A DNA stretch of 64,000 nt from Sphingosinicella sp. (GTDB lineage: Bacteria; Pseudomonadota; Alphaproteobacteria; Sphingomonadales; Sphingomonadaceae). Shown here one piece after another: positions 1 to 64,000 of the stretch (position 1 is its first letter; every line of letters starts with the position of its first letter). The stretch lies in NCBI RefSeq assembly GCF_013911755.1, contig NZ_JACESP010000010.1:1-64000 (forward strand). Direction: 5' to 3'. A program made the translations under genes and the position numbers. Below the pieces are notes generated by a model. The model was not told the origin of the DNA. It ran no database searches and worked only from the letters and a program-made list of their open reading frames with translations.

Positions 1-1249
1 GTGACCGCGGGAGCGACCCCGCAGGCTGAACGTCGATCTTCACGCTGATGCCGACCATGGTCTTGATGCGGTGGGCGAGCGTGTAGGCGTGTTCGGCGTG
101 GGTTGCCGCGTCGGTGTCCTCGCGCGCCTCGACCGAGAGTCGCACCATGTCCATCCGGTCCGGGCGGGTGAGTTCGATCAGGAAGTGCGGCGCGAGTGCG
201 GGGACGGACAGGATGTGCTCTTCGATCTGGCTCGGGAACACGTTCACGCCCCGGATGATCATCATGTCGTCCGACCGGCCGGTAATCTTCGCCATGCGGC
301 GCATGCTGCGCGCCGTGCCGGGGAGAAGCCGGGTGAGGTCGCGCGTGCGGTAGCGCACGATCGGCATCGCCTCCTTGGTGAGCGAGGTGAACACGAGCTC
401 GCCCTCTTCACCATCGGGAAGCACCGCGCCCGTCTCTGGGTCGATCACCTCGGGGTAGAAATGATCCTCCCAGATCGTGAGACCGTCCTTCGTCTCCACG
501 CACTCCTGCGCCACGCCGGGGCCCATCACCTCGGAGAGGCCGTAGATGTCGACGGCATCGATCGCGAACGCGCTCTCGATCTCGGCGCGCATCGCCTCGG
601 TCCACGGCTCGGCGCCGAAGATGCCCGTCTTCAGCGAACACTTCGCCGGGTCGATGCCCTGCCGCCGGAACTCGTCGAGGATCGCCAGCATGTAGCTCGG
701 CGTCACCATGATTATCTCAGGCGCGAAGTCGGTGATCAGCTGCACCTGCTTCTCGGTCTGCCCGCCCGACATCGGGATCACCGTGCAGCCCAGCGCCTCC
801 GCCCCGTAGTGCGCGCCGAGACCGCCGGTGAAGAGGCCGTAGCCATAGGCGACGTGCACCTTCATCCCCGGGCGACCACCCGCCGCGTGGATCGACCGCG
901 CGACGAGGCCCGACCACGTGTCGATGTCGGCTTTCGTGTAGCCCACCACGGTGGCCTTCCCCGTCGTCCCCGACGAGGCGTGGATGCGGGAGAGCTTTTC
1001 CTGCGGCACTGCGAAGAAGCCGAACGGGTACGCGTCGCGCAGATCCGCCTTCGTCGTGAACGGGAACTTCGAAAGGTCACCGAGTGACTTCAGGTCGTCA
1101 GGATGCACCCCCGCCGCGTCGAACTTCGCCCGGTACGCCGGGTTCCCCGCATACGCATGCGCAAGGCTCCCGCGCAGACGCTCCAGCTGCAACGCCGATA
1201 GCTCGTCTCGCGACGCGTGCTCTATCGCGTCGAGGCCGATTCCGCTCAC
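1..1249 (-). CDS. paaK: phenylacetate-CoA ligase, 3' end cut by window
   Basis: Adenylate-forming enzyme that converts phenylacetate, ATP and CoA to phenylacetyl-CoA, the entry step of the aerobic phenylacetate pathway. The visible 416 codons carry the AMP-binding P-loop SSGTTGKATV, then YGLSEVMGPG and the C-terminal TGRSDDMMIIRGVNVFPSQ, all typical of PaaK. The family is about 430-440 residues, so only the last residues lie outside the window. The start is a GTG that overlaps the stop of the upstream aldehyde dehydrogenase (GTGA), so the two are translationally coupled. The remaining paa genes (paaABCDE and others) are not visible here, so the full pathway cannot be confirmed. An indoleacetate or other aryl-acetate substrate is possible. 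Confidence 0.9.
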   Translation of the reverse strand, partial: MSGIGLDAIEHASRDELSALQLERLRGSLAHAYAGNPAYRAKFDAAGVHPDDLKSLGDLSKFPFTTKADLRDAYPFGFFAVPQEKLSRIHASSGTTGKATVVGYTKADIDTWSGLVARSIHAAGGRPGMKVHVAYGYGLFTGGLGAHYGAEALGCTVIPMSGGQTEKQVQLITDFAPEIIMVTPSYMLAILDEFRRQGIDPAKCSLKTGIFGAEPWTEAMRAEIESAFAIDAVDIYGLSEVMGPGVAQECVETKDGLTIWEDHFYPEVIDPETGAVLPDGEEGELVFTSLTKEAMPIVRYRTRDLTRLLPGTARSMRRMAKITGRSDDMMIIRGVNVFPSQIEEHILSVPALAPHFLIELTRPDRMDMVRLSVEAREDTDAATHAEHAYTLAHRIKTMVGISVKIDVQPAGSLPRS

Positions 1250-2655
1250 CGATGGATCACCTGCACAGTCGTGAACTCGGCAAGGCCGAGTGCGCCGAAT
1301 TCGACGCCGATGCCCGATTGCTTCACCCCGCCGAAGGGGGCGTCCGGACGAACCATGCTGTGGCTGTTGATCCATGCACTGCCGCATTCGAGACGGCTCG
1401 CAAGTGCCGCGGCCTTGTCGATGTCGCCCGACCATATCGAACCGCCAAGACCGCTCGGGTTGTCGTTGGCGCGGGCAAGCGCATCCTCCACATCGCTGTA
1501 GCGGATGATCGGCAGTGCCGGCCCAAACTGTTCCTCGTCGACGATGGCCATGCCGTCCTTCGCCTCGGCAAGGATCGTCACCGGGTAGAACAGGCCTTCG
1601 CCTTCCATCGGCGCGCCGCCGCACAGTGCCTGCGCACCGTCCGCAATCGCGGCGTCCACCAGCGTGCGCACGCGGTCGAACTGCATCCGGTTCTGCACCG
1701 TGCCGAGCACGCTGTCCGCATTGCGCCCGTCGCCGACCTTCACGTTCGCCGCATACGCGACGAGCCGCTTGCACACCTCGTCGTAGATCGAATCGTGCAC
1801 GTAGAGCCGCTTGATCGCCGCGCAGGTCTGGCCGTTGTTGATGAACGCGCCCCAGAACAGTTTCTCGGTCGCCGCGTCGAGATCGGTATCGGGCAACACA
1901 ATCGCCGCGTCGTTGCCGCCGAGCTCGAGCGTCAGCCTCTTCAATGTGTCCGCCGCACTCGCCATCACGCGCTTGCCCGTGCGCGTCGATCCGGTGAACA
2001 CGATCTTGTCGATCCCCGGGTGCACGGACATCGCGCGGCCGATTTCGTCCTCGCCTGCCACCGCATTCAGCACCCCCGGCGGCAGCGCCGCCTGCAGTAG
2101 CTCGGCGAGCCGCAGCGTCGCGATCGGCGTGTAGGGCGAAGGCTTCAGCACCACAGTGTTGCCCGCACGGATCGCCGGCATGATGTGCCAGATCGCGATC
2201 ATCACGGGGAAGTTCCACGGCGTGATCGAACCGACAACGCCGATCGGTTTCCGGTGCAGCGTCACCTTGCCGGCAGCGTCGTCCTGAATCGTCTCCACGG
2301 GCAGGTCGAGGCTTGCGGTGTACCGCGTCCACGCCGCCGCGCCGCCGATTTCCCACTGTGAACCCATGCCGCCAAGCGGCTTGCCCTGCTCCAGCGTCAC
2401 AAGCTCGGCAAGCTCCGCCAGGTTCGCCTCGATGATGTCCGCCATCGCGTTCACCGCCGCCTTGCGCTGCGCATCCGGCGTTGCCGCCCAGCCCGGGAAC
2501 GCGCGCCGCGCCGCTGCGACCGCTGCATCCAGATCGGCCGCGGTCGCCGCGGGACAATGTGCGAACACTGTTCCATTCGCTGGATTGGTCACGTCAAAAT
2601 GACGGCTGGCCTGGGCAGTCCGGCCATCAATCACCAAATTATAGCTTTGCGGCAT
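1246..2655 (-). CDS. NAD(P)-dependent aldehyde dehydrogenase
   Basis: ALDH-superfamily enzyme of 469 residues that oxidises an aldehyde to its acid. Visible are PWNFP near residue 146, the nucleotide-binding FTGST at 220-224, the general base in LELGG (E244) and the catalytic thiol in NGQTC (C278). Length and motifs are complete. It lies directly upstream of paaK with a GTGA overlap, so I infer that its aldehyde feeds the ligase, for example phenylacetaldehyde to phenylacetate. The sequence alone does not fix the substrate, and aliphatic or semialdehyde use is not excluded. The promoter should lie in the AT-rich 2656-2954 region, which also holds an inverted repeat. Confidence 0.88.
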   Translation of the reverse strand: MPQSYNLVIDGRTAQASRHFDVTNPANGTVFAHCPAATAADLDAAVAAARRAFPGWAATPDAQRKAAVNAMADIIEANLAELAELVTLEQGKPLGGMGSQWEIGGAAAWTRYTASLDLPVETIQDDAAGKVTLHRKPIGVVGSITPWNFPVMIAIWHIMPAIRAGNTVVLKPSPYTPIATLRLAELLQAALPPGVLNAVAGEDEIGRAMSVHPGIDKIVFTGSTRTGKRVMASAADTLKRLTLELGGNDAAIVLPDTDLDAATEKLFWGAFINNGQTCAAIKRLYVHDSIYDEVCKRLVAYAANVKVGDGRNADSVLGTVQNRMQFDRVRTLVDAAIADGAQALCGGAPMEGEGLFYPVTILAEAKDGMAIVDEEQFGPALPIIRYSDVEDALARANDNPSGLGGSIWSGDIDKAAALASRLECGSAWINSHSMVRPDAPFGGVKQSGIGVEFGALGLAEFTTVQVIHR

Positions 2656-2969
2656 TCAATCGCTCCGGGATCATTTCGTACGGGATGCACGCGTTCACGA
2701 TCGGAACCTTACAGTGGCCCCGTTCAGGAACTCGAACACTAACCCGTATATCTTCGAGTTAATATTTCATTGACCCAATGCGCCGAGAATTCAAATCGCG
2801 TCTCGCCATGCGCATCGGATATAATTATTTAGGAAAAATACGATGTTATGCGCGCCCTGCCCGCCGTGCACCCATCCCCGTCCCTCATTCGCACTTAAAT
2901 CGAATTTCTTCGACTATTGATGAAAACAGGGGGGTTGTCAACATCCTGAAAACGATGGAAACGGGGCAG
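2656..2969. promoter_or_regulatory. divergent control region between aldehyde dehydrogenase and TetR gene
   Basis: About 310 bases without a convincing gene, clearly more AT-rich than the flanks, between two divergently read genes. It holds the inverted repeat described separately and stretches such as TATAATTATT near 2819 that could act as promoter elements. An open frame from 2778 reads into the TetR gene, but its N-terminal part is low-complexity and resembles no regulator, so I treat it as untranslated. Confidence 0.5.
2729..2760. promoter_or_regulatory. inverted repeat, candidate TetR operator
   Basis: AACTCGAA at 2729-2736 and TTCGAGTT at 2753-2760 are perfect reverse complements separated by 16 bases. 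The site lies upstream of the aldehyde dehydrogenase-paaK operon and faces the TetR gene, where a local repressor would bind. Assigning it to this TetR protein is inference; the 16-base gap is longer than usual for a TetR half-site pair. Confidence 0.4.
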
Positions 2970-3623
2970 ATGAACATCAACGTGAAAAGCAGGCCGCCCG
3001 CGCGAAAGGCGACACAGGCGCGCGGCCGGGTGCGGCGAGCCGAACTCCTCGAAGCGGCGCGCGCCATGCTCGACACGCAGAACATCGATCAGATCGGCAT
3101 GATTGCGGTTGCCGAGGTCGCGGGCATCCCGGCCTCATCGGCCTATCATTTCTTCCCCGAGATCGGCGATCTGTGGAAAGAGCTCGTGCGCACCCTTGCC
3201 ATCGTGCAGGCCGCCGAAGATCTGATGCTTCCCGAGGTCGACGAGTGGGAAACGCTCATCGAACTGTCGCTTGCGCATCACCAGAAAGCCTTCAACAGCA
3301 ACCGCGCGGCGCGCCAGCTGATGCTCGGGCCTCACACGCCCCCCGAAATCAAGCACGCCGGCTGCAAGGAAGATTTTCGGTTCGGCACCGCACTCTGGAC
3401 CGCCGTGCGTCGCCAGTTCATCCTCCCCGGCCTTGCTGATTCACGCGAACTGTTCTTCAAGGCGCTTCTGATTTCCGACGTGTTCTTCTCGCTGTCGGTC
3501 GCCGATCACGATCGCGTCACCGATGAAGCGCTCGCCGAAGCGAAGCTCGCAATGATTTCTTACCTGCGCGCCTACCTGCCGACCCGCCTCGCGCGCGCCG
3601 GCGAAACGGACGCAGCGGCCTAG
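2970..3623 (+). CDS. TetR/AcrR-family transcriptional regulator
   Basis: DNA-binding regulator of about 217 residues. The N-terminal helix-turn-helix spans roughly residues 25-68, with the TetR-typical pattern AEVAGIPASSAYHFFPE at its recognition end. The rest is an all-helical ligand domain of unknown specificity. The ATG at 2970 follows a GGAAACGGGG stretch; an in-frame ATG at 2955 is also possible. It is divergent from the aldehyde dehydrogenase-paaK operon and probably controls it. Its stop overlaps the stop of the convergent Lrp gene in the palindrome CTAG. Confidence 0.85.
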   Translation: MNINVKSRPPARKATQARGRVRRAELLEAARAMLDTQNIDQIGMIAVAEVAGIPASSAYHFFPEIGDLWKELVRTLAIVQAAEDLMLPEVDEWETLIELSLAHHQKAFNSNRAARQLMLGPHTPPEIKHAGCKEDFRFGTALWTAVRRQFILPGLADSRELFFKALLISDVFFSLSVADHDRVTDEALAEAKLAMISYLRAYLPTRLARAGETDAAA

Positions 3624-4090
3624 GCGGGCATCCCGCTCACCGGAACAGGCGTCGCCTTCATCTGCTCCATCGAAAAGGTGGAGCTGACGTCCGACAACCC
3701 CGGCACCTCGCTGATCAGCTGCTGATAGACGCGGTCGTAGTGCTGGATATCGCGCACCAGCATTTTCAGCAGATAGTCGACATCGCCGCTCATCCGGTGG
3801 CATTCCACGATCTCGGGGATCGCGCGGATCGCCGCGGCGAACCGCTCAAGCCACGCCTTGTCGTGCGACGAGATGCGGATCGAAACGAACACCGTCATCG
3901 CAAGGCCCAGCGCCGGCGCGTTCACCACCGCGACACGGCGCTCGATGATTCCGGCCTCCTCCATCTGCCGGATGCGGCGCCAACACGGGTTCGCCGACAG
4001 CGCGACCCGCTCCCCGATCTCCTGAATCGAGAGCGTCGCGTCGCATTGCAGGATTTCAAGGATCGCCCTGTCTTTGGAATCGAATTTCAT
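3620..4090 (-). CDS. Lrp/AsnC-family transcriptional regulator
   Basis: A 156-residue regulator with the classic architecture: an N-terminal winged helix (residues about 5-60, including the IQEIGERVALS helix-turn-helix and the RRIRQMEEAGII wing) followed by the AsnC/RAM ligand domain with MSGDVDYLLKMLVRDI. Such proteins form octamers and respond to amino acids. The neighbours do not reveal a specific target. The gene converges on the TetR gene with a 4-base stop overlap. Confidence 0.93.
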   Translation of the reverse strand: MKFDSKDRAILEILQCDATLSIQEIGERVALSANPCWRRIRQMEEAGIIERRVAVVNAPALGLAMTVFVSIRISSHDKAWLERFAAAIRAIPEIVECHRMSGDVDYLLKMLVRDIQHYDRVYQQLISEVPGLSDVSSTFSMEQMKATPVPVSGMPA

Positions 4091-4216
4091 AATCTGGTCA
4101 AAATCCTAGGATTCGTTCCAGAATATCTCTAGCCGCCCTGTGTTCCGACGCAACCTTGTGCGCGACACAACTTGCGCATCGTCTTTCGCACCGCGGCAGC
4201 GCCGTGGATGCGCTCC

Positions 4217-4774
4217 TTATTGCTCGATCACCTTGAAGCGCGTCAGCTCCTTCGCCGGCTCGGCCCAGTCGGGCTTCAGCGCTGCCGCCTGCCGATAATC
4301 GTCGTAAGCCTCGCGCACCCGGCCGAGCTTTTCGTGTGCGACGCCGCGCGCATAAAGCGCGACCTCGGGGCGGCTGGGCGTCAACGCGATGCCCCGCGAC
4401 AGCAGATCGACCGCGACCGTCTCGCTGCCGCCGCGATGCAACACTGCGATCCCCTTGTTCACATAGGCTTCGGCAAGATCGCCATCGATGCCGAGCGCCG
4501 TGTCGTAGTCGGCGATCGCGTTCGCATAATCGCGGCCCTGCATGAACAGGACCCCGCGGTTCACATGCGTCGCCGCCCGCTCGGAACTGGAAAGCTTGTC
4601 GAACTTCAGCGCAAAGTCGCAGTCCGTAAACGCGGCGCGCCCGGCCCGGTTGAACTCGGCCGCCTCGTAGCATTTGCGGGCATAGCCGTCGCCGAGGATG
4701 GTCACAGCCGCATCAGCGCCCCCGGCGGCAGGAAGCACGGCCAGAATGGCCGCGAACCAATATCTCTTCGTCAT
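4217..4774 (-). CDS. exported TPR-repeat protein
   Basis: A 185-residue protein with a Sec signal peptide (MTKRYWFAAILAVLPAAGGA, cleavage probably near residue 23). About three tetratricopeptide repeats follow, for example a helix pair containing YANAIADYDTALGI and another with VREAYDDYRQAAALKPDW. TPRs are protein-protein scaffolds; no catalytic motif is seen. A probable ribosome site, GGGAGGTGG, precedes the start. It is probably periplasmic with an unknown partner. The 126 bases between its stop and the Lrp start hold no recognisable gene. Confidence 0.75.
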   Translation of the reverse strand: MTKRYWFAAILAVLPAAGGADAAVTILGDGYARKCYEAAEFNRAGRAAFTDCDFALKFDKLSSSERAATHVNRGVLFMQGRDYANAIADYDTALGIDGDLAEAYVNKGIAVLHRGGSETVAVDLLSRGIALTPSRPEVALYARGVAHEKLGRVREAYDDYRQAAALKPDWAEPAKELTRFKVIEQ

Positions 4775-4835
4775 GGCACCACCTCCCTGTCAGGGAAACG
4801 ATGCGGCGCAGTCTACACCCGAAAGGCCTTCGATC

Positions 4836-5033
4836 CTAGGCGATGATGTCCGGCAGCAGTTGATCCCGCAGACTTTCGATTTCGTCCTTCAGCCGCAGCT
4901 TGCGTTTCTTCATCCGGGCGAGCTGGAGCTGGTCGCTGCCCGGCAGGATGCGGATGGCATCGATGGCGGCATCCAGATCGCGGTGTTCCTCGAGCAGCGA
5001 CTCGAGGCGGGCCCTCACGTCGCTTTCATCCAC
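4836..5033 (-). CDS. DUF465 (YdcH-like) microprotein
   Basis: A 65-residue, highly charged helical protein. The second half, LARMKKRKLRLKDEIESLRDQL, is the DUF465/YdcH signature of small coiled-coil proteins with a conserved KKKKLRLKDEI-type core. Function is unknown. A second family member lies 250 bases away on the opposite strand, so the two form a divergent pair. Confidence 0.85.
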   Translation of the reverse strand: MDESDVRARLESLLEEHRDLDAAIDAIRILPGSDQLQLARMKKRKLRLKDEIESLRDQLLPDIIA

Positions 5034-5279
5034 GATGTCTGCACTCCGGCCACCGGTTCGCGAGTCGTCTGGTCATGGCGCTACCATAAGCGCGCGCGCG
5101 ACAGCTGCGAGTCGTTTTGACGCGCGGCCGGCATATCGCCCAAATTCTGGGGACGAACCGACCCTGTCTCACCACAGATTGTGGTAAATGCGCGCTTCAT
5201 CTCTTCCCCGCTGACAAGCGTTTCGAAATGTGTTCCACTCGCTCATCCTGATGCACTTCAGAGCAAAGGAGATCGGACT

Positions 5280-5438
5280 ATGGTCGACGCACACCTGGCT
5301 GCGCTTTCGGAAAAACACGCAAACCTTGAAAGCCAGATTGATCAGGAAGTCCACCGACCGCTGCCCGACGAAATCCTCATCGCACAATGGAAAAAAGAAA
5401 AGCTGAGGCTCAAGGAGGTCATCTCCGGCATCCGCTAG
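5280..5438 (+). CDS. DUF465 microprotein
   Basis: A 52-residue protein with the DUF465 pattern LSEKHANLESQIDQEVHRP followed by QWKKEKLRLKEVI. The ATG at 5280 sits behind an excellent ribosome site (AAAGGAG, 8 bases upstream). The frame is open further upstream, but that extension does not match the family. Paralogue of the divergent DUF465 gene just upstream. Its stop codon lies at the outer arm of the large palindrome that follows. Confidence 0.85.
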   Translation: MVDAHLAALSEKHANLESQIDQEVHRPLPDEILIAQWKKEKLRLKEVISGIR

Positions 5439-5487
5439 ACCGCGATCGCTTCAGGTTGATTCAACCTGAAGCGTGAATCGCTGTCTA
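5434..5487. repeat. large intergenic palindrome (REP/MITE-like)
   Basis: The core at 5447-5473 is CGCTTCAGGTTGA, one base, then its exact reverse complement TCAACCTGAAGCG. Outer arms extend the symmetry imperfectly: GCGAT at 5442-5446 pairs with ATCGC at 5477-5481, and AGAC near 5437 pairs with GTCT near 5483. It lies between convergent genes and can form a long hairpin, so it may act as a bidirectional terminator. Its size and near-perfect symmetry suggest a dispersed repeat element. Confidence 0.6.
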
Positions 5488-5505
5488 AACTGTTGCTGAC
5501 CTGGC

Positions 5506-6177
5506 TCAACGCTGTTCGAGCGCCGGCGCATTGTCGTCGGCGCCCGGAAAGCGGCCGCCGTCGATGCCCGCAGCCATCATGGCGCGCGCGCCGCGCATGA
5601 GCCGTTCGAGTTCGGGCCGGTAGGGCGCATCCTTCGGGCTGCGCGCGTATAGATCCTGCCAGACCTTGAGCGCTTCGTCGGGCTCGCCCGCCTGCAGCCA
5701 TGCGAGGCCGAGGAAATAGGGTGGACCAGGATGCGCGGGGTCGATCGCCGACGCCCGCCCGAACGCCAGCCGCGCAGCGGGCGTGATGAAGCCGCCGGCA
5801 TGACGCGTCAGCGCGTTGCCGAGGCCAACCCATAGGTCGGGGACGTCCGGCATCGCCTTCGCGGCGAGACTAAGCCCCTCGATCGCCTGCTCCGTTTTGC
5901 CCTGACGGCTGAGGATATCGGCGAACATCAGCCATGCGCCGACATCACCCGTGTTCTGCAGAAGCCGCCGGCGTGCGGCTTCAAGCTGCGGCGCGGAGTC
6001 GGCATCGATCGCACGCGGCGGCGCCGGCTTGCTCGGCAGCGCCGGGTTGCTCGTCAGCAGATAACCCGCAAGCCCCACGGCGAGCGCAAATCCCACCGGC
6101 AGCAGCGGCATCTTCATCCGCCACAGCACCGCACCGGTCAGCAGCGTCAGCACGGCGATGGCGATCCAGCCGCTCAT
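5506..6177 (-). CDS. ccmI: cytochrome c maturation protein CcmI/CycH-like TPR protein
   Basis: Probable apocytochrome c chaperone of the System I heme-ligation complex. The 223 residues begin with two membrane helices (about 5-20 and 28-46), followed by periplasmic TPR repeats, for example GAWLMFADILSRQGKTEQA and PDLWVGLGNALTRHAGG. The ATG overlaps the ccmH stop (ATGA), so it is the last gene of ccmFGHI. It is shorter than some CcmI proteins, which fits the single TPR domain. The call rests on context plus the membrane-TPR layout. Confidence 0.83.
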   Translation of the reverse strand: MSGWIAIAVLTLLTGAVLWRMKMPLLPVGFALAVGLAGYLLTSNPALPSKPAPPRAIDADSAPQLEAARRRLLQNTGDVGAWLMFADILSRQGKTEQAIEGLSLAAKAMPDVPDLWVGLGNALTRHAGGFITPAARLAFGRASAIDPAHPGPPYFLGLAWLQAGEPDEALKVWQDLYARSPKDAPYRPELERLMRGARAMMAAGIDGGRFPGADDNAPALEQR

Positions 6178-6545
6178 GCGCCTTTCCTCCGGTAGAGCCG
6201 CCAAACGGCGACAGCGCCGATCGCAAGGAACAGCAGCGGCGCCGCCCAAAGCACGAGATTGGCGCCCGTCTTCGGCGGGTCGAAGGTCACGTAGTCGCCG
6301 TAGCGGCTGACGAGATACGATTTCACCTGTTCGGGAGTCTCGCCCGCCGCGATCCGCTCGCGCACGACCGCGCGCATGTCCGCCGCCATGTCGGCGTCGC
6401 TGTCGGCGATCGACTGGTGCTGGCAGACGAGGCAGCGCAGCTCGTGCATCAGCGCACGCGCCGCCGCCTCCTGCGCGGGCGGCAGCGCCGGCGCCTCCGC
6501 GGCGGCCGTGAGCGCCAGAAAGGCGAGCGGCAGCAGCGCCTTCAT
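6174..6545 (-). CDS. ccmH: cytochrome c maturation protein CcmH
   Basis: Thiol-disulfide protein of 123 residues that reduces apocytochrome c for heme attachment. A signal/anchor helix starts the protein, followed by the family motif LRCLVCQ (C38 and C41) with the QSIADSDADMA context, and YLVSRYGDYV. A C-terminal membrane helix (LVLWAAPLLFLAIGAVAVW) precedes a basic tail. This is the short CcmH form without a fused TPR domain, which agrees with a separate ccmI downstream. Both ends overlap neighbours by ATGA. Confidence 0.95.
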   Translation of the reverse strand: MKALLPLAFLALTAAAEAPALPPAQEAAARALMHELRCLVCQHQSIADSDADMAADMRAVVRERIAAGETPEQVKSYLVSRYGDYVTFDPPKTGANLVLWAAPLLFLAIGAVAVWRLYRRKGA

Positions 6546-7081
6546 GAGCCCTTCGCCTCCTCGATATCCTTCAGAATCTCGGCCACCTGCTCGGGGCGTA
6601 TCTGCCCGATGTATTGCTTGCGGATGATGCCCTTGCCGTCGATCAGGAACGTCTCGGGCAGGCCCGACGCGCCGAGGTTCAGCACCGCCTTGCTGTTCGG
6701 GTCCATGCCGATGCGGCGGAACGGGTCGCCGTGATCCTTCAGGAACGCCGTGATGTTCTCCGGCGTGTCGCGCACCGCGATGCCGTGGATCACCACGCCC
6801 TTGTCGGCGAGTGCCTTCAGCTGCGGCGCCTCCACGCGGCATGGCGCGCACCAGCTCGCGAACAGGTTCACGAGCGTCACCGTCCCTTGTCGAAGGTCGC
6901 CGTCGTTGAGGCCGGGGTGCAGTTCGTCCATGCCGACGAGGTCCATCGCGGGCACCGGCTTCCCCACCATCTTCGATACGACCACGCGCTGCTGCGGCGC
7001 GCCCATGCGGTAAACGGCAAGCGCCACGAAGCCGAGGAACATGAGGAGCGGCACGATCAGCGCAATGCGTCTTGCGGTCAT
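6542..7081 (-). CDS. ccmG: thiol:disulfide interchange protein DsbE/CcmG
   Basis: Membrane-anchored periplasmic thioredoxin of 179 residues that passes electrons to CcmH or apocytochrome c. It has an N-terminal anchor helix (residues about 5-23), the active site WCAPC at 77-81 and the cis-proline region GLPETFLIDGKG. The start overlaps the ccmF stop by ATGA and the stop overlaps ccmH in the same way. An in-frame extension upstream lies inside ccmF and is not expected to be translated. Confidence 0.95.
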   Translation of the reverse strand: MTARRIALIVPLLMFLGFVALAVYRMGAPQQRVVVSKMVGKPVPAMDLVGMDELHPGLNDGDLRQGTVTLVNLFASWCAPCRVEAPQLKALADKGVVIHGIAVRDTPENITAFLKDHGDPFRRIGMDPNSKAVLNLGASGLPETFLIDGKGIIRKQYIGQIRPEQVAEILKDIEEAKGS

Positions 7082-8970
7082 TCCGTGTCCTCCCGCCGCC
7101 TGCGGCCCTGCATCATCGCGATGAGTCCACCGAATGCGGCCATCATGCCGCCGATCCAGATGAGCGCGATCATCGGCTGCCACACCAGCCGCACCTGCCA
7201 GCGCCCGCTACCGTCGCCGGGGCCGAGCACGGCGTAGAGGTTTCCGGTGAGGCGTGGCCAGATGTCGGTTTCCGTCGTCTCGTTGCCCGGGCTCACGAAC
7301 GTGCGCCGTTCGGGCGCAAGCACCGTGGTAGCATCCGGTCCGGTCACGCTCAGCATGGCGCGGATCGCGGTGTAGTTCGGCCCCGCCGCAGGCGTGATAT
7401 CGTCGACCTGCGCTGTATACGGCCCCGCGCTCAGTCGACCGCCCGGCGCAAGGTTCGCCAGCGTCTCGATCGTCCCCGCGCCGCTCACCGCGATGCCGAG
7501 CGTGGTGACGGCGATACCGAGGTGCGCGAGCGCCGTGCCCCACACGCTCGCCGGGATACGCCGGATGCGCTTCAGTTTCCGTCCGCGGAAGATCATCACG
7601 CTCGCCGCCGCGAGCCAAGCCGAAAGCGCGACACCCGCCAGCGCGAGCGGGCTTCGCATCCCGAGCGCCAGCGCAACGCCGATCGCCGCGACACCGAGCA
7701 CCAGCGCCGGAACAAGTCGTCGGCCGAGCCCTGCCCAGTCCATCGCCCGCCAGCGCATCAGCGGCCCCGCCGCCATCAGCGCGACGAGCGGCAGCAGCAG
7801 CGGCAGCAGTGCGGTCTGGAAATACGGCGGACCGACCGAGACCTGCTCGCCCGTCGCGGCTTCAAGCAGCAGCGGATAAAGCGTGCCGAGGAACACGACG
7901 CCGAGCACCGCCGACAGGATGAGGTTGTTGACGACAAGGCTACCCTCGCGGCTCACCGGCCGGAACGGCGCGCCCGCCGTGACGGTGCCTGCGCGCAGCG
8001 CATAGAGCGTCAGTGCGCCGCCCACGTAGATCGCCAGCAGGATCAGCAGGAACACGCCCCGCTCCGGATCGACCGCGAACGCGTGCACCGACGTGAGGAG
8101 CCCCGAGCGCACGATGAACGTGCCGACCATGCTGAGTGAGAAGGCGACCACCGCGAGCAGCAGCGTCCAGTTCTTGAGCGCGCCGCGCGCCGCGAGCACG
8201 CCGACCGAATGGAACAGCGCCGTCGCCGCCAGCCACGGCATCAGCGAGGCGTTCTCCACCGGATCCCAGAACCACCAGCCGCCCCAGCCGAGTTCGTAAT
8301 AGGCCCAGAAGCTGCCGAGCGTGATGCCCGCGGTCAGGAAGCTCCACGCGCCGAGCACCCACGGCTTCACCGCGCGCGCCCATTCCGGCGTAACCCGGTT
8401 GAGCACCAGCGCCGCCACTGCGAAGGAGAACGTCACCGAAAGCCCGACATAGCCGATGTAGAGGAGCGGCGGGTGGAACGCGAGGCCGGGGTCCTGCAGC
8501 AGCGGGTTCAATCCCGAGCCCTCGATCGGCGCGGGAACGATGCGCGCGAACGGGTTCGAGGCGATCAGCAGATAGGCGTAGAAGCCAAGAGCGATGAACC
8601 CCTGCGCGGAGAGCATCACCGTGCGGAACCGCTCGCCCAGCCCCTTCGCGCGGATCGCAGCGAGCGCGCCAAACACGGCGAGCACGGACACCCACAAAAG
8701 CATCGAGCCTTCATGGTTCGCCCACACGCCCGTCCATTTGTAGAGTTCGGGCTTCGCGGTGTGGCTGTTGCCCGCAACGAGCGCGACCGAGAAATCGGAT
8801 TTCACGAATGCCCACGTCAGCGCCGCGAAGGCAACCGCACAGAGTGCCCCCTGCAGCAGCGCGGCTGGCACGGCGATGCGCCCGCCATCAGCGCGGAATC
8901 CGGCAAGTGCCTGCGCGAGCGCAAGCCCTGCGGCCAGCCACAAGGCTGCATGACCGATCTCGGGAATCAC
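7078..8970 (-). CDS. ccmF: heme lyase CcmF
   Basis: Large integral membrane component of the cytochrome c heme ligation complex, 630 residues with about 14-15 hydrophobic segments. The tryptophan-rich heme-binding motif GWGGWWFWDPVEN lies at about residues 228-240, with conserved HEGSMLLW near 86 and GLNPLLQDPGLAFHPP near 153-168. First gene of the tightly overlapping ccmF-G-H-I block. Unlike many genomes, it is separated from ccmE by 325 bases that hold no clear gene. Confidence 0.96.
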   Translation of the reverse strand: MIPEIGHAALWLAAGLALAQALAGFRADGGRIAVPAALLQGALCAVAFAALTWAFVKSDFSVALVAGNSHTAKPELYKWTGVWANHEGSMLLWVSVLAVFGALAAIRAKGLGERFRTVMLSAQGFIALGFYAYLLIASNPFARIVPAPIEGSGLNPLLQDPGLAFHPPLLYIGYVGLSVTFSFAVAALVLNRVTPEWARAVKPWVLGAWSFLTAGITLGSFWAYYELGWGGWWFWDPVENASLMPWLAATALFHSVGVLAARGALKNWTLLLAVVAFSLSMVGTFIVRSGLLTSVHAFAVDPERGVFLLILLAIYVGGALTLYALRAGTVTAGAPFRPVSREGSLVVNNLILSAVLGVVFLGTLYPLLLEAATGEQVSVGPPYFQTALLPLLLPLVALMAAGPLMRWRAMDWAGLGRRLVPALVLGVAAIGVALALGMRSPLALAGVALSAWLAAASVMIFRGRKLKRIRRIPASVWGTALAHLGIAVTTLGIAVSGAGTIETLANLAPGGRLSAGPYTAQVDDITPAAGPNYTAIRAMLSVTGPDATTVLAPERRTFVSPGNETTETDIWPRLTGNLYAVLGPGDGSGRWQVRLVWQPMIALIWIGGMMAAFGGLIAMMQGRRRREDTE

Positions 8971-9295
8971 TGTTGGCGCCGCCCCGGAATTCTCATTGCC
9001 AGCGCCTTAGCACCGGCGCGCGCGCAATGCAGCCCGCTTGCGCGCTTTCGTCACGCCTGCGGCGGCAGAATGCCCTTAGGCGCAGAAAATCACGCCGTCG
9101 TGAATGCAGATCGTGGTGGGGAGTGCGGCAACGTATCGCCGTCCGCCTGCACGGGAACCTCAGTACCACGTGAACCGCGCATCCATGGCCCCGCGAAAAA
9201 CCGCCCGACGCCGGGTTCGAAATGATCTGGACCGTCATTGCCGGCGGGTGCCACCTGCCGAGGGGCCGAACGATGCAGCTGTAAGGCGAAGAACT
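8971..9295. other. 325-base gap inside the ccm cluster, no convincing gene
   Basis: Region between ccmE and ccmF, both read on the minus strand. A minus-strand frame from 9238 opens with MTVQIISNPASGGFSR, reminiscent of the N-terminus of diacylglycerol kinase-like proteins (NPxSGG), but then turns into arginine/cysteine-rich sequence with no family signal. Another minus frame reads MDARFTWY, a TGA, then 27 residues that look more protein-like. A short CCCG/CGGG hairpin followed by a T run near 9200-9215 could terminate ccmCDE. I cannot support a functional gene. Confidence 0.4.
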
Positions 9296-9754
9296 CTAGG
9301 GCGCCGGTTTTTCAGGCCGCGCCTTCGCCGCCGCCTCGGCCCTCTCCACCGCCTTCGCCACCTCGGGCGGCATGTAGTTCTCGTCGTGCTTGGCGAGCAG
9401 CGTTTCGGCCTTGAACGTCCCGTCCGCGTCGAAGCGGCCGTCGGCGATCATACCCTGCCCTTCGCGGAACAGGTCCGGCACGATGCCTGTGTAGTCCACC
9501 GGCACCGATTCCAGCCGGTCGGTAACGCGGAAATGGATGGTGAGCCCGTCCGCGCTGCGCGTCAGCGAGCCTTTTTCGACCAGCCCGCCGAGCCGGATCG
9601 CCTGCCCCGGCGCCACACCCTTCGCCACGACGTCGGCAGGCGCATAGAAATACGCCGCCTGATCCTGCAGCGCGGGAAGCGCCAGCGCCGCCGCGATGCC
9701 GAGCGCCGCCACTGCTGCGCCCGCGAGCGCGAGCCGTTGGTGTTTGGGTTTCAT
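9296..9754 (-). CDS. ccmE: heme chaperone CcmE
   Basis: Periplasmic heme chaperone that binds heme covalently and hands it to CcmF. 152 residues: an N-terminal anchor (about 8-28), a beta-barrel OB-fold core, and the heme-attachment motif LLAKHDENYMPPE, where H123 is the expected covalent ligand and Y127 the expected axial ligand. The basic, proline-rich tail is typical. The start overlaps the ccmD stop. Confidence 0.96.
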   Translation of the reverse strand: MKPKHQRLALAGAAVAALGIAAALALPALQDQAAYFYAPADVVAKGVAPGQAIRLGGLVEKGSLTRSADGLTIHFRVTDRLESVPVDYTGIVPDLFREGQGMIADGRFDADGTFKAETLLAKHDENYMPPEVAKAVERAEAAAKARPEKPAP

Positions 9755-9885
9755 CGCCGCTCTCCCCGCAGCGCGTCCGCCGCCTTTTCGGCGCGGCGCA
9801 TCGAAAGCCAGCTCCATGCGAGCACGCCGCCGATGCCGATGACGCCGGCCGCATAAGCTGCGATCACGAAAGGAAGCGCGTTCAT
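9751..9885 (-). CDS. ccmD: heme exporter protein CcmD
   Basis: Tiny 44-residue single-span membrane protein: helix FVIAAYAAGVIGIGGVLAWSW followed by a basic SMRRAEKAADALRGERR tail, the standard CcmD layout. It helps release holo-CcmE from the CcmABC complex. It overlaps both ccmC and ccmE by four bases, so translation is coupled through ccmC-D-E. Confidence 0.92.
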   Translation of the reverse strand: MNALPFVIAAYAAGVIGIGGVLAWSWLSMRRAEKAADALRGERR

Positions 9886-10604
9886 GCTGCGTCTCCCGCA
9901 AGCCGGGCTCGGCGGGCGGCGATGCGCTGCTCGGCGATGATCGCGCGCATCCGCATCAGCACTGCCGCCGCCATCAGCAGGCCGAGCCCCGCGGCACTCG
10001 TCAGCAGCGGATAGAGCATGTCCGGGTGAATACTGGACCCCTTGAGCGTGATCGAGGCGGATTGGTGCAGCGTGTTCCACCATTCCACCGAAAACTTGAT
10101 GATCGGCAGGTTGACGAGCCCGACAATGGCGAGCACCGCCGCTGCCCGCGCCCCCCGGCTGCGCTCGTCGAACGCACCCGCCAGCGCGACAACGCCGAGG
10201 AAGAGGAAGAACAGCACCAGCATCGAGGTCAGCCGCCCGTCCCACACCCACCATGTACCCCACGTCGGGCGCCCCCAGATCGATCCGGTGAGCAGGCAGA
10301 CGCCCGCATAGACCGCACCGACAGGCGCCAGCGCCTCCAGCGCCACTTCGGCGAGCGGATGCTTCCACACGAGGATGGTGATTCCCGCGATGCCGAGCCC
10401 GAGATAGCTCCCCATCGAAATCCAAGCGGTCGGCACATGCAGGTACATGATGCGCACGCTTTCGCCCTGCAGATAATCGGGCGGTGCGTGGAACGCGCCC
10501 CACCACAGGCCCGCCGCCGTAAGCGCGAAACCAAGCACGAGCGCCGCCGCCGTCAACGGGCGGGCGAGCTTCAGGAACCGGGCAGGATTGGCGAACCGAT
10601 GCAT
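9882..10604 (-). CDS. ccmC: heme transporter/handling protein CcmC
   Basis: Membrane protein of 240 residues with about six helices that loads heme onto CcmE. The periplasmic tryptophan-rich motif WGTWWVWDGRLTS lies at about residues 115-127, with conserved histidines in YLHVPTAW (H56) and in the WWNTLHQ context. It heads the ccmCDE block. The partner ABC genes ccmA and ccmB are about 20 kb away in this window. Confidence 0.95.
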   Translation of the reverse strand: MHRFANPARFLKLARPLTAAALVLGFALTAAGLWWGAFHAPPDYLQGESVRIMYLHVPTAWISMGSYLGLGIAGITILVWKHPLAEVALEALAPVGAVYAGVCLLTGSIWGRPTWGTWWVWDGRLTSMLVLFFLFLGVVALAGAFDERSRGARAAAVLAIVGLVNLPIIKFSVEWWNTLHQSASITLKGSSIHPDMLYPLLTSAAGLGLLMAAAVLMRMRAIIAEQRIAARRARLAGDAA

Positions 10605-10773
10605 CAGCCTGTCTCATAAGCACTGTTTTCACTCGCCGCCAGCGCTTGCGCTCGGCGAATGCAGGCGTCAATTATGGCGGCATGTCTGCCGTCCGGCCAA
10701 GCGAGCGCATTGTCACAGGTCAAATCCGGATGATGCATAAGCACGCGGCGGCAATCCTCCATTGGAGAGTTCC

Positions 10774-12912
10774 ATGCTTCGTTCCTGCCTTCTCGCCGGC
10801 GCCGCCGCGCTCGCCATGACCATTGCCGCCCCCGCTTCCGCCGAAACCCCGCCCCCTGCAGCCGTATCGAGCGCCGCCGTCGATGCGCTGCTCGCCGACT
10901 GGGCCGGCCCGAACGGCGGCGTGCCGCCGTGGGACAAGGTGGAGACGCCTCTGTTCAAGCCGGCGTTCGACAAAGCCTCGGCGCAGATGCTCGCCGAAGT
11001 CGATGCCATCGCGAACAACCCCGCCCCGCCCACCTTCGCGAACACGCTCGAAGCCCTCGAAAAGAGCGGCGAAGCGCTGAACCGCCTCGCCACGCTGTTC
11101 TTCGTGATGAGCTGGAGCAAGAACGATCCCGCGCATCAAGCCGTTTCGGCGGAGCTTCTGCCCCAATTTTCGGCGGTGGAAGACAAGGTCAACTTCAACC
11201 GCAAGCTCTTCGAGCGCGTGAAGGCGGTTTACGACGCGCGCGAGACGAGCGGCCTCAATGCCGAACAGAAGCGCCTCGTTGAAAAGAGCTACGAGAATTT
11301 CGTGCGCAGCGGCGCCAGCCAGCCGCCCGAAAAGCAGGCCGAACTCGGCAAGCTCAACCAGCAGCTCGCCACGCTCTTCAACGATTTCAGCAACAAGGTG
11401 CAGGCGGACGAAGACACGTGGGTCACGCTTGGCGAGGGCGATCTGGGCGGTCTGCCGCCTGCGCTCGTCGCCGGCTACAAGGCCGCCGCCACGGAACGCA
11501 AGCTGCCGGGCTATGTCGTCGTCAACACGCGTTCGGCGGTCGATCCGTTCCTCACCTTCTCCAGCAATCGCGCGCTGCGCGAGAAGGTGTGGCGCGCCTT
11601 CATCATGCGCGGCGACAATGCGAACGCCAGCAACACGCACGACGATATCCGCAAGATCGTGAAGCTGCGCGCCGACCGTGCAAAGCTGCTCGGCTACCCG
11701 AGCCACGCGCACTGGCGCATGTCGGACACGATGGCGAAAGACCCGCAGAAGGGCCTCGACCTCCTGATGCGCGTCTGGCCCGCCGCCCGGGCGCGGGTCG
11801 CCGAGGAAGTCGCCGACATGCAGAAGCTCGCGGACAGCGAGGGCGCGAAGATCACCATCGAGCCGTGGGACTACCGCTACTACATGGAGAAGGTCCGCAA
11901 GGCGCGCTACGACCTCGATCAGAACGAGTTCAAGAACTACTTCGAGCTCGAGAACATGATCGCCGCCTCCTACCACATGGCGGGCAAGCTCTACGGCTAC
12001 AGCTTCAAGGAAATCACCGGCACGCTGCCCACGTTCCACCCGGACGTGCGTGTCTATCACGTCACGAACACGGCGGACGGCACGCACGTCGGCTATCTCT
12101 ACCGCGACGATTTCGCCCGCCAGTACAAGCGTTCCGGCGCCTGGCAGAGCACCTATCGCGGGCAGGACAAGCTCGGCGGGCGCCAGCGTGACGCGATCGT
12201 CTCCAACAACAACAACTTCACGAAGGGCGCGCCGGGCGAGCCGGTGCTGATCAGCCTTGATGACGCGCGTACATTGTTCCACGAATTCGGCCACGCGCTC
12301 CACGCGCTCGCCAACGACACCACCTATCCCTCGCTCGGCGGCACGCCGCGCGATTTCGTGGAGTTCCCGAGCCAGGTGCACGAGAACTGGGTGCTGACGC
12401 CCGATATCCTCGATACCTATGCGCGCCACTACAAGACCGGCGCGAAGATGCCGCAGGCGCTGATCGACAAGCTGAAGGCCGCGGAAACCTTCAACCAGGG
12501 CTTCGAGACGGTCGAGTTCCTCGGCTCGGCCATCGTCGACATGAAGATCCACATGGACCCGTCGGGCAAAATCGATCCAGCGCAGGCTGAAAAGACCATC
12601 CTCGGCGAGATCGGGATGCCGCGCGAAATCGTGATGCGGCACCGCTTGCCGCAATTCGGCCACCTGTTCTCGTCGGACGCGTATTCGGCGGGCTATTACT
12701 CCTACCTCTGGTCGGACGTGATGGCGGCGGACGCGTGGGCGGCGTTCGAGGAGGCGGGCGATCCGTGGGATGCGGCGACCGCGAAGCGGTTCAAGGACAT
12801 CATCCTTGCAACCGGCGACGCCATCGACCGCGCCGAAGCCTACCGCGCGTTCCGCGGCCGCGATCCGCAGGTCGAGGCACTGCTGAGGAACCGGGGCTTC
12901 CCAACCGACTGA
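10774..12912 (+). CDS. M3-family zinc metallopeptidase (peptidyl-dipeptidase Dcp type)
   Basis: Oligopeptidase of 712 residues with a Sec signal peptide (LAGAAALAMTIAAPASA), so probably periplasmic. The zinc motif HEFGH is at residues 503-507, with the downstream glutamate in the FVEFPSQVHENW region as the third ligand. Size and the C-terminal HLFSSDAYSAGYYSYLWSDV signature match the Dcp branch, which removes C-terminal dipeptides. The ATG at 10774 follows TTGGAGAG; a TTG four codons upstream is less likely. Monocistronic. Confidence 0.92.
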   Translation: MLRSCLLAGAAALAMTIAAPASAETPPPAAVSSAAVDALLADWAGPNGGVPPWDKVETPLFKPAFDKASAQMLAEVDAIANNPAPPTFANTLEALEKSGEALNRLATLFFVMSWSKNDPAHQAVSAELLPQFSAVEDKVNFNRKLFERVKAVYDARETSGLNAEQKRLVEKSYENFVRSGASQPPEKQAELGKLNQQLATLFNDFSNKVQADEDTWVTLGEGDLGGLPPALVAGYKAAATERKLPGYVVVNTRSAVDPFLTFSSNRALREKVWRAFIMRGDNANASNTHDDIRKIVKLRADRAKLLGYPSHAHWRMSDTMAKDPQKGLDLLMRVWPAARARVAEEVADMQKLADSEGAKITIEPWDYRYYMEKVRKARYDLDQNEFKNYFELENMIAASYHMAGKLYGYSFKEITGTLPTFHPDVRVYHVTNTADGTHVGYLYRDDFARQYKRSGAWQSTYRGQDKLGGRQRDAIVSNNNNFTKGAPGEPVLISLDDARTLFHEFGHALHALANDTTYPSLGGTPRDFVEFPSQVHENWVLTPDILDTYARHYKTGAKMPQALIDKLKAAETFNQGFETVEFLGSAIVDMKIHMDPSGKIDPAQAEKTILGEIGMPREIVMRHRLPQFGHLFSSDAYSAGYYSYLWSDVMAADAWAAFEEAGDPWDAATAKRFKDIILATGDAIDRAEAYRAFRGRDPQVEALLRNRGFPTD

Positions 12913-13066
12913 GGGGCCAAAAGTGTCGGAGATTTTTACGAAAGTTATTGAAAATCACTCGCAACCATTGGATTTCCGCAAGATGCAGCATTTGGCATGA
13001 GGGTTGCTTTGTTTCGCATGTGAACCGGGATGGCAGAAGTACAACGCCCCCGGCAGGAGACAAACG

Positions 13067-13669
13067 ATGAACAAGTTTCTGCTTTCCGCTGCCGCGCTTG
13101 GCACAATGGCCGCTTTCAGCGCCCCCGCCAGCGCTACCCTCGTGACCTGCCCCGCCGCACACATTGCGGACGGCACGTCCAAAGTTTTCAACGGCAGCCA
13201 AACGGCAGTTGACGCCTGTCAGTACGATGATGCGACGGGCAACAGCACGGTCGCAAACCTCACCAACATCAACATCTCAGCCTTCTATGGCTTCAGCGAC
13301 TGGACGGACAACGGCCAGACGCAGATCAATCTCGCGGACGGCGCGGGTGGTTCGGGCACGTGGACGATCAACGGCGTCGATTTCGCCGCTTACGATTACA
13401 TGATCGTGTTCAAGAGCGGAAACAGCACGCACCTCACCGGGTTCCTCTTCAACGAAGAGTTCTCGTCGGGCGGCTGGTCCACCCCGTTTACCGATCCGCC
13501 GTTCGACCTGCCGGGCGCCAGCACATCGAAGGACGTTTCGCACTACTCGATCGTGAAGCGCTACAACCCGGAAACGCCGCCCCCGGTCGACGTTCCGGAA
13601 CCCGCGATGCTCGGCCTCTTCGGCCTTGGCTTGATGGGTCTCGGCATGGCGCGCCGCCGCCGCGGCTGA
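13067..13669 (+). CDS. PEP-CTERM sorting-domain protein
   Basis: Secreted or surface protein of 200 residues: signal peptide (to about residue 22, ending APASA), a body rich in Asn, Thr, Gly and aromatic residues without a recognised catalytic motif, and a C-terminal PEP-CTERM signal: VPEPAMLGLFGLGLMGLG followed by MARRRRG. Such tails are recognised by an exosortase; none is in the window. A ribosome site AGGAG precedes the ATG, and a terminator follows the stop. Confidence 0.9.
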   Translation: MNKFLLSAAALGTMAAFSAPASATLVTCPAAHIADGTSKVFNGSQTAVDACQYDDATGNSTVANLTNINISAFYGFSDWTDNGQTQINLADGAGGSGTWTINGVDFAAYDYMIVFKSGNSTHLTGFLFNEEFSSGGWSTPFTDPPFDLPGASTSKDVSHYSIVKRYNPETPPPVDVPEPAMLGLFGLGLMGLGMARRRRG

Positions 13670-13692
13670 ACTCACGATCTTCGTCACGCAAA

Positions 13693-13727
13693 ACGGGCGT
13701 CCGGCAACGGGCGCCCGTCTTCGTTTT
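13693..13727 (+). terminator. rho-independent terminator after PEP-CTERM gene
   Basis: Stem ACGGGCG at 13693-13699 pairs with CGCCCGT at 13712-13718, followed by CTTCGTTTT. Confidence 0.75.
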
Positions 13728-13960
13728 GGCGCAGCGCCTTGACGCCGCCACATTTTTCCGCCACATGCCGCCGTGACCGAACGTCGGCCGCAAGGCCCTG
13801 ACGCGCCCGGCGTGATCGCTTCTTTCGGGAATTGAGCGCGCGTCTTCAGACGGTTCGGCCCACCGGCTTCCCCTCGTCACGCGGGTCGTCACGACACCGC
13901 ACCCGCGTCCGCGCGCCAATTCCGGCAGCGCGGCATGGGTCCGTTTATTGAAAGACTGAA
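13728..13960 (+). other. leader region of the RNA helicase gene
   Basis: About 230 bases with no gene between the terminator and the helicase start. No strong promoter match was found by eye. The length would allow a structured 5' leader, as is common for cold-responsive helicase genes, but nothing specific is proved. Confidence 0.3.
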
Positions 13961-15409
13961 ATGACCGATTTTCTCCAGTTCGGCCTTGGCGAGCGCATCG
14001 AAAAGGCGCTCACCGAAGCGAACTACACCGTCCCGACGCCGATCCAGCGTCAGGCGATCCCGATCCTGAAGCAGGGTCACGATCTCCTCGGCATCGCGCA
14101 GACCGGCACGGGCAAGACCGCGGCGTTCGCGCTGCCCTCGCTCGATTACCTGTCGCAGACGTACAAGCCGCTGAAGTCGCGCGCCGCGCGGATGCTGGTG
14201 CTGGCGCCGACGCGCGAGCTTGCCAGCCAGATCGCCGAATCCTTCCGCACCTACGGCAAGTTCCTGCGTCTCACCATCACCACGGCGTTCGGCGGCGTGC
14301 CGATCGGGCGCCAGGTGCGCGCGCTGCAGCGCGGCGTCGACATCCTCGTCGCCACGCCCGGCCGTCTCATCGATCTCGTCGATCAGAACGCGCTCGATCT
14401 CTCGCAGGTCGAGGTGTTCGTGCTCGATGAAGCCGACCAGATGCTCGACCTCGGCTTCATCCACGCGCTGCGCCGCATCGTCCGCATTCTGCCGAAGAAG
14501 CGCCAGTCGCTGTTCTTCTCGGCGACCATGCCGCCCGCGATCGCGGAGCTTGCCGCGCAGTTCCTCACCAACCCCCAGAAGGTGGAGGTGAAGCCGCAGG
14601 CGACAACCGCCGAGCGTGTCGCGCAGCATGTCATCCACGTGAACGCGTCCGAAAAGCAGGCGCTTCTCACGATCATGCTCCAGGATCTGGGCGCGGACAT
14701 GGATCGCGGCCTTGTCTTCTCGCGCACCAAGCACGGCGCTGACCGCGTCGTCCGCCACCTGAAGGGTGCGGGCATCGCCGCCGAAGCGATCCACGGCAAC
14801 AAGTCGCAGCCGCAGCGCGAGCGCGCGCTCGGCCTGTTCCGCTCGGGCGAGGTCAAGATCCTCGTCGCCACCGACATCGCCGCGCGCGGCATCGACGTGC
14901 CGGGTGTCAGCCACGTGTTCAACTTCGAGCTGCCGAACGTGCCGGAGCAGTATGTCCATCGTATCGGCCGCACAGCGCGCGCCGGCCGCGAGGGCATCGC
15001 CATCGCACTGGTATCGGACGGTGACGAGCGAAGCTACCTGCGCGACATCGAACGGCTGGTCCGTCAGAAGCTGGAACCGATGCCGTTGCCTGAGAATTTC
15101 CTCACCCGCGCCGCCGCGCTCGCGAAGCCGGTCGCTCGCACCGACGGCAACAGCGGCGACCAGCGCGGCTTCTCGCACGGCGAGCGTCGTGACGGCCGCC
15201 GCGACGGCGGTCATCGCGGCGCGCCCGCCCATCGCGGCGAGCGCTCCGGGGGTGAACGCTCCGGTGGCGAGCGCCGCGAAGGCGCCGACGGCCAGCGCCG
15301 TCATTTCGGCGCGCCCAAGCCGAAATATTCGGCGAAGCCCGCCCACGGCGGCGGCAACGCTGGCGGTCGCGGCAATCCGGGCGGCGGCCAACGCCGCCAG
15401 GGCCGCTAA
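13961..15409 (+). CDS. DEAD-box ATP-dependent RNA helicase, RhlE-like
   Basis: RNA-unwinding ATPase of 482 residues. Visible motifs in order: Q motif in TPIQRQAIP (about 26-34), Walker A AQTGTGKT (about 46-53), PTRELASQ, TPGRLIDL, VLDEADQMLDLGF (about 152-164), SAT near 188, then VATDIAARGIDVPGV and HRIGRTARAG in the second RecA domain. The C-terminal 95 residues are basic and low-complexity (repeated GERSGGE- and DGRRDGG-type runs), a typical RNA-binding tail. Likely involved in ribosome assembly or cold-stress RNA remodelling. Confidence 0.94.
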   Translation: MTDFLQFGLGERIEKALTEANYTVPTPIQRQAIPILKQGHDLLGIAQTGTGKTAAFALPSLDYLSQTYKPLKSRAARMLVLAPTRELASQIAESFRTYGKFLRLTITTAFGGVPIGRQVRALQRGVDILVATPGRLIDLVDQNALDLSQVEVFVLDEADQMLDLGFIHALRRIVRILPKKRQSLFFSATMPPAIAELAAQFLTNPQKVEVKPQATTAERVAQHVIHVNASEKQALLTIMLQDLGADMDRGLVFSRTKHGADRVVRHLKGAGIAAEAIHGNKSQPQRERALGLFRSGEVKILVATDIAARGIDVPGVSHVFNFELPNVPEQYVHRIGRTARAGREGIAIALVSDGDERSYLRDIERLVRQKLEPMPLPENFLTRAAALAKPVARTDGNSGDQRGFSHGERRDGRRDGGHRGAPAHRGERSGGERSGGERREGADGQRRHFGAPKPKYSAKPAHGGGNAGGRGNPGGGQRRQGR

Positions 15410-15418
15410 CCCAACCTT

Positions 15419-15441
15419 CCCTCTCCCCATCGGGGAGAGGG
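15419..15441. terminator. bidirectional hairpin between helicase and unknown gene
   Basis: CCCTCTCCCC at 15419-15428, loop ATC, then GGGGAGAGGG to 15441: a perfect 10-base stem between two convergent genes. There is only a weak A/T tail (CCAAAAA after it on the plus strand). Confidence 0.65.
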
Positions 15442-15451
15442 ACCAAAAACC

Positions 15452-16510
15452 CTATCGGTTTCTGTTCTGATAATCCTCGCGCACGCGCTGCGCGAGCCGT
15501 CCGCTCGCAATATCGTCATAGCTCGCGATGTTATTGGCCATGCTTTCGGATTGCTGGCGCGCCACGCCTTCCATGTCGCCTGCGTACTGCGGCAGGAAAA
15601 ACCAGTGCTGCGCGGGGTGGGCGCTGTAAAGCGCGCGGAACTTCTCGATCAGATCGCGCTCGGCGATCAGCCGGTCGCGCTGCGCCGCCGCGCCGCGCTG
15701 GTTCATGTCGGGGATGCGGACGGGCTTCGGCCGCATGATGTCCCACCACGCGAACGGATAGTCGGGATCCAGCTTCTGCGCCTCCGCGGCCATCGCATCG
15801 CCTGCTTCGCCACTCGGCGCAGCGCGCGCGGCGACCACCATCAGCGAGACATCGCCGGTTTTCCGCGCCAGCGCCTGCATGTCCTCCACCAGCTTGGTGC
15901 GGCCGGTAACCGCATTGCCCGCGTCGAAATACAGCTGCGCGGCGTCCAGCTTCTTCGGCGCATATTCGGCATACAGCGCCTGCATCTCGGCGAAGGCCTT
16001 CGCCGGATTGCGCTGCATCATGTGATAGATCCAGGCGTTGTTGAAATGGTCCGCGGCCGATTCGGGATCATCGATAATCATCTGCGGCTGCGCCATCGCA
16101 TGAAGGTCGCCCACCTGATCGCGGATCACCGCAGTATCTTCCTTGATGAGCCCGAGCTGTCGCCCGACAGCCTCGGTCGCGGACTGGCCCTGCCCCACCA
16201 GCATCAGCAAAAGGAACGCCGCAGTCGCGAACAGGCCGAAGCGAAACGCGTCGCACGGTGCGCACTGCACAACCGCTTCCACGGCGCCTTCGTCCGCTGC
16301 GTTCACGATGAACGCGCGCTGCAGGCAGAGCAGCGCCGCGATGCCGGTGATCACCGCAAAAATCAGCACGAGCACGTCGGCGGATAGAAATTCCGCGAAG
16401 AAGTTCACAAGATCGCCGAAGAGCCCCACTGCCCCGCCGATGATCGCGAAGAGCGATGCCTTCGCCGGCCAGATGATCCGCTTGACGATACCGATGCGCG
16501 AGTCTGACAT
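15452..16510 (-). CDS. unknown membrane protein with long soluble domain
   Basis: A 352-residue protein I do not recognise. It starts with two hydrophobic segments (about 18-38 and 46-64), a loop with cysteines (QCAPCDAF), another helix (about 88-108), and a long helical C-terminal part with TPR-like spacing (FNNAWIYHMMQRNPAKAFAEMQALY and AAQLYFDAGNAV). The ATG at 16510 follows GGGAGTGGAG. No enzymatic motif is visible. The neighbours (RNA helicase, DUF2061) do not suggest a role. Confidence 0.7.
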   Translation of the reverse strand: MSDSRIGIVKRIIWPAKASLFAIIGGAVGLFGDLVNFFAEFLSADVLVLIFAVITGIAALLCLQRAFIVNAADEGAVEAVVQCAPCDAFRFGLFATAAFLLLMLVGQGQSATEAVGRQLGLIKEDTAVIRDQVGDLHAMAQPQMIIDDPESAADHFNNAWIYHMMQRNPAKAFAEMQALYAEYAPKKLDAAQLYFDAGNAVTGRTKLVEDMQALARKTGDVSLMVVAARAAPSGEAGDAMAAEAQKLDPDYPFAWWDIMRPKPVRIPDMNQRGAAAQRDRLIAERDLIEKFRALYSAHPAQHWFFLPQYAGDMEGVARQQSESMANNIASYDDIASGRLAQRVREDYQNRNR

Positions 16511-16666
16511 GCTCCACTCCCTCGAATGCCGCGTCGTTTCCCAGCCATAACAAGCGCGTAACGGTGTATCCACCCCTTGCCGAAGCCTTGTGTCGGGATT
16601 TTCGTGCTTTCTGCGTCGCGGCGCTATGCTAGTGGGCCGTTGGGTGCAGGCGGTTACGGGAATGCG

Positions 16667-17191
16667 ATGGCGGTAAGGGAAAACAGCGCGAACACGCCCG
16701 TCCATGCGCACGAGAGCCGCGCCCGTAGCCTCGCGAAGGCGGTCTCGTGGCGCTTCGTCGGCACGCTAGACACGCTGATCCTGTCGTTCCTCGTTCTCAC
16801 CTTCCTCGCGCCGCTGCTCGGCGCGCGCGAAACCGCGACGCAGGCGGATAATCTGCACACAGCGGGCTACATCGCGGTAGCCGAGGTGATCACGAAGACG
16901 CTGCTTTATTTCCTGCACGAACGGCTCTGGTCGCGAATGCATTGGGCGGTGCGGACCGACCGGCACGGGCGACGCATCGAAGGTTTGCGCCGCAGCGGCT
17001 CGAAGGCCGCAAGTTGGCGCGTCCTCGCCAGCCTCGATACCGCGCTCCTCGCACTGCTCTTTACCGGGCATCCGCTCACGGCGCTCACCATCGGCGGCGG
17101 CGAGGTGGCGACGAAACTGATCCTCTACATCTTCCACGAGCGCGTGTGGGACCGCATTCCCTATGGGCGCGGAGAGGACAGACACACGTGA
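16667..17191 (+). CDS. DUF2061 tandem membrane protein
   Basis: A 174-residue protein with two copies of the DUF2061 unit. The first holds AKAVSWRFVGTLDTLILSFLV and ends KTLLYFLHERLW; the second holds SWRVLASLDTALLALLFTG and ends KLILYIFHERVWDRIPYG. Each unit has two membrane helices and the conserved SWR, D and HER(L/V)W features. Function is unknown. Its stop overlaps the GTG start of the next membrane gene, so they form an operon. Confidence 0.88.
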   Translation: MAVRENSANTPVHAHESRARSLAKAVSWRFVGTLDTLILSFLVLTFLAPLLGARETATQADNLHTAGYIAVAEVITKTLLYFLHERLWSRMHWAVRTDRHGRRIEGLRRSGSKAASWRVLASLDTALLALLFTGHPLTALTIGGGEVATKLILYIFHERVWDRIPYGRGEDRHT

Positions 17192-18459
17192 CCGACCTCG
17201 CCCCGCTCGCCGATCTCGGCATTGCGCTCGCGCTCGGCCTGCTCGTCGGCGTAGAGCGCGGCTGGAGCGCGCGAGGCGAACCCGCCGGCGGCCGCGTCGC
17301 CGGTTTCCGCACTTTTGGGCTGCTCGGGCTGCTCGGCGGCCTTGCCGGTATCATGCTTTCGGAAGCGCGGCTTCCGGCCGTGCTGCTCGTCGCCGCCGCC
17401 GCGCTGGCGCTTGTTGTCGGCTATGTCCGCGACATGGCGAAGGACAGCAATGCGAGCGTCAGCGCCACCACGACGATCGCAGCGCTCATCACGCTCGGGC
17501 TCGGCCTCCTTGCCACCACGGGCAACGTGCTCCTCGCCTCCGTCTCGGCCGGGGTGATGGTGCTGCTGCTCGCGATGCGCGAGGAACTGCACGCGTGGAT
17601 CCGCGGCCTCACCGCCGCCGAGGTGAAGGCGGTGGCGCGCTTCGCGCTCATTTCCATCGTTGTCTGGCCGCTTCTGCCTGACGCCGCCTACGGCCCCTAT
17701 AATGCATGGAATCCGCGCAACATCTGGTTCGTCGTCGTGCTCGTCTCGGGGCTGTCGTTTGTCGGCTACGTCGCGGCCCGGCGCTTCGGCGAGGTGCGCG
17801 GCACGCTCGCCACGGCGGCGGCAGGCGCGCTCGTTTCGTCGACCGCCGCCACCGCCGCCCTCGCCCGCCGCCTCGCTGCGGGCGACGATCCGCCCGCTCC
17901 GGCCATTGCAGGCATCGCGCTTGCAGGCGCGGTGATGATGGCGCGCACGCTCATCCTTGCCGCCGCCGTCGCCGGCTTCGTCGCGCCGACGCTGGCGTGG
18001 ATCGTCGTGCCGGGAGGACTCGCCGCGCTCGCCGCCTCAGCATTCGTCATGCGCCACAATCTCCACACGCCCTCGCGCGCAGCGCCGATGACCTCTGCGA
18101 ACCCGTTCGACATTCTCCCCGCGCTCGGCTTCGCCGCGCTCATCGCGGGCGCTTCGCTGTTCGCGCGCTGGGCGGAGGCGCGCTTCGGCGACGCCGGCCT
18201 CGGCGTCATCATCGCGCTCACCGGCACCTTCGACGTCGATGCCGCCACCGTCACGCTCGGCGCGCTGCCCGCAGGCAGTCTCGATCCCGTCACGGCGGGC
18301 GCCGTGCTCGGCATCCCCGTGCTGCTCAACACCGCGTTCAAGGCCGCGATCTGCATCGCCCTCGCCGGCTGGCGCAAAGGCTGGGCGGCGGCCGCGACGC
18401 TGATGTTCAGCTTCGCGGCCGGCGGCGCGGGCCTTGCTGCGCTGGTTATTGCCGGGTAG
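17188..18459 (+). CDS. MgtC/DUF4010-family membrane protein
   Basis: Polytopic membrane protein of 423 residues with about 11-12 helices. The N-terminal MgtC/SapB-like motif LALGLLVGVERGW followed by RVAGFRTFGLLGLLGGLAG is clear, and the long C-terminal half (WFVVVLVSGLSFVGYVAAR, ALVSSTAATAALARR) is the DUF4010 transporter-like domain. Possible cation or small-molecule transport; the substrate is unknown. It starts with GTG inside a GTGA overlap with the DUF2061 gene. Its last 14 bases overlap the convergent DUF6607 gene. Confidence 0.87.
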   Translation: MTDLAPLADLGIALALGLLVGVERGWSARGEPAGGRVAGFRTFGLLGLLGGLAGIMLSEARLPAVLLVAAAALALVVGYVRDMAKDSNASVSATTTIAALITLGLGLLATTGNVLLASVSAGVMVLLLAMREELHAWIRGLTAAEVKAVARFALISIVVWPLLPDAAYGPYNAWNPRNIWFVVVLVSGLSFVGYVAARRFGEVRGTLATAAAGALVSSTAATAALARRLAAGDDPPAPAIAGIALAGAVMMARTLILAAAVAGFVAPTLAWIVVPGGLAALAASAFVMRHNLHTPSRAAPMTSANPFDILPALGFAALIAGASLFARWAEARFGDAGLGVIIALTGTFDVDAATVTLGALPAGSLDPVTAGAVLGIPVLLNTAFKAAICIALAGWRKGWAAAATLMFSFAAGGAGLAALVIAG

Positions 18460-19462
18460 CGACCTGCGGCGGCTCAGCCGTCGCCTCGGTGATGAGCTTC
18501 CGCGCCTCGCTGATCGCTGCCGCCTCCTTCAGCTTGCCGCTGTTCACTTCGTCGGCGATTTCCAGCAGACGCCCGGAAATGACGGTGCCGGTGTCGGCCT
18601 TCTCGGCGACATGGATGCCGCCACGCTTCGCCGCGACCTCATCCCAAAGCCTGCGCACCGCTGCCCAATATGCCTTCGTCTTCGCCCAGTAATCGTCTGC
18701 CGCCTTCACGTTGTAGCCGTCGAACTTCGTGTAGGTGTTCAGCACATATTCCTGCACGATCGGGCGCAGCTTGCCGTTCTCCTCGGCCATCTTGGTGTTG
18801 TCCTGCCAGTGGATCCAGCCCGTGGGTGTCGGCTGGTGGCGATTGATCGAGAAGTAGCGGTCGTACACCGGGTTTCGTACCGCGTCGCGCCGCGCAAGCG
18901 GCCGCCATGTCCAGTTGGAACGCCAGCGGCGGATGCCCGCCTGCGTCTCCCACTGCCCCCACCCGGCATAGCGCGGGCTGTCGTCCACCTGCCACACGGT
19001 CTGCGACCAGCGGCCCGCGCGCATCCGCTCGGGCACATCTTCCCACACCCAGTTGCCGTCGCCTGCGTAAACCAGAACCTTCGCAGGCTCGTAATCCCAG
19101 TCCTGCCGCCAGTGCTTGATGATGAAGGGCTTGTCGTTCTCGTCCTCCACAACCAGCAAATGCTGCAGCACGATGCGGCGGCCGGTATCCTCGATCACGC
19201 GCACCACCTCGTGCCCACCCGATCTTTTGGGTTCGAGCGGCGTGTAGTCGGTCGTCCACGGCGTCGATTCCTGCATTTCGAAACGCACGCGGTAGTTCCC
19301 CGCCATCGCCAGAATGTCGGCCCGGTCGGCGTCGAATGACGCCTTCTCGGCGGCGGCGGTGCGCTCCGCCACGGGCTTGTCGGCGAGCGCGGGCGAAACG
19401 GCGATGGCGAGCGCGAAGAGGCTCGCGCCGAGGGTCTGGTAGATCGGTTTCATGGCTTTCAT
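18446..19462 (-). CDS. DUF6607 exported protein
   Basis: A 338-residue secreted protein: signal peptide MKPIYQTLGASLFALAIAVSPALA, then a tryptophan-rich body (KHWRQDWDYEP, GNWVWEDVPERM, WSNWTWRPL-type stretches) characteristic of DUF6607. It lies 8 bases behind the TonB-dependent receptor stop, so it is probably the second gene of a Fur-controlled operon. I infer an accessory role in heme or iron acquisition; the biochemical function is unknown. There are two close ATGs, 19462 and 19453. Confidence 0.85.
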   Translation of the reverse strand: MKAMKPIYQTLGASLFALAIAVSPALADKPVAERTAAAEKASFDADRADILAMAGNYRVRFEMQESTPWTTDYTPLEPKRSGGHEVVRVIEDTGRRIVLQHLLVVEDENDKPFIIKHWRQDWDYEPAKVLVYAGDGNWVWEDVPERMRAGRWSQTVWQVDDSPRYAGWGQWETQAGIRRWRSNWTWRPLARRDAVRNPVYDRYFSINRHQPTPTGWIHWQDNTKMAEENGKLRPIVQEYVLNTYTKFDGYNVKAADDYWAKTKAYWAAVRRLWDEVAAKRGGIHVAEKADTGTVISGRLLEIADEVNSGKLKEAAAISEARKLITEATAEPPQVATRQ

Positions 19463-19470
19463 CCTTGGGT

Positions 19471-21651
19471 TTAAAAGCGGAACGTCGCGGAGACGCTCGC
19501 GTTGCGTCCGGGCTGGGTGTAGGCGTCCTTGATCGCGGAGCTGTCGGCGACGCCGCGTACGTCGCTCCACCAGGCGTATTTCCTGTCGGTGATGTTGAAG
19601 ATGCCCGCGCGCAGCGTGATCGCCTCGCCGATCCGCACGAACGCGGTCGCGTCGAAGATCAGGAAGTCGCCCGGCCGCCAGCAGGCGCTGCTGCACGCGC
19701 CTTCGGCATCCTTGATCGATTTCTGCGCGCCGAACGTCGCGATCACTTGTCCGCCGAACCGGCCGCCCGTCTCGCGATAGCCGAGCCCGGCAACCACCTT
19801 CAGCGGGTCGATCGTGTCGAGCGGCGACTTGACGCCGTCCTCATTGGTCAGCGTGCCATCGGCGTAGCTGACGGAAAGCGTACCGGTGAAGCCGCCCCGC
19901 TTCACCTCAAGCTTCGCTTCCGCACCGTCCACCTTCGCCGCGTTCACGTTGACGAACTGGTAGATCGCAGGGTCCGCGGGCGTGAAGCTTCCACTCACCA
20001 TCTTCTGCAGGATGAAATCATCGAACTTGGCGTGAAACACGCTCGCCTCGAAGCGCACGGCCTCGCTCGTCACACGGAAACCGCCTTCGATGCTCTCGCT
20101 CTTTTCCGGCCCAAGATTCGGGTTGGGGATCGAGGTGTAGCCCGATGCGAGGTTCGAGAAAAACTGGTTCACCTGGCTCGGTTCGGGCGCCTTGAAGCCG
20201 CGGCCATAGTTACCGAACAACCGCACCGCCTCGCTCAGCTTCACAACCGCGCCGACCTTTGGCGACACGCGGGAATCGCTTTGCCCCGCGCCCGCGAACC
20301 CCGGCAGCAGCGGATCGTCCTTGGGCGAGAGTTTGTAGTGATCGAAGCGCAGCGCCGGGAACAGCGTCACGACGCCGTCCGCGAAGCTGATCTCGTCGCC
20401 CACATACAGGCCGGCGAGCGTGTAGTCGGTCACCGGGAACGCCCGCGTCGGATAGGTTTCGCCGAACGGCGGCACCGTGCCGCCGCGCACGCCCTTTTGC
20501 CGCGTTTCGCTGATGTCGCCGCCGAAGCTGACGCGGTGTTCGATCGCGCCCGTCGAGAAGCCCGCGCGGAATTCCGCCGAGGCCCCGATCACGCGGTTGT
20601 CGAACGTGTTGAGCCGGGTGCGATCCGCAGCCGGGGTGCGATCCTCCTCGGTATATTGCCGGTCCTTAGCGTCCTGCCAGTAGGCGCCGACGCGCGCATA
20701 ATCGATTGCGCCTGCGCCCGCCCACGTCCAGTCGGCGGCGGCGCGAACGCGCTTCCCCGTGTCCCACGCCTCCAGCCGCTCGACCGTGGCGCTCCGCCCC
20801 GAAAGCACGTTCGCATAGAGCGACGTGTCGACGTATTCCCCCGTCAGGCGCACCGTGTGTCCGCCGCCCGGTTCCCACACCAGCCGCCCGAGCAGTGCGT
20901 CGGATTTGCCATCCTGCGGGTTCGGCGTCGTACGCAGCGATCCCAGCCGGTCGTCGGTGCCCTTGTTGTCGAGTTCCTTGTAGTCGCGCCGCGTGTAGGC
21001 GATCATGCCGGAGACCGCGCCGCCGCGTGCGGCAAGGATCGCCGTCTCGCCGAACTCCTCGTCCGCCGAACTATAGCCGCCGCGCACCAGCCCGCCGACA
21101 CTCTCGCCGTCCTTCAGAATGTCCGAAGGATTGCTCGTCACGAAACTCACCGCGCCCGAAAGCCCGTCGCTCCCGTAAAGGGCCGAGGCCGGACCGCGCA
21201 GAATCTCCACCGATTTCACAAGTCCGATGTCGACATAGTCGCCGCGCCCCACGCCCTGCGCACCGAAGCTGAAACCGTCGGGCACGCGCACGCCGTCCAC
21301 CTGGATGAGCACGCGGTTGCCGCCGATGCCGCGGATCGTGAAGCCCTCGTTGCCCGCACGGCCCGTGGTGCCGAGCGCGGCGCCGAAGCGTGCGGGCGCG
21401 CGGCGCACCGAAACGCCCGGTTCGAAGCGCACGAGATCCTTGATGTCGGTGACGAGCGCGTCGGCAATGCGCTGTTCGTCGATCACGGTCACCACCGCCG
21501 GCGCATCATCGATCGAGATCGGGCTGCGCGTCGCCGTCACCGTGATCGTGCCGTCATCGAGCGCCGCCGCGTCCTCCGCCGCCTGCGCCGCACCCACGGA
21601 CATTCCATAGCAAAGAGCAGCCGCCAGCGCGGCCCGCGAAGTTGAAATCAC
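19471..21651 (-). CDS. TonB-dependent outer-membrane receptor, heme/hemoglobin type
   Basis: Outer-membrane gated channel of about 726 residues. After a signal peptide comes a TonB-box-like ITVTATRSP, the plug domain (NRVLIQVDGVRVPDG, SVEILRGPASALYGSDGLSGAVSF) and a 22-strand barrel ending in the aromatic terminus SATFRF. NYGRGFKAPEPSQ and the NPNLGPEKS stretch match the heme-receptor FRAP/NPNL signature, though FRAP reads FKAP here and a heme-ligand His cannot be fixed by eye. I choose the GTG at 21651 behind GGGGG because the ATG at 21690 would abut the Fur-like box. Confidence 0.88.
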   Translation of the reverse strand: MISTSRAALAAALCYGMSVGAAQAAEDAAALDDGTITVTATRSPISIDDAPAVVTVIDEQRIADALVTDIKDLVRFEPGVSVRRAPARFGAALGTTGRAGNEGFTIRGIGGNRVLIQVDGVRVPDGFSFGAQGVGRGDYVDIGLVKSVEILRGPASALYGSDGLSGAVSFVTSNPSDILKDGESVGGLVRGGYSSADEEFGETAILAARGGAVSGMIAYTRRDYKELDNKGTDDRLGSLRTTPNPQDGKSDALLGRLVWEPGGGHTVRLTGEYVDTSLYANVLSGRSATVERLEAWDTGKRVRAAADWTWAGAGAIDYARVGAYWQDAKDRQYTEEDRTPAADRTRLNTFDNRVIGASAEFRAGFSTGAIEHRVSFGGDISETRQKGVRGGTVPPFGETYPTRAFPVTDYTLAGLYVGDEISFADGVVTLFPALRFDHYKLSPKDDPLLPGFAGAGQSDSRVSPKVGAVVKLSEAVRLFGNYGRGFKAPEPSQVNQFFSNLASGYTSIPNPNLGPEKSESIEGGFRVTSEAVRFEASVFHAKFDDFILQKMVSGSFTPADPAIYQFVNVNAAKVDGAEAKLEVKRGGFTGTLSVSYADGTLTNEDGVKSPLDTIDPLKVVAGLGYRETGGRFGGQVIATFGAQKSIKDAEGACSSACWRPGDFLIFDATAFVRIGEAITLRAGIFNITDRKYAWWSDVRGVADSSAIKDAYTQPGRNASVSATFRF

Positions 21652-21692
21652 TGCTACCCCCAAAAACAAATGCCACTGTTGATAATGCAATT

Positions 21693-21714
21693 GATTCTCA
21701 TTAGAATCGATTCT
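21693..21714. promoter_or_regulatory. Fur-box-like overlapping inverted repeats
   Basis: GATTCT-CATT-AGAATC at 21693-21708 is a perfect inverted repeat, overlapped by the palindrome AGAATCGATTCT at 21703-21714. The composition resembles Fur-type operators (GATAATGATTCTCATT-like). It sits between the TonB receptor and the divergent gene at 21758, where iron control of both is expected. Confidence 0.65.
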
Positions 21715-21757
21715 CGATACTTGTCAATGAGACGCATGTGCAATTTATGGAGCCCGA

Positions 21758-22195
21758 ATGACGAACCCGCTTGAGGACCTGCTCAGAAAACCCGATCTGC
21801 GCGATCTCGCGCGCACCCCGACGCACATGGTGATGGGCACGCGACTGGTGGTGATATGCCAGCGTGCCGGCCACGACCCGCGGGACGCGCTCTCCGAACG
21901 CCTCGGCAGCCCCCTCGCTGCGACGCAGTTGCTCAATGCCGTGCAGATCGTCGGCGATCACTGGCCGGATTGTTTCCTGATCAGCCCGCCCTGCTGCCGG
22001 GGGCTGGGGCCTGACGAGATGGCACTTTCGGCAATGACGGCGGCGGCGGCGGCAAACGACCGGCCGCGCTTCGACACCGCCTGCCGTGAAATGCTGGACG
22101 CCGAGGCGCGCGACGCGACCTATGCGGCGCTCAGCGCCTTCGCCCGCGCGCTCCCGCCGCGCGCGACAGCGCCGGCCTGCACGCGCCAGCCGTAG
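21758..22195 (+). CDS. unknown protein divergent from heme receptor
   Basis: A 145-residue soluble protein. The N-terminal half has RKPDLRDLARTPTHMVMGTRL and an unusual ISPPCCRGLGPDE segment; the C-terminal half is Ala-rich and helical. No family is recognised. A good ribosome site (GGAG) precedes the ATG. It shares the intergenic Fur-like box with the TonB receptor, so I infer iron- or heme-responsive expression and perhaps an intracellular role in heme or iron handling; the Cys-Cys pair could bind a metal. That function is speculative. Confidence 0.7.
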   Translation: MTNPLEDLLRKPDLRDLARTPTHMVMGTRLVVICQRAGHDPRDALSERLGSPLAATQLLNAVQIVGDHWPDCFLISPPCCRGLGPDEMALSAMTAAAAANDRPRFDTACREMLDAEARDATYAALSAFARALPPRATAPACTRQP

Positions 22196-22250
22196 TTGTC
22201 AGCGCCGTCCCTTCCGCTTTAGGATCGCCGCCTTTGGGGGGAGAGGCGGA

Positions 22251-22415
22251 ATGCAGGATCATAGCCAGATCGGTGGACGTCCGGCCGCGGCGAAGCGGAG
22301 CAACACGCGCCGCCTCGTCGTTACCATCCTGATCATCGTGGTCGTCGCCGCCGTGCTCGGCTATTTCGTCGTCGATATTCTCGAGACCGCGACCCGCGCG
22401 ATGAAGGGCGGGTAA
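22251..22415 (+). CDS. small single-span membrane protein
   Basis: A 54-residue protein: a hydrophilic basic N-terminus (to about residue 22), one strong helix VVTILIIVVVAAVLGYFVVDI and a short TATRAMKGG tail. The ATG follows GGGGGGAGAGGCGGA, a strong ribosome site. No family is recognised. It precedes a Flp pilin gene by 58 bases. Confidence 0.65.
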   Translation: MQDHSQIGGRPAAAKRSNTRRLVVTILIIVVVAAVLGYFVVDILETATRAMKGG

Positions 22416-22473
22416 CACTTCGGCAACCCGCGCGCCCGATACCTTGTGCCTGCAAAAGCAGTGGAGCGGATCG

Positions 22474-22638
22474 ATGCGTATCTTTCGCCGTCTTCTCGTC
22501 AGCCGCAGGGGCGCGACCGCCATCGAGTACGCGCTCGTCGCCGCGCTTATATCGCTCGCCGCGATCATCGCCTTTCAGACGCTCGGCCTCTCGCTGGTCG
22601 ATGTGTTCAGCAGCATCACCAATGCCATGACAGGCTGA
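22474..22638 (+). CDS. Flp/Fap-type pilin
   Basis: A 54-residue pilin precursor. The conserved RRGATAIEYALVAALISLAAI block holds the Glu five residues into the hydrophobic core that defines type IVb Flp pilins. Processing would occur just before or at G13. It stands alone here: no tad/cpa assembly genes are in the window, so it may use an assembly system elsewhere. The ribosome site GTGGAGCGGA lies just upstream. Confidence 0.88.
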   Translation: MRIFRRLLVSRRGATAIEYALVAALISLAAIIAFQTLGLSLVDVFSSITNAMTG

Positions 22639-22697
22639 TCGACACGCGCAATTGTTCCTGATATGTTCCCTTCGTTCCGATTCGAAGGGGAAGGACG

Positions 22698-23315
22698 ATG
22701 ACCGATCTCGTGCTCTACACGAACCCGATGTCGCGCGGCCGCATCGCGCGCTGGATGCTGGAGGAGGCAGGCGCGGATTACCGCACCGAAATCCTGGAAT
22801 ACGGGACCACGATGAAGGCCCCCGAATATCTCGCCATCAATCCAATGGGCAAGGTGCCCGCGATCCGCCACGGCGACACGGTCGTCACCGAGTGCGCCGC
22901 GATCTGCGCCTATCTTGCCGACGCCTTCCCGCAGGCGAATCTCGCCCCCGCGCCGAAGGATCGCGGCAGCTACTACCGCTGGCTGTTCTTCGCGGCAGGT
23001 CCGCTCGAAGCCGCGATCGCGGACCGCACGCTCGGCGTCGAGGTCCCCGCCGACAAGCAGATGATGGTTGGCTACGGCACCTACGGCCTCGTCGTCGATA
23101 CGCTCGAAAAGGCCGTCTCCGCAGCGCCGTATGTCGCGGGCGACACCTTTACCGCCGCCGACGTCTATATCGGCTCTCACATCAGCTGGGGCATGCAGTT
23201 CGGCACGCTGGAAAAACGCCCCGCGTTCGAAGCCTACTGGAAGCGCCTCGAATCCCGCCCCGCGCATCTGCGCGCCACCGAACTCGACGACGCGGACATG
23301 CCGAAGCAGGGCTAG
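22698..23315 (+). CDS. glutathione S-transferase family protein
   Basis: A 205-residue cytosolic GST. The N-terminal thioredoxin-like domain has TNPMSRGRIARWMLEE and the cis-proline/glutathione-binding GKVPAIRHGDTVVTE; the C-terminal helical domain has GDTFTAADVYIGSHI, the usual N-capping motif. A Ser or Tyr at the start (YTNPMSRG) would serve as catalytic residue. The substrate is unknown. It converges on the TetR gene with only 4 bases between stops. Confidence 0.9.
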   Translation: MTDLVLYTNPMSRGRIARWMLEEAGADYRTEILEYGTTMKAPEYLAINPMGKVPAIRHGDTVVTECAAICAYLADAFPQANLAPAPKDRGSYYRWLFFAAGPLEAAIADRTLGVEVPADKQMMVGYGTYGLVVDTLEKAVSAAPYVAGDTFTAADVYIGSHISWGMQFGTLEKRPAFEAYWKRLESRPAHLRATELDDADMPKQG

Positions 23316-23319
23316 GACG

Positions 23320-23904
23320 CTATCGCGGTTTGAAGAGGCGTTCGATGATCCCGGCCGCCTCTTCCGCCGCATCCTCGGCCGATTGGCCCGAAAGCGCCGC
23401 GAGCCACGACATGCCGATGCCGACCGCCGCGATGGTCCGTACCATCTGTTCGGGCGTTCCGGCGATTTCGGTCCCGCTCGCCTTCACCAGCGCCTCCACC
23501 ATCTGCCGCTGCTCGGCGAGGTTGCGTTCGATCACGGGCCGGATCGCCGCGCGCAGATAATCCGCCGAAAGCGCCGCCGCCATGAGGTGAAGCATGGCGC
23601 TGTCCAGTTCGGCGGAGCTGAGCCCGGTCGGTCGCTTTTCCTTCATCAGCCCCGCAAGATATTCGGCCCAGTCCCTCGGAGCCGGCACCGCTGTCTCGTG
23701 CGTCGAAAAATGCTCGAGCACAGCGACGACGAGTTCTTCCTTGCTCGCGAAGTAACGGTAGATCGTTCCCGCGCTCAGCCCTGCGGCCTTGCGGATGTGT
23801 TCGATCGACGTTCCTTCCACGCCGTGGGCGCCGATGCACGCAAGCGCTGCCTGCAGAATACGCTCACGCTGCGCTGCCATATGGGCAGAGTCCCGCTTCG
23901 GCAT
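23320..23904 (-). CDS. TetR-family regulator of the adjacent amidohydrolase
   Basis: A 194-residue repressor-type protein. The N-terminal helix-turn-helix (about residues 12-58) ends with the TetR hallmark AGLSAGTIYRYFASKEELV. The ATG at 23904 follows AGGAGAG. It faces the amidohydrolase gene across 130 bases that contain two copies of the same inverted repeat, AATGAA-N6-TTCATT, an arrangement that strongly suggests autoregulation plus control of the divergent gene. The ligand is unknown. Confidence 0.9.
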   Translation of the reverse strand: MPKRDSAHMAAQRERILQAALACIGAHGVEGTSIEHIRKAAGLSAGTIYRYFASKEELVVAVLEHFSTHETAVPAPRDWAEYLAGLMKEKRPTGLSSAELDSAMLHLMAAALSADYLRAAIRPVIERNLAEQRQMVEALVKASGTEIAGTPEQMVRTIAAVGIGMSWLAALSGQSAEDAAEEAAGIIERLFKPR

Positions 23905-23948
23905 AACTCTCCTGCGTGTCCGTTCCCGTGCTGGTAATGCGCACATAT

Positions 23949-23972
23949 TATAATGAACAGAAATTCATTATA
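23949..23972. promoter_or_regulatory. TetR operator 1
   Basis: TATAATGAA at 23949-23957, six bases, then TTCATTATA at 23964-23972: a perfect 9-base inverted repeat upstream of the TetR start. Confidence 0.75.
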
Positions 23973-23998
23973 GCTTGACGATGCTTTGCGCAGCGTTG

Positions 23999-24016
23999 AA
24001 TGAATATCAATTCATT
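23999..24016. promoter_or_regulatory. TetR operator 2
   Basis: AATGAA at 23999-24004, six bases, TTCATT at 24011-24016: the same half-sites and spacing as operator 1, 19 bases before the amidohydrolase ATG, a position where binding would block initiation. Confidence 0.75.
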
Positions 24017-24034
24017 ATGCGAGGAAGCGGTATC

Positions 24035-25123
24035 ATGATCGGGACAAGGCGCATACGGGCGGGAAGCGGCATGGTGCTCGCAGCGACACTTTTGTTCGGC
24101 GCCGGTGCGCTTGCGGAGCCGGCCCCGCGCGCCGACCATCATATGCATATCCAGAGCGCGCTGATCACGGATTGGCTGGACGAAATTCAGAAGGCGATGC
24201 CCGGCGCCTTTGAGGGTCTTTCCGGCGACATCTTCAAGATACGCATGGGCAGCGATGCCGTGCAGGAGCTTGATCGCGCGGGCATCCGGCGGGGCGTGCT
24301 GCTGTCTGCCGGCTATATGTTCGGCTTCTCCGCCATCCCGCTCGCACCGGAGGAAATGGCCCGGCGGATGCGCGCCGAAAACCGCTTCAACGTCGATCAG
24401 GCGCTGGCGTCGAACGGCCGTCTCGTCGCGTTCGTCGGCATCAATCCGTTTCTCGATAACGCGCTCGGTGAACTCGAATACTGGGCGCACCAGCCCGGCG
24501 CTTCGGGCGTGAAGCTCCACCTCGGCAACAGCGGCCTCGATCTCGGCAAGCCCGATCAGGTCAAAACGCTGGCCGCCTTCGTCGCGGCTGCCAGCAAGGC
24601 GCGGATGCCGCTCGTCGTCCACCTGCGCGGCGCGGCGCCATTCACGAATGCGAACATCTCAACGTTCATCGACACGGTGCTGTCAGAGGCGGGCGATCTC
24701 CCCGTGCAGATCGCGCACGGCGGCAGCTTCGGCGGCATCGATGCCGCAACCCTGGAAGCACTTCGCCTCTATGGCGAGGCGATAGAGCGCAAGGCGCCGG
24801 GCACCGCCAACCTCGTGCTCGATATCTCTGCCGTCGCCCAGCTCGATCTTTCGAAGCTCCCCGGCGTTCCCAAAGACAGCATTGAAAGCCGCACCGCCGA
24901 CGAATGGCGCGCCGCCTACGTCGCCCAGATGCGCAAGATCGGCCTCGACCGCTTCGTCCTCGCCAGCGACTGGCCCGCACTCACGCCCCCGGCTGAATAT
25001 TTCGCCGCCGAGCGGAAGGCGCTTCCGGTAACCGACGCCGAGTGGGCAGTGCTTTGCGAGAACGTGGCGCCGTATCTGGACGAGAAGTGGCGGGGCTATA
25101 GGCTGGAAGTCGCCAAAGACTGA
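24035..25123 (+). CDS. exported amidohydrolase (metal-dependent TIM-barrel hydrolase)
   Basis: A 362-residue protein with a signal peptide (GSGMVLAATLLFGAGALA) and then an amidohydrolase-2-type barrel. ADHHMHIQS is the first metal motif (HxH), GVKLHLGNSG and PLVVHLRG supply later strand histidines, and FVLASDWPAL the terminal Asp. The family includes decarboxylases and lactone or amide hydrolases; the substrate cannot be deduced. It is controlled by a divergent TetR with two operators, consistent with substrate-inducible detoxification or catabolism. The ATG at 24035 follows GAGGAAG. Confidence 0.85.
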   Translation: MIGTRRIRAGSGMVLAATLLFGAGALAEPAPRADHHMHIQSALITDWLDEIQKAMPGAFEGLSGDIFKIRMGSDAVQELDRAGIRRGVLLSAGYMFGFSAIPLAPEEMARRMRAENRFNVDQALASNGRLVAFVGINPFLDNALGELEYWAHQPGASGVKLHLGNSGLDLGKPDQVKTLAAFVAAASKARMPLVVHLRGAAPFTNANISTFIDTVLSEAGDLPVQIAHGGSFGGIDAATLEALRLYGEAIERKAPGTANLVLDISAVAQLDLSKLPGVPKDSIESRTADEWRAAYVAQMRKIGLDRFVLASDWPALTPPAEYFAAERKALPVTDAEWAVLCENVAPYLDEKWRGYRLEVAKD

Positions 25124-25143
25124 CCAGCGGGCCCCTCCCGCCC

Positions 25144-26157
25144 CTAAAACAACCGCGTGATCATATAGAAAATCGCCCCCACCGCCGCTGATGCGGGAAT
25201 GGTGATGAGCCACGCCATCACCACGTTCTGCGCGACGCCCCAGCGCACGGCGGAGGCGCGGCGGGCGGTGCCGGCGCCGACGATGCAGCCGGTGATCGTG
25301 TGCGTCGTGGAGACCGGGATGCCGAGAAGCGAGGCGGTGAACAGCATCACCGATCCGCCTGCCGACGCGCTGAAACCCTGGTGCTGCGAGAGCTTGGTGA
25401 TGCGCGATCCCATCGTTTCGATGATCTTCCAGCCGCCCGAAAGCGTGCCGAGCGCGATCGCGACGTAGCAGCTGATCGCCACCCAGTGCGGCACGTGGAA
25501 TTCGCCCTGCAGATAGCCGGTCGAATAGAGCAGCACGGTGATGATCCCCATCGTCTTCTGCGCGTCGTTGAGGCCGTGGCTGATCGAATAGGCGGCGGAC
25601 GAGGCGAGGTGCAGATAGCGGAAGCCGCGTTCCGCCCCCCGCGCGGTCGCGTCCTTCATCGCCCAGCTCGTTGCGAGCATGACGAACATCGAAAGGATCA
25701 TGCCGAGCAGCGGCGAGAGCACGATCGCGATCAGCGTCTTGTTGAGCCCGCTCCATTCGATGCCGGACATGCCCGCGTGCGCCACGCCCGCACCGATGAT
25801 GCCGCCGACGAGCGCGTGGCTCGACGAGGACGGAATGCCCTTCAGCCACGTGACGACGTTCCAGAACATCGCGCCGATGAGCGCGCCGAACACGACGGCG
25901 GGCGTCACCATATCCTTGTCGATCAGGCCCTTGCCGATCGTTTCGGCGACCTTGTGCAGTTCGGGGAAGATCAGGCTGAGGAAATAGGCGGCGAAGTTGA
26001 ACACTGCCGCGAAGGCCACCGCCTGCACCGGCCCGAGCAGGCGGGTCGCGACCACCGTGGCGATCGAATTCGCCGCGTCATGGAGCCCGTTCAGAAAATC
26101 GAACGCCAGCGCGATGAGGATGAGGCCGACAAGCAGCGGAAACGCGAGTTCGTGCAT
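25144..26157 (-). CDS. PiT-family inorganic phosphate transporter
   Basis: Membrane phosphate:cation symporter of 337 residues with about ten helices. Both signature repeats are visible: FLNGLHDAANSIATVVATR near residues 21-39 and ISHGLNDAQKTMGIITVLL in the second half, plus VSTTHTITGCIVGAG. Low-affinity phosphate (or metal-phosphate) uptake is expected. It lies 12 bases downstream of the DUF47 domain of the preceding frame, the usual DUF47-pit arrangement. Confidence 0.95.
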   Translation of the reverse strand: MHELAFPLLVGLILIALAFDFLNGLHDAANSIATVVATRLLGPVQAVAFAAVFNFAAYFLSLIFPELHKVAETIGKGLIDKDMVTPAVVFGALIGAMFWNVVTWLKGIPSSSSHALVGGIIGAGVAHAGMSGIEWSGLNKTLIAIVLSPLLGMILSMFVMLATSWAMKDATARGAERGFRYLHLASSAAYSISHGLNDAQKTMGIITVLLYSTGYLQGEFHVPHWVAISCYVAIALGTLSGGWKIIETMGSRITKLSQHQGFSASAGGSVMLFTASLLGIPVSTTHTITGCIVGAGTARRASAVRWGVAQNVVMAWLITIPASAAVGAIFYMITRLF

Positions 26158-26169
26158 CGTTTCGTGTCG

Positions 26170-27276
26170 TCAGGCGTGATCGATGACGATGCCGTCGATC
26201 TCGTTCGCGACATCCTCGAGCGCGTCGACGATCCGCTCGAGATGCTTGTAGACTTCGCGCGAGACGATGAAGCGCAGCGTATCGCTGGCGCCGTAATCCT
26301 TGAACGCCTTCTTCACGCCGATCGCGTGAATCTCGTCGGCATGGCCTTCCATGCGCACCAGGCGCTCGGTGAGTTCGTGAAGCCGCTGGCCGTTTCGTGC
26401 CACGTCGCGCAGCAGCGGCATCGCCTCGGCAACGAGGCGTGCGCCGTCCACGATGATCGCGGTCATGTCGCGCATTTCCTGCTCGAAGTCGTTCACCTCA
26501 TAGAGCGAGATCGCCGCCACCGTTGCCTGCATCTCGTCGATGGCGTCGTCCATCGCGCCGATCAGGCTGGTGATCGCACCACGGTCGAACGGCGTCAGGA
26601 AGGTGCGGCGCACCGTGTGCAGCACCTCGCGAATGATGTCGTCGGCGTCGTGCTCGCGTTCCATCACCTCGCGGATATGATCCTCGGCCGACGAACCGTT
26701 TTCAAGGAGCCGCGCCAGCGCGTCCGCCGCCGCAACCACGGTCATCGCGTGCGCCTCGAACAGCTCGAAGAAGTTGCCCGTCTTGGGAAGCAGACGCTGG
26801 AACCAGGCAAACATGTGGGGGATCCTCGATTTGTGGGCCACGGCCGTCAGCATCCCGGTGCGGCGGGCGGCGGCATTGAATTCGGATGCGCCGAAGGAGC
26901 GGATGAGATCGCTGAGGTCACTCTCCTCCACCGCGTCGGCGGCTTCGGCAAGCGTGAACCAGCGCCGTTCGCGCTCGCCCTGCTCCTTCCAGTTCTCCAG
27001 TTCGCGCGTCACCGCGAGCGGGAAGACGTCGACGTCCACCATCAGCGACGCGCCGTTGCTGCGCCGCTTGCGGTAGCGATAGGAACCGAGCGGCGTCGGG
27101 CACACCGCGCCGCGCACGCCCGCCTCTTCCTCCGCCTCGTCGGCGGCAGCGGCGTGCGGCGCCATTCCCTTGGTGACATTGCCCTTGGGGATCACCCAGC
27201 GCCGGCTGCTCCGCGAGGTGACGAGAAGGATGCGCACGGGCGCATCGATCGCGGGTCCCTCCGATCGATAGGGCAA
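26170..27276 (-). CDS. Nudix hydrolase - DUF47 (PhoU-like) fused reading frame
   Basis: One uninterrupted 368-residue frame. Residues about 10-130 form a Nudix domain of the diphosphoinositol/polyphosphate type (RRWVIPKGNVTKGM, AAADEAEEEAGV, with Asp where the box normally has Arg). Residues about 155-368 are a complete DUF47/PhoU-like helical domain starting FAWFQRLLPKTGNFFELFEAHA, normally a separate regulator of PiT. The linker has no stop. An internal ATG at about 26814 behind GAGGAT could also make DUF47 alone. The only standard start is TTG without a good ribosome site; an ATT at 27294 behind GGAG is a rare alternative. Nudix activity is uncertain because of the Asp. Confidence 0.75.
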   Translation of the reverse strand: MPYRSEGPAIDAPVRILLVTSRSSRRWVIPKGNVTKGMAPHAAAADEAEEEAGVRGAVCPTPLGSYRYRKRRSNGASLMVDVDVFPLAVTRELENWKEQGERERRWFTLAEAADAVEESDLSDLIRSFGASEFNAAARRTGMLTAVAHKSRIPHMFAWFQRLLPKTGNFFELFEAHAMTVVAAADALARLLENGSSAEDHIREVMEREHDADDIIREVLHTVRRTFLTPFDRGAITSLIGAMDDAIDEMQATVAAISLYEVNDFEQEMRDMTAIIVDGARLVAEAMPLLRDVARNGQRLHELTERLVRMEGHADEIHAIGVKKAFKDYGASDTLRFIVSREVYKHLERIVDALEDVANEIDGIVIDHA

Positions 27277-27377
27277 GGCGGCGATCTGACGAATGAAATG
27301 TCTCCGAGGCTGCGGCAGCGACAGTTTTGTGACGGTCTGATGACAGATTTTTTAACCCGTGCAAGCGTGACACAAAC

Positions 27378-27397
27378 ACTTAGGATTTGACCTAAGT
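27378..27397. promoter_or_regulatory. ArsR-type operator
   Basis: ACTTAGG at 27378-27384, six bases, CCTAAGT at 27391-27397: a perfect 7-base inverted repeat 39 bases before the ArsR start. It is a probable autoregulatory site. Confidence 0.65.
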
Positions 27398-27435
27398 ATT
27401 TCGATGCCCTATGCACACCCTCGAAAGGAGCTTTG

Positions 27436-27807
27436 ATGATCCCGGGAATGCACACCGCGCCGCCGCCGCCGCCACCGCCTGCGGTGATCGACGGCATCTT
27501 CCGCGCACTGTCGGACCCGACGCGCCGCAGCGTACTCGAACGGTTGAGCGCGAAGTCCGCCTCGGTCAGCGATCTCGCGGCGGACTACCGGATGGCGCTG
27601 CCCTCGTTCGTCGCGCACCTCCGGGTGCTCGAAGGCGCTGGGCTGGTGCGTTCGAAAAAGGAAGGGCGGGTCAGAACCTATGAACTCGCCCCCGAACGGC
27701 TTCAGGTCGCCGAAGACTGGCTGGGCAGGCAGCGCACCATGTGGGAGCGCAGGCTGGACCGGCTCGATGCCTATCTGCTGAAAATGAAGAAGGAGAGATC
27801 CGAATGA
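27436..27807 (+). CDS. ArsR-family winged-helix regulator
   Basis: A 123-residue regulator beginning with a proline run, then the ArsR core: [17 protein letters not shown] (about 20-36), recognition region [24 protein letters not shown] and the wing [11 protein letters not shown]. There is no CxC metal site, so it belongs to the subgroup paired with AHSA1/SRPBCC proteins rather than metal sensors. The ATG at 27436 follows AAAGGAG. Its stop overlaps the start of the next gene (ATGA). Confidence 0.92.
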
Positions 27808-28295
27808 CGTCCAACCTGTTCCCGTTCACTCCCGATCCCACGCTCGACCTCGTGCTCGACCGCGAGATCGACGTTCCCGTCGAGCTCGTGTGGGAGGCGT
27901 GGACCAGCCCCGAGAGCATCAAGGAGTGGTTCTGCCCGAAGCCGTGGTCGGTGAGTTCATGCGAGATCGACCTGCGCCCCGGCGGCCGGTTCAACACCGT
28001 GATGCGCTCGCCCGAGGGGGATGAGTTCCCGAACAGCGGCTGCTATCTCGAAGTCGTGCCGAACAAGCGCCTCGTTTTCACGGACACGCTGCTCCCCGGT
28101 TTCCGCCCTTCGCCGAAGCCGTTCTTCACCGCCGCGCTCCTTCTGGAGCCGACCGCGACCGGCACGCGCTACACCGCCATCGCCATCCACGGCAACGAGG
28201 AGACGCGCAAGCAGCACGAGGAGATGGGCTTCCACGACGGCTGGGGCACTGTCGTCGACCAGCTTGTCGCGCACATCAAGGCGTCGATGCACTAG
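27804..28295 (+). CDS. SRPBCC/AHSA1-domain protein
   Basis: A 163-residue START-like hydrophobic-pocket protein. Recognisable are the opening [22 protein letters not shown], the WFCPKPW segment and the C-terminal [16 protein letters not shown] helix. Such proteins bind small hydrophobic ligands and are often coupled to an ArsR gene, as here (4-base overlap). The ligand is unknown; co-regulation from the upstream inverted repeat is likely. Confidence 0.9.
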
Positions 28296-28377
28296 GAACC
28301 AGCGGCGCCCGGAAGCGTTTCGGCGAACAGGGAGTCGCCGCCCGTTCCGGGCGGCGGACAACACGAGGAGAAACGCG

Positions 28378-28791
28378 ATGCGAACGGCTCTGGCACTTCT
28401 GGGCGCCGCAATTGTCATCACACCGGCTGCGGCCGCGCCCGTCACGATGCAGCTTCATCTGACCGGCGCCGCCGAGGTTCCGGGCCCGGGCGACCCTGAC
28501 GGCAAGGGCACCGCGAGTGTCACGATCGACGGCGCGAAGCCCGAAGTCTGCTACACGCTCGCCGTCAGCGGCATCGATACCGCCACGATGGCGCATATCC
28601 ACAAGGGCGCCAAGGGCGTCGCCGGCCCGCCCGTCGTCACGCTCGATGCCCCTGCGGAGGGAACGTCGAAGGGCTGCGCCAAGGCCGAGGCGGATGTCGT
28701 CGCGGCGATTCTCGCAAAGCCCGCCGACTATTACGTCAACGTCCACAACGCCTCGCATCCGAAGGGCGCGCTGCGCGGCCAGCTCCGCTAG
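28378..28791 (+). CDS. CHRD-domain secreted protein
   Basis: A 137-residue protein: signal peptide ending PAAAA (about residue 20), then one CHRD domain with LHLTGAAEVPGPGDPDGKG, AHIHKGAKGVAGPPVVTL and the terminal YYVNVHNASHPKGALRGQL. CHRD domains occur in chordin and many bacterial exported proteins; the molecular role is unknown. A ribosome site, GAGGAG, precedes the ATG. It is downstream of, but 82 bases from, the AHSA1 gene. Confidence 0.9.
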   Translation: MRTALALLGAAIVITPAAAAPVTMQLHLTGAAEVPGPGDPDGKGTASVTIDGAKPEVCYTLAVSGIDTATMAHIHKGAKGVAGPPVVTLDAPAEGTSKGCAKAEADVVAAILAKPADYYVNVHNASHPKGALRGQLR

Positions 28792-28794
28792 CGG

Positions 28795-29670
28795 CTACTG
28801 CGCCGCCAGCTTGTCGGCGGTCTTCGTTTCAAAATCACTGGCATCGTGCCGCTCGCGGAGTTGTTCCTCGAGCGGCCCGGTGGCGCGGTTCACGATCCGC
28901 CCACGCCGCACGCCCGTTCGCGCGGCCAGCTGCTTGGTCCAGCGCTGCACGTGTTCATATTCGTGGGTGGAAAGGAACGTCGCGGCCTCGCCATAAAGCT
29001 CGCCGCGCAAGAGACCGCCGTACCAGGGCCAGATCGCCATGTCGGCAATCGTATAGTCCGCGCCCGCGATATATTCGTGCTCCGCCAGCCGCCGGTTCAG
29101 CACGTCGAGCTGCCGCTTCACCTCCATCGCATAGCGATTGATCGCATATTCGATCTTCACCGGCGCATAGGCATAAAAATGCCCGAAGCCGCCGCCGAGG
29201 AAGGGCGCGCTCCCCACCTGCCAGAACAGCCACGACAGCGCCTCCGCCCGCGCCGCGCCGCTTGTGGGCAGAAACGCTCCGAATTTTTCCGCGAGATAGA
29301 CGAGGATCGCCCCGCTCTCGAACACGCGCACGGGTTCCGCGCCGCTCCGATCGACAAGCGCGGGGATCTTCGAATTCGGGTTCACGTCGACAAACCCGGA
29401 TCCGAACTGGTCGCCTTCCAGAATGTTGATCAGCCACGCATCATACTCGGCGCCCGAATATCCGGCCGCGAGCAGCTCTTCGAGCAGGATCGTCACCTTC
29501 TGCCCGTTGGGCGTGCCGAGCGAATAAAGCTGCAGTGGATGCTTCCCCACAGGCAGAACCTTGTCGTGCGTGGGCCCCGCGATCGGCCGATTGATCGAAG
29601 CGAACCGTCCGCCGCTCTCCCGATCCCATGTCCAAACCTCGGGGGGCACATATCCGGTCGGTTCGCTCAT
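28795..29670 (-). CDS. yghU: YghU-type glutathione-dependent disulfide-bond oxidoreductase
   Basis: GST-superfamily protein of 291 residues of the YghU/Nu class. It has the long N-terminal extension (PPEVWTWDRESGGRFASINRPIAG), the glutathione site LYSLGTPNGQKVTILLEEL and PNSKIPALVDR, and the C-terminal FGHFYAYAPVKIEYAINRY block. The class reduces disulfides or peroxides with two bound glutathiones. The start follows GGAGACCAGCG. It converges on the CHRD gene, with three bases between stops. Confidence 0.92.
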   Translation of the reverse strand: MSEPTGYVPPEVWTWDRESGGRFASINRPIAGPTHDKVLPVGKHPLQLYSLGTPNGQKVTILLEELLAAGYSGAEYDAWLINILEGDQFGSGFVDVNPNSKIPALVDRSGAEPVRVFESGAILVYLAEKFGAFLPTSGAARAEALSWLFWQVGSAPFLGGGFGHFYAYAPVKIEYAINRYAMEVKRQLDVLNRRLAEHEYIAGADYTIADMAIWPWYGGLLRGELYGEAATFLSTHEYEHVQRWTKQLAARTGVRRGRIVNRATGPLEEQLRERHDASDFETKTADKLAAQ

Positions 29671-29741
29671 CGCTGGTCTCCTGTCTTGCGGAAGACCACA
29701 GGTAAGCACGCACGAACCGGTTCGCCACCCCCGGCGAAGCG

Positions 29742-30293
29742 TCAGCCCCGGCCCGGCAGCATCCTGAGGAGCGTGTTGTCGCGCATCACATAGTGGTGAA
29801 GCAGCGCCGCGGCGGCGTGCAGGCCGATCAGGTAATAGCCCACCTCACCGGCGGTCTCGTGGATTTCCTCGACCTGTTCGGCAAGCGCCTCGCTGGGCGA
29901 CACGAGCGGCGGCAGCTCGAGCCCGAAGAAGGGGATCGGCTCTCCCTCTGCGCTCAGGATCAGCCACCCCGCAATCGGCATCCCGATCATGAAAAGATAA
30001 AGCGCCGCGTGCACGGCGTGCGCGGCTGCCGTCTGCCACACCGGCGGACGCGGGGCGATCGCAGGCGTACCGCCGGTCACGCGCGCCGCGATCCGGAGCG
30101 CGACGAAGATCAGCACCGAAAGCCCCAGCATGAAATGCAGCGACTTCACGAACTCGCGCGTCTCGCTGCCGCGTTCGAACAGCACGCGCATCTCGATCGT
30201 TGCGAACACGGCCGCCAGAAGAAGCAGCATAACCCAATGCAGCGCGACCATCGCCTTGCCATAGCGCGCGCCTGAAACCGATCCGTTCGTCAT
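29742..30293 (-). CDS. cytochrome b561-type diheme membrane protein
   Basis: A 183-residue protein with four membrane helices. The heme-ligand histidines are visible in VALHWVMLLLLAAVFATIE, FVKSLHFMLGLSV, and LIGLHAAAALLHHYVMRDNTLLRMLPG, the signature C-terminus of bacterial cytochrome b561. It probably transfers electrons from quinol in the inner membrane. No partner gene is adjacent. Confidence 0.92.
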   Translation of the reverse strand: MTNGSVSGARYGKAMVALHWVMLLLLAAVFATIEMRVLFERGSETREFVKSLHFMLGLSVLIFVALRIAARVTGGTPAIAPRPPVWQTAAAHAVHAALYLFMIGMPIAGWLILSAEGEPIPFFGLELPPLVSPSEALAEQVEEIHETAGEVGYYLIGLHAAAALLHHYVMRDNTLLRMLPGRG

Positions 30294-30417
30294 GATCTCA
30301 CCCGTTCGATCTGCCCACCGACCACCGCGCTAGCACGCAGCCGCTGACACTTCGCTGACGGGGCGAGGAACGCGACCAGGCTATCGTCTGGCGGCGTGTG
30401 CGATCCTGCGGCCGACC

Positions 30418-30600
30418 TCAACCGTCCGAGTTGTCGACCACGTCGGCGCCGGGGCCGTTCTTCTTCATCGATTCGATGGCGTTCTTCGCGCTTGCCTTGC
30501 TCGAATAGCCTTCGGTCGTGAACATTTTTTCGGAATTATATTTGAAGGCGACCCGGTATTCGCCCGCCTTGTCCTTGGTGATTTCGAACGTGTACGCCAT
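30418..30600 (-). CDS. YegP-like DUF1508 microprotein
   Basis: A 60-residue single-unit DUF1508 protein: FEITKDKAGEYRVAFKYNSEK followed by TEGYSSKASAKNAIESMKKN. The fold is a small alpha-beta unit; function is unknown. The start follows GGGAGAACGAG. A divergent relative of this unit appears at 35562-35891. Confidence 0.9.
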   Translation of the reverse strand: MAYTFEITKDKAGEYRVAFKYNSEKMFTTEGYSSKASAKNAIESMKKNGPGADVVDNSDG

Positions 30601-30664
30601 GCTCGTTCTCCCTGCCCGTTGACGCGGCTCAGCCTAACCGGAAGCGTCTGACGCGCAAGGCGAT

Positions 30665-31270
30665 TCAGCCGTCGCCCTGCCGGAGCGCAGCCGCCGCGGC
30701 GAACGGCGCGAATGCGGTAACGACGAGGCTCGACGCCGCGAGCAGGCGCAGCTCTCCGGCGCTGCCGAAAATGAGCACGGGAAGCGCGAGCGGCAGCACG
30801 ATGAGCCCGGCAAGCGCAGGCCCGCCGCGCGCACCTGCGACGAGTGCGGCGGCCACCAGCCCCAGCCCGGCGAGCGCGGGCGTGCCGAGCGCAAGGCCCG
30901 TGACGAGCGCGGGCACATCGGCGTTCAGCATCGCCCCGCCGATCACCGCCGCGACGAGCAGCGCAGGCGCGAAGCCGAGCCAGTGCGCGATGAGCCGCGC
31001 CGCCATGATGGTTTCCACCGCGATACCGCGCACGCGGAGCTGATCCATCGTGCCGTCGGCGACGTCCTCGGCGACGAGCGTCCCCACCGGCAGCAGCGCC
31101 GCGAGCAGCGCCGCCACCCACAAGCTTCCCGCGCCGACGCGCGCGAGCAGGGCGGCATCCGGACCGATGGCAAACGCGGTCATGCTCGCAACCATCAAGA
31201 AGAAGACGAGTGGAATGAGCCCGCCCGCGCCGATGTCCACGCCGCGCGAGACAAGGCGCCAGAAGCTCAC
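30665..31270 (-). CDS. ccmB: heme exporter protein CcmB
   Basis: Membrane subunit (201 residues, six helices) of the CcmABCD ABC-type complex that releases holo-CcmE. The pattern GLIPLVFFLMVASMTAFAIG near the start and VAEDVADGTMDQLRVRGIAVE in the cytoplasmic loop are CcmB-typical. It starts with GTG overlapping the ccmA stop. It is remote from ccmCDE-FGHI, 20 kb upstream in the window, but on the same strand. Confidence 0.92.
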   Translation of the reverse strand: MSFWRLVSRGVDIGAGGLIPLVFFLMVASMTAFAIGPDAALLARVGAGSLWVAALLAALLPVGTLVAEDVADGTMDQLRVRGIAVETIMAARLIAHWLGFAPALLVAAVIGGAMLNADVPALVTGLALGTPALAGLGLVAAALVAGARGGPALAGLIVLPLALPVLIFGSAGELRLLAASSLVVTAFAPFAAAAALRQGDG

Positions 31271-31824
31271 AGCGCCAGCTCCCGCGCGCCGGGCACATCG
31301 GTCTCGCCGTGCGTCACCACGATCGCGCCTCCGCCCGCTGCAAGATGGTCGCCGATCGCCGCCGACAGGGCCTTCGCATTCGCCGCATCGAGCCCCGCGC
31401 CCGGTTCGTCGAGCAGCCACAGATCCGCGCCCGAGGCGATGACCCGCGCCAGCGCCGCGCGTCGTTTCTGCCCCGCCGAAAGCATCCTGACCGGCACGTC
31501 GCCGAGCGTTTCCAGCCCCAGCGCAAACCGGGCCTGCGCCCCGTCCATCCGCGCCCACCAGCCGAGTTCCTGCCCAAGCGTGCGTCCCGGCTTCAAAGCG
31601 TTCTCATGCCCCAGCCAGGCGATTTTCGCCGGGTGTTCGATGCGCCCCGCCGCGGGCGGCAGCAGCCCGGCGAGGCAGCGCAGCAGGCTCGATTTGCCGC
31701 TGCCGTTCGGCCCCGTCACGCGCAGCGCCTCTCCGGCAGCAACGGCAAGCGAAAGATTTTCGAACAGCAGACGCCCGCCGCGCACGCAGGCGAGATTTTC
31801 GGCGCGGATGAGCGTGTCCCCCAT
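31267..31824 (-). CDS. ccmA: heme exporter ATP-binding protein CcmA
   Basis: ABC ATPase of 185 residues that powers release of holo-CcmE from CcmC. Walker A is GPNGSGKSS (about 38-46), the signature is LSAGQKRR (about 114-121), and Walker B is LWLLDEPGAGLD followed by the H-loop VVTHGE. It is shorter than most ABC ATPases, as is normal for CcmA. The GTGA overlap couples it to ccmB. Confidence 0.93.
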   Translation of the reverse strand: MGDTLIRAENLACVRGGRLLFENLSLAVAAGEALRVTGPNGSGKSSLLRCLAGLLPPAAGRIEHPAKIAWLGHENALKPGRTLGQELGWWARMDGAQARFALGLETLGDVPVRMLSAGQKRRAALARVIASGADLWLLDEPGAGLDAANAKALSAAIGDHLAAGGGAIVVTHGETDVPGARELAL

Positions 31825-31857
31825 GCCTTCCGCCCTAACGGCTCGCGTCTGCGCGCG

Positions 31858-32337
31858 CTACTTCTTCTTGGGTTTTTCAGGCTTGCTGCGCACGGCCCCC
31901 GTCTCGCGCAGCGCGGCCTCGACGCCCGGCACGGCGAGCGCCTGATAGGCGCATTCGCCCACGGTCCAGCCATAAGGCGTCTGCCGGAGCGCCGTCACCA
32001 CCCGGGAGCCGGCGGGGGCATCAATGCGACCCCAGTCGTCGGTGTTCAGGATTTCGTGCCGCGTGGGCTTGCCGGGGCCGGGCCAGATGTCGATTGACTC
32101 CGCACCCTTGCCCTTCAGATACTGGATCACCTCGATGCGCTGGAACAGCGTACCGTCGCCGCGCGGCAGCTCGCGCACGATGCCGTCGATCACCAGAGCT
32201 TCGCTCGCCAGCAGGTATTTCGCGGCTTCGTCCGCATCCCGCTGCACCAGGATCGGGAGCACGCAGCGCGCCGCAGCCGATCCGCTGAACCCGGCGACCG
32301 CCAGCAAGGCCGCAGCCGCCAAACCACGCTTACGCAT
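31858..32337 (-). CDS. exported protein of unknown function
   Basis: A 159-residue protein with signal peptide LAAAALLAVAGFSGSAAARC. The mature part begins near a Cys and contains ASEALVIDGIVRELPRGDG and YLKGKGAESIDIWPGPGK, beta-rich stretches that recall exported proteins with a short SH3- or cytochrome-like fold, but no family is assigned. The tail is lysine-rich (KPEKPKKK). It lies 33 bases upstream of ccmA on the same strand; no functional link is evident. Confidence 0.7.
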   Translation of the reverse strand: MRKRGLAAAALLAVAGFSGSAAARCVLPILVQRDADEAAKYLLASEALVIDGIVRELPRGDGTLFQRIEVIQYLKGKGAESIDIWPGPGKPTRHEILNTDDWGRIDAPAGSRVVTALRQTPYGWTVGECAYQALAVPGVEAALRETGAVRSKPEKPKKK

Positions 32338-32406
32338 TACGACCCCTCCGTTTTCCCTTTTTCGGGAGTGTACCACAGCGGAGAGGTCGTTGCGATTCCG
32401 CATCGA

Positions 32407-32937
32407 CTACGTGCGACGCCGGCGACCAAGCGCAAGCCCGGCGAGGCCGAGCCCGAACAGCGCAAGCGCCGCCGGCTCCGGCACATCCGCGGTCGGGGTT
32501 TCGATAATCGGAAGCACCGTCGCGGTTTCAGGAACCGCAGCGGCCCAGACGCGCACCGCGTTCCACGTTTCGGCGACACCCGAAAAGCGATCCTCGATGC
32601 CGGTATAATATTCGTTCAACACCCAGTCCGCACCGCCCGTGCCGAACACCACGACTTCGGTGAGATATTCGCCGAAGTCGTAGACGAAGCTGTCGATGCC
32701 GCCGAGTGCGAAGTCCTCGGCGTGCCACGCGTCGCTGCCGCCGGTCCAGAACGCCGAAAAGTCGGTCAGCTCATTCGCGGTCAGGAAGCCGTCGAGGTTC
32801 AGGTCTTCGCCCGAGAAGCTGCCGCTGACGCTGGCGCCGTCGTCATAGTCCTGCTCGAAGTTGAAGCTCACCGGCGCGGCGTTCGCGCTGCCCGCGATCA
32901 GCATGGCGGCGGCGGAAAGGAAGAAAGCGCGTTTCAT
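32407..32937 (-). CDS. PEP-CTERM sorting-domain protein
   Basis: A 176-residue exported protein: signal peptide to about residue 20 (AGSANA), an Asp/Glu/Gly-rich body with an EF-hand-like DLNLDGFLTANEL (DxNxDGxxxxxEL), which suggests calcium binding, and the C-terminal VPEPAALALFGLGLAGLALGRRRR PEP-CTERM signal. Second of two intact PEP-CTERM genes in the window. Surface or matrix location is inferred. Confidence 0.9.
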   Translation of the reverse strand: MKRAFFLSAAAMLIAGSANAAPVSFNFEQDYDDGASVSGSFSGEDLNLDGFLTANELTDFSAFWTGGSDAWHAEDFALGGIDSFVYDFGEYLTEVVVFGTGGADWVLNEYYTGIEDRFSGVAETWNAVRVWAAAVPETATVLPIIETPTADVPEPAALALFGLGLAGLALGRRRRT

Positions 32938-33117
32938 GTTCGGTACTCCTGTCTCAGATCTCGAAGCCGACGACTCAAGAACCGTGCCAGTTGCGGAGTT
33001 CCGCCATCTTAATGATTAACGCGCATTCCCTCTGTAAATACCGCCGACGCTTCGCCGTTCATGTTCCTGAATAAATTCAAAATACTTATGGTTAATAGAA
33101 CGAATCCGTAACAATAT
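32938..33117 (-). other. AT-rich intergenic region before PEP-CTERM gene
   Basis: About 180 bases, markedly AT-rich near 33000-33117 (for example AATAAATTCAAAATACTTATGGTTAATAG). No gene is seen. It most likely holds the PEP-CTERM promoter on the minus strand and the 3' end of the peptidase transcript. Confidence 0.4.
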
Positions 33118-35187
33118 TCAGCGTTTGCCAATCGTTTCAGAAAAGAACGCCGCCTGATCGTGCCATAGCTGCTGCCACGCCGAGAAGCGGATCAGCCCGT
33201 GGGACTCACCGGGCAGCAGCACTGTGCGGACGTCGACACCCTGCCGCCGCAGCTTCTGCGCAAGGTCCACCGTTTCGCGCACGTCGACGTTCATGTCGTT
33301 GTCGCCGCTGAACAACACCACCGGCGAGCGCCAGCCCGCCACCGCGCCAAGCGGCGATGCCGCGAGCGCCGCCGCCTTGTCCGCCTCGCCCACGCCGAAG
33401 AACTCGCTGGGGTTCAGATGCCCCGGCACCGGCGAGGGCCAGCTCCAGTCGAACACGCCGTGGATCGCTGAGCCCGCCGCGAACACGTCTGAATTGCGCG
33501 CCAGCGCATGTCCGGTGAGCAACCCGCCGTAGGAGCCGCCCCAGATGCCGATACGCTTCGGGTCCACGTCGGCGCGCGCGGCGAGCCAGCGCCCCGCGCC
33601 CAGCACATCATTATATTCGGACGCCTTGCGCCACGCCCGCCCCGGCGCCTCGCGGAAATCGCGCCCATAGCCGACGCCCGAGCGGTAGTTGAGCGCGAGC
33701 ACGACATAGCCCATCTCCGCGAGCCGCCGGTTCATCGCATAGTCGTTCGCGTAATATCCGCTGAAGTGGAACGCCGGGAACATCTGCCGCGTCGGCCCGC
33801 CGTGCACGTAGACGAGCGCCGGGTGCGGCCCCTTGCCTTTCGGCAGGAACAGTTGCCCCGGCACGCTCTCTCCGTCCGATGCGGTAAGGCGCACCTGCTG
33901 CGGCGCGGGTGCGGCGAAGCTGTGGCGGTAGCCGTAATCCGCGGGCGTCTCCGCATAGGCCACCTTGCCCGTCGCGCTGTCCACGATCCGCAGCATCGCC
34001 GAATTGTCGGCGTCCGCCCCCGTCACCGCGACATGCCGCCCGTCGCCCGCCGCGCTCGCCAGCGCCAGCACGACGTCTTTCGTCTCCACCGCGCGTTCGC
34101 GCCCGCTGGAAACGGTGATGAGCGAGGCCTGGCGCGTATCGAGATCGCGGCAGTTGTGGATGACGAACAGCGTATCGGGCGCAGCAAGCTCGCTCTCCGC
34201 GACTTCGCATTTCTCCCCCGTCAGCGCACGCACCTTGCCGCCGCTCGCCGCATAGAGCCGCGCCCAGCCGTCTTCCTCGGCGCGGAACACCACGGTCTTG
34301 CTGTCGGACCAGCGCAGCAGCCCTTCGTCGTCGTCGGAGATGTAGGAGCCCCCGCGCGGTCCCGATTGCCACAGCGTCTGCGCCTTGCCGCCGCTCGCCG
34401 CCACCGTCTCCACGGCGACCGGCTGGTTTTCGAGGTTGTCGTAGGTCACCGTATGCTCGCGCCCCGGCCAGCGCAGGTACGCGACCGATTTGCCGTCGGG
34501 CGAAAGCACGGGGTGGCTCAGCCGGTCCGCGCCTGTCACCAGCCACGCCACGCGGTCGCTGCCGAGCGTATGGCGGCCGAGGAAGGACCAGCCGCCGCGA
34601 TCCTGCACGAAGAAGAAGCTCTTGCCGTCCGCCGCCCACGCGCGCTGCGCGAAGGCCGCGCCGCCGCGCACAAGCATTTCCGGCTTCGCATCAGCGGCAC
34701 CAACGGCCACGGCCCAGAGGTCCGCGCCGTTCCGATAGACGAGCCGCGATCCGTCCGGCGTGAATTCCGGCGAAGCGCCCTCGCCGATCTTCACCGGCGC
34801 CGCGCCGCCCGCGCTGGAGACGAGCCACAGCGTCGCCTTCGGTGGGGTCAGCAGGCTCGCAGGGTTATACCCGCCCGCCGCAAAGCCCGTCGTGAATGCC
34901 ACGTAAGCGCCGTCGGGGGAAATCTGGATGCCGGTGATCGGCGTGCCGTCCACGTCGCTTTGCGCGTGGAGCGCCGTGCGCTTGAAGCCCGCGCCGCGCG
35001 CAGCGAAGAGCTGCGTCTTGTCGCCCTGCTGCACGGTCCACGCGAAAGCGCCCGCGCGCGATGCGCTGATTTCGGTCGCCATCGGGAAGGCGAGGAACGC
35101 CGTGTCGTCGGCGGCAGAGGCAGCGGACGCCGCAGCGAGCGCCGCGCCGGCAAGCAAGAAACGGGAAACGAAAGATGAAACGCGCAT
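33118..35187 (-). CDS. S9-family prolyl oligopeptidase-type peptidase
   Basis: Exported serine peptidase of 689 residues: signal peptide (LLAGAALAAASAASA), an N-terminal WD40-like beta-propeller (GIQISPDGAYVAFTT, PVLSPDGKSVAYLRW) and a C-terminal alpha/beta-hydrolase domain. The nucleophile is in GIWGGSYGGLLTG near residue 550, the acid in SGDNDMNVD near 630 and the His in GESHGLIRF near 660. It resembles the acylaminoacyl/dipeptidyl peptidase branch. Probably periplasmic peptide scavenging. Confidence 0.92.
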   Translation of the reverse strand: MRVSSFVSRFLLAGAALAAASAASAADDTAFLAFPMATEISASRAGAFAWTVQQGDKTQLFAARGAGFKRTALHAQSDVDGTPITGIQISPDGAYVAFTTGFAAGGYNPASLLTPPKATLWLVSSAGGAAPVKIGEGASPEFTPDGSRLVYRNGADLWAVAVGAADAKPEMLVRGGAAFAQRAWAADGKSFFFVQDRGGWSFLGRHTLGSDRVAWLVTGADRLSHPVLSPDGKSVAYLRWPGREHTVTYDNLENQPVAVETVAASGGKAQTLWQSGPRGGSYISDDDEGLLRWSDSKTVVFRAEEDGWARLYAASGGKVRALTGEKCEVAESELAAPDTLFVIHNCRDLDTRQASLITVSSGRERAVETKDVVLALASAAGDGRHVAVTGADADNSAMLRIVDSATGKVAYAETPADYGYRHSFAAPAPQQVRLTASDGESVPGQLFLPKGKGPHPALVYVHGGPTRQMFPAFHFSGYYANDYAMNRRLAEMGYVVLALNYRSGVGYGRDFREAPGRAWRKASEYNDVLGAGRWLAARADVDPKRIGIWGGSYGGLLTGHALARNSDVFAAGSAIHGVFDWSWPSPVPGHLNPSEFFGVGEADKAAALAASPLGAVAGWRSPVVLFSGDNDMNVDVRETVDLAQKLRRQGVDVRTVLLPGESHGLIRFSAWQQLWHDQAAFFSETIGKR

Positions 35188-35252
35188 GACCGGGAGCCCT
35201 CCTGCTGAACGAAGGGGCGTGCGCCAGCGGCGCTATTCTCCCCTCGGGCGCT

Positions 35253-35534
35253 TTATGTCCCGATCTTATCCGAGCGCACCTGATTGGCAAATGCCTTTCC
35301 AGGCTTTGCGACGATCGCCCCGCCATCGTCGTCCCAGCGCATGAGCGAGAGTTTCGCCGCGTTAGCGCGCTGGCGGCGGTCCGGGAAGTGGCGGTGCGGA
35401 TAGGCGTGGGTGTCGAGCGTGCGCGCCAGCCGGTGGATTTCCGACTCATACTGCGCGAGCAGGCGGGGTTCGATGGCGGCGTCGCGCCGCATGATGGCGA
35501 TCTGCTCCTGGCGGAGGAGTCGGTTCAGGTCCAT
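35253..35534 (-). CDS. small conserved-looking protein of unknown function
   Basis: A 93-residue hydrophilic protein that begins MDLNRLLRQEQIAIMRRDAA, a helical motif I associate with short sphingomonad hypotheticals, and continues with many His/Arg residues. The start follows AAGGGAAATTC. No membrane segment or catalytic motif. It is the first of a run of small minus-strand genes ending near 36.7 kb. Confidence 0.65.
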   Translation of the reverse strand: MDLNRLLRQEQIAIMRRDAAIEPRLLAQYESEIHRLARTLDTHAYPHRHFPDRRQRANAAKLSLMRWDDDGGAIVAKPGKAFANQVRSDKIGT

Positions 35535-35561
35535 GAATTTCCCTTCAAGCGTGGCGAGCGG

Positions 35562-35891
35562 TCAGGCGTATTGCAGGGCGTCGCGGATCCTGGCGCCCGC
35601 AGCGCGCGAGCGGAGTGTGTCGACGGCGGCGCGGCAATCGGTTTCGCTGCGATACCCGGCGGCCTGCGCCAGGATCGTCCCGCTGGGCGCGCAGAAACGC
35701 CAGCGCCAGTCTCCGCCGCAATGGATCGTGGAGGTGAGGCTTTTCTCTTCCCCGCAATACACTTCGAAATAGCACACGGGTGCGAGGTTCAGCCGCAGTT
35801 CCGAATAGGTTTCGTCCGCGTCGTCGTTATCCGGTTCGCTGCCTCTGAATGAAGCCAGCGAAAATGTTTCGCGATTTGCATTTGAAAGCAC
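35562..35891 (-). CDS. small protein with DUF1508/YegP-like core
   Basis: A 109-residue protein starting at GTG 35891 behind GGAGAAATCGT. The acidic N-terminus is followed by CYFEVYCGEEKS and then WRWRFCAPSGTILAQAAGYR plus SETDCRAAVDTLR, which matches the strand-strand-helix logic of DUF1508 (…FRLKAxNGexI…S…Y…K..A…I). It is a distant relative of the YegP-like gene at 30418. Function unknown. Confidence 0.6.
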   Translation of the reverse strand: MLSNANRETFSLASFRGSEPDNDDADETYSELRLNLAPVCYFEVYCGEEKSLTSTIHCGGDWRWRFCAPSGTILAQAAGYRSETDCRAAVDTLRSRAAGARIRDALQYA

Positions 35892-36024
35892 ACGATTTCT
35901 CCTGGATGAGCAAGCGGGAGCACGAAGTCCCCCAGTCACGAGACGCTTGCGGCCAGAAATCGGGTGATGACGACTCCTAGCATATTTTCGGGTTGGCGGC
36001 GAACGCCAATTGGGGATCTGGCCG

Positions 36025-36282
36025 TTATTTCGGCCGGTTTACGGTTTTCTGCTGGTCGGCCTTGTGGATACGGTCGAGCTCTTCGGCATCGACTTCAAAG
36101 GCATAGGCCTTCCCCCCGCGGCGCACGTAGAGAAAGGCGGAAACGCCCTTGGGGTCTCCGCCGTCTGCGGGAAGAACCGTGTCCAGCTCCACCTGATATT
36201 CGCCCGCGGGCAGCGTGCCGTCGATCCCGCTCAGGGTGAAGGCACGCGCGAAGGCCAGCGTCCGGCGTTCAGTCGCCGTCAT
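36025..36282 (-). CDS. small unknown protein
   Basis: An 85-residue protein with AFTLSGIDGTLPAGEYQVELDTVLP and a predicted strand-rich core; no family recognised. Its start overlaps the stop of the upstream 74-residue gene (ATGA), so the two are co-translated. Confidence 0.7.
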   Translation of the reverse strand: MTATERRTLAFARAFTLSGIDGTLPAGEYQVELDTVLPADGGDPKGVSAFLYVRRGGKAYAFEVDAEELDRIHKADQQKTVNRPK

Positions 36283-36503
36283 TCTTCGGTGGCGGCCACC
36301 AGCTCGCGTTCCGCGTCGCGGGCGAGCTTGGCGGTCCGCACCTTTTCGCCTTCCAGCAGGTTTTTGGTGTGCTGCCGTGCGAGTTCGATCCAGCGGTCGC
36401 GCGCCAGGATCGCCTGTTGCCTCACGTTCGTCAGCACCGCCTCGGTGATGGCACGCTGGGCACTTGCGATCCGCTCCTGATAGAATTCCGTCTGGTCTTT
36501 CAT
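36279..36503 (-). CDS. small helical unknown protein
   Basis: A 74-residue, almost wholly helical, charged protein (FYQERIASAQRAITEAVLTN, ARDRWIELARQHTKNLLEGEK). It could form a coiled coil. It overlaps the next gene by ATGA. The ribosome site AAAGGG lies upstream of its ATG. Unknown role; the pair may form a complex. Confidence 0.7.
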   Translation of the reverse strand: MKDQTEFYQERIASAQRAITEAVLTNVRQQAILARDRWIELARQHTKNLLEGEKVRTAKLARDAERELVAATEE

Positions 36504-36532
36504 GTGGAGCCCTTTCGCTGGAAGATCGGCGC

Positions 36533-36694
36533 TTAGCCGATCAGGTCATAAACGATCTGCCGAAGCTGCAGGCGCGTCAGCCCGGAGGGCTCGCGCCGCG
36601 TGCCCGTGGGGGGCGCTGTGTTCGGCAAAGAAGAAGCTGTGCGGCGCGCCGGGTTCCGGCGTCCGTTTGTCATTTGGGTTTGCATATCTGTCAT
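36533..36694 (-). CDS. possible 53-residue protein
   Basis: Short frame ending GLTRLQLRQIVYDLIG, an amphipathic helix like those in short sphingomonad hypotheticals; the rest is Thr/Pro/Arg-rich and disordered. Several ATGs (36724, 36694, 36685, 36673) and no clear ribosome site leave the start uncertain. Shares strand with its neighbours. Confidence 0.4.
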   Translation of the reverse strand: MTDMQTQMTNGRRNPARRTASSLPNTAPPTGTRREPSGLTRLQLRQIVYDLIG

Positions 36695-36806
36695 TTGTCT
36701 TGGCCGCGCTGATCGCGGCATCATTGTGTTCTTGAAGCGTGTTCGCTTCGCAGTCGTGGGGCGGCCCGGCGAGTTTCGCCAGGCCTCCCGAACCCGTGAA
36801 GGGCTG

Positions 36807-37013
36807 TCAGGCCGATTTCAGGCTGACCGCACTCGTGCGGCCGCGCTGATCGCGCTCCAGCTCATAGCTGACGCGCTGGTCCTTATCGAGCGTCTCCATG
36901 CCCGCCATCTGGACGGCGGTGATGTGGACGAACGCGTCTTCGCCGGAGCCTTCGGGCGCGATGAAGCCATAGCCCTTCTGGGCGTTGAAGAATTTTACGG
37001 TGCCGATAGGCAT
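36807..37013 (-). CDS. cold-shock protein, CspA family
   Basis: A 68-residue single-stranded nucleic-acid-binding OB-fold protein. RNP1 KGYGFIAPE (13-21) and RNP2 DAFVHITAV (26-34) are present. It is expected to melt RNA structure in the cold or stationary phase. A promoter with 17-base spacing lies about 120 bases upstream, leaving a long leader typical of csp mRNAs. Confidence 0.95.
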   Translation of the reverse strand: MPIGTVKFFNAQKGYGFIAPEGSGEDAFVHITAVQMAGMETLDKDQRVSYELERDQRGRTSAVSLKSA

Positions 37014-37139
37014 AGTGTGTCTCAGTATTCAAATCGTGATCGTACCCGCGCACCACATGGCGGCGGGTGCCGAGAGGCCGGTGTTCTGAAAAGGGGTGCC
37101 GGAGCGCCGCAATCCGTCGCGCGCAACGTCAGCGAGACC

Positions 37140-37168
37140 TATATAGCGCATGTGGGGTTAATTTACAA
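37140..37168 (-). promoter_or_regulatory. sigma70-type promoter of the cold-shock gene
   Basis: Read on the minus strand: -35 TTGTAA (37168-37163), 17 bases, -10 TATATA (37145-37140). Transcription would start near 37133, giving a roughly 120-base 5' leader. Confidence 0.55.
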
Positions 37169-37218
37169 TGTCGGGGGATAGGCATGCCTAATATAAATTA
37201 GGCGGCTCTTCCATTGCT

Positions 37219-37515
37219 TCAGCCTTTAATAACAGCTTTGGTCAGCTCGCTGATCCGCGCATCAATGTCCACATCTGATACTTCAATTTTCAATTTATCT
37301 TGGATGAATTGGTGGCGAGCATCACTCTCCCGCAGGATCTCTGCCCACGTTTTGACCCAAAGCGTATAATTATTTCCCGTTTGCGCTACGCCACGCGCCC
37401 GATCGGACTGGTTGATTCGCGCTTCAACGGAGTCATCATATTCGCTGGTTATTAGAAAGAAATGCCACCGGGTACTAGTATGGCTGAAGTCCGGCTGCGT
37501 TCGCATGGCATTCAT
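37219..37515 (-). pseudogene. C-terminal part of frameshifted GHKL-nuclease gene
   Basis: A 98-residue frame beginning MNAMRTQPDFSHTSTRWHFF. Read backwards across its start, the same frame gives QVEDYMNAMR, which continues naturally from the GRKEL end of the upstream ATPase-nuclease frame, so this is most simply its displaced C-terminus: the last helix-strand units of the nuclease fold (FFLITSEYDD) and a helical tail. Its ATG also overlaps the upstream stop (ATGA), so it could in principle be made separately. AT-rich like the upstream gene. Confidence 0.6.
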
Positions 37516-39164
37516 ATAATCTTCAACCTGACAAGCTCTTTGCGACCAACCTTCAGAGAAGGGCGCTTCAGTTCGATCAGTAGATATTCACGATTGCCCT
37601 GCTCAGGACCCGGTACCACCCGCCCGAGAAACTGGTCCACTCGGCCGCGTTTACCATCTTGCTTGGTGACCTTTTCCTTTTTTCCTTTGCTACCAAGATC
37701 ATGGGCGACACGTTCCATTACTCGAGAAAGTCCTGCCTCTGGCAAGGTAAAATGAAACTGCTCACCAAACAGCCAAGTGTTATCGCGAACTAGCGCATCA
37801 AGATGGCCGCGCTCTTTCACAGTTTGGCGGTACTTGGGTTCAAAAACCATGCTGCGCAGAATGGACAGCGTCGCTACACGATCAGCGATTAGACTCGAAG
37901 ACGATATGATGTTTCCAAGTTCAGTACGCTGTAGCAACTCAGAAAACTCGTTTTGCTGCGCCTTAGGTAAATTGACGACTGCCCGGAGGATCGTCGAAAG
38001 TGCGTCTGGGTTGTGCTTCACCGCCTCCTTGAGAAAGGTAAGCGTCATCAACTTCAATGAGCTGTCAGCGCGAGCGAACTCGCGCGAGTGCGACGATACT
38101 GCATAAGTCGCAATATCGAAGACCTGACGCTCACGTTTCTCCACCTCGTCGCTGGGCTCTCCCTCGTATGGATACGCCCCTTGGTCCTTCAACTCTTGGA
38201 TCAAGCCCCTCGAAAGATCAGCCTGTCGCTGCCGAAAATAGTCCTTCAGATCCGATCGGATATGTTCGAGAACATGCAGAAAGTCAGGATCGTTAATGCC
38301 TTCAAGGTCCAAGAGATTTGCGTCTGCAAGCTCGCGGAAGAAAGAGCTATATGCATAGGCTGAGTAGGTAAAGTTCGGCGCCGTAACGTAAGCGGCCTGT
38401 GAGCCAAGAACGATTCCGTTGTCTCCACCAAAGAAAATTTGGCGGCTTTCAGTCGGCGTACTCCACTCGATAACCTTAACACGAAGATCTTCAATAATTC
38501 TATTTGGACATACAATAGTACTTTGCGGGATATCGTGCGTCTTATGTATTGTGATACGTGGATCAACTTCGAAACCGTTAAAGTATATTCGTGCATCTGG
38601 ATACTGTAGAACGTAAGGGGCGAAAATTGTACTGAATTGACGGAATGCGTCAGGGCTGTCTAGAATATCTAACGCCTCTTTCAGAGGCGATAGTTCAACT
38701 GTTGTTCCAATATCATCTTCGGTTTCGATCGCGTCGGCTCGATCACAATTTTCCAGATTGTTAGCCTGAATGGTCAGCGTCAACGCAGAGCGTTTTCCGT
38801 TTTTTTCTGACACACTCGTCCAGCGCGCGCGCCGGGCGAGCGAGAAGAACTTCAGCCGACCACGACCTTCTTTGCCATGTACCGCTCGCTCAAGCGCTTT
38901 CGTCTTTACTGTCGTGCGTTTGTGAGAAGCGCCTAGGTTGCTAAAATCATGATCCGCACGTTCCGGTGCGATCCCATGCCCATTGTCTATGATGCGGATC
39001 GCCACGATCCCGCCGAGTTCGTTTTTTTTAAGCTCTACCCGGACCTCGGTCGCGTCGGCGTCGAGCGCATTCCAGACGAACTCCGCGATCCCCTTGATAG
39101 GATCACGGGTGCTGGCATCCTTCTCGAGGAAGTCCTGTTTTGCCTGTAGGCTTAGGATCGTCAT
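37512..39164 (-). CDS. GHKL (MORC/MutL-like) ATPase with C-terminal PD-(D/E)XK nuclease domain, frame broken near the end
   Basis: A 550-residue protein. N-terminal GHKL ATPase: E28, N32 and D35 in AEFVWNALDADA, DNGHGI at 60-65, and the lid region HGKEGRGRLKFFSLARRARW at about 96-115, a pattern shared with MORC and MutL-type ATPases. The middle is helical. At the end, RVDQFLGR (D510) and YLLIELKRP (E531, K533) form a PD-(D/E)XK nuclease motif. The frame then stops within the domain; the continuation lies in the overlapping next ORF. Start ATG 39164 behind GTGGGA. Lower G+C than both neighbours. Role inferred: DNA-targeting defence. Confidence 0.82.
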   Translation of the reverse strand: MTILSLQAKQDFLEKDASTRDPIKGIAEFVWNALDADATEVRVELKKNELGGIVAIRIIDNGHGIAPERADHDFSNLGASHKRTTVKTKALERAVHGKEGRGRLKFFSLARRARWTSVSEKNGKRSALTLTIQANNLENCDRADAIETEDDIGTTVELSPLKEALDILDSPDAFRQFSTIFAPYVLQYPDARIYFNGFEVDPRITIHKTHDIPQSTIVCPNRIIEDLRVKVIEWSTPTESRQIFFGGDNGIVLGSQAAYVTAPNFTYSAYAYSSFFRELADANLLDLEGINDPDFLHVLEHIRSDLKDYFRQRQADLSRGLIQELKDQGAYPYEGEPSDEVEKRERQVFDIATYAVSSHSREFARADSSLKLMTLTFLKEAVKHNPDALSTILRAVVNLPKAQQNEFSELLQRTELGNIISSSSLIADRVATLSILRSMVFEPKYRQTVKERGHLDALVRDNTWLFGEQFHFTLPEAGLSRVMERVAHDLGSKGKKEKVTKQDGKRGRVDQFLGRVVPGPEQGNREYLLIELKRPSLKVGRKELVRLKII

Positions 39165-39292
39165 TCGTATTCCCACTCGTGATACGATGGCTTAGCCTGA
39201 GTAGTTAGATATCGCGAGAGGGAACGCTCGAAGTTTGACCGGGTGCGGGGACCTAAATCTCGAGAGCTATCGCCGTTCGGTCCAGTCAACAT
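39161..39292 (-). CDS. short ORF coupled to the GHKL gene
   Basis: A frame ending RSNFERSLSRYLTTQAKPSYHEWEYE whose TGA overlaps the GHKL start (ATGA). From the ATG at 39292 it gives 43 residues; the frame stays open further toward acnA, so the real start is uncertain. The tail reads like a genuine basic-then-acidic C-terminus. It may be a small partner or the remnant of a larger gene lost at the island edge. No family recognised. Confidence 0.4.
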   Translation of the reverse strand: MLTGPNGDSSRDLGPRTRSNFERSLSRYLTTQAKPSYHEWEYE

Positions 39293-39431
39293 TTTGACAA
39301 GCCCCTCTGCGACTTTCGTCCCCTTCCCAACCCCGCTCCCCTTCGTTAAAGCAGCCCCGACTCCGGCGGTTGCTGCGCTGCAATAGGCGCGTACGGCCGG
39401 GCCTGAATGGCAAGACAAGGGGATCGTGAAG

Positions 39432-42113
<2,682 letters not shown>

Positions 42114-42123
42114 AGATACGAGA

Positions 42124-42146
42124 GGGCGGGTTTCAGGCCCGCCCTA
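42124..42146. terminator. hairpin between acnA and HAD gene
   Basis: AGGGCGGG, loop TTTCAG, GCCCGCCCT (about 42123-42145), between convergent stops. It lacks a long T run but is a stable bidirectional hairpin that overlaps the HAD stop. Confidence 0.5.
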
Positions 42147-42812
42147 CTCCCATTCGATCACCTGCCAGCCGCGCACCTCCGCAAGCGCGCGCAGTTTCGG
42201 GGTGGGGTTGATCGCAAAGCCTTCGTCCGCCCATTCGAACATCGGCGCGTCGCTGTGGTGGTCTGAAAAGAAGCGCACGTGCAGCGTCTCGCGCGGCGGC
42301 AGCGCAGCCGTCACCATGTCGCGCTTCGCGCCGTCGTAGCAGTTTTCGCCGTCCAGCCTCGCCAGCACCGCGCCCGAAGCGTCGCGGCGGGATTTGGTGC
42401 CGACCACGTGCTCGACGCCCAGCCGCGCCGCGATGTCGTGCACATAAAACGCATAGGATGCCGTCGCGATCACCACGGTGCGGCCTTCCGCCTTCTCCGC
42501 GTCGATCCGCGCCTGCGCGCCCCGGAACGTGCGCCCCGGCACCATCCAGCGCGCGAAGCCCTCGGCGCGCGGCGCGATCCGGTCCATCGGCACGCACCGG
42601 CCCATCAGCAGCCGGTGGTTGATCTCTTTGAGCCGCCCCCGGCTGACGAAACCCGCGACGTAGGCCCCGCCCGCCAGCAGCGACACCGGCAGGAACAGCA
42701 GCCGCCACGGCGCCTCGTGCCACGCCCAGTAGATCAGCCAGGGCGAATAGGAACCGCCCCGCGTGATCGTCCTGTCCATGTCGAAAACGGAATACTGTAT
42801 TAGGTTACTCAA
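42144..42812 (-). CDS. HAD-superfamily phosphatase, subclass IB
   Basis: A 222-residue hydrolase. The nucleophile motif is DMDRT (residues 11-15), motif II is VIATASYAFYVHDIA, and motif III/IV is near FFSDHHSDAPMFEWAD. The set places it in the HAD-IB group (phosphoserine phosphatase-like). A hydrophobic region (LLFLPVSLLAGGAYVAGFV) near residues 38-57 suggests membrane association. Substrate unknown. Its ATG overlaps the stop of the upstream PLP enzyme. Confidence 0.88.
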   Translation of the reverse strand: MSNLIQYSVFDMDRTITRGGSYSPWLIYWAWHEAPWRLLFLPVSLLAGGAYVAGFVSRGRLKEINHRLLMGRCVPMDRIAPRAEGFARWMVPGRTFRGAQARIDAEKAEGRTVVIATASYAFYVHDIAARLGVEHVVGTKSRRDASGAVLARLDGENCYDGAKRDMVTAALPPRETLHVRFFSDHHSDAPMFEWADEGFAINPTPKLRALAEVRGWQVIEWE

Positions 42813-44116
42813 ACAGCCTCCAGCGCTTGCCTGAAGTCCGCGACTAGATCGTCTACATGCTCAACCCCGATCGACACCCGAACCAGATTGTCACTAATCC
42901 CCAGCTCCGCCTTCCGCGCGTCAGGCACCGACAGATGCGTCATCGCCGCCGGATGACTCGCCAAGCTCTCCGTCCCGCCGAGCGAGACAGCCAGCTTCAC
43001 CAGCGTCAGATTGTCGAGCAACCGAAACGCCTCCGCCTCCCCGCCCTTCACGATCACCGAGAAGGTCGAACCCGACCCCGTACAGTGCCGGTCGTATATG
43101 TCCCGCTGCGCACTCCCCGGCTCGAGGAACCCGAGATACCCAACCCGCTCGATCTTCGGATGATCGCGCAAGAAGGCGCAAAGCGTCCGCGCATTCGCCT
43201 CCGCCCGCTCCATCCGAAGCTGCACCGTCTCAAGGCTGCGCAGCAGCATCCACGACGTGTGCGGATCCGTGATCGTCCCGATGGTATTGCGCAGCGCTAG
43301 GATCGGCGCGAGCGCGGCCTTAGTCCCGATGCACGCCCCGCCCACCAGATCGGAATGCCCGCCAACATACTTGGTGAGCGAGTAGAGCGAGATATCCGCG
43401 CCGTGCCGCGTCGGCGCCTGAAAGACGGGGCCGAGAAACGTGTTGTCACACATGATGATCGGCGTCTCGCCCTCCGCGAACACCGCATCCCGTGCGGCAG
43501 CAACCGCCTCGATATCGACGAGATCGTTCGTGGGGTTCGCTGGACTTTCGAGATAGATCACCGAGACGCGCCCCTTCGCCTTCGCAGCGCGGAGCGTCTC
43601 CTCAATCGCCTCGCGGCTAGCCGACGCTCGAAAATCCATCCAGCCGACCGAGAACTTGCCGATCACGGCATCGATCAGCTTTTCAGTCGCGGCATAGAGC
43701 GGCGCGGAGTGGACGATAATGTCGCCCGGCCGCACATAGGCCATTAGCGCCGTGGTAATGGCCGACATGCCGGTCGAGAAAACGAGCGCATCTTCCGCGC
43801 CTTCCCACAGCGCGAGCCGGTCCTCCAGGATCTCCTGATCGGGACCATTGAACCGGCCGTAGACCAGGCCCTCCGCACCACCGGGACGCCGCCCGATGAT
43901 ACCTTCGAAGAACCGCTTGCCGTCCGCTGCGCTTTCGAAAACGTAGGTGGAGGTCAGAAAGATCGGCGGCTTCAGCGCACCCTCAGACAGCGTCGGGTCG
44001 TAGCCGTAACCCATCATGAGCGTAGAGGGGTGGAGCCGGCGCCCGCCAAGCTCCAGCGACTGCGGCTTCATCGCACGGCGGCGAGCCGGCGGCGGTTCTG
44101 CGTCTGTCATGTCCAC
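42809..44116 (-). CDS. Cys/Met metabolism PLP-dependent enzyme (cystathionine gamma-synthase/methionine gamma-lyase family)
   Basis: A 435-residue PLP fold-type I enzyme of transsulfuration. Present are FSTGMSAITTALMA, the cofactor Asp region in ICDNTFLG-like MCDNTFLGPVFQ, the Schiff-base lysine in LYSLTKYVGGHSD and the C-terminal SLGGTESLASHPAAMTH. Whether it makes cystathionine, homocysteine or cleaves methionine cannot be told. I keep the GTG at 44116 (well placed after GAGGGA); ATG 44110 is possible. It overlaps the HAD gene. Confidence 0.9.
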   Translation of the reverse strand: MDMTDAEPPPARRRAMKPQSLELGGRRLHPSTLMMGYGYDPTLSEGALKPPIFLTSTYVFESAADGKRFFEGIIGRRPGGAEGLVYGRFNGPDQEILEDRLALWEGAEDALVFSTGMSAITTALMAYVRPGDIIVHSAPLYAATEKLIDAVIGKFSVGWMDFRASASREAIEETLRAAKAKGRVSVIYLESPANPTNDLVDIEAVAAARDAVFAEGETPIIMCDNTFLGPVFQAPTRHGADISLYSLTKYVGGHSDLVGGACIGTKAALAPILALRNTIGTITDPHTSWMLLRSLETVQLRMERAEANARTLCAFLRDHPKIERVGYLGFLEPGSAQRDIYDRHCTGSGSTFSVIVKGGEAEAFRLLDNLTLVKLAVSLGGTESLASHPAAMTHLSVPDARKAELGISDNLVRVSIGVEHVDDLVADFRQALEAV

Positions 44117-44193
44117 AACCTATCCCTCTACCAGCGTGTCTGCAACGCATACGCCCTCAGACAGAACCAGGCGGATCATCGGTAATAAAAAAG

Positions 44194-44215
44194 CCCCCGA
44201 GTCGGGGGCTTTTTC
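44194..44215 (-). terminator. intrinsic terminator of the 26-residue gene
   Basis: Stem AGCCCCCGA / TCGGGGGCT flanked by A6 and T5 runs, so it can work both ways. It follows the tiny ORF at 44257-44337 by about 40 bases on the minus strand and is the strongest terminator in this part of the window. Confidence 0.85.
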
Positions 44216-44256
44216 GTGTTGAGAGCGGCAGCAATGCCGCTCCGTGGCCACAGCGC

Positions 44257-44337
44257 CTAGAGGTAGCTGCCGCCGAACAGCCAGTCCCAGAAACCCTTCG
44301 CGGGCTGAGTCGGCTTACGAGTTGCATTCGTACGCAT
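44257..44337 (-). CDS. 26-residue microprotein with own promoter and terminator
   Basis: ATG at 44337, TAG at 44257, product of 26 residues: a basic start (RTNATRKPTQPAKG) and an aromatic end FWDWLFGGSYL. GGGGAAC lies 4-5 bases before the ATG, a promoter-like pair lies about 45-70 bases upstream and a strong intrinsic terminator follows. This complete unit argues for a true gene. The amphipathic tail could bind a membrane or a protein partner. No family recognised. Confidence 0.6.
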   Translation of the reverse strand: MRTNATRKPTQPAKGFWDWLFGGSYL

Positions 44338-44380
44338 TTTTGTTCCCCGGCATCACAGTGATGGCAACCTGCCATGCCGG

Positions 44381-44409
44381 TATTTATGCTTAACGAATAC
44401 GGTTTACAA
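44381..44409 (-). promoter_or_regulatory. sigma70-type promoter upstream of the 26-residue gene
   Basis: Minus strand: -35 TTGTAA (44409-44404), 17 bases, -10 TAAATA (44386-44381). Same -35 hexamer and spacing as the cold-shock promoter. Confidence 0.55.
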
Positions 44410-44425
44410 GCATTAACCGCTAAGA

Positions 44426-46735
44426 TTAACCACTCGCCTTAACCTTGGCGGGATAGTCGATCATCTCCTTGAGGTCGGCATCCTCCATCGGCCTGGCGAT
44501 GTGGTAGCCCTGACCGCGATCGCAGTGAATCTGCGCGAGCGCAAACAGCTGCTCGGGCGTTTCGATCCCTTCCGCGACGACCTCCAGCCCCAGGATATGC
44601 GCAAGCTCGACGGTCGACACCATCACTGCACGATCGGCCGGACCGTTCAGAAGTGCGTTGGTGAAACGGCGATCGATCTTGAGTTCGGTCGCCGGAATCT
44701 TGCGCAGATACTCCAGCGTCGACATGCCCGTGCCGTAATCATCGATGGCGATGCCGATGCCAAGCGCACGAAGCTCGTTGAGTGTTGCGAGCGCAGCTTC
44801 CCCCTCAGCGATTGCAGCCGTCTCCGTAATTTCGAGGACGAGAGCATCCGCAGGGATCTGATAGCGTGCGAGCATGGACCGAACGACATCCACGATCATG
44901 CGGGACGAGAGTTCGCTCGGCGACAGGTTGACCGACATCCGGAACGCCGGATTGCGGCGCAAAACATCGCGCGTCACGGCACCGGCACGATCGAGCACGA
45001 AGGCTGTGACCTTGCCGATTCGGCCATTGCGCTCGGCAACCTCCACGAAATCCATCGGGCTGATGGGGCCCCGCACCGGATGTGTCCAGCGCACCAGCGC
45101 TTCTGCGCCGGTGATCATCGCCGTTCGGAGATCGAGCTGCGGCTGATAGGCAACCCAGATGTGGCCCGCTTCGAGCGCATCATCGAGTTCACCGAGCAGC
45201 GACAACTTCCATTCCTTGGCCTTCGCCGTCGCCGGGTCGTGCACCATCCAGCAGACGCCTTCCTCGCTGGCCGCGTGCGCGGCGGCAAGGGCACTGGCGA
45301 GGCGGTGCGACATCGGCAGCGCGGTTTCGCGGTCGATCCCGAAGGCAACATCCACATCATAGCTGCGCTCGGCGACTTTGATGGGGCTGCGGAAGATGAG
45401 TTGCATCGCCTTGAACTGGTCCACGACCAGTTCAAGTTCCGAAGCGTTGGTGAGCCAAACGAAATTGCCGTCGTCGCCATGCCAGAGCTGCGCCCCGGTC
45501 GTACCGATCGACAGGCGCGCAGCGATGAGCTTGGTAAGTTCGTGTTCGAAATCGGGGGGCAGCGTGCTGACGATGTCCGCAAAGCGGCGCACGCGCGCGG
45601 CGACCAAAAGCTCCGACGAGACGAGATCCTCGCGGCGTAGCATCGCGTTGACGGTGGGGAGACCCGAAACGGGATGCACGAGACCAAGCTCTCGCCGACG
45701 TTCGAGCACCTGCCGCCACGCGAAGGCGACGAGCGAGCCGCCGGCCAGCAACAGCGCGGGCGCCACTTCGACGAACACGTGCGCGTGTTCGAGGACCAGT
45801 GGCAGCATGAGAAGCGCGGCGAGGCCCGGCACGCCGAGCATCCATTTGAACCGATTGCTGCCGTAAAGCAGCACTGCGGACACAGCGGCAGCCAGGAGCC
45901 ACAGCGGCCACCAGCCGAGAACCGTCGGCCGGCCGACCTTCAACGTTTCCGCGCCGAGAACCGTGACGAAAACGCTCGTGGCGTGCCCCTGCCCCGGCAC
46001 CGCGAGGCGTGTCGAAAGCGTTTTCGAATTGAGCCCCACCACGACCGTACGGCCTTTGATGTCGAGTTCCGACTGCCCGGCGAGAACATCGGCCGCACTC
46101 GCATAGGGGATCGATGCCAGTGTGTAGGAATAGTCGACCGGAAACCGCTCGCCCAGCGGCCCATCCACGCCAGCGATCGCCGTCTCCATCGACCTGCGCA
46201 CCCGGTCTCCGATCACCTGCCGATAGGCAAGATCGGGTATGCCGTTCCAGTAGCGCAGGAATTTCATCGTCGAGACCACCTCGGCGGTGTCGCCAAGGCT
46301 CGACGGCTCAAGGACTCGCGTCTTTCCATCGGCGCTGTAATCGTTCGTGCTGGCCAGGAACACGGCGCCCGGATGCCGGTCTATGACCTTCGCAAACGCG
46401 CGGTCTCCCTCCGGATCGAGCGGCGGCAGATAAAGATCGAAGAACACCCGGTCGGCACCGGACGCAAAGAGCCGATCGGTCAGCGCGGCAAGGCGCGCAC
46501 GGTTCCACGGCCAGGGGCCCTTCGCCGCGATCGACTCGTCATCAATGCCGACAACGACCACCTCCCCGCTCACCGGCTGGGCGCGGATCTTGTTGCGCAG
46601 CGTCAGAAGCGCAAGGTCCGCCGGTTCCATGAAAGCCGCAATCCCCATGAGGCCCGACACGAGCATCAGCCACAGCAAAGGCTTGCGCTTTTGCGCAAGC
46701 GCCGTGATCGGCTCGAGGGCGCGCGACAGGGACAT
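44426..46735 (-). CDS. CHASE2-degenerate GGDEF-EAL signalling protein
   Basis: A 769-residue membrane sensor. A first helix (about 19-37) is followed by a CHASE2 extracytoplasmic domain (VVVVGIDDESIAAKGPWPW) and two or three helices near 270-330. A diguanylate-cyclase-like domain has lost GGDEF (HGDDGNF instead). The EAL domain is complete: EALVRW near 548, NLSPSEL, EITE, DDYGTGMST, LKIDRRF, EGIET and QGYHIARP. It is therefore expected to hydrolyse c-di-GMP, with the degenerate domain possibly regulatory. Confidence 0.93.
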   Translation of the reverse strand: MSLSRALEPITALAQKRKPLLWLMLVSGLMGIAAFMEPADLALLTLRNKIRAQPVSGEVVVVGIDDESIAAKGPWPWNRARLAALTDRLFASGADRVFFDLYLPPLDPEGDRAFAKVIDRHPGAVFLASTNDYSADGKTRVLEPSSLGDTAEVVSTMKFLRYWNGIPDLAYRQVIGDRVRRSMETAIAGVDGPLGERFPVDYSYTLASIPYASAADVLAGQSELDIKGRTVVVGLNSKTLSTRLAVPGQGHATSVFVTVLGAETLKVGRPTVLGWWPLWLLAAAVSAVLLYGSNRFKWMLGVPGLAALLMLPLVLEHAHVFVEVAPALLLAGGSLVAFAWRQVLERRRELGLVHPVSGLPTVNAMLRREDLVSSELLVAARVRRFADIVSTLPPDFEHELTKLIAARLSIGTTGAQLWHGDDGNFVWLTNASELELVVDQFKAMQLIFRSPIKVAERSYDVDVAFGIDRETALPMSHRLASALAAAHAASEEGVCWMVHDPATAKAKEWKLSLLGELDDALEAGHIWVAYQPQLDLRTAMITGAEALVRWTHPVRGPISPMDFVEVAERNGRIGKVTAFVLDRAGAVTRDVLRRNPAFRMSVNLSPSELSSRMIVDVVRSMLARYQIPADALVLEITETAAIAEGEAALATLNELRALGIGIAIDDYGTGMSTLEYLRKIPATELKIDRRFTNALLNGPADRAVMVSTVELAHILGLEVVAEGIETPEQLFALAQIHCDRGQGYHIARPMEDADLKEMIDYPAKVKASG

Positions 46736-46851
46736 GTCGGCATGGTTACCGACTGAACCTTAAGAAAAGCTACCAGATGCCCTGCGAGGACGGCAAAAAA
46801 GCGCGCAAATCCGGCCTCCACCGTGGGCCGGTACCCGCGAAACGGATACGC

Positions 46852-49224
46852 CTATTCGCGAAGCTCGGCACCAGCCGCGCGCGCCGACGCGACGATCTTA
46901 CCGGCAATCGCGGAGAGTTCCTCTTCGGTGAAGCTGCGCTCGTCGGGCTGCAGCGTTACGCGCACGGCGAGCGAGCGTTTTCCCGGTTCGATGCCTGCGC
47001 CTTCGAACAGGTCGAACAGACGAACCGCCACGATGCGCTTCGGCTCGGCCTTTTGCACCGCGCGCAGCAGCGCGTCCGCCGCAAGCGCTTTGTCGGCAAC
47101 GAATGCGAAATCGCGCGTCACCGCCTGCAGCGCAGGCGGCGCGAACACGGGCCGGCTGCGCTTGCCGCGCGGTGCAGGGATGGCGTCGAGGAAGATCTCT
47201 GCGACGGCGACGCGGCCTTGAAGATCGAAGGCACGGGCAAGGCGCGGGTGAAGCTCACCGAACTCGGCAAGGATCGTTTTGGGGCCAAGACCGAGCTTCG
47301 CTGAGCGGCCCGGATGATACCATGCGCTCGCACCCGTGAAGGCCTGGGCACGTTCCACGGGCGCACCGGCGGCGGCGAGCAGCGCCAGCACCTCGGCCTT
47401 GGCGTCGAAGACGTCAAAGCCCTTCGCCGCACCTTCACGCCAGTCCTTCTCCTGCTTCGCGCCTGCCAGCACGATGCCAAGTGTGAGCCGCTCGCCTTCG
47501 CCGAGATAGCGGCGGCCAAGTTCGAACAGACGGATCGCGGCCGCGCCGCGATCGCTGTTGCGCTGTGCGGCGGCGATGAGGCCGGGGAGCAGCGAGGGCC
47601 GCATGACCGCGAGGTCGGCCGAGATCGGGTTTTCCAGCATGAATACGCCGCCGCCGAAGCGCTCGGCCTCCTGCGGCGCAATGAAGCTCCACGTCACGGC
47701 CTCGTCGAGACCACGCGCGGCGGCGGCACGGCGGAAGGTACGCTCGGTAAGCTGGGCGGGCGTTGCCGTGGGCTTCGCGACGCCCTCGGCGCGCGGCAGC
47801 GGTGTTGAGGGAATCGCGTCGAAGCCGGAGATGCGGACGACCTCCTCGACGATGTCGGCGGCGCCGTCCACATCGCGGCGCCACGACGGGGCGGTGACGC
47901 GCCAAGTGTCCCCGGTCTCGACCGCGAAGCCGAGGGCGGCGAGGATTTCTGCCTGCTTCGCCGGATCGACCGCGACGCCGGTCAGGCGCTCGGTGAGGTC
48001 CGGCGTGTAGTCCACCTTGGGAGCGACCTCGGGCGGCTGGCCCGCGCGGAGTTCGCGGCTGGGATCACCGCCGCACAGGTCGAGGACCATGCGGGTGGCG
48101 AGCTGGAGCCCGCCTTCTAGGAAGGCCGGGTCGACACCGCGTTCGAAGCGGGCGCGGGCATCCGAGGTGAGGCCGAGGGCGCGGCCGGTCTGGCCGATGC
48201 GCGCCGGTTCGAAGTAGGCGCACTCGATGAGGATATCGGTCGTCTCGGTCTCGACACCCGAATGCTCGCCGCCCATGATGCCCGCGATGTCGTGAACCTC
48301 ACGGTCGTCGGCGATCACGGTCATTTCGGGATCGAGCGCGTAGGTCTTGCCGTTGAGTGCAACCACGCTCTCGCCTTCAGCCGCGCGGCGGGCGACGATG
48401 GCGCCGGAGAGCTTCGCAAGATCGTAGACGTGCAAGGGCCGGCCGCGATCGAAGGTGATGAAGTTGGTGATGTCGACGAGCGCCGAGATCGGACGCAGGC
48501 CGATCGCGGTGAGGCGGCGCTGCAGCCAGTCGGGGGACGGGCCGTTCTTCACGCCGCGCACGACTCGGCCGAAGAAGGCAGGGCAGCCTTCGGGATCGTC
48601 GGTGCGGATTTCGATCGGGCAATCGTAGCCACCTTCGATGGCTTCGACCGTGCCCGGCTTCAGCGTGCCGAGGCCGAGCGCGGCGAGGTCGCGCGCAATG
48701 CCGCGCACGCCCATGCAATCCTGCCGGTTCGGCGTGACGGCGACCTCGATAACGGGATCATCGAGGCCGAGCACTTGCGCAAAGGGCGTGCCGACTGCGG
48801 GCGCGCCGGGAAGGTCGATGATGCCGGTGTGTGCGTCCGAAAGCTCAAGCTCGCGCTCCGAACACATCATGCCGTGCGATTCGACGCCGCGGATGGCAGC
48901 GACCTTCAAGGTCACGTCGATGCCGGGAACGTGCGTACCGGGCGCCGCGAACACGCCGTAGAGGCCCGCGCGCGCATTGGGCGCGCCGCAGACGACCTGC
49001 AGGGGCTCGCCCGCGCCGGTATCCACCTTCAGGACCTGGAGCTTGTCGGCCTGCGGATGCGGCGCGGCTTCCAGCACCTTCGCGACGCGGAACGGCGCGA
49101 GGCGATCCGCGGGGTTATCGACGCCTTCAACCTCGAGCCCGACGCGGGTGAGGCCAAGCACGATCTCGTCTAGCGTGGCGGCGGTGTCGAGGTGGTCCTT
49201 CAGCCACGAAAGCGTGAACTTCAT
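46852..49224 (-). CDS. pheT: phenylalanine-tRNA ligase beta subunit
   Basis: Large subunit (790 residues) of the alpha2beta2 synthetase. It starts [21 protein letters not shown], has a tRNA-binding/EMAP-like domain ([10 protein letters not shown]), the B3/B4 editing region, the B5 domain and a C-terminal RNA-binding domain ending [17 protein letters not shown]. The start overlaps the pheS stop by ATGA. A longer in-frame extension lies inside pheS and is not used. Confidence 0.97.
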
Positions 49225-50306
49225 GCGCCGACTCCTCCCGAAAGCGTGGGTACGGCGAGGGGCGAGAAGCCGTAGTGCTTCAGCCAGCGCACATCGCCGT
49301 CGAAGAAGGCGCGAAGGTCGGTCATGCCGTATTTGAGCATCGCCAGACGGTCGATCCCCGCCCCGAAAGCGAAGCCCTGCCATTCGGCGGGATCGAGCCC
49401 GCACGCCGCGATGACGCGCGGATGCACCATGCCGGAACCGAGGATTTCGAGCCACGAGGCCTCACCGCCGATCTTGAGCGTGCCGCCTTCCCAAGAGCAG
49501 CCGACATCGACCTCAGCCGAGGGTTCGGTGAACGGGAAGTAGCTGGGGCGGAAGCGCAGCGTCACGTCATCGACCTCGAAGAAGGCCTTGATGAATGTTT
49601 CCAGCGTCCACTTGAGGTGCCCCATGTGGATGTTCCGGTCGATTACCAGCCCCTCGAGCTGGTGGAACATCGGCGTGTGCGTGGCGTCCGAATCCGAACG
49701 GTAGACACGGCCCGGCGCGATGATGCGGATCGGCGGCTGCTCGCTCATCATCGTGCGGATCTGCACGGGCGATGTGTGCGTGCGCAGCAGGAAGCGGCGG
49801 CCTTCCTTCGCGAGCTGTTCGGGGAAGTAGAACGTATCGTGCATCGCGCGCGCCGGGTGCGATTCCGGGATATTGAGCGCGGTGAAATTGTGCCAGTCGT
49901 CCTCGATCTCCGGGCCGGTCGCGACCGCGAAGCCGAGATCGGCGAAGATTTCGGCAAGTTCGTCCATCACTTGGCTGACCGGATGCACGGTGCCAAACCG
50001 GGCGGGCTCGACGGGAAGCGTGACGTCCACCGCCTCGGCGGCGAGCTTGGCATCGAGTTCGACAGCCTCAAGCTCCGCTTTCCGCGCGGAAAGCGCGTCC
50101 GAAACCGCCTCGCGCAGCACGTTCAGCGCCGCGCCCGCGACTTTCCGGGCTTCCGGGTCCATGCCGCCCAGCGCCTTCAGCTTCTGCGTGATCGCCCCCG
50201 ATTTGCCGAGTGCCGCGACGCGCAGCGCCTCGACGGCGGCGGCATCGGGTGCGGCGGCGATTTTAGCGAGCCACTCGCCCTGCTCGGCGGAAAGGTCGGA
50301 CATCAT
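49221..50306 (-). CDS. pheS: phenylalanine-tRNA ligase alpha subunit
   Basis: Catalytic subunit, 361 residues. Class II motifs are visible: motif 1 region [19 protein letters not shown], motif 2 [15 protein letters not shown] and [23 protein letters not shown], and motif 3 [15 protein letters not shown]. The N-terminal coiled coil binds tRNA. Two adjacent ATGs (50306, 50303). It lies downstream of rplT, with a terminator/attenuator hairpin between them. Confidence 0.97.
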
Positions 50307-50328
50307 TGAACCCCGGTTTTCAAAAGAA

Positions 50329-50366
50329 AAAGGCGCGGCCGCTGCCGTAAGCAGCGCCGCGCCTTA
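50329..50366 (-). terminator. terminator or attenuator between rplT and pheS
   Basis: Minus strand: AAGGCGCGGC-GCTGC, loop, GCAGC-GGCCGCGCCTT followed by TTTTTC. A strong hairpin with T run that ends rpmI-rplT; read-through would feed pheS. No leader peptide with Phe codons was seen. Confidence 0.8.
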
Positions 50367-50388
50367 CCATTGCTTTGGTTCGCGTTTG

Positions 50389-50754
50389 TTACGCGGCCTT
50401 CGCGAGCGCAGCTTCTGCCTGCTTGACGATGACCTTAAACGCGTCGCCCTCGTGGACGGCGAGATCGGCGAGCACTTTGCGGTCCAGCTCGACGCCGGCC
50501 AGCTTCAGGCCGTGCATGAACCGGCCATAGGTGAGGCCTTCTTCGCGGACAGCGGCGTTGATGCGCTGAATCCAGAGTGCGCGGAAATTCCGCTTCTTCA
50601 CCTTCCGGTCGCGATAAGCGTACTGGCCGGCCTTTTCGACCGCCTGACGCGCGATGCGGATGGTGTTCTTCCGGCGGCCGAAATAGCCCTTGGCTGCCTT
50701 CAGGATCTTCTTGTGCTTGGCGTGCGTGGTGACGCCGCGTTTGACACGTGCCAT
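50389..50754 (-). CDS. rplT: 50S ribosomal protein L20
   Basis: A 121-residue basic protein with the L20 opening [29 protein letters not shown] and the [19 protein letters not shown] block. It binds 23S rRNA early in large-subunit assembly. Second gene of rpmI-rplT, 11 bases after rpmI. Confidence 0.98.
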
Positions 50755-50765
50755 GCGTTATCCTC

Positions 50766-50972
50766 CTATTTCAGGCCGTAAGGCGCCCACTGCTTCAAGA
50801 CCTTCTTGGTCTCGCAGTCGGCCAGCACGTCGGTGCCGCGGTTTTGGCGGATATACTTGGAATTATGGCTGATGAGCCGGTGGCGCTTTCCGGCGACACC
50901 ATGCTTGAGCTTGCCAGTCGCGGTGATCTTCAACCGCTTCTTGACGCCGCTCTTCGTCTTGAGCTTGGGCAT
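50766..50972 (-). CDS. rpmI: 50S ribosomal protein L35
   Basis: A 68-residue basic protein ([38 protein letters not shown]). Normal L35 length. infC is not adjacent, unlike in E. coli. Confidence 0.97.
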
Positions 50973-51142
50973 TTCCGTCTCCTTGAAACGCTATAAGACC
51001 GCCTCGGCAGCCCACACTGGCCGGGCGGTCACGTTTTCGAAGCGCGCGCTATAGCGGGGACACGCGAGAAGGGCAAGAGCAGCCTGCGTGTTCGGCAAAG
51101 GCATGACAGGATCGAAACCTGCTTGCAGAAAGGCGTGTCCGA

Positions 51143-51319
51143 ATGACCTCGGCAACGACTCAACACCACGAAGACACGATGAACGATCATCAGAAGACCA
51201 CGGCCCGAACCTGCCTTGCCGCCGGGTGCGCGGGCTACATCGTATCCTTCTCCGGCCGCCGCGCGCTTTACATCGGACGCACAGCCGAAATCCACGTCGA
51301 GCCATTTCCCGGCCAATAG
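51143..51319 (+). CDS. possible 58-residue protein
   Basis: Short plus-strand frame with ATG 51143 (AAAGG upstream) or 51179, encoding CLAAGCAGYIVSFSGRRALYIGRT in its middle. Cysteines and an alternating hydrophobic stretch give it some protein character, but no family and weak start signals. It lies in the 340-base gap between rpmI and the LysE gene. Confidence 0.3.
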   Translation: MTSATTQHHEDTMNDHQKTTARTCLAAGCAGYIVSFSGRRALYIGRTAEIHVEPFPGQ

Positions 51320-51360
51320 GCCGCAACGGAACGATTCCCGTGGATCGTCAATCGCGCTAG

Positions 51361-51993
51361 ATGCGCGGCATGACCATCATGCAATCCCTGATCGCCTTCA
51401 CCGCCGCCGCGACCGTGCTGACACTGACGCCCGGCGTCGATACGGCGATGGTGCTGCGGAGTGCCACCACCGGTCCACGCAGCGCGGCGTTCGCAGCGCT
51501 CGGCATCGGGCTTGGCTGCCTGATCTGGGGCGGCGCCGTCTCGCTCGGCCTCGGCGCACTGCTTGCGGCCTCGGAAACCGCCTTCATGATCGTAAAATGG
51601 GCCGGCGCGGCGTATCTTCTTTATCTCGGCGTCGGCCTGCTCCTGAAACCGCGCAGCGCGCTTGCCGTGGGCAGTGCCTCGACCGACGGCAGCGCGGGCG
51701 AGGCCTTCACGCGGGGGCTCGTCACGAATCTTCTCAACCCGAAGATCGGCGTTTTCTACATCACCTTCCTGCCGCAGTTCATCCCGACCGGGGTCGATCC
51801 CGCGGGGTATTCGTTCCTTCTTGCAGGCGTGCATGTCGTGCTCGGCACCTTGTGGTTCGCCGTGCTGATCGCCGCGACCGTGCCGCTCGGCCGGTTCCTT
51901 GCGCGGCCGCGCGTTGTAAAGACGATGGACCGGCTGACCGGCGGCGTCTTCATCGCGTTCGGGCTGAAACTGGCGCTTTCACGGCAGGGCTGA
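51361..51993 (+). CDS. LysE/RhtB-family amino-acid exporter
   Basis: A 210-residue protein with about six helices. The family opening LTLTPGVDTAMVLRSATTGPRSA and the mid-protein FTRGLVTNLLNPKIGVFYITFLPQF are diagnostic. It probably exports an amino acid or derivative; substrate unknown. ATG 51361 or 51370. Confidence 0.92.
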   Translation: MRGMTIMQSLIAFTAAATVLTLTPGVDTAMVLRSATTGPRSAAFAALGIGLGCLIWGGAVSLGLGALLAASETAFMIVKWAGAAYLLYLGVGLLLKPRSALAVGSASTDGSAGEAFTRGLVTNLLNPKIGVFYITFLPQFIPTGVDPAGYSFLLAGVHVVLGTLWFAVLIAATVPLGRFLARPRVVKTMDRLTGGVFIAFGLKLALSRQG

Positions 51994-51995
51994 GC

Positions 51996-52553
51996 CTATC
52001 CGAATAGCCCTGGCTGCACGGCTGCCACCGCCGCGCCTTCGTGCGCGAGCAGCCAGCGTTTGCGTTCGATGCCGCCGCCGAAGCCGGTGAGCGAGCCGTC
52101 CGCACCGATCACGCGGTGGCAGGGCACGATGATCGCCACGGGGTTCGCGCCGTTCGCCGCGCCGACCGCCCGAACGGCGGCCGGACGTCCGATGGCGGCG
52201 GCCTGCTCCGCATAGGTACGGGTTTCGCCTGGCGGGATACGCCTGAGCGCCGCCCAGGCCTCCTTCTGGAACGCCGTGCCGCCCGGATCGACCTCGACGC
52301 CTGCCGCCGCCGCGAAATCGCCCGCGAAGTAGGCCGCGAGCGCACGGGACACGACCGCGGGCGCCGCTTCCTGCATTTCGAGCACCACATCCGCGCCCTG
52401 ATAGCGGGCGAGCAACGTTTGAAAACGATCGTCCTTGTCGGCCCATTCGAGCGCACGCACGCGGCCGTCCGCGCCCCAGACGCAGAGCATGTCGCCGGTC
52501 GGCGTGCCGATTGCCGCGGCGGCAAGAGTGTGCCTAGGGGAACGCGAGATCAT
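51996..52553 (-). CDS. ogt: methylated-DNA-[protein]-cysteine S-methyltransferase
   Basis: A 185-residue suicide DNA-repair protein that takes alkyl groups from O6-alkylguanine. The acceptor Cys is C145 in [10 protein letters not shown], preceded by the arginine-finger helix [16 protein letters not shown]. No Ada domain is fused, so the Ogt-like form is the best call. It converges on the LysE gene with two bases between stops. Confidence 0.93.
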
Positions 52554-52573
52554 CGCCGCACGTTAGCCCCCTC

Positions 52574-54628
52574 ATGCAGACGTCGTCCATCCGCACAAGG
52601 GGTCGGACCTGGGGCCGATCCGGCCGCGACACATGGGACCGGTTTCCCGGTCCGGTGAAACTCGCCCTGAAAGTTGTAGCGTGGGTGATCGGCATTCTGT
52701 TCCTGCTATGGCTGGTCTTGTTCATCACCAAGGGGCGCTTCCTCGAACGCCCCTTCGAGCGGATCGCAACCGGCATCGTCGGGCGCGAGGTGCGCGTGGG
52801 CGGCGATTTCCAGCTTTATTCGAACCCGCACATCAAATTCCGCGCCGAAAGACTGGTTATCGACAATCCGGACTGGACCGAAGGCGAGCGCTTTGTCGAT
52901 TCGAAGCTGATCGACCTGCGGATCGACATCCTGCGGCTGATCTTTGGCAAGATGCTGTTCCGGCAAGCCACGCTGGAAGATACGCATTTCGCGCTGGAAT
53001 GGGACAAGGCGGGCGCGCGCAACAGCTGGACCTTCGGCGAAACACGCGGCGAGCCCTTCCGGCTTCCCGAAATCCGACGCGCGGCCATCACCGGCGCGAC
53101 GCTCGCCTATCGTGACCCGCCGCGGCGGCTGATCGCCGATCTCGCCTTTGCGCCAATCGCGGCGCGCTCGAGCCGGTTCGGGGAGGCGATCGGCTTCAAG
53201 GGCGGCGGCACCTCGATGGGCGAGGCGTTCCGCGTGACGGGCCGCCTCGAGAGCCCGGACGCCACGGCGGGAGGCGGGCGCAACGATCTGACGGCGCGGA
53301 TCGACGTGGGCGACAGCCGCATCGACGTCGCGGGAATGCTGCCGGGCGCGACGGAACTGGACGGCGCAGTGCTGAACCTCCGCGCCCAGGGCAGCAATCT
53401 TGCAACGCCCTTCCTGCTGCTCGGCGTCGCCGTGCCCGAAACGCGACGCTTCGATCTGGGCGGCGAGCTGCGGCCCGTGGGCAACGAATGGCGCATGACC
53501 AAGATCGCAGGAACGTTCGGCGAGAGCGACCTTTCCGGCAGCATGACCGTGCGGACCGGCGGCAAACGACTGTTCATCGCGGCAGACCTCGCGAGCCGCG
53601 CGCTCGACATTCTGGATGCGGGCCCCTGGATCGGCATACCGCCCGAACGGTTGGAGAGCATGGGCGGCAAGGGCGCGATCACCACTGAGGGCGGGCGGCC
53701 CCGCGTGCTGCCGAACGCGCCGCTGAACGCCGAAGGGCTGAGCCGGTTCGACGCACGCATCGCGTACCGCGCCGCGAACGTCCGCACGGGCACCATCCCG
53801 CTGCAAAACCTTCGCCTCTCGCTCGGGCTCGATAACCGGCTGTTGACGCTGAAACCGGTGCAGTTCGATTTCGCGGGCGGCACGCTGACCGGGAATATCA
53901 ACCTCAACGCCCGCCGGTCGCCGGTGGTGACGCGCTATGACATCAGCCTGACCCCCGTCCGCATCGCCGAGCTGCTGCGCGGCTTCGATGTCGAAAGCAC
54001 CGGAACGAATGGTGTTCTGAAAGGCCGGCTGGATCTAACCGGATACGGCAACGACGTGCGCGAATCGCTGGGATCGGCGAGCGGACGCATCGCGGTGGTC
54101 CTGCCGCAGGGCGATTTCTGGATTCGCAATGCGGAGCTTCTCGAACTCGACATTGGCGACTTCGTGGAAGCCGCGCTCGGCGACAAGCTGAAGGAACCTG
54201 CGCGCATCCGCTGCGGGCTCATTGCCTTCACGGTGAAAGACGGAGTGGGACGCGCCGATCCCATCTTCATCGATACGCGCAAGAATGTGATCCGCGGCGG
54301 CGGGCACATCAGCTTCAAGGACGAAAGCCTCAACCTCGCGGTGGAGGCCGATGCCAAGAACCCCAGCCTATTTTCCGGCCAGTCGCCGATCAGCGTCGGC
54401 GGTTGGTTCGCGGCGCCGACAGTAAACCCGATCTCGGGCGAACTGGCGAGCCGCGCGGCGGTAGGCGGCATCTTGGGGGCGCTGATCTCACCGCTCGCCG
54501 CGCTTGTCGCGTTCATTGACCTCGGCGACGAGGACGACACGGACTGCGCGCCAGTGCTGGCTGGGGCGAGCGGCGCGGCGGTGCGGGCGGCAGACAAGGC
54601 TGCCGAGAAGACAAAGTCGGACAGCTAA
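52574..54628 (+). CDS. AsmA-family protein
   Basis: A 684-residue protein anchored by one N-terminal helix (VKLALKVVAWVIGILFLLWLV, about 28-48) with a long periplasmic beta-rich AsmA region: VGGDFQLYSNPHIKFRAERLV, LRIDILRLIFGKMLFRQATLE and C-terminal RADPIFIDTRKNVIRGGGHI. AsmA-like proteins form bridge-type conduits for phospholipid between the two membranes. It divides a 20-base gap with ogt on the opposite strand. Confidence 0.93.
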   Translation: MQTSSIRTRGRTWGRSGRDTWDRFPGPVKLALKVVAWVIGILFLLWLVLFITKGRFLERPFERIATGIVGREVRVGGDFQLYSNPHIKFRAERLVIDNPDWTEGERFVDSKLIDLRIDILRLIFGKMLFRQATLEDTHFALEWDKAGARNSWTFGETRGEPFRLPEIRRAAITGATLAYRDPPRRLIADLAFAPIAARSSRFGEAIGFKGGGTSMGEAFRVTGRLESPDATAGGGRNDLTARIDVGDSRIDVAGMLPGATELDGAVLNLRAQGSNLATPFLLLGVAVPETRRFDLGGELRPVGNEWRMTKIAGTFGESDLSGSMTVRTGGKRLFIAADLASRALDILDAGPWIGIPPERLESMGGKGAITTEGGRPRVLPNAPLNAEGLSRFDARIAYRAANVRTGTIPLQNLRLSLGLDNRLLTLKPVQFDFAGGTLTGNINLNARRSPVVTRYDISLTPVRIAELLRGFDVESTGTNGVLKGRLDLTGYGNDVRESLGSASGRIAVVLPQGDFWIRNAELLELDIGDFVEAALGDKLKEPARIRCGLIAFTVKDGVGRADPIFIDTRKNVIRGGGHISFKDESLNLAVEADAKNPSLFSGQSPISVGGWFAAPTVNPISGELASRAAVGGILGALISPLAALVAFIDLGDEDDTDCAPVLAGASGAAVRAADKAAEKTKSDS

Positions 54629-55395
54629 CCCAGAAGGCGCCGCGACACTTCGGGAAGCAGCGATGGGTCGCCCAGCGCGATGACGCTGCCGTTGCTGTTT
54701 CGGTCGAGGGGACGGCCTTCCCAGTCCGTCATCGAGCCACCCGCACCGATCACGATGGGGGCGAGCGCGGCGAAATCGTGGAGCTTGAGGTTCGCCTCGA
54801 CGACGACGTCGATGTGGCCCGCCGCGACAAGGCCGTAGTTGTAGCAATCCCCACCGTAGACGAGTTGTCCGGCTGCCGCAGCGAGCGCCTCGAAGCGCGC
54901 ACGCTCAGCCGCGTGGAAATACTGCGGACCGGTGGAGGCGATGAGCGCCATCGACAGCGCGGGACAGCGACGCGTGGTGACGGGCGTGCCGTTCAGCGTG
55001 GTCGCCTCGCCCTCCGCGCCCATCCAGCGATCTCGCCCGATCGGCTGATCGATGATGCCGAGCACAGGGCGGCCCTCTTCGAGAAGCGCGACAAGCGTAC
55101 CGAAGATCGGGCGCCCGGCGATGAAGCTGCGCGTACCGTCGATGGGATCGAGTACCCAGACACGCGACGCGCCGGGATTCGAAGCACCGAACTCCTCACC
55201 GACAATGCCGTCGCCGGGGCGCTCGGCTTCGATGAGCGCGCGCATCGCGGTTTCCGCCGCGCGGTCCGCCACCGTGACGGGCGAGGCGTCGCCCTTCGTC
55301 TCGACCTCGACGCGGGCGCGGAACCACGGGCGGATCGCTTCGCCCGCCGCATCGGCAAGCCGGCGCGCGAACGCGAGGTCGTCGGCGCGGCTCAT
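54625..55395 (-). CDS. hisN: inositol monophosphatase-family phosphatase, histidinol-phosphatase type
   Basis: A 256-residue Mg-dependent phosphatase. Metal ligands are in GEEFG (E67-E68), VLDPIDGTRSF (D83 and D86) and KLHDFAALAPI. The GTRSFIAGRPIFGTLVAL stretch matches the HisN branch, which completes histidine biosynthesis; inositol or nucleotide substrates cannot be excluded. It overlaps the AsmA stop by four bases, convergently. Confidence 0.85.
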   Translation of the reverse strand: MSRADDLAFARRLADAAGEAIRPWFRARVEVETKGDASPVTVADRAAETAMRALIEAERPGDGIVGEEFGASNPGASRVWVLDPIDGTRSFIAGRPIFGTLVALLEEGRPVLGIIDQPIGRDRWMGAEGEATTLNGTPVTTRRCPALSMALIASTGPQYFHAAERARFEALAAAAGQLVYGGDCYNYGLVAAGHIDVVVEANLKLHDFAALAPIVIGAGGSMTDWEGRPLDRNSNGSVIALGDPSLLPEVSRRLLG

Positions 55396-55458
55396 GGTTC
55401 GACTTTCCTTGCCGGCACCGCGCGGCTAGCGTGCGCGAAATTGTTCAGGGAATCATGC

Positions 55459-56067
55459 ATGAAGCTCTATATGTCCTACACCTCGCCCTATGCGCGCAAG
55501 GTGCGCGTGTTCGTCCGCGAACTCGACCTTGAGGATGCGGTCGACGAGGTGCCGGTCAATCCGCTCGACGACCCCGACGATCTCGTCTCCGTGAACCCTG
55601 TTTCCAAGATCCCCGCGCTCATCACCGACGACGGTACGTCGGTGCACGACAGCCGCGTCATCCTCGCCTACCTCGCGAGCCTGAGAGACGCGGGCGACCT
55701 CTATCCCGCCCCCGGCGACCCGAAGCGTTGGGCAGCAATGACGCTCGCCGCGCATATCGATGCGATCCTCGACGCCGCCGTTGCGTGGCGCATGGAAACG
55801 CAGCGCCAGCCGGGCGAGCGCTCCATCTTCTGGCAGGGCCGCTGGCGCGGCAAGATCGAGCGCGCGCTCGACGCGCTCCCTGCGATGCTAGACGCCGCGC
55901 CCGCCTATCGCCGCTACGCCGAGATGCTCTCCGTGATCGCACTCGAATATATCGACTTCCGCCATCCCGTACTCGATTGGAAGCGCACGCGGCCCGAGCT
56001 CACGAAGCTCCACGATGACTGGGCCTCGCGCTCTTCGATGGTGGAAACGCAGTTTCCAGCGGCTTGA
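55459..56067 (+). CDS. glutathione S-transferase family protein
   Basis: A 202-residue GST: MKLYMSYTSPYARKVRVFVRE with a Ser/Tyr-rich active start, VNPVSKIPALITDDGTSVHDSRVI for glutathione binding, and a C-terminal helical domain. Third GST-type gene of the window. A ribosome site CAGGGA lies upstream; an overlapping alternative ATG at 55455 is out of frame. Confidence 0.9.
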   Translation: MKLYMSYTSPYARKVRVFVRELDLEDAVDEVPVNPLDDPDDLVSVNPVSKIPALITDDGTSVHDSRVILAYLASLRDAGDLYPAPGDPKRWAAMTLAAHIDAILDAAVAWRMETQRQPGERSIFWQGRWRGKIERALDALPAMLDAAPAYRRYAEMLSVIALEYIDFRHPVLDWKRTRPELTKLHDDWASRSSMVETQFPAA

Positions 56068-56153
56068 TGGTGCATATCGTTTCGGTGCCGGGAATGCTTG
56101 GCCTGCTCGGACTCGGCCTCGCCGGCATCGGAGCGCTACGCCGCCGTCGCTGA
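56067..56153 (+). pseudogene. orphan PEP-CTERM tail (28 residues)
   Basis: An ATG that overlaps the GST stop opens a 28-codon frame ending VPGMLGLLGLGLAGIGALRRRR, i.e. a nearly perfect PEP-CTERM sorting tail with VPGM in place of VPEP, but no signal peptide or body. An intrinsic terminator follows directly. The arrangement suggests the 3' remnant of a deleted PEP-CTERM gene; a fusion/read-through product with the GST frame is not possible because of the TGA. Confidence 0.6.
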
Positions 56154-56177
56154 CCCTCGGCAAGCGAACGAAAATCG

Positions 56178-56207
56178 GGGCGGCCCCTTCCGGGGGTCGC
56201 CCTTTTT
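56178..56207 (+). terminator. rho-independent terminator
   Basis: GGGCGGCCCC, loop TTCC, GGGGGTCGCCC-type stem (one G-T pair), then TTTTT at 56203-56207. It ends the GST/PEP-CTERM-remnant transcript. Confidence 0.85.
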
Positions 56208-56249
56208 CGTCTGGCTGCAATCCGTTATTTTCGGAAACCATACTGCGCG

Positions 56250-56326
56250 TGGTCGGGGAGAGAGGATTCGAACCTCCGGCCCCTGCCTCCCGAAGACAGT
56301 GCTCTACCAGGCTGAGCTACTCCCCG
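56250..56326 (-). tRNA. tRNA-Pro, anticodon CGG
   Basis: Full cloverleaf on the minus strand: acceptor CGGGGAG/CTCCCCG, D-arm with AGCTCAGCCTGGTAGAGC, anticodon stem CTGTC/GGCAG with loop TTCGGGA (anticodon CGG, reads CCG), T-loop GTTCGAATC and an encoded CCA end. 77 bases. Confidence 0.96.
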
Positions 56327-56411
56327 ACGCGCAAGCGATGACCGCTGTGGGCGGAAGCCCTCGGGACAGCGGACGGCGGCTTATAGCGGCGAGGTTTGCA
56401 CCCCGCAAGCC

Positions 56412-57716
56412 TCAGCTTCGTGCCGCCGATATCATCTCGTCGACTGCCACGAATTTCTCGCGCGGGGCGCCGCCGCGCGCCCGCGCCACCTCGGCGGCGT
56501 CGATCTTCTGCCAATCCCGGAATGTGACGATGTCGATGCCCTTTTCGGCCGCGAGCGCATCGAGACCAGCGCGGCCCATCTTGTCCGAGGCCGTTACCTC
56601 CGCCGCGATCAGGTCGGCGATGGCGTAGCCGTCGGGCCGGTTCGTGCCGATCGTGCCGGTGGGGCCGCGCCGCGCCCAGCCGACGCAGTAAAGGCCGGGC
56701 GATATGCGGCCTTCGTCGTTCACGAAGCGGCCGCCGCGCTCGTCGTAGGGCACGCCCGAGATCGGAAGCGTGCGGTAGCCGATGCAGCTGACCACCATGC
56801 CGCAGGGGATGTCGATCATCTCTCCGGTGCCTTCGGCGCGGCCTTCGACGAGGCGGGTGCGTTCGAGGCGGAGCGCTTCCACCCTGCCCTCGCCCAGCGC
56901 CTCGACCGGGCGGAGGAAGTAGTCGAAGTAGACGCGGACGGGCTTGTTCGGGTCGGGGGCGGTGGCGGCGAAGGCGCGCAGGGTGGTGACTACTTTGCGG
57001 AGACCCGGCTCGAGCGCTTCGTCTTCCTCGACGGGCGGGAACACCGCCGGATCGACGACCGGAGAGGCGCGAGCAAGCTCGCCCATCTCACCGACCTCCT
57101 TGGGCGTGAAGCTCACCTGATGCGGGCCGCGGCGGCCGATGATGCGGATCCGCTCCACCTGCGATGTGCCGAGCGCATCGACGGCGTGCTGGACGATGTC
57201 GGCGCCTTCGAATTCCTCCGGCAGCTTCGCAAGGATGCGGGCGCAGTCGATCGCGACATTGCCGTTGCCGATGACGACGACCGTCTCGCTTTCGAGCGGC
57301 GGCGCCAGATCGACGAAATCGGGGTGCCCGTTGTACCAGCCGACGAACGCGGCGGAGCCGAGCACGCCCGGCAGATCCTCGCCCGGGATGCCGAGCGGGC
57401 GATCGGTCGGCGCACCGGTCGCCAGCACCACGGCGTCGTAGAGCCCGAGGAGTTCGGCGACGGAGATGCCGCCGTCGCCCACCGGCACGTTGCCGACGAA
57501 GCGGACATTGTCCGACAGCGCCGTCTTCTCGTAGCGACGCGACACCGCCTTGATCGACTGGTGATCGGGCGCGACGCCCGCGCGGATCAGTCCGAAGGGC
57601 GTGGGCAGCCGGTCGATGATGTCGATACGCACATCGCCGCTGTTGAGCTTCTGGGCGGCTTCCGCTGTATAGTAACCTGCCGGACCCGAACCGACGATCG
57701 CGAGATGAAGCGTCAT
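56412..57716 (-). CDS. FAD-dependent ferredoxin/adrenodoxin-type NADP reductase
   Basis: A 434-residue flavoprotein of the FprA/adrenodoxin-reductase class. FAD-binding VGSGPAGYYTAEAA at the start, YGLIRAGVAPDHQ-like FGLIRAGVAPDHQSIK, NADP-binding VVIGNGNVAIDCARIL near the middle, and the C-terminal GWARRGPTGTIGTNRPDG signature. It supplies electrons from NADPH to ferredoxins or P450 systems; the partner is not in the window. ATG 57716 follows GGGGAAGAG. Confidence 0.93.
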   Translation of the reverse strand: MTLHLAIVGSGPAGYYTAEAAQKLNSGDVRIDIIDRLPTPFGLIRAGVAPDHQSIKAVSRRYEKTALSDNVRFVGNVPVGDGGISVAELLGLYDAVVLATGAPTDRPLGIPGEDLPGVLGSAAFVGWYNGHPDFVDLAPPLESETVVVIGNGNVAIDCARILAKLPEEFEGADIVQHAVDALGTSQVERIRIIGRRGPHQVSFTPKEVGEMGELARASPVVDPAVFPPVEEDEALEPGLRKVVTTLRAFAATAPDPNKPVRVYFDYFLRPVEALGEGRVEALRLERTRLVEGRAEGTGEMIDIPCGMVVSCIGYRTLPISGVPYDERGGRFVNDEGRISPGLYCVGWARRGPTGTIGTNRPDGYAIADLIAAEVTASDKMGRAGLDALAAEKGIDIVTFRDWQKIDAAEVARARGGAPREKFVAVDEMISAARS

Positions 57717-57801
57717 TAAACTCTTCCCCACAGGTCGTTTTTTCCGATGCTAGACTCGCGAGGCGCGATGTAAAGACGCTTTGAGTGGGGGGTCTCGTGT
57801 C

Positions 57802-58458
57802 GTGCTCGTGCTGTCTGGAATCGCCATCATCGTGCTCGGCTTCATGGCCCGGCTCAATCCCCTGCTCGTCGTCGCGATCGCGGCGCTCGCGACGGGCATC
57901 GCCGCCGGTCTCGACCCGGTCGCGGTGGTTTCCGCGTTCGGCAAGGCGTTCAACGACAATCGCTATGTAAGCGTGGTGTGGATCGTGCTGCCGGTGATCG
58001 GGCTGCTTGAGCGCTACGGATTGCAGCAGCGCGCGCGGACGCTGATCGCGGGCCTGAAGGGCGCGACCGTGGGCCGCCTGCTGATCATCTATCTGATCGT
58101 CCGCCAGATCGCCGCCGCGCTCGGGCTGACCTCGATCGCCGGACACGCGCAGACCGTGCGGCCGCTCGTCGCGCCGATGGCGGAGGCGGCGGCGGAAGTG
58201 CAGGGCGGGGGCGATGCGGAGACTCGCGAGGAGGTGAAGGCGATGGCGGCGGCGACCGACAACGTCGGGCTGTTTTTCGGCGAGGACATCTTCATCGCGA
58301 TCGCTTCGATCCTGCTCATCAAGGGCACGTTCGAAACCTACGGTATCATCCTCGCGCCGCTCGAACTCTCGGTCTGGGCGATCCCGACCGCGATCGCGGC
58401 GCTCCTCATCCACGGGGCGCGGCTGATCCTGCTCGACCGGCGGCTGGGCGCACGATGA
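57802..58458 (+). CDS. DUF969 membrane protein
   Basis: A 218-residue polytopic protein of the DUF969 family: GFMARLNPLLVVAIAALATGI at the start, DNRYVSVVWIVLPVIGLLERYG and ALGLTSIAGHAQTVRPLVAPM. Probably GTG 57802 behind a GGGGGG run (longer TTG start at 57781 possible). In other bacteria it pairs with DUF979, as here (ATGA overlap). Likely a two-subunit transporter; substrate unknown. Confidence 0.88.
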   Translation: MLVLSGIAIIVLGFMARLNPLLVVAIAALATGIAAGLDPVAVVSAFGKAFNDNRYVSVVWIVLPVIGLLERYGLQQRARTLIAGLKGATVGRLLIIYLIVRQIAAALGLTSIAGHAQTVRPLVAPMAEAAAEVQGGGDAETREEVKAMAAATDNVGLFFGEDIFIAIASILLIKGTFETYGIILAPLELSVWAIPTAIAALLIHGARLILLDRRLGAR

Positions 58459-59408
58459 TCGGGCTTCCCGCGCTCTACACGTTCGCCGGACTTATATTCG
58501 CAGCCTTCGCGCTCGGCAGCCTGCGCGACCGCAGCAATGCCAAGCGGCTGGGGAATGCTGCATTCTGGGGCCTGCTGTCGCTCAGCTTCCTCGCAGGCGA
58601 TCAACTCGGCGATCTCGGCAACGGCGTGCTGGTGCTCGGCCTCGTCGCGCTCGCGGGCGCAGGCGCGCTCGGCAGCGGTTCGGCGAAGTCGACGAGTCCG
58701 GAAGAACGGACGGCGCTTTCGGCAAAGCTCGGCAACCGGCTGTTCCTTCCAGCGCTCGTCATTCCGGTTGCGGCGCTCGTCGGCACCGCGGCGTTCAAGG
58801 CGATCAGCGTGGGCGGCGAACCGCTCTTTGACCCGAAGCAGGTGACGCTGCTGTCGCTCGGCATCGGGGTCGTGCTCGCGCTTGCCGTCTCCATGCTCTG
58901 GCTGAAGCCGCCGCTGCGCGCGCCGCTTGAGGAAGGGCGGCGCCTGATCGATTCGGTGGGCTGGGCGGCGGTACTGCCGCAGATGCTTGCGGCGCTCGGC
59001 GCGGTGTTCGCGCTGGCGGGCGTCGGCGAGGTGGTGGGCGAGATCGCGGGCGCGCTGATCCCAGATGGCAGCCGGTTTGCAGCGGTCGCGGTGTATGCGT
59101 TCGGCATGGCCGGCTTCACGATGATCATGGGAAACGCCTTTGCCGCCTTCCCCGTCATGGCGGCGGCGATCGGCGTGCCGGTGCTGATCCACGGCATGGG
59201 CGGCAACCCCGCGGTGATCGGCGCGGTTGGGATGCTCGCGGGCTTCTGCGGCACGCTGATGACGCCGATGGCGGCGAACTTCAACATCGTGCCCGCCGCG
59301 CTTCTGGAACTCAAGAATAGGAACGGCGTGATCCGCGCACAGATCGCGACGGCGCTGCCGCTGCTCGCCGTGAACCTCGTCATCATCTATATCTTCGCGT
59401 TCCGATGA
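58455..59408 (+). CDS. DUF979 membrane protein
   Basis: A 317-residue protein with about nine helices, partner of DUF969. Recognisable GDQLGDLGNGVLVLGLVALA, ITLG-like NAFAAFPVMAAAIGVPVLI and the C-terminal LMTPMAANFNIVPAALLELK. It overlaps DUF969 upstream and DUF2891 downstream (ATGA both times), so three proteins are probably made in fixed ratio. Confidence 0.88.
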   Translation: MIGLPALYTFAGLIFAAFALGSLRDRSNAKRLGNAAFWGLLSLSFLAGDQLGDLGNGVLVLGLVALAGAGALGSGSAKSTSPEERTALSAKLGNRLFLPALVIPVAALVGTAAFKAISVGGEPLFDPKQVTLLSLGIGVVLALAVSMLWLKPPLRAPLEEGRRLIDSVGWAAVLPQMLAALGAVFALAGVGEVVGEIAGALIPDGSRFAAVAVYAFGMAGFTMIMGNAFAAFPVMAAAIGVPVLIHGMGGNPAVIGAVGMLAGFCGTLMTPMAANFNIVPAALLELKNRNGVIRAQIATALPLLAVNLVIIYIFAFR

Positions 59409-60373
59409 GTCTTGACCCTCCTCTCGCCGCCCGCTTCGCGCGCATCGCGCTTGGCCACGTGGGGCAGGAATATCCGAACAAGATGGACCATGTGCTCGAC
59501 GGCCCCGCCGACGCGCTGGGGCCGCGCGCGCTGCATCCGATCTTCTACGGCAGCTACGACTGGCATAGCTGCGTGCATAGCTGGTGGCTGCTGCTGACGA
59601 TCCGGCGACTTTTTCCCGATCTGCCCGAGAGCCGGGAGATCGCCGCGCGGGCGGACGCGGCGCTGGCAGCGGCGAACGTCGCGGGTGAGATCGCGTATCT
59701 GGAGCGGCCCTCGTCGGCGGGCTTCGAACGGCCGTACGGCTGGGCATGGCTGTTCGCACTGCACGGCGAGGCCGCGCGCCATGCGGACAAGCGCTGGGGC
59801 GCGGCGCTGGCGCCGCTCGCCGAGGTGTTCGCGTCGCGTTTCAAGAGCTATTTCCCGAAGCAGCTCTACCCGATCCGCAGCGGCACGCACGCGAACACGG
59901 CATTTGCCTTCATTCTTGCGCTGGAGTGGGCGGACACGCACGACGCGGCGATGGCGGCACTGATCCGTGAGCGGGCGGGAACCTATTTCGGGACGGATCG
60001 CGATTGCCCGGCGTGGGAGCCGGGCGGCGACGAATTCCTCTCTTCGACGATGGTCGAAGCGATGTGCATGAAACGCGCGCTCCCCGGCGACGCGTTTGAA
60101 CGCTGGCTCGCGGCTTTCCTGCCGCGCCTTGGCATGGGCGAACCGGCGACGCTGCTTCGCCCCGCCGCCGTGCTCGACCGCAGCGACGGAAAGCTCGTCC
60201 ACCTCGACGGCTTCAACTTCACACGCGCGTGGGGCTGGCGCGAACTCGGCGATGCCGACGCGGCGGCGCGGCACCTCGCCGCGAGCCTGCCGCACATTGA
60301 GGAGGACTACATGGGCTCCCACTGGCTGTGCAGTTTCGCGCTGCTCGCCCTGCATCCGGAAGGACGGACATGA
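59405..60373 (+). CDS. DUF2891 protein
   Basis: A 322-residue soluble protein: HPIFYGSYDWHSCVHSWWLL, PYGWAWLFALHGEAAR, PIRSGTHANTAFAFILALEWA and a C-terminal HWLCSFALLAL. The alpha-helical toroid-like pattern with repeated W/H motifs is typical of DUF2891, sometimes thought to act on sugars or peptides; activity unknown. It sits between a putative transporter pair and a peptidyl-prolyl isomerase in one operon. Confidence 0.88.
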   Translation: MSLDPPLAARFARIALGHVGQEYPNKMDHVLDGPADALGPRALHPIFYGSYDWHSCVHSWWLLLTIRRLFPDLPESREIAARADAALAAANVAGEIAYLERPSSAGFERPYGWAWLFALHGEAARHADKRWGAALAPLAEVFASRFKSYFPKQLYPIRSGTHANTAFAFILALEWADTHDAAMAALIRERAGTYFGTDRDCPAWEPGGDEFLSSTMVEAMCMKRALPGDAFERWLAAFLPRLGMGEPATLLRPAAVLDRSDGKLVHLDGFNFTRAWGWRELGDADAAARHLAASLPHIEEDYMGSHWLCSFALLALHPEGRT

Positions 60374-61242
60374 AGGCTTTTATCCCTCTCGCCTGCCTGC
60401 TCGCAGGCTTTGCGCCGCTCTCGTCGCAGGGGGTGATCGACGCCTCTCGGCAGGAGGAATGGCGGCAACTTGTCCCGGAGAACACGCTCTACATGGACGT
60501 GGGCGGGAGCACGGTGGTGTTCGAGCTGGCGCCAGAGCTGGCGCCGAACACCGTCCGCAATATCCGGACGCTGGTGCGCGAGGGTTTCTTCGACGGGCTC
60601 AGCATCAACCGCGCGCAGGACAATTACGTGGTTCAGTGGGGCGACCCGGACGCGGAAGACCCCGCTAAGCAGCGCAAGCAGGGCATCCCCGCGACGCTTG
60701 CCCCCGAATTCGGCATCCCGGCGGCGGGCACAGCCTTCACGGCGATTCCCGGCCCGGACGGCTTCGGCGAGCCCGGATTCGTGAACGGCTTCGCGGCGAC
60801 GCGCAAGGACGGCGCGGTCTGGGCGACGCACTGCTACGCCGCGCTCGGCGTCGGGCGCGCGGAGGCTGCGGATAGCGGCAACGGCAGCGAGCTTTATGTC
60901 GTGATCGGCCACGCGCCGCGTCACCTCGACCGCAACGTCACGATCGTCGGCCGCGCGATTTCGGGCGTCGAGGCGCTTTCCAGCCTGAAGCGCGGCAGCG
61001 GAGCGCTCGGCTTTTACGAAACGGCGGCCGAGCGCGTACCCATCACGCGCATCCGATTGGGCAGCGACGTGCCCGCAGGCGAGCGCCTCGACATCGAGAT
61101 CATGCGCACCGACAGCGCTTCGTTCGCGCGCTATGTGGACACCCGCGCGCACCGCACGCGCGACGGCTGGTTCGTGCACGAGCCGGGATTCATCGACCTC
61201 TGCAATGTGCGCGTACCGCAGCGCGCGCGTGTCCGGCCCTGA
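60370..61242 (+). CDS. cyclophilin-type peptidyl-prolyl isomerase, exported
   Basis: A 290-residue protein with a signal peptide ([16 protein letters not shown]) and one cyclophilin domain: [74 protein letters not shown]. It catalyses proline isomerisation in the periplasm. A long C-terminal extension past residue 230 lacks a known motif. Overlaps the DUF2891 stop by ATGA, so it is the fourth gene of the operon. Confidence 0.9.
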
Positions 61243-61349
61243 ACGCCTGGCCGCAAATAGCTTGTCCGTTCGGTCAATCGGTCGCAGGTGAGCCGCAAGT
61301 ATGGCAGTATAATTCAAAATAATGCTAAAGACGTGAGCAGAAGCGGACA

Positions 61350-61363
61350 TTGACCGGAATCAA
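61350..61363 (+). promoter_or_regulatory. FNR box
   Basis: TTGAC-CGGA-ATCAA, one base off the consensus TTGAT-N4-ATCAA, ends nine bases before the FnrL start codon. Autoregulation, probably repression, is expected. Confidence 0.7.
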
Positions 61364-61372
61364 GTCCGGCAC

Positions 61373-62089
61373 ATGGAGCGGTGGTTGACCAAAGTTTGCG
61401 AAGATTGCGTTGTTCGCGACCGGTCGCTGTGCGGCACGCTCGATGACGCCGCGCTGACGGAAATGTCGCGCCTGGGGCGCAGGCGCAAGCTTGCCGCGGG
61501 CGAGTCGCTGCAGTTCGAGGGCGATGACAACATCCTGTGCGCGAACGTGCTGGGCGGTGTGCTGAAGCTCAGCTCGCTCACCCCTTCGGGCGACGCGCAG
61601 ACCGTCGGGCTGCTTTACCCTGCCGACTTCATCGGGCGACCCTACGCCGACACGGTGGACCACGACATCACCGCGCTGACCGAAGCCGAGGTGTGCATCT
61701 TCGCGCGCGCGCCGTTCGAGCGCATGATGGCGGAGAACATGCAGCTTGAACGTCAGCTGCTCGAACGCACGCTGAGCGAGCTTGAACGCAGCCGCCGCTG
61801 GCTGCTGTTCCTGGGCCGCAAGAGCGCGAGCGCGCGGCTCGCGGGGCTGCTCATCGATATCGACCGGCGCATGGCGCAAACGGGCTGCGGCGCCGACCTC
61901 GGCGTCGGCCAGTTGATCCAGCTTCCGCTGACCCGCACCGAAATGGCGGACGTGCTCGGCCTTACCATCGAGACGGTGAGCCGCGAACTCGGCAAGCTGA
62001 AGGACGCGGGTGTGATCGCCACCGAAGGCCGCCGCGGCCTCCGCATCCTGAAACCGGCCGCGCTCAAGACCATCATGGACAGCGAATAG
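61373..62089 (+). CDS. fnrL: Crp/Fnr-family oxygen-sensing regulator, FnrL-like
   Basis: A 238-residue regulator. C9, C12, C20 (CEDCVVRDRSLC, spacing C-x2-C-x7-C) and a fourth Cys, probably C108 in AEVCIFARA, can hold an oxygen-labile [4Fe-4S] cluster. cNMP-type beta-roll in the middle, dimer helix (QLLERTLSELERSRRW) and HTH with LTRTEMADVLGLTIETVSRELGKL, where E-xx-SR matches FNR-type TTGAT recognition. It should govern microaerobic genes. Confidence 0.9.
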   Translation: MERWLTKVCEDCVVRDRSLCGTLDDAALTEMSRLGRRRKLAAGESLQFEGDDNILCANVLGGVLKLSSLTPSGDAQTVGLLYPADFIGRPYADTVDHDITALTEAEVCIFARAPFERMMAENMQLERQLLERTLSELERSRRWLLFLGRKSASARLAGLLIDIDRRMAQTGCGADLGVGQLIQLPLTRTEMADVLGLTIETVSRELGKLKDAGVIATEGRRGLRILKPAALKTIMDSE

Positions 62090-62093
62090 GCGC

Positions 62094-62723
62094 CTATTCG
62101 GACTGCTTGCGGTAGGTGAGGCGCCCGTTGCCGCGCAGCATCACCAGATCATCGCCTTCGACGACGAGCGGCTGGTCCTTGAACGGGGGCTGGCCGAGGC
62201 TGTTCGGAACGAGGCGGAAGGTGAGATCGTTCGCCCCAGCGAGATCGACCGGGAACGGCGCCGACAGGAAATCGAAAACGCCGAGCCCGAGCCGGAGCGA
62301 CGTAACGCGAATCCCTTCCCCGAGGCTCGGCATGTAGCCGTAGGACTGCGTATAGCCCTGAACCTCCTGGCCTTCCGCGAGCGTCAGGATCACGTCCACG
62401 GGCCAGCTCATCGGCGAACCGTCCGGCCCCGTCACCTGCACGCGGAGCGGAAACTCTGCACTGCGCGTCGCCGAGACCGGCTCGAAGACGGGCGACTTCC
62501 ATTCGGGCTCGGTGGTGAGCAGGATGCGGTTGCCGTCGCGCACCCAGCGGCCCTCCCCCACCTCGTCGAGCGCACCGTAGGTAAGGCCGTAGCGGAAGCG
62601 ACCATCGGCGGTGAGTTCGAGGCCCGAAGCGGCCTCGCGAACGCCTTCGAGACGGTAGACGCCCTCGACCCCCGCAAACGCGGGTGAGGCGGCCAGGAGC
62701 AGCAGGGCTGCGAGGCTTTTCAT
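62094..62723 (-). CDS. exported protein of unknown function
   Basis: A 209-residue secreted protein with signal peptide SLAALLLLAASPAFA. The mature part is beta-rich: GVYRLEGVREAASGLELTA, RYGLTYGALDEVGEGRWVRDG, LRVQVTGPDGSPMSWPVDV. No family recognised. It overlaps the upstream DUF2238 gene by ATGA. Confidence 0.7.
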   Translation of the reverse strand: MKSLAALLLLAASPAFAGVEGVYRLEGVREAASGLELTADGRFRYGLTYGALDEVGEGRWVRDGNRILLTTEPEWKSPVFEPVSATRSAEFPLRVQVTGPDGSPMSWPVDVILTLAEGQEVQGYTQSYGYMPSLGEGIRVTSLRLGLGVFDFLSAPFPVDLAGANDLTFRLVPNSLGQPPFKDQPLVVEGDDLVMLRGNGRLTYRKQSE

Positions 62724-63337
62724 GTTCGTCTCCCGAAAAGAAAGTGCGCGGCGAGCGCGAGCGCTGCCCCCGCCACAGCGAGCGCGCTGTCCTTGTGCGC
62801 ATCGAAGACATCGCCCTGCGTGCCCATGAACGCAAGACCGAGATCGGGCGCCACGACAAGCATCGCCGCCCATTCGAGCAGTTCGTAGATCGTGGAGAGC
62901 GCCGCGATCCACATCCAGGCCGACAGATGGGTCCATACCCGGCCCGCCGCACCAAAGTGCGCCACGGTTTCCCGCATGGGCAGAGCAAGCAGCAGACCGA
63001 AGAGAAGGTGTACGAGCCGGTCGTAGGGATTGCGGACCGTGCCGCCGAGCTCTTTCAGCCAGAAGCCGAAAGGCGCTTCGGAATAGGTGTAGTGCGCGCC
63101 GTAGACATGCGCGGCGAGGAACAGGAACACCGCCAGCGTCGAGAGGCGCGAGAAGCCGACGCGGCGGTCGAGCCACACGAAGATCGGCAGACCCGCGAAG
63201 ACCAGCAGGTTTTCAAGCAGCCAGTCCTCCCGATAACTCGGCGCAACGGCAAGCCAGCCCCACAACACGGCGAAACCGGCGACCAGCGGCGCGCGGACCG
63301 AATCGCGAAAAAATCCATATTGGGGGCAAGCGTTCAT
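62720..63337 (-). CDS. DUF2238 membrane protein
   Basis: A 205-residue protein with about six helices of the DUF2238 (YjdF-like) family: VYGAHYTYSEAPFGFWLKELGG, NPYDRLVHLLFGLLLALPMRE and YELLEWAAMLVVAPDLGLAFMGTQGDVFDAHKD. Function unknown. First gene of a two-gene operon with the secreted protein. Confidence 0.88.
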   Translation of the reverse strand: MNACPQYGFFRDSVRAPLVAGFAVLWGWLAVAPSYREDWLLENLLVFAGLPIFVWLDRRVGFSRLSTLAVFLFLAAHVYGAHYTYSEAPFGFWLKELGGTVRNPYDRLVHLLFGLLLALPMRETVAHFGAAGRVWTHLSAWMWIAALSTIYELLEWAAMLVVAPDLGLAFMGTQGDVFDAHKDSALAVAGAALALAAHFLFGRRT

Positions 63338-63445
63338 GCCGCGCGCGAATCAAGCCAGATGATTGTAAAAACAAAGCTTGCACGGGAACGTGCAGGGGTC
63401 AAAAGCAGAAAAAAGTCGGCAGCAGGTCGGCAAACGTCGGGGTGA

Positions 63446-64000
63446 CATGTTCGATACGCACGGCCGCATCAAGTGCGGCACGCTCTCCGTGCCCGATTTC
63501 CAGGGTTCGCTTGCCGACTGGACGATCCTTCTCGGCTATCAATGTATCGAAACGGGCAAGGTGCCGATCGAGCTGGCGAACGGCTGGGGCGCCATCAAGA
63601 CGCTCGGCGCACGCACGGCGCTGCTCGCCCCGCCCGGCGGCGGCGACACCGCGTTCATCCGGCTCGTCGAGCAGCCCGCCGTGCTCGCGTACCTGCCGAT
63701 GCGGACATACGGCTGGGTCGGCTATGAGCTTACCGTGCGCGACGTCCCCTCGCTCCACGACCGGCTGCGCGGCAGTAGCATCCGCACCCTGACCCCGCCC
63801 GAGCGCGCACCGGACGGCAACGGCTGGACGCCCATCGAAGCGACCGGACGCGCGGGCGAAGTGCTGTTCTTCAACGCCGTGACCGACACGCTGCGCGACC
63901 TCGAATTCCCGCGCGCGGTCGCCGATGTCGACCGCATCATGGTCGCCATGCTCGCTGCCGCCGATCGTGCCGCCGCCGTGCGCTTCCATGTCGACGCATT
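63446..64000 (+). CDS. VOC/glyoxalase-fold protein, 3' end cut by window
   Basis: The visible 185 codons show the vicinal-oxygen-chelate fold: IKCGTLSVPDFQGSLADWTILLGYQ, a second half with YGWVGYELTVRDVPSLHDRLRG, and NGWTPIEATGRAGEVLFFNAVT. Glyoxalases, dioxygenases and resistance proteins share this fold; metal ligands cannot all be placed. The ATG at 63446 follows GGGGTG. The reading frame continues beyond 64000. Confidence 0.8.

Follow-up and report, generated by a model that had tools for sequence, protein, structure and literature searches.

A frame-broken GHKL ATPase–nuclease gene of the paraMORC3 type in a Sphingosinicella genome, probably a horizontally acquired anti-phage gene

The window analysed here is a stretch of 64,000 nucleotides from Sphingosinicella sp. 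(contig NZ_JACESP010000010.1). Between cspA and acnA it carries a gene that we read, with a probability of roughly 85%, as a one-gene anti-phage nuclease system of the paraMORC3 type (GHKL-Shedu-like), acquired horizontally and now broken in its reading frame. That it serves in defence, and that this takes both the ATPase and the nuclease, is argued by analogy with an experimentally tested protein built in the same way. The features are as follows.

36807..37013, minus strand: cspA (cold-shock protein), left neighbour; Pfam CSD, 2.6e-20
37186..39281, no strand: insert, 2,096 bp, 50.4% GC; missing in four and replaced in one of five congeners
37219..37533, minus strand: nuclease domain, remaining part, in a different frame; has an ATG of its own at 37515 that overlaps the stop of the main ORF as ATGA
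37512..39164, minus strand: main ORF, comprising GHKL ATPase, S5/middle part and first part of the nuclease; likely start ATG 39164, stop 37512-37514
37535..37847, minus strand: nuclease domain, first part, with E468, D510, E531 and K533 (numbered from the ATG)
38226..39164, minus strand: GHKL ATPase and S5-like transducer, about residues 1-313
39161..39292, minus strand: ORF of 43 residues, starting in flanking DNA; its stop overlaps the main ATG as ATGA
39426..42113, plus strand: acnA (aconitase), right neighbour; Pfam aconitase, 1e-172

The insert between cspA and acnA

The initial annotation described an AT-richer block between two housekeeping genes, and this description holds: Pfam verifies both neighbours, and the GC content of the insert is 50.4%, whereas sliding windows of the same size that do not overlap the insert average 66.0% (sd 2.0, minimum 60.7). 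In comparisons with five congeners, the alignment extends on the left up to 37175-37185 and resumes on the right at 39281-39315, and the insert therefore occupies about 37186-39281. The presence/absence comparison proposed in the annotation shows that the block is not common to relatives: four of the five congeners (L084, L085, L086 and L087) have just 15 to 170 bases at this site, while the fifth (L083) has about 2.5 kb of 40% GC that cannot be aligned with the window. The site is thus occupied in two of six genomes, and the gap between cspA and acnA is an apparent exchange site. The insert of the fifth congener (L083:2427-4911, genome G201) contains two ORFs, with a P-loop GRKGSGKT recognised by eye and weak matches to TIR-effector and AAA; it is possibly also frame-broken.

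No integrase was seen within the insert, and its ends (about 90 bases each) contain no exact direct or inverted repeats of 7 to 14 bases. In 29 loci from outside the genus, whose sequence extends at most about 1.5 kb beyond acnA, cspA never adjoins acnA; these come from a set of 30 acnA-flank loci, including the window's own, drawn from the 36 of 39 genomes with a match. The left edge of the insert ends just outside a promoter-like pair for cspA, TTGTAA-17-TATATA at 37168-37140, which was identified by eye and is absent from the promoter-scan output; the scan of 37000-39500 predicted four promoters against a chance expectation of 2.2.

The small coupled ORF noted in the annotation does precede the main gene, with an ATGA overlap. 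It has no significant relative in the 61 other loci (best E 0.15) or elsewhere in the same genome (best E 0.74), and because its ATG sits in flanking DNA it may be a by-product of the insert junction.

Domains of the gene and the break in its frame

All of the GHKL motifs quoted in the initial annotation are found, on the minus strand, in an ORF spanning 37512-39176. The likely start, ATG 39164, is aligned with the ATG of close relatives, and an in-frame GTG lies upstream at 39176. The N-terminal part matches Pfam HATPase_c_3 (PF13589) with an E-value of 2e-18, its N-box and G-box residues are invariant in all 18 alignment rows, and it is followed by an S5 domain, as in paraMORC3. The proposed PD-(D/E)XK residues D510, E531 and K533 are correct when numbered from ATG 39164, and E468 completes the set as E-D-ExK. 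The E, the D and the ExK are invariant in alignment A1 (22 relatives) and in alignment A2, which includes the window and where its residues are E472, D514, E535 and K537. In four distant members (L102-L105) the E468 column is P or N while the D and ExK are kept, suggesting a shifted or altered active site; in L106 no ORF of at least 100 residues matches the family profile.

The Pfam HSDR_N_2 nuclease is matched by 15 of 18 members (best 3.1e-6, judged against a small control set of 7, roughly cut). Foldseek with a model of the C-terminal domain gave nothing at E <= 0.001, the best match being at 0.01 (Cap4, followed by AspBHI and MspJI), and the A4 profile had no matches among solved sequences. 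The matches of the predicted fold are weak but nuclease-like; they are compatible with Shedu, and are not decisive.

The frameshift suspected in the annotation is present in this assembly. The main frame is broken near 37,534, within the nuclease domain, with the stop at 37512-37514, and the family profile matches the window as two overlapping pieces (model positions 2-550 and 546-651). The tail of 98 residues in the other frame matches the C-termini of relatives, with 79% identity to the nearest (L002, from Sphingobium estronivorans). It lies in the same frame as the rest in 32 of 37 relatives, which were drawn from 62 loci (E <= 1e-6, ORF of at least 100 residues; some mutually near-identical); the other five are L003 (contig end), L058 (runs into an IS), L031 and L020 (both split) and L032 (a fragment). 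The window and L002 differ by a dN of 0.140 in the main part and 0.118 in the tail, and the main parts of L002 and L003 by a dN of 0.183. Because dS is saturated in these comparisons, a dN/dS ratio cannot be given. On the basis of the tail conservation and the dN values, the lesion is recent or an assembly error. Since the break lies inside the nuclease domain, the window's copy is probably inactive, owing to a recent mutation or, if the assembly is wrong here, in the assembled sequence alone.

Further copies split in or near the nuclease domain were found at L031:1492-3488 (= L053), L020:7965-10009 and G479:C6:2791228-2791892. A trend for breaks to favour the nuclease domain (window, L031, L020, G479) was considered and dropped, because the plasmid list also includes copies lacking the N-terminal part.

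There is a substantial, though smaller, chance that the break is a sequencing or assembly error, in which case the gene would be unbroken and active: the assembly is a draft of 48 contigs, the dN values do not point to relaxed selection and conservation in the tail equals that in the rest, but L031, L020 and G479 show that split copies also occur elsewhere. We consider it improbable that the overlap of the main stop with the tail ATG allows stop-restart translation, yielding a working two-piece enzyme with the 98-residue tail as nuclease complement; the tail does retain protein-like conservation, but it is the nuclease domain itself that is cut, and 32 of the 37 relatives are one chain. A similarly speculative extension would make the break functional, the ATPase and the nuclease complement being separate polypeptides, produced by re-initiation at the ATGA, and giving a nuclease only once both accumulate, with the cspA-acnA gap serving as an integrase-free parking site at which the genus exchanges one-gene defence modules.

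Relatives and the proposed defence role

The family is sparse. In tblastn searches at E 1e-5, 45 of 72,556 plasmid records and two of 50,697 phage records matched. Within the taxonomic family, four of 298 genomes (own included) match at E <= 1e-60, a line of our own choosing; at 1e-3 the number rises to 25, but the additional matches are short, 20 of them in the ATPase part and one in the C-terminal part. No match at E <= 1e-60 was found in the five congeners, two of these genomes being only 78% and 83% complete. Across the phylum, 11 of 398 genomes (own included) match at E <= 1e-20. Two scans of viral contigs gave 2 and 27 pattern matches, none of them confirmed as a relative. Pasteurella phage Pmp14 (L061, 9004-10962) carries a family member among its tail genes, annotated as hypothetical.

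A named defence or restriction-modification (R-M) gene lies within 9 kb of the relative in four of eight annotated regions, counted without a random control: a Hachiman-like helicase and AbiJ in L055, a type ISP R-M gene in L059, Dcm, LlaMI and Drt2 in L060, and an N-6 methylase in L062. In L056, L057 and L058 no such gene is named, toxin-antitoxin, integrase and IS genes aside, and the eighth region is that of Pasteurella phage Pmp14. Among 32 loci, no neighbouring gene is shared by more than 3, and the gene is in this respect standalone, as in a subset of paraMORC3. Neighbours paired in unrelated loci include an integrase (L056, L057), an RHE_PE00001 gene (L055, L057) and an N-6 methylase-like gene (L027, L062). 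In genome G327, a family member lies next to, and converges with, a gene whose SduA_C domain is clear (L137:3232-4485 and 5175-7265).

An anti-phage role, as proposed in the initial annotation, is a well-supported inference from the variable site, the sparse family, the defence and R-M neighbours, the Pasteurella phage copy, and the anti-phage activity of VcSduA, a tested protein of the same architecture. The GHKL part also resembles MutL and MORC, and the gene might on that basis be a MutL-like factor for repair or chromosome maintenance. This is the least likely reading, given that the gene is accessory, foreign in composition, not found in the five congeners (within the completeness given above) and found on plasmids and phages. 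It is only slightly less implausible that the gene encodes a GHKL-type restriction enzyme of type II (BbrUII/HgiDII) whose methyltransferase has been lost. BbrUII/HgiDII is the best NCBIfam match (E 6.6e-15), PADLOC REase_II also matches (E 6.2e-8), a few relatives lie near methylase or R-M genes (L059, L060, L062), and the upstream gene common to L027 and L062 is annotated as an N-6 methylase in L062. However, the NCBIfam match scores 54.7 bits against a cut-off of 550 and is restricted to the ATPase (residues 30-168), and no methyltransferase is present in the insert or recurs in more than 3 of the 32 loci. The gene thus shares an N-terminal GHKL ATPase with BbrUII/HgiDII but falls far under the family cut-off and has no methyltransferase partner in the insert.

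For the preferred reading, an anti-phage nuclease, the most likely mechanism is an ATP-gated clamp that controls the nuclease, as argued for VcSduA. Intact relatives would most likely act as a dimer, in which the GHKL-S5 part would bind ATP and close in the manner of a MutL/MORC clamp, either on DNA itself or on an infection signal bound to DNA. Closure of the clamp would activate the C-terminal PD-(D/E)XK nuclease, which would then cut phage DNA.

Comparison with paraMORC3 and Shedu

The annotation regarded the gene as a candidate for an undescribed system. This does not stand, because paraMORC3, known since 2008 (PMC2292703), already has this architecture and a GHKL-Shedu protein was tested in 2025 (PMC12137116). 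In the account of Iyer, Abhiman and Aravind (2008, PMC2292703), paraMORC3 proteins have a GHKL domain, an S5 domain and a C-terminal E-D-ExK domain with RecB-like profile hits; a subset is standalone, and they are patchily distributed in proteobacteria and Bacteroidetes. The window gene shares the GHKL, the S5, the C-terminal restriction-fold E-D-ExK and the standalone state; as judged from its sequence against the published description, it fits paraMORC3, an already described kind. The HSDR_N_2 matches are in line with the RecB-like hits, and the lack of a helicase or methyltransferase partner, which the annotation had stated correctly for this insert, agrees with the standalone members of 2008. 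The differences are that the window's copy is frame-broken and that the first E is missing from its aligned position in L102-L105.

The annotation also suggested a check against Shedu/DUF4263 profiles, and here the two levels of comparison differ. The Pfam model SduA_C/DUF4263 (PF14082) matched none of 18 members at E up to 10, with members scanned singly, 8 of the 18 as C-domain only and the window as two pieces; PADLOC SduA matched two of the 18 (best 0.0035). At the level of deep profiles, hhalign of the nuclease domain against Shedu gave only 5% when 22 and 8 rows were used. The set was then enlarged to 44 rows with duplicates and afterwards reduced to 35 non-redundant rows, the latter giving 95.9% (E 5.5e-9) against 22 of 23 SduA domains, L115 having been dropped for a stop. 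The added members were chosen by a motif requiring E or D at the E468 column, and L102-L106 were therefore left out. The nuclease domain is thus distantly homologous to Shedu SduA at the deep-profile level.

A clear SduA_C domain is also present in two other genes of this genome (G000:C23:12075-12569 and C34:112973-113458, or L089 and L096; E 9e-26 and 7.9e-22). A different GHKL-Shedu arrangement is seen at L095:1174-3234, a GHKL protein of 686 residues whose Pfam SduA_C score is 27.1 bits against a cut-off of 27; it adjoins an ORF that by eye resembles a cytosine methyltransferase.

The GHKL-nuclease defence family thus gains a frame-broken member, and its intact close relative (79% identical) offers test material outside Vibrio. 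The cspA-acnA gap is pointed to as a variable site in one genus, and the distant deep-profile link between the paraMORC3 and Shedu nucleases supports the grouping made in 2025.

We know of no GHKL ATPase in canonical Shedu SduA. By deep profiles, the nuclease domain of the window gene is a distant homologue of that of the canonical proteins (PDB 8ti8, 8ti9 and 8ps4), with a fold match tied with other nucleases. The closer comparison is with VcSduA (VC_00276 of strain A1552), which is described in the 2025 paper (PMC12137116) as a single chain of GHKL ATPase and then nuclease, is classed as type I-D Shedu, and is linked by its authors to both paraMORC3 and Shedu type I-D. It protects E. coli against Drexlerviridae and requires E27 and K557, ATPase and nuclease mutants having lost protection (PMC12137116). 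One review describes DNA-end sensing for EcSduA, and another retells the VcSduA work. Compared by description, VcSduA and the window gene share the order of GHKL ATPase and PD-(D/E)XK nuclease in one chain, and VcSduA is likewise a single gene in a variable island. VcSduA is reported with DUF4263, whereas Pfam finds none in the window gene; the spacing from the ATPase E to the nuclease K is 530 in VcSduA (E27 to K557) and 499-528 in the rows of A1 and A2.
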